From Caldilineaceae bacterium (GTDB taxonomy: Bacteria > Chloroflexota > Anaerolineae > Caldilineales > Caldilineaceae), in assembly GCA_015494005.1 (NCBI GenBank), contig WGCB01000146.1, forward strand, positions 1-11,251: a stretch of 11,251 bases of DNA, read 5' to 3'. Below the pieces are notes generated by a model. It searched no databases, was not told where the DNA came from, and was given only the letters and a program-made list of their open reading frames with translations. Position numbers and translations under genes: made by a program. Shown in pieces: positions 1 to 11,251 of the stretch (its first letter is position 1; each line of letters begins with the position of its first letter).

Positions 1-25
1 CAACGACGGCCCGGTGACCCTCTGG

Positions 26-55
26 TTGGACACGGCAGAATTGATGGGGTAAGAT
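26..55 (+). promoter_or_regulatory. Candidate housekeeping promoter for the 142-738 gene
   Basis: TTGGAC (26-31) and TAAGAT (50-55) are separated by 18 bases and resemble -35 and -10 elements (TTGACA/TATAAT), with TAAGAT matching 4 of 6. Predicted transcription start is near 62, giving a leader of about 80 nt that contains a 12-bp palindrome. This is motif matching by eye only. Confidence 0.35.
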
Positions 56-71
56 CCAGCTACCCCGAAAG

Positions 72-83
72 GCGCCTAGGCGC
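72..83. repeat. 12-bp perfect palindrome in the leader of the first gene
   Basis: GCGCCTAGGCGC is a perfect 12-bp palindrome. It lies between the candidate promoter (26-55) and the coding start at 142. It could be an operator for a dimeric regulator, part of a leader hairpin, or chance in GC-rich DNA. No flanking symmetry extends it. Confidence 0.35.
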
Positions 84-141
84 ACGACAATTGGACCGAA
101 ATCCGCAGGAACAGACCCGTTTCGTGAGGGAGGCGAGGGCA

Positions 142-738
142 ATGGCAAAGACCAATTACATCCTGGCGAGCACCCCGGCCGAGGACTTGACCATTGTGGA
201 GGCTATGACCGGTGAGTTGAAGGATTACCTGCTACGGGACGATGTCTACCACATGCTGGTGGTGGAGACATCCAGCGGTGAGGAGCGCTATCAGCTGAGC
301 TTGGGGGACCTCCTCTCTCGCCTGCACCGGCTGGAGGTCCAGGCCGACCAGCTGAGCCCGGAGCAGCGCCAGCGCCTGGAGGAGATCAAGCAGACTATCC
401 AGGACACCTTGCGGGCCATGGAGTCCCGGGCTCTGGCCCTGGCCGAGCGGGAGATCAAGACCCGGCTGAACAGCCTGCGCTGGTTCCTGGACGAGTGCCG
501 GGACAACCGCCGCTACTGCCGCAGCGAGTACCCCTTCGAGATCCGCAACCGCCAGCGCATCCAGGAACTGCTGGCCTGGTTTGGGGAGAAGATCTCCCCG
601 GAGCTGCGCCGCCAGGTGGCGGAGATAGACCAGGAGATCCGCTCCCTGGTCAAGCCGGCGGACTTCATCTGGGATGACCGGGTCCAGGATGTCTATCCCC
701 GGGAGTCGTACTGGTACCTCTACGCCCTGCCTGCGTAA
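142..738 (+). CDS. Hypothetical coiled-coil protein, function unknown (198 aa)
   Basis: I do not recognise this protein as a named family. The ATG at 142 is preferred because GGGAGGCGAGGG lies directly upstream. A TTG at 91 in the same frame would add 17 residues but has no good ribosome binding site. The protein is soluble and strongly charged, with no signal peptide or membrane segment. A short mixed N-terminal part (about residues 1-50) is followed by a long Leu/Glu/Arg/Gln-rich helical stretch (about 55-170) likely to form a coiled coil. The C-terminal tail is rich in aromatic and acidic residues (WDD, ESYWYLY). Codon use is like that of the neighbours, so it is a normal resident gene. 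It stands alone, convergent with the sigma-factor operon and followed by a hairpin terminator. A scaffold or adaptor role would fit a coiled coil, but that is speculation. Confidence 0.8.
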   Translation: MAKTNYILASTPAEDLTIVEAMTGELKDYLLRDDVYHMLVVETSSGEERYQLSLGDLLSRLHRLEVQADQLSPEQRQRLEEIKQTIQDTLRAMESRALALAEREIKTRLNSLRWFLDECRDNRRYCRSEYPFEIRNRQRIQELLAWFGEKISPELRRQVAEIDQEIRSLVKPADFIWDDRVQDVYPRESYWYLYALPA

Positions 739-746
739 GACGGCAT

Positions 747-776
747 CGGGCCGGATGCACCCTCGCATCCGGCCCG
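747..776 (+). terminator. Strong hairpin terminator after the first gene
   Basis: CGGGCCGGATGC (747-758) and GCATCCGGCCCG (765-776) form a perfect 12-bp stem with a 6-nt loop, 8 bp after the stop codon. On the plus strand it is followed by a pyrimidine-rich tract with several T runs (781-796), so it is best read as an intrinsic terminator with a weak U tract. It also lies beyond the end of the leftward sigma operon and might block transcription from that side, though no T tract follows in that direction. Confidence 0.7.
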
Positions 777-805
777 CCTGTCACTCTTTCTCTTTCCCCT
801 GTCTT

Positions 806-826
806 GGCGTCGCCGCGGTTGACGCC
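806..826 (-). terminator. Weak hairpin after the sigma-factor operon
   Basis: GGCGTC (806-811) pairs with GACGCC (821-826) across a 9-nt loop, just beyond the stop codon of the leftward gene ending at 834. There is no T tract after it in the leftward direction, so termination here may rely on Rho or on the larger hairpin at 747-776. Confidence 0.25.
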
Positions 827-833
827 GGACGGC

Positions 834-2348
834 TCACCCCTCCTCCGCCAAGGCCCGGGCCTGCTCGATGATCCGGTCCCGGCGCACTCGCCCCTCGGGC
901 CAGCCCAGGATGGCCGCGATCTGCTCCGGTTTCATCTCCGCCAGCTCGTCGAAGCGGCGCATGTTGGCCGCCTTCAGCCGCTGGTCGAAGGTGGGGCCGA
1001 TCCCCTTGATGCGGGTGAAATCGTCCTCCTTGCCCCGCTCCTCCAGCTCATCCCGACGCTGCTTTTTCTCTATGGCCGCCAGCATCTGCTCCGACTCCTC
1101 CGGCGTCAGGCCGATGGCCTCCCCGGTGACCAGGGGCGGGGCCAGATCGTCCTCCATGTCCTCCGGAGCGGAGGCCGGGGGCTCTTCCGAGGGGATGGGG
1201 CCAGTCGGAGGCTCCGGTCGCGGGGCAGCAGGCCCTTCGCCCTCTCCGGAGCGGCGGCGGGCCAGGGTGACGAGCACCGATCCCAGGCCCAGGGAGCCAA
1301 AGAGCAGCACGGCCAGCCAGCCCAGGCATCCACTGACGGCCCAGAGGAACCCCGTCACCCCGGTGAGCAGGAGCGCGCCTAGGGCGCTGCTGGTCATGGG
1401 CTGGACCTGCACGGCCAGCGCCCTGGTCAGCCGCTGCCCCAGGAGGTAGGCGGTGACGATCCAGCCCGCCAAGAGCAGCACGCCCAGCAGGGCCATGAGC
1501 AGGAAGGCCGCGGGGATGAGGCAGATGGTGATGCTGAGGAGGAAGGCCACAAAGAGGGTCCCCAGCATGGTCACCAGGCCGGTGACGAAGCCCAGGGCAG
1601 GCTCCTGCCGGGCGGTCTGGGCGACGGCCTCCACGGTGGAAGGGACCAGCCAGACGGCAAAGGCCGCCAGCCCAGCCAGGAGCAGGGTCCACAGGGCGGC
1701 TTTGAGCAGGCGCAGCAGGAAGCGAACCAGGCGATCCAGCAGGGTCAGCTGCGGGCGGACCTGGACTTCCCCGGGGGCTTCGCCTCCCCCAAAGCGGAAG
1801 CGGAACACGCCGTTCTCCGGCCCGATGGGGAAGGGGCCTCGGAAATCGAAACGAGGGCCGCCCACCACGTTGCCCCCCACGAAAGCGCCGGGCTCTCGCT
1901 TCACCTCCCCGCCGAAGGTGCTCACGTCCCCGGTCACCCGGGCCGTGTCCTTCAGCACCACATCCCCGGACATGACGGCCAGGTCCCCGTCGATCTCCCC
2001 GGCCACCACCACGTCTCCCCGGAAGACGGCCACGTCACCCTGGATTTTCCCCCCGGCGCGCACGATGACGTCGCCGTTGTAGACGGCCACATCCTCCCGG
2101 ATCACCTTGCCCGACTCCACCACAAGGTCCTCGTTGAAGATCTGGATGTCCAGGCTGGCGTTGGAGGCTGGGCCGAAGGGGAGGCGGTTGAGCTCCTGGA
2201 CGGTGGGCGCGGCAAGCCGGGGCTGGGTCACCGGGCCGGTGCTCTCGGTGGCCTGGGCCAGCCCGGGAGCAAAGAGCACCAGCAGGGTGATCGCGGTCAC
2301 CGCTGCGGCGGCCAAGATCCATCGTCCGAAACCGTTTTCTCGTCGCAT
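834..2348 (-). CDS. Signal-peptide, bactofilin-like beta-helix, multi-TM protein with C-terminal helix-hairpin-helix domain (504 aa)
   Basis: The ATG at 2348 has GAGGTGA seven bases upstream; an adjacent GTG (2351) is an alternative. Visible parts in order: a hydrophobic signal peptide or anchor (about 10-33); repeated short beta-strand units with the pattern GDVxVxxG/GDVAV (about 75-160), as in the DUF583/bactofilin-type beta-helix; a Gly/Phe-rich linker (160-195); at least four membrane segments (about 207-362); a Pro/Glu-rich acidic linker (365-440); and a C-terminal helix-hairpin-helix region (about 443-504) with the FTRIKGIGPTFDQRL motif. The likely topology places the beta-helix outside and the helix-hairpin-helix domain in the cytoplasm. 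It is the third gene of the sigma/anti-sigma operon, 74 bp after the anti-sigma gene. Bactofilin-like membrane proteins next to ECF sigma/anti-sigma pairs are known in several bacteria. An envelope-stress or surface-organising role is an inference. Confidence 0.85.
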   Translation of the reverse strand: MRRENGFGRWILAAAAVTAITLLVLFAPGLAQATESTGPVTQPRLAAPTVQELNRLPFGPASNASLDIQIFNEDLVVESGKVIREDVAVYNGDVIVRAGGKIQGDVAVFRGDVVVAGEIDGDLAVMSGDVVLKDTARVTGDVSTFGGEVKREPGAFVGGNVVGGPRFDFRGPFPIGPENGVFRFRFGGGEAPGEVQVRPQLTLLDRLVRFLLRLLKAALWTLLLAGLAAFAVWLVPSTVEAVAQTARQEPALGFVTGLVTMLGTLFVAFLLSITICLIPAAFLLMALLGVLLLAGWIVTAYLLGQRLTRALAVQVQPMTSSALGALLLTGVTGFLWAVSGCLGWLAVLLFGSLGLGSVLVTLARRRSGEGEGPAAPRPEPPTGPIPSEEPPASAPEDMEDDLAPPLVTGEAIGLTPEESEQMLAAIEKKQRRDELEERGKEDDFTRIKGIGPTFDQRLKAANMRRFDELAEMKPEQIAAILGWPEGRVRRDRIIEQARALAEEG

Positions 2349-2422
2349 CACGCCATCACCTCGCTTTTGTGGGCGTCAAAAACTGGCTTTCGTCCTCGTT
2401 TCCCTGCCCCACTGCGCGTTGC

Positions 2423-3016
2423 CTAGGCTCGAGCCAGGCCGCCCGTGCTGCGGTGCAGGAAGCGGGTCCACAGTCCCAGGATCAGCAGGCAGAGGAGCAG
2501 GTACCCGGCAACGGCCAGCAGGGTCGATGGCGCTTTGAAGAGGCCGATCGCCAGCTGCCAGGTCGTGCTCCCGAAGGCCACGAGAGCGGCCCACAGATCC
2601 GTCACGAACAGGAAGAGGTGGGGCACCCAGGGCACGAACTGGTAGGCCAGGACGCTCAGGAGCACCCCGATGCCCAGGATGCTGGCGGCCCACACGCCGA
2701 TGGTCAGGAAACCCAGCCCCAGGGCCAGCCAGAGATTGCGTCGCCGCTCCTGGCGGGCCAGGCGAGCCTCCAGCCGGACGGCGAAGTCCGCGGGCGGCTC
2801 CATCAGCGGCGGATCCTGGAAGCGGCTGTCCACGGCCTGCCAGAGCTGCCACTGCCGGGCGCAGGGCGGGCACTGGGCCAGGTGCTGCTCGAACTGCTCC
2901 TGCTCTCCTGGATCCAGCATGTGATCCAAGGCCAGGGACATCAGCAGGCCCATCCGCTCGTGCTCCGGCAGGGGAGCGGCCGGCAGGTTGGGGTTGGGGT
3001 GTTGAGTGTGGGTCAT
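2423..3016 (-). CDS. Membrane-anchored zinc-finger anti-sigma factor (197 aa)
   Basis: The N-terminal cytoplasmic part carries the HxxxCxxC signature of zinc-binding anti-sigma domains (His45, Cys49, Cys52), within an EQHLAQCPPCARQW motif. The preceding helix contains the usual 'D-x-x-L-D-P-x-E' type segment. A charged linker (70-93) leads to a hydrophobic C-terminal half with about three or four membrane segments (95-128, 131-160, 164-184). That is more than the single helix of RsiW or RseA. Its ATG overlaps the stop of the sigma-factor gene as ATGA, so the two are probably translationally coupled and made in matched amounts. By family it should bind and hold the ECF sigma factor at the membrane until a signal releases it. 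The signal is not evident from sequence. Confidence 0.9.
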   Translation of the reverse strand: MTHTQHPNPNLPAAPLPEHERMGLLMSLALDHMLDPGEQEQFEQHLAQCPPCARQWQLWQAVDSRFQDPPLMEPPADFAVRLEARLARQERRRNLWLALGLGFLTIGVWAASILGIGVLLSVLAYQFVPWVPHLFLFVTDLWAALVAFGSTTWQLAIGLFKAPSTLLAVAGYLLLCLLILGLWTRFLHRSTGGLARA

Positions 3017-3693
3017 GAGGTTGCCTCGCTCAAACCTTGGGAAAAATCTGGGCCGACCATGTGCAGGACGGAGCGCTTGGATCGGGCCGGCGCTTTGGGC
3101 GGCTGGCTGGTGGCCCGGCCTGCCGAGTCGCTCCGCTGGGACGACGCCTGGGACTGCTGGTAGATCTCCGCCAGTTTCTGCCGGGCTCGGAAGAGTCGGC
3201 TCTTCACTGCCGCCAGGCTCAGCCCCATGGCCGTGGCGATCTCCTGGTAGCTGTACTCATACCAGTAGCGCAGGATCAAGGGAGTGCGGTACTCCGGCTC
3301 CAGCCGGTCCAGCAGGCGCTGGAGCTCATCCGCCTCCTCCCGCTGCAGCAGGCTCTGCTCCGGCCGGGGATCTTTGCCCTCCAGCACGTAGGCCAGGGGG
3401 GAGTCGTCGATGGACTGGGTGATCACCCGCCGTTTTCGCAGGCGGTCAATGCAGTGGTGGTTGGCGATGGAGAAGAGCCAGGTGCTGAACTTGTGCTCCG
3501 GGTTGTACTGGCGCAGGCGGGCATAGGCGCGCAGGAAGGTCTCCTGGGCCGCGTCCTCGGCCTCCTCCCGGTTGCCCAGCATGCGATAGGTGAGGTTGAA
3601 GACCGGCCGCTGATAGGCCTCCACCAGGCGGCTGAACGCCTGTCGATCCCCCGCCCGGGCCGCGCTGAGCCACTCTTGCTCCGGATTGCTCAT
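3013..3693 (-). CDS. ECF-type RNA polymerase sigma factor (226 aa)
   Basis: Sigma-70 region 2 spans about residues 12-88 and includes the core-binding and promoter-melting segment (AEDAAQETFLRAY, then FSTWLFSIANHHCIDRLRKRR). Sigma region 4 spans about 122-178 and includes the helix-turn-helix YSYQEIATAMGLSLAAVKSRL. There is no region 1 or 3, as expected for an ECF factor. The ATG at 3693 is chosen because it begins just before the conserved region; the open frame continues 29 residues further upstream (to 3780) without family support. A polar tail of about 45 residues (181-226, rich in Ser, Gln, Ala, Arg) extends beyond region 4. The gene is the first of an operon with its anti-sigma factor (4-nt ATGA overlap) and a bactofilin-like protein. 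A TGAAAC/CGTA motif 45-71 bases upstream suggests autoregulation. Confidence 0.93.
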   Translation of the reverse strand: MSNPEQEWLSAARAGDRQAFSRLVEAYQRPVFNLTYRMLGNREEAEDAAQETFLRAYARLRQYNPEHKFSTWLFSIANHHCIDRLRKRRVITQSIDDSPLAYVLEGKDPRPEQSLLQREEADELQRLLDRLEPEYRTPLILRYWYEYSYQEIATAMGLSLAAVKSRLFRARQKLAEIYQQSQASSQRSDSAGRATSQPPKAPARSKRSVLHMVGPDFSQGLSEATS

Positions 3694-3737
3694 GGTCTCT
3701 CTCTTCACGGGCTGTGCTTGTTTTCTCAATTGTGCAC

Positions 3738-3764
3738 TACGTGGGCCGAAAAGGAAAAGTTTCA
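3738..3764 (-). promoter_or_regulatory. Sigma-W-like ECF promoter in front of the sigma-factor gene
   Basis: On the minus strand TGAAAC (3764-3759) and CGTA (3741-3738) are separated by 17 bases. The Bacillus subtilis sigma-W consensus is TGAAAC with CGTA about 16 bases later. The predicted start is near 3731, giving a leader of about 37 nt before the ATG at 3693. Position and match to an ECF consensus support positive autoregulation, but this is a single motif found by eye. Confidence 0.5.
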
Positions 3765-3794
3765 GCCTGGCCGCACCCATCGCTTCCTGGCAGT

Positions 3795-3824
3795 TTGTGA
3801 CGGCCTCTTTGCGTCGGGTATAAT
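3795..3824 (+). promoter_or_regulatory. Candidate sigma-70 promoter for the chelatase gene
   Basis: A perfect TATAAT (3819-3824) is preceded 18 bases earlier by TTGTGA (3795-3800, 4 of 6 to TTGACA). The predicted start is near 3831, about 136 nt before the preferred ATG at 3967. The -10 lies in the 11-mer CGGGTATAATG, which also occurs in front of the flippase-like gene on the other strand. An in-frame ATG at 3838 lies just after the predicted start (see findings). Confidence 0.5.
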
Positions 3825-3931
3825 GGAGGCGGGTATCATGAAGGTGGCAGTCGGCGTTTCAGCCTCGTTTGACCCCGCAGGATCCCTGCTGTTCTCAACG
3901 TTGCCCTGGCCACTCTCGTTCCAACCTGCTT

Positions 3932-3950
3932 TCGTTCACACTCGTTCACA
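3932..3950 (+). repeat. Tandem TCGTTCACA direct repeat upstream of the chelatase gene
   Basis: TCGTTCACA occurs at 3932-3940 and 3942-3950, one helical turn apart, with a related TCGTTCCA at 3916-3923. The pair ends just before the ribosome binding site (AGAGGG, 3951-3956) of the gene starting at 3967. A 10-bp spaced direct repeat in a leader can be a regulator site. The remainder of the 273-bp divergent intergenic stretch holds the two promoter candidates and nothing else that I can identify. Confidence 0.35.
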
Positions 3951-3966
3951 AGAGGGAATCATCACA

Positions 3967-5097
3967 ATGCGACTCACCTATCCTTTCACAGCCATTGTCG
4001 GACAGGAGCGAATGAAGCGCGCCCTGTTGCTCAACGCGGTCCATCCCCTCATCGGTGGGGTGCTCATCCGCGGGGAGCGGGGCACGGCCAAGTCCACCGC
4101 GGCCCGGGCCCTGGCCGCCCTCCTGCCGGATATCGAAGCGGTGGAGGGATGCCCCTTCAGCTGCCACCCGGACCGCCCGGCCGGGCTCTGCGCCACCTGC
4201 CAGCGACAGCCCGAGGCCAACGGATCCCTGCCCACGGTCTTCCGTCCCACCCCCTTCGTGGATCTGCCGGTGAGCGCCACCGAGGACCGGGTGGTGGGCA
4301 CCCTGGACATCGAGAAGGCCATCCGCAAGGGCGAGCGCCACTTCGAGCCGGGCATCCTGGCCGCCGCCAACCGGGGCGTGCTCTACGTGGACGAGGTGAA
4401 CCTGCTGGACGACCATGTGGTGGACCTGCTCCTGGACAGCGCGGCCATGGGGGTCAACGTGGTGGAGCGGGAAGGGATCAGCGTGCAACACCCGGCCCGT
4501 TTCGTCCTGGTGGGCTCCATGAACCCGGAGGAGGGGGACCTGCGGCCCCAGCTCCTGGACCGCTTCGCCCATGCCGTGGATGTGGTGGGCATCACCGAGC
4601 CCCGGGAGCGGGTGGAGATCCTGCGCCGGCGCATGGCCTTCGAACAGAATCCCCAGCAGTTCTACGAGGAGTGGGCCGATGCGGAGCAGGAGATGGGCCG
4701 GCGCATCATCGCCGCCCGCCGGGCCTACGAGGACGTGACCTACACCCAGAAGGACCTCTACACCATCGCCGCCCTCACCGCCAGCTTCAACGTGGACGGC
4801 CACCGGGCGGACATCGTCATCCTGAAGACAGCCCGGGCCCAGGCCGCCTTCGACGGCCGGGACCACATCACCGACCGGGACATCCTCCTGGCCGCGGAGC
4901 TGGCCCTGCCCCATCGTATGAAGAAGCAGCCCTTCCAGGAGGCGGTGCTCCAGCCGGATCAGCTGGACGCCAGCATGCGCCAGGCCCGAGCCGAGGCGGA
5001 ACAGGCCTACACCGACGAGGACGTGGCCCAGGAGGCCCAGGCTGGCAGCACCCAGGTGGATGAAAAAAAAGCCCCGAGGGCGATGACTCAGAAGTAG
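3967..5097 (+). CDS. chlD: Chelatase AAA+ part: ChlI-like zero-frame product of a chlD-type gene (376 aa)
   Basis: This is the AAA+ ATPase part of a magnesium/cobalt chelatase subunit. Such subunits use ATP to drive metal insertion by the large ChlH/CobN subunit. Visible motifs are the family start YPFTAIVGQ (5-13), Walker A GERGTAKST (36-44), four cysteines (62, 66, 75, 78), Walker B LYVDEVNLL (139-147), sensor 1 and arginine-finger region GSMNPEEGDLRPQLLDRF (183-200), and a helical lid to about 325. Walker motifs are intact, as in ChlI, rather than degenerate as in many BchD proteins. The ATG at 3967 has AGAGGG ten bases upstream and fits the family start; an in-frame ATG at 3838 is possible. 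The frame ends with eight private codons after an A8 run (5063-5070). The -1 frame continues into the linker and vWA domain. Without a shift the gene yields a ChlI-sized protein. Confidence 0.92.
   Translation: MRLTYPFTAIVGQERMKRALLLNAVHPLIGGVLIRGERGTAKSTAARALAALLPDIEAVEGCPFSCHPDRPAGLCATCQRQPEANGSLPTVFRPTPFVDLPVSATEDRVVGTLDIEKAIRKGERHFEPGILAAANRGVLYVDEVNLLDDHVVDLLLDSAAMGVNVVEREGISVQHPARFVLVGSMNPEEGDLRPQLLDRFAHAVDVVGITEPRERVEILRRRMAFEQNPQQFYEEWADAEQEMGRRIIAARRAYEDVTYTQKDLYTIAALTASFNVDGHRADIVILKTARAQAAFDGRDHITDRDILLAAELALPHRMKKQPFQEAVLQPDQLDASMRQARAEAEQAYTDEDVAQEAQAGSTQVDEKKAPRAMTQK
5063..5070 (+). promoter_or_regulatory. A8 slippery site for -1 frameshifting between the AAA+ and vWA frames
   Basis: The zero frame reads GAT GAA AAA AAA GCC. 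Slipping back one base on A-AAA-AAA gives AAA AAA AGC CCC GAG, which enters the open vWA frame. Alternatively, RNA polymerase slippage to nine (or six) A residues gives the same result. In the -1 frame a TGA at 5061-5063 closes the frame just upstream, so the open stretch begins exactly at the A run. All eight lysines encoded earlier in the gene are AAG, so two adjacent AAA codons stand out. AGGTGG (5054-5059) lies a few bases upstream and could act as an internal anti-SD contact. A missing base in the assembly would look the same. Confidence 0.7.
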
Positions 5098-6035
5098 ACT
5101 CCTCGCCGGAGTCGGGGGAGGGCGGCCTGTCCGAGCCGGACGCCTCCCCCCAGCAGAGCTCATCGCCCGGGGACGACAAAGGGGCCCGCAAGCCCGTCAA
5201 CGTGGGGGATGTCTTCGAGACCAAGCGGCTGGACACCCCCCTGGACAAAATGACCCGGGAGAAGTCGGGCAAGCGCTCCTACAGCCGCACGGAGCGCAAG
5301 CGGGGGCGCTACATCAAGGCCCGCCCAGCCCGGGACAAGACCACGGACATCGCCTTCGACGCCACCTTCCGGGCTGCCGCGCCCTACCAGCTCCAGCGCC
5401 AGGACGACGAAGGGGAGACGGCCCTGAAGCTGCGCATGAGCGACCTGCAGCGCAAGGTGCGGGTGCGCCGCACGGGCAATCTCATCCTCTTCGTGGTGGA
5501 TGCCAGCTGGTCCATGGCCGCGGCGGAGCGCATGGAGGCCACCAAAGGGGCCATCTTCAGCCTGCTGGTGGACGCCTACCAGCGCCGGGACCAGGTGGGG
5601 ATGATCGTCTTCCAGCGGGACAAGGCCCGGGTGGTGCTGCCCCCCACCGGCAGCGTGGACCTGGCCCAGAAGGCCCTGAAGGATCTGCCCGTGGGCGGCA
5701 AAACCCCTCTGAGCCATGGCCTCTACACCGCCTGGCAGGTCCTGGAGAACGCCCGCCGCCGGGATCCGGAGACCCGGGCCATGCTGATCCTCCTCACCGA
5801 CGGGGCCGGCAACGTGAGCATGACCGGCATGCCCGCCCAGGAGGAGGCCATGCGCATGGCCTCCCTCTTCGCCCAATCCCAGGTCCGCTCCATCGTCATC
5901 AACATGGAGCACGCGGCCTTCGACCGGGGGTTGGCCCAGGCCCTGGCCGATGCTATGGGCGGGGTCTGCTACAACCTGCCGGACCTGCGGGCCGACACCC
6001 TGCTCCGCACCGTGAAACGGGAACTGGGTTCGTGA
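5070..6035 (+). CDS. chlD: Chelatase linker and vWA part, reached by -1 frameshift (completes a 689-aa ChlD-like subunit)
   Basis: Fused to the AAA+ part through a -1 shift at the A8 run, this gives a 689-aa protein: 368 residues from frame zero, then 321 from here. That is a normal size for ChlD/BchD. The first 45 or so codons encode the acidic Ser/Pro/Glu/Asp linker typical of D subunits. After a basic segment (KRSYSRTERKRGRY) comes a von Willebrand A domain with a complete MIDAS: DASWS (fused residues 512-516), the Thr of GGKTPL (580) and Asp of LLTDG (612). The vWA domain should bind Mg2+ and dock on the large subunit. No credible independent start exists. The first usable codon, GTG at 5202, lies after the linker and lacks a ribosome binding site. 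The stop overlaps the next gene's GTG as GTGA. Confidence 0.88.
   Translation, partial: SPEGDDSEVDSSPESGEGGLSEPDASPQQSSSPGDDKGARKPVNVGDVFETKRLDTPLDKMTREKSGKRSYSRTERKRGRYIKARPARDKTTDIAFDATFRAAAPYQLQRQDDEGETALKLRMSDLQRKVRVRRTGNLILFVVDASWSMAAAERMEATKGAIFSLLVDAYQRRDQVGMIVFQRDKARVVLPPTGSVDLAQKALKDLPVGGKTPLSHGLYTAWQVLENARRRDPETRAMLILLTDGAGNVSMTGMPAQEEAMRMASLFAQSQVRSIVINMEHAAFDRGLAQALADAMGGVCYNLPDLRADTLLRTVKRELGS
5072..5117 (+). other. Candidate RNA structure downstream of the slippery site
   Basis: GACTCC (5097-5102) and GGAGTC (5108-5113) form a perfect 6-bp stem with a 5-nt loop, spanning the zero-frame stop codon region. CCCC (5072-5075) can pair with GGGG (5114-5117) to enclose it; the alternative longer pairing CCCCGA/TCGGGG (5072-5077 with 5112-5117) competes for two bases. 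A stem following a slippery run is the usual stimulator. However, the small stem starts 26 nt after the run and the outer one only 1 nt after it, neither being the typical 5-9 nt. Folding was done by eye. Confidence 0.4.
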
Positions 6036-6991
6036 CCCGCCGTCAACTCCTGGCCGACCTGTCCCTGCTCCTGGTGGTCTTCGTCTGGGGAGCCACCTTC
6101 GTCATGGTCCAGGACGCGGTGCGGGTCTGGCCGGTCTTCGCCTTCCTCTCCCTGCGCTTCGGCATCGCGGCCCTGGCTTTCCTGCCCCTGCTCTGGTGGA
6201 AACGGCGGGGGCACGCCGCCTCCCCCGAGGATCCAAGGGATCGCCCCCGGTTTCGCCCCAGCCGGCGCATCGTCCTGGCCGGCGTGGTCATCGGGCTGGT
6301 CCTGGCCGCGGGCTACGCCTTCCAGACCTTCGGCCTGCGCTACACCACCCCGGCCAAGGCCGGCTTCATCACCGGGACCAGCGTGGTCATGGTGCCCATC
6401 GGGGCGGCCTTCTTCCTGCGCCAGCCGGTGGAGGCCCCGGCCATCCTGGGGGTGATCCTGGCCACCGTGGGCCTGGCCCTCCTCAGCCTGAACCAGGACC
6501 TGTCCGTGGGCTTTGGGGACCTGCTGGTCCTCTTCTGCGCCGTCTCCTTCGCGGTCCACATCCTGCTGGTGGGCCGCTACGCCCCCCGGGTTTCCGCCAC
6601 CTGGCTGGCTGCCCTCCAGGTGACCACGGTGGCTGTGGCCACCTTCGGGCTGGCCCTGCTGACGGAGCTGCCCCAGGGCATCCCGCCCTTGACGGGCAGC
6701 GTCCTCTTCGCTGCGGCGTTCACCGGCCTGCTGGCCACCACCATGGCCTTTACCTTCCAGGCCTCGGCCCAGCGCTTCACCTCCGCCACCCACACTGCCC
6801 TCATCTTCAGCCTGGAGCCGGTCTTCGCCGCCCTGGCCAGCTACGTCCTCATCGGCGAGCAGCTCACCGGACGGGTCCTCTGGGGCTGCGCGCTGATCCT
6901 GGCGGGCATGCTCTCCGCAGAGTTCGGCTCCGTGCTGCTGGCCGTTTGGCGGCGGCGTCGCCTGCGGGACAACCTGCGCCGGGCCACGTGA
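6032..6991 (+). CDS. EamA/DMT-superfamily permease (319 aa)
   Basis: The protein is almost wholly hydrophobic, with about ten membrane helices arranged as two EamA repeats. The first begins LLLVVFVWGATFVMVQDAV (12-30), the standard EamA start. The second repeat ends with the hallmark TALIFSLEPVFAALASYVLIGEQLTGR segment (about 251-280). A charged loop (57-82) follows helix 2 and the C-terminus is basic (WRRRRLRDNLRR), consistent with a cytoplasmic end. The GTG start at 6032 overlaps the chelatase stop (GTGA), so the two genes are probably translationally coupled. Members of this superfamily export or import amino acids, metabolites and cofactors, and the substrate cannot be told from sequence. 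Coupling to a chelatase makes a cofactor- or metal-linked substrate worth considering, but no more. The gene converges with the leftward gene, with only 20 bp between the stops and no hairpin. Confidence 0.9.
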   Translation: MTRRQLLADLSLLLVVFVWGATFVMVQDAVRVWPVFAFLSLRFGIAALAFLPLLWWKRRGHAASPEDPRDRPRFRPSRRIVLAGVVIGLVLAAGYAFQTFGLRYTTPAKAGFITGTSVVMVPIGAAFFLRQPVEAPAILGVILATVGLALLSLNQDLSVGFGDLLVLFCAVSFAVHILLVGRYAPRVSATWLAALQVTTVAVATFGLALLTELPQGIPPLTGSVLFAAAFTGLLATTMAFTFQASAQRFTSATHTALIFSLEPVFAALASYVLIGEQLTGRVLWGCALILAGMLSAEFGSVLLAVWRRRRLRDNLRRAT

Positions 6992-7011
6992 TCCTGGCGC
7001 CCACCGGTCGC

Positions 7012-8016
7012 CTACCCTGCCTCCGGACCTCCGCCGGCCCGCCCCATCTCCTGCTCGATCTGCTCCCGTAACTTCTGCACCTGCTTCTCGATGGTCCGCT
7101 CCCGCTCCGGGCCCAGCCGCCGCAGTCGGTGCTTGCGGAAGGCCAGCTCCACCAGCAGGCCCAGGCGCTTGGCGTGGGCTGGGTTCCGTCGCCTGTTCAG
7201 CAGGGGGGAGCGGCGCCAGCCCCGAGTCAGGCCCTGGTACTCCTCCCGGCTGAGGAGCGTCCCCACCTCGTCGGCCAGCTCCTCCTGGATCCAGCGCCGT
7301 TCCTGCTGCCAGGCCAGGAGGATGGCCAGACCGATGAGCCCCACGCCCAGGGCAGCCAGCCCCAAGCTCAGCAGAAAACCCAGCCCGTTGATGGAGGTGA
7401 TGCCCGCCCCGAAGTTGTGCAGGGCGTGGACCAGCATGGCCGCGGCCAGTCCGAGACCTGCCCACAGCCGGGCCTTTCCTCGGGAGGTGGACTGGCGGGC
7501 CAGCCCCAGGCCGATGCCGAAGAGGGCGGTGTAGAAGGCGTGGTTCAGGCCGAAGACGATGGAGCGTAGGTAGATGACCAGGCTCAGGGAGATCAGGCCG
7601 CCCTCGGTGAAGGCGCCGATGAAGTAGAGGAAGTTTTCGGTCATGGCGAAGCCGAAACCGATGAGGGCGCCGTAGATCAGCCCGTCCAGGACGCCGTCGA
7701 ACTCGTGGCGGTAGAAGCGATAGATGGCCCACAGGGCTGCGCCCTTGGCCAGCTCCTCCACGACCGGCGCCACCACCGCGGCGCCCATCAAGGACCCGGC
7801 CAGGGAGTCCGGCGCGGTCGCGAAAGGGGTGCCGATAGCCAGCTCCCCGATGAGGCTGACCACGATGGCCGGAATGGCTCCCCAGAGGAAGGCCACGATC
7901 ACCAGCCAGATGGGCTCCCGCTCGTAGCGGTCCACCCAGTAGAAGGCCAGGGCGTAGATCAGGGTGGGGATCACCGCGGCGGCCAGGCTGATCAGGAGAC
8001 CAAGGAAGATGGACAT
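7012..8016 (-). CDS. PrsW-family intramembrane metalloprotease homologue (334 aa)
   Basis: Family features are clear: the N-terminal membrane segment followed by YWVDRYEREP (26-35); the catalytic-type motif VVEELAKG with Glu87-Glu88 and Lys91; the FDGVLDGLIYGALIGFGFAMTEN segment (106-128) with Glu127-Asn128; and a later membrane histidine in FGLNHAFYTALFG (His159). About eight membrane helices run from 1 to about 240, then a basic cytoplasmic tail (about 245-334) ends in a predicted coiled coil. PrsW of Bacillus subtilis cuts the anti-sigma factor RsiW at site 1; most homologues have unknown substrates. The ATG at 8016 lacks a strong ribosome binding site (AGACC nearby). It is the last of four leftward genes, 51 bp after the PHP gene. 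Confidence 0.88.
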   Translation of the reverse strand: MSIFLGLLISLAAAVIPTLIYALAFYWVDRYEREPIWLVIVAFLWGAIPAIVVSLIGELAIGTPFATAPDSLAGSLMGAAVVAPVVEELAKGAALWAIYRFYRHEFDGVLDGLIYGALIGFGFAMTENFLYFIGAFTEGGLISLSLVIYLRSIVFGLNHAFYTALFGIGLGLARQSTSRGKARLWAGLGLAAAMLVHALHNFGAGITSINGLGFLLSLGLAALGVGLIGLAILLAWQQERRWIQEELADEVGTLLSREEYQGLTRGWRRSPLLNRRRNPAHAKRLGLLVELAFRKHRLRRLGPERERTIEKQVQKLREQIEQEMGRAGGGPEAG

Positions 8017-8067
8017 GGCAGGTCTAGAAAAATGGTGATGGAGGGTGGTGGGTTGGCGGTGAAAGGG

Positions 8068-8751
8068 TCAGGCCCGATGCTTTTGACCGCCGTACTCGAT
8101 GGGAAAAAACTTCTTGCGCCACTTGGCCCAGGTGCTCACCAGGTGAGGCCAGAAGGGGCTGACCCGTCCCTGGGGCTGGGCCTGGGCCAGGGCGGCCAGG
8201 AAACTCTCCGGCGTGTCCTCGAACTCGGGCATGAGGAGGTAGGCTCGGCCCAGCTCGGCCAGGGTGTGGGCGTCGCTCCCCGCGGTGACCAGCTTGCCGT
8301 GCTCCTGGGCCAGGGCCGCGGCCGCCTCGTTGTCCTTGGGACGCACGCAGCGGGCGTTGAGCACCTCCAGCGCGTCCACCTGGTCGATGATGCGCAGCAC
8401 ATTTTCCAGCCCCATGGCCGAGGTGCGCACCGAGTCCAGGGGGTGGGGGATGCTGATCACCGCGCCCTGCTCCCGCAGGCGGGCGATGGTCTCCTCCGGA
8501 GAGAGGCCCCGGGGCACCTCCTCCTGGAGGAAGTAGGCGATGATCTCCCCGTGGGTGGTCTTGATCTCCTCCCCCAGGATGATCAGATCCGGGGCCAGGG
8601 CCTTGGCGGCCCGAGCACCGGCCAGGTTGTTGTGCTCGGTGATGGCCAGCTTGTCCAGGCCGATGGCCCGGGCCCGGCGGATCAGCGCCTCGGGCCGGAC
8701 CATGCAGTCCCGGCTGTAGACGGTGTGGGCGTGCAGATCGACCTTCCACAT
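8068..8751 (-). CDS. PHP-domain metal-dependent phosphoesterase (227 aa)
   Basis: The metal-binding motifs of PHP phosphoesterases are all present: DLHAHT (His7, His9), TEHNN (Glu39, His40), the Glu61-Glu62/His67 region, SIPHP (His103) and GSDAHT (Asp160, His162). These should hold a two- or three-metal site that hydrolyses a phosphate ester. The length and motif order resemble the TrpH/YciV group (nucleotide or RNA 5'-end phosphatases and nucleases) rather than histidinol phosphatase or DNA polymerase PHP domains. The exact substrate is unknown. The ATG at 8751 is chosen because GGGAGGA lies six bases upstream and the PHP motif begins at once; the open frame extending to 8922 overlaps the neighbouring gene and is low-complexity. 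A basic C-terminal tail (WAKWRKKFF) ends the protein. It lies 61 bp after the flippase-like gene. Confidence 0.92.
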   Translation of the reverse strand: MWKVDLHAHTVYSRDCMVRPEALIRRARAIGLDKLAITEHNNLAGARAAKALAPDLIILGEEIKTTHGEIIAYFLQEEVPRGLSPEETIARLREQGAVISIPHPLDSVRTSAMGLENVLRIIDQVDALEVLNARCVRPKDNEAAAALAQEHGKLVTAGSDAHTLAELGRAYLLMPEFEDTPESFLAALAQAQPQGRVSPFWPHLVSTWAKWRKKFFPIEYGGQKHRA

Positions 8752-8792
8752 GGTGGGTCCTCCCTGGGGATGGAAACGGGCAGATGGGAGCT

Positions 8793-8809
8793 GGCCAGGC
8801 CGGCTGGCC
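8793..8809. repeat. Small hairpin between the flippase-like and PHP genes
   Basis: GGCCAG (8793-8798) and CTGGCC (8804-8809) form a 6-bp perfect stem with a 5-nt loop. It begins 20 bases before the 3' end (8813) of the upstream leftward gene's stop and precedes the PHP ribosome binding site. No T tract follows, so it is not a good terminator. It may only affect mRNA stability. Confidence 0.2.
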
Positions 8810-8812
8810 TCG

Positions 8813-9802
8813 TCAGCCTCCCAACTCCGCGCCGGGTTTCTCTTTCGGTGCACCGGCCAGGAGCTCCGGCCAGAGGGCCAAGCTGACCAGCCCGATGGCC
8901 ACGCCGAACCAGAGGGTGGCAAAGCGGACCAGCAGGGCGGCCGCGGTGGCGGGGCTGCGTCCCAGGCCCAGGAGCTGCTCGCTCAGGGCCACCAGCCCAC
9001 CCTCGGTCCCGCCCAGGCCGCCCGGGGTGGCCACCACCGCGCCGATCACCGTGCTGATGCTGAAGATGAAGACGGCGATGAAGGCGGCCTCCAGCCCAGC
9101 GGTGACGCCCAGGCCCACCAGGACCAGGTAGTAGGCCAGCCCTTCGCATAGCCAGCTCAAGGTGCCGATGCCCACGGAGATGAGCAGGTTGCGAGGGCGG
9201 AAGAGAGTGTAGCTGCTCTCGTAGAAGTCGGCCATGCCCGTGGCAAAGCGGCGCAGCATGGGCAGGCGGCGGGCGGTCCCCAGGAACCAGAGGGCCAGGG
9301 GGCGGATCTGGATGACCGTCACCGCGACCAGCATGGCCAGGAGGATCAGCCCGGCCAGCCAGCGGGTGCGGGGATCTGGAAAGGCGAAGAGGCCCAGGCC
9401 GGCCAGGATCAGCATGGCCAGGCCGTCGGTCATGCGCTCGGCCAGGATCACCGGCGCGGTGATGCGCATGGGCGCGCCGGTGACGTTTTTCACCATGTAG
9501 CTCTTGAGGAATTCCCCCACCTTGCCTGGGGTCATGACCATGATCATGCCCACGCCGAAGATGCGGGCGCTGTCCCGCCAGGGGGTGGGCACCCCCACCA
9601 GGTGCAGGTACCAGTGCCACTTGATCAGCCGCCCCAGGTAGTTGACCAGGGTGAGGCCGAAGACTCCAGGCAGCCAGCTCCAGGGGAAATCGGCCAGGGT
9701 GCGGGTGAGGGCCTGCCAATCACCGTAGATGACCAGGGCCACGTAGATGGCCAAGGCCAGGATCAAGGACCAGAGGATCTTCCGCCGCAGATCGGTGCTC
9801 AT
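8813..9802 (-). CDS. Flippase-like membrane protein, YbhN/LPG-synthase transmembrane family (329 aa)
   Basis: About eight membrane helices span the protein. Family hallmarks are PGKVGEFLKSY (92-102) followed by the AER segment (121-123), and PGGLGGTEGGL (260-270) near the C-terminus, as in the PF03706-type transmembrane domain of lysylphosphatidylglycerol synthase (MprF) and stand-alone YbhN/AglD-like proteins. The soluble aminoacyl-transferase domain of MprF is absent, so this is the transmembrane unit only. In MprF this unit flips modified lipids; in others it is linked to polyprenyl-sugar metabolism. The lipid handled here is unknown. The ATG at 9802 has no clear ribosome binding site, and a perfect TATAAT sits only eight bases upstream, which implies a leaderless message. 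It lies 60 bp downstream of the GatZ-like gene. Confidence 0.92.
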   Translation of the reverse strand: MSTDLRRKILWSLILALAIYVALVIYGDWQALTRTLADFPWSWLPGVFGLTLVNYLGRLIKWHWYLHLVGVPTPWRDSARIFGVGMIMVMTPGKVGEFLKSYMVKNVTGAPMRITAPVILAERMTDGLAMLILAGLGLFAFPDPRTRWLAGLILLAMLVAVTVIQIRPLALWFLGTARRLPMLRRFATGMADFYESSYTLFRPRNLLISVGIGTLSWLCEGLAYYLVLVGLGVTAGLEAAFIAVFIFSISTVIGAVVATPGGLGGTEGGLVALSEQLLGLGRSPATAAALLVRFATLWFGVAIGLVSLALWPELLAGAPKEKPGAELGG

Positions 9803-9810
9803 GGTCCGAC

Positions 9811-9816
9811 ATTATA
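9811..9816 (-). promoter_or_regulatory. TATAAT -10 box placed for a leaderless transcript of the flippase-like gene
   Basis: On the minus strand TATAAT ends eight bases before the ATG at 9802. With normal -10 spacing the transcript would start within one or two bases of the start codon. The surrounding 11-mer CGGGTATAATG is identical to the one at the chelatase promoter. No convincing -35 lies 16-18 bases upstream (TACCCT at 17). Confidence 0.5.
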
Positions 9817-9862
9817 CCCGAGAAGCAGGGAGAAGGGTAGGTGGGATCAGCCACTGCTTCCT

Positions 9863-11179
9863 CTAGCCCTGGCCACTGCAGGCCTGGGCATACTCCTCCA
9901 GGACGGCCTGGACCTTGTCCAGAAGCAGGGCCTGGGGGTGGTTGGCCAGCCGCCCTTCCTGAATGCGCCGGTACTGTTTGGGCAGGAACTGGCTGAGCAG
10001 GGGCAAGGGGATGGGCCTGGCGGAGAGGTTCTCCAGAAGCCGGTCCAGGGCGGCCTGCACCGGCGGCGCTGGCCAGTAGTAGCGGATGCGGTCGCTGAAG
10101 CTGTAGCGCCGGGCCAGGCGCTGCTCCTCCTCTGAGCCGGGATAGTACCTGCGCCAATGCTGGGGGTGGGTCAGCATGGCCTCCTCCAGCACCTCCCGGA
10201 TCCGGGACGGATCGCCCCCGCCCCAGGCCGGGAGCAGTTCCTCCTCCATCATGGCCAGGGCGAAGATGCCCTCCCGCAGGGCGAAGGTGAGGGCCGGCCC
10301 TACTTTGAGGATGGCGAAGTGGTCCCGGACCAGGGCCGCCAGGGCGGAGACGGTCTGGTAGTCGGTGGAGTGGGCCTCGTAGACCAGGCCGGCCTGGCTC
10401 TCCATGAAACGGGCCAGGGGCGCGGCCCGGGCCGGGTCGTAGGGGAAGACCGTGTCGTGGCCAAACTCCACTCCGGGCTGGACCACCACCGCCACCACCC
10501 GCTCCCAGGCATCGTGTAGCCCCAGGGCCAGGAAAGCCTCCCGGGTCACCTGGATGGTCTCCGCCACCTCCGCCGGCGGGGTGACGGCCACGCCCTCCTC
10601 GGGCTGCTGAGCGCCGCCGGGGATGGGCACCTCCGTGCCGATGACGTAGCGGGGCGGAGGCGTGGGCAAGCCCAGGCGGCGGTGGGTCTCCTCGGCCACC
10701 TGGGCCAGGGCTGCCGCGCGCCGGGCGATGACCTCCGTGGGCAAAGGGCGGCCCGGATCGTCGTCCCCGCAGCGCATGCTGGCGTCCAGGTGGAGCTTCG
10801 TGTAGCCACACTCGGTGTAGGCGGCCACTAGGGCCCGGGCTTTCTCCATGGCCTTCCTGGCTGGCTCCTCCTGCCAGAGATTGGGCCCCAGGTGGTCCCC
10901 GCCCAGGAGGAGCCGTTCCCTGGGGAAGCCCACTTCCCGGGCCATCTCCGCCACGAACTCCACGAAGTTGACTGGGGTCATGCCCGTGTAGCCGCCGAAC
11001 TGGTTGACCTGATTGCAGGTGGACTCGATGAGCACCGGCTCGTCCCGCTCCAGGCCGTGCAGGAGGGTGGCCCGGATGACCCAGGGGTTGGCCGAGCAGA
11101 TGGACGGGATGCCCAGGGCCCGGCCCGCCTGCTGCGCGGCCACGATCTGGTCCAGGTAGGTGACGGGGTGGGCGGTCAT
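9863..11179 (-). CDS. gatZ: GatZ/KbaZ-family protein (class II tagatose-bisphosphate aldolase 'non-catalytic subunit', possible sugar-phosphate epimerase) (438 aa)
   Basis: The full-length protein matches the GatZ/KbaZ family. Motifs in order are GIPSICSANPWVI (23-35), IESTCNQVNQFGGYTGM (51-67), LLGGDHLGPN (91-100), the TKLHLDASM segment (127-135), GTEVP (181-185), VVVQPGVEFG (231-240), EAHSTDYQ (268-275), KVGPALTFALREG (292-304) and a C-terminal SDRIRYYW. GatZ in enteric bacteria supports the catalytic aldolase GatY, but no gatY is seen here. From memory, homologues from thermophilic Chloroflexota (Anaerolinea, Caldilinea) have been reported to epimerise fructose 6-phosphate and tagatose 6-phosphate at C4, so this may be an enzyme in its own right. 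The ATG at 11179 has GGAGG seven bases upstream. The open frame runs to 11248 without family support. It is the first of four leftward genes. Confidence 0.9.
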   Translation of the reverse strand: MTAHPVTYLDQIVAAQQAGRALGIPSICSANPWVIRATLLHGLERDEPVLIESTCNQVNQFGGYTGMTPVNFVEFVAEMAREVGFPRERLLLGGDHLGPNLWQEEPARKAMEKARALVAAYTECGYTKLHLDASMRCGDDDPGRPLPTEVIARRAAALAQVAEETHRRLGLPTPPPRYVIGTEVPIPGGAQQPEEGVAVTPPAEVAETIQVTREAFLALGLHDAWERVVAVVVQPGVEFGHDTVFPYDPARAAPLARFMESQAGLVYEAHSTDYQTVSALAALVRDHFAILKVGPALTFALREGIFALAMMEEELLPAWGGGDPSRIREVLEEAMLTHPQHWRRYYPGSEEEQRLARRYSFSDRIRYYWPAPPVQAALDRLLENLSARPIPLPLLSQFLPKQYRRIQEGRLANHPQALLLDKVQAVLEEYAQACSGQG

Positions 11180-11217
11180 GGCAGGGCCTCCAGGGCTGTG
11201 AGGGCTTCGTTCAGAGT

Positions 11218-11251
11218 GGGTTGGGCCGCGGTGCCTCCCGCGGCCCAACCC
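11218..11251. repeat. 14-bp perfect inverted repeat at the right edge
   Basis: GGGTTGGGCCGCGG (11218-11231) and CCGCGGCCCAACCC (11238-11251) are perfect complements with a 6-nt loop (TGCCTC), giving a very stable hairpin. It lies 38 bp upstream of the GatZ-like start and touches the window edge, so it may be longer. It could terminate a gene to the right; no T tract follows on the leftward side, and the other side is not visible. Confidence 0.6.

Follow-up and report, generated by a model that had tools for sequence, protein, structure and literature searches.

The window, i.e. the whole stretch of 11,251 nucleotides that was analysed, carries a chlD-type gene laid out in two reading frames (Table 1). 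The zero frame starts with the ATG at 3967 and, at a run of eight A residues (A8), reads GAT GAA AAA AAA GCC CCG AGG GCG ATG ACT CAG AAG TAG, with the stop codon eight codons past the second AAA of the run. The -1 frame is shut on the upstream side by a TGA at 5061-5063 and is open from 5064 to the TGA at 6033-6035, and read-through into it would give a product of 689 aa. An earlier note, made from the letters of this DNA, had described the two frames in the same way, and our codon-by-codon reading agrees with it. The 689-aa product contains GERGTAKST and DEVN in its zero-frame part, which we take to be the Walker A motif and the Walker B region, and DASWS and TDG in its -1-frame part, which presumably are MIDAS-type motifs. 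The two halves match consecutive parts of the NCBIfam profile TIGR02442 (putative cobaltochelatase) and hence jointly correspond to one ChlD-type protein. The score of the 376-aa ORF with TIGR02030 was 445.5 bits, which is under the cut-off of 466.95.

Table 1. Features of the chlD locus and its neighbours in the window
Feature	Position	Strand	Basis or remark
ECF sigma factor gene, divergent, adjoins chlD	3013..3780	-	neighbour, outside the mechanism
Zero-frame ORF, AAA+ (ChlI-like), 376 aa	3967..5097	+	ORF reading; TIGR02442 positions 1-357
A8 run	5063..5070	+	slippery heptamer A_AAA_AAA (zero frame) at 5064-5070
-1 frame, acidic linker and vWA domain	5064..6035	+	TIGR02442 positions 353-640
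Stem 5' arm, GGGCGATGA	5078..5086	+	proposed stimulatory; begins 7 nt past the run; comparative
Zero-frame TAG stop, end of the short product	5095..5097	+	
Stem 3' arm, TCATCGCCC	5160..5168	+	comparative; about 75 nt beyond the 5' arm
EamA transporter gene	6032..6991	+	neighbour; its GTG overlaps the chlD stop codon

All eight lysine codons ahead of the run are AAG, as the earlier note had counted correctly, and the -1 frame past the run has 12 AAG and 5 AAA. The hexamer AAAAAA matches the window at four positions, three of them within the A8 run, against an expectation of 0.28, and four matches were reached by 2 of 200 shuffles of the window. The acidic linker has no start codon of its own, which is another point on which that note was right: no ATG, GTG or TTG occurs in the -1 frame until the GTG at 5202, downstream of the linker.

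Following a search of 60 relatives, we analysed the junction between the two halves in other genomes. The sequence GAA AAA AAA G, the same -1 split and the short zero-frame tail are found in all 41 Caldilineaceae loci, which comprise 34 loci from whole genomes (30/30 and 4/4) and 7 further named, distinct ones. Of the 37 Caldilineaceae genomes, 33 supplied the whole-genome loci; a strong match to the chlD-type gene was absent from the other four (G010, G017, G023 and G030). None of the 41 loci is a plain in-frame chlD without the run, the case that would have told against the earlier note. This conservation supports its core reading, in which one gene yields a short AAA+ and, by slipping into the -1 frame on the A run, a long AAA+/vWA product. 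For comparison, runs of seven or more A residues elsewhere in the AAA and vWA halves number 15 in 276,582 nt (156 chlD loci).

The folding energy downstream of the run dips in the Caldilineaceae genes and in neither the other split nor the in-frame genes, and this led us to search for a stem. Bases 8-16 past the run are near-invariant in the Caldilineaceae loci; in eight relatives (L021, L023, L024, L025, L027, L029, L032 and L038) the zero frame ends ahead of them. RNAalifold applied to 30 sequences paired GG(C/T)GATG with CATC(G/A)CC about 75 nt further on, in 7 pairs. Over 38 distinct sequences, 97.1% of the cells of the 9-bp stem are paired, as compared with 21-54% in slid controls. The percentage paired, the number of double-change cells (20 versus 6.8) and the covariation score all exceeded those of all 500 shuffles. 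The other two of our five covariation measures failed to beat the shuffles, because most stem pairs scarcely vary: the number of stem pairs with a double change was matched or exceeded in 183 and the number of further pair types in 500 of the 500. Both members of the informative pair are third letters of -1-frame codons (GGC/GGT and TCG/TCA); the pair is C-G in 19 sequences, U-A in 17 and something else in 2, and it has changed 4 times on the tree. The two deviating sequences are those of L006 and L007, in which the distal 3' arm has been lost and the same 5' arm can pair with a stretch ending 38 nt past the run; in L006, the bases of this alternative pairing are changed on both sides.

The stem was also tested locus by locus, using the longest run per locus and a stem start 4-12 nt past it. 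The window's own stem gave p values of 0.045 versus other positions of its own gene and 0.06 versus codon-preserving shuffles, so the case for the stem rests on the family comparison. A distance of about 75 nt to the 3' arm is long for a bacterial stimulator. Nevertheless, a covarying stem at frameshift spacing points to ribosomal -1 frameshifting and is a line of support for the -1 shift that the earlier note had missed. Two other candidate stimulators were dropped. A local hairpin in the first 70 nt past the run was given up as the 70-nt fold of the window was no better than its shuffles (z +1.1); the 100-nt fold, which includes the distal arm, had a z of -2.8. A Shine-Dalgarno-like AGGTGG directly before the run was rejected after the upstream sequences of 30 loci showed no common motif by eye.

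We then classified the chlD loci of the class (156 loci) and of the phylum Chloroflexota (233 distinct loci). They were picked from the best-scoring rows and not at random (for the class, 100 of the rows listed; for the phylum, 40 rows chosen by hand), and the phylum set excludes L227 and L276, which have no AAA part, and loci whose vWA DNA is identical to that of a locus kept. The tree contains 232 of the 233 loci, one split locus with a short AAA part having been left out. On it, 164 loci are split and have a run, 46 are in-frame and have a run of A7 to A10, 18 are in-frame without a run, 1 is split without a run and 3 have the opposite frame sign. As individual cases, L055 is a split chlD without a run and L166 has an A8 run with the opposite frame sign. 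In the class set, the split loci have A_AAA_AAA in the zero frame in 121 of 122 cases and the in-frame loci in 29 of 33.

In-frame chlD genes do exist in other families, yet 46 of the 64 retain the run, and in all 46 a -1 stop follows within 10 codons. In the class set, such a close stop is found in 29 of 29 in-frame run genes, as compared with 21% of the codon positions of the same genes. An in-frame run with a close -1 stop would amount to the form known from the E. coli dnaX gene, with the long product made by default and the short one by a -1 shift. All 16 loci that we fetched from one family outside the class (f64) are of this kind. The chlD of L318, very probably Chloroflexus aurantiacus J-10-fl, reads GAA GTA AAA AAA AAC CCT GAC, and its -1 reading past the run is K-P-stop. 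The gene of L316, presumably from C. aggregans, has A_AAA_AAG and the -1 reading K-A-stop.

According to parsimony, the run-bearing genes have switched between the split and the in-frame form at least 14 times. The number was 14-17 over 20 bootstrap trees and 39-46 with shuffled labels (all 21 trees); it is approximate, since the FastTree phylogenies used contain several long branches and give less than 80% support to 65 of 229 inner branches. Some switches fall within a genus. In g90, L136 (in-frame, A10) and L133 (split, A9) are 79.9% identical. In g18, the genes of L053 (in-frame, A10) and L170 (split, A9) are 94.3% identical and have near-identical flanks and one A of difference. This last contrast could be a one-base error in one of the two assemblies; the in-frame clades in which several genomes have the same run are hard to explain in this way.

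The length of the run, its codon phase and the stem are related. With the longest run per locus considered, all 26 A7 runs are in phase 2 and all but one of the 46 A8 runs in phase 1, the exception giving A_AAA_AAG, and A9 runs are spread over all three phases. Short runs therefore keep the phase needed by a ribosomal heptamer. The stem beats other positions of its own gene (p<0.05) in 41/41 Caldilineaceae loci, 17/31 other loci with A7 or A8 and 4/138 loci with A9 or longer, i.e. in 58/72 short and 4/138 long runs. Tested versus codon-preserving shuffles, the figures are 37/41, 20/31 and 4/138, so that a significant stem is missing in 14 (or, by the latter test, 11) of the 31 short-run loci outside the Caldilineaceae. 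Corrected for kinship, the association of stem and short run is thinner: among 9 independent pairs, an average of 4.5 had the stem on the side of the short run and 0.1 had it on the opposite side (median p 0.125). Chelatase cassettes placed in E. coli are described as shifting in 10% (A7), 40% (A9) and 63% (A11) of cases (PMC3711429), in agreement with short runs alone needing help.

Hence, the most likely explanation for the window gene is that it is decoded in two ways. Some ribosomes would stay in the zero frame and halt at the TAG, which would give the 376-aa product, a ChlI-type (small-subunit) AAA+ protein. Others would slip back by one base on the heptamer, presumably with their efficiency raised by the 9-bp long-range stem downstream, and continue in the -1 frame to give the 689-aa AAA+/vWA protein of the ChlD type. 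The same ATPase domain would be present in both proteins, which presumably form a joint assembly. That stem-aided ribosomal -1 slippage on the A8 run produces both of them is, in our judgement, very probable. Selection seems to keep the pair of outputs, and elsewhere in the phylum the same type of run seems to serve genes that make the long product by default.

The two proteins could also come from two mRNAs, if RNA polymerase added one A, or omitted two, on the A8 run. Eight is the length from which such slippage is considered, homopolymers of this length or longer serve it in other genes (PMC3711429), and the Thermus dnaX gene has A9 (PMC5009743, PMC3711429), as far as the parts of these papers cited here go. 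The relatives with A9 or longer fit such a mechanism, which calls for a homopolymer of at least nine and for neither a phase nor a stem: as given above, they have next to no significant stems. Furthermore, slippage in both directions would require a close stop in the +1 frame as well, and such a stop comes within 6 codons in 116 of the 138, as against 20% of the positions in the AAA half; among the short-run loci outside the Caldilineaceae it does so in 14 of 31. This contrast is merely suggestive, as the Caldilineaceae A8 genes close the +1 frame as well, in 41 of 41 loci, and in the window the closeness of the +1 stop is not independent evidence, because the stop codon, a TGA, belongs to the stem arm. 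The window and its Caldilineaceae relatives have, on the contrary, a run of eight in a single codon phase in 41 of 41 loci and a stem that covaries at frameshift spacing. Consequently, we consider polymerase slippage unlikely for this gene.

Two further explanations do without a programmed slip altogether. Homopolymer runs are error-prone and the window's own genome is fragmented (820 contigs), so the split could have been an artefact of sequencing or assembly, or else a frameshift might recently have inactivated a normal chlD. With the run, frame and tail alike in 41 of 41 distinct loci from many assemblies, sequencing error is excluded as the cause, and with coding open on both sides of the junction this explanation is practically refuted. 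Alternatively, translation of the vWA half might start on its own, through internal or coupled initiation; two Caldilineaceae genomes (L061 and L062) contain a second chlD paralogue with an overlapping ATGAGTGA that looks like a coupled restart. In the window, however, the first possible start lies past the linker, the run, the phase of the heptamer and the stem would be left unexplained, and 46 run-bearing relatives have the long form in one frame. Separate initiation is thus very improbable, and ribosomal slippage on the A8 run is the reading that we retain below.

As to function, programmed frameshifting in chlD was reportedly proposed by Antonov in 2020 to supply both the small and the medium subunit of cobalt chelatase. 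The earlier note had cited this proposal, which is consistent with the passages on chlD in papers of 2013, 2016 and 2022 (PMC3711429, PMC5009743, PMC9227772). The window's own genome, which is 88% complete, fits it in part. A single chlD-type locus is present and a separate chlI is absent, the only other AAA matches being two weak ones (29-30% identity), and the genome does contain a CobN-type fragment of 705 aa at a contig edge. The fragment scored 347.5 bits with TIGR02257 versus 184.5 with BchH, both under the full-length cut-offs, as a fragment should. As regards the corrin-ring methyltransferases of the B12 pathway, the four PF00590 matches of this genome are CbiE, uroporphyrinogen methyltransferase and two of other families; cobI, cobJ and cobM had no match.

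Across the relatives, the chlD-type gene did not regularly go together with CobN. The vWA half is present in at least 240 of 248 class genomes, of which a count by eye among the matches listed puts at least 232 at an E-value of 1e-67 or lower, and PF02514 (CobN/ChlH) is above the cut-off in 36 of the 248. Eight of 19 Caldilineaceae genomes have PF02514, and the other 11 lack it and all have the A8 gene. Three genomes with PF02514 (G013, G078 and G138) have a second chlD paralogue beside the PF02514 gene on the same contig. In five Caldilineaceae genomes with PF02514 (G008, G028, G031, G035 and G036), there is no second strong ChlI/ChlD match among the matches listed; the A8 gene is the sole candidate partner there, which favours a chelatase role in these genomes. 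Cobalt insertion may hence hold for some members, but it fails to explain the spread of the gene, and a cobalt-chelatase role as a general rule is doubtful. Chloroflexi frameshifted chlD genes without a CobN/ChlH large subunit have been described before, and their function is called unclear in that passage (PMC9227772).

The presence of a separate ChlI-like gene goes to some extent with the absence of the run. In other classes, 11 of 14 run-less in-frame chlD genes are accompanied by a ChlI-like gene on their own contig, no more than about 4 kb away. The four run-less in-frame genes of the Anaerolineae have no ChlI-like neighbour and no strong ChlI-like match elsewhere, which makes 7 of 18 run-less genes (these 4 and 3 others) without a nearby one. 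In the run-bearing genomes examined, no second strong match lies within 5 kb of the run gene among the matches listed, strongest first, as expected if the run replaces the second gene.

Frameshifted chlD has been published before (Antonov 2013; Kuznetsov 2022), and the window gene is a confirmed member: it too has the AAA+ half in the zero frame, the vWA half in the -1 frame and an A-rich slippery site. Chloroflexi cases, among them Herpetosiphon, Brevefilum and Anaerolinea, are named in the parts of these papers cited here (PMC3711429, PMC9227772). RNA structures downstream receive a general mention (PMC9227772), and the structure-forming sequence of other chelatase genes is called not strongly conserved in the relevant section of a 2016 review (PMC5009743). 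The family of the window differs in its fixed A8 and its conserved, covarying long-range stem, so the signal is better defined here than in the published descriptions consulted, and the mirror-image relatives were unexpected. The in-frame protein of Chloroflexus aggregans was interpreted in 2013 as a fusion (PMC3711429, in the part cited), whereas the in-frame relatives found here retain the run with a close -1 stop. Separate ChlI and ChlD (BchI and BchD) genes give two protein kinds alike, but need two genes and have no slippery run. Bacterial dnaX is likewise a single gene with two products (tau/gamma), its slippery site being A_AAA_AAG or A9. As described in the sections cited here, its short product results from the shift in E. 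coli and its long one in 17 genes of 12 genera, e.g. Chlorobium (PMC3711429), and the mechanism is ribosomal in some species and transcriptional in others (PMC3711429, PMC5009743). It is an unrelated protein, however, and in chlD a single phylum accounts, by parsimony, for at least 14 changes of polarity, some of them inside the genera g18 and g90. Neither the mirror form nor the covarying stem nor the trade-off between stem and run length was found in the open-licence literature searched.

These observations can be joined in a single reading, which we put forward tentatively, its chances being a little below even. Only the pair of outputs would be conserved, and minor alterations of the run or of the sequence flanking it would have flipped the default at least 14 times. 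A7 and A8 runs would act on the ribosome together with a stem, and runs of A9 or longer would act without a stem, by the run alone and probably in part through polymerase slippage. In-frame chlD genes of the Chloroflexus type would be hidden frameshift genes, and the main role of the products would be something other than cobalt insertion, as most carriers are without CobN/ChlH. If this is true, selection acts on the possession of both products and not on the choice of default. The phylum would then provide a natural series of genes (A7 and A8, each combined with a stem, then A9 and A10, in both polarities and in some cases within a genus), in which the trade-off between run length and RNA structure and the changeover from ribosomal to transcriptional slippage could be measured. 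Genes annotated as plain in-frame chlD would become testable as hidden dual-output genes, and the general assignment of the AAA+/vWA pair to cobalt chelation would be weakened.

As for the neighbours of the window gene, a relative of the ECF sigma factor is close to chlD in 25, and a relative of the EamA transporter in 10, of the 108 loci searched.

Two genomes of the window's own family, G005 and G013, carry a second chlD paralogue (loci L061 and L062) that has no A run. In this paralogue, the frames of the AAA and vWA halves overlap at ATGAGTGA, with CAGGAGG upstream, and the overlap looks like a coupled restart rather than a site of frameshifting. The G013 copy adjoins cobN. A separate clade without the A run is formed by the chlD loci L055, L129 and L134 of genomes G060, G061 and G090, all of one family; two of these genes are in-frame and one is split between frames. 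No separate chlI was seen in the three genomes among the matches listed in our searches for ChlI/ChlD relatives.

The chlD gene at L166 (genome G267) differs from the remaining long-A-run loci in that its vWA half is read in the +1 frame and its A8 has phase 0. This change of sign may reflect either a one-base error or another kind of shift.

Elsewhere in the Anaerolineae genomes there is an additional AAA gene (L197-L205), which shares about 40% identity with the ChlI part and occurs both in genomes whose chlD is split and in genomes whose chlD is in-frame.

In the window's genome, the CobN-type protein has a 2Fe-2S ferredoxin-like region N-terminal to its CobN part, as suggested by a weak match to NF041613 (E 7e-4). 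As for the genes next to chlD, matches to the ECF sigma factor were found near chlD at 25 of the 108 loci searched, and matches to the zinc-finger anti-sigma-like gene at 16 of the 108.

Coordinates of genes adjoining chlD and of the CobN-type gene (locus L066)
Feature	Location	Strand	Remark
Divergent ECF sigma factor and zinc-finger anti-sigma-like gene	window 2423-3780		adjoining chlD
CobN-type gene	L066 3-2117	-	cut by contig end
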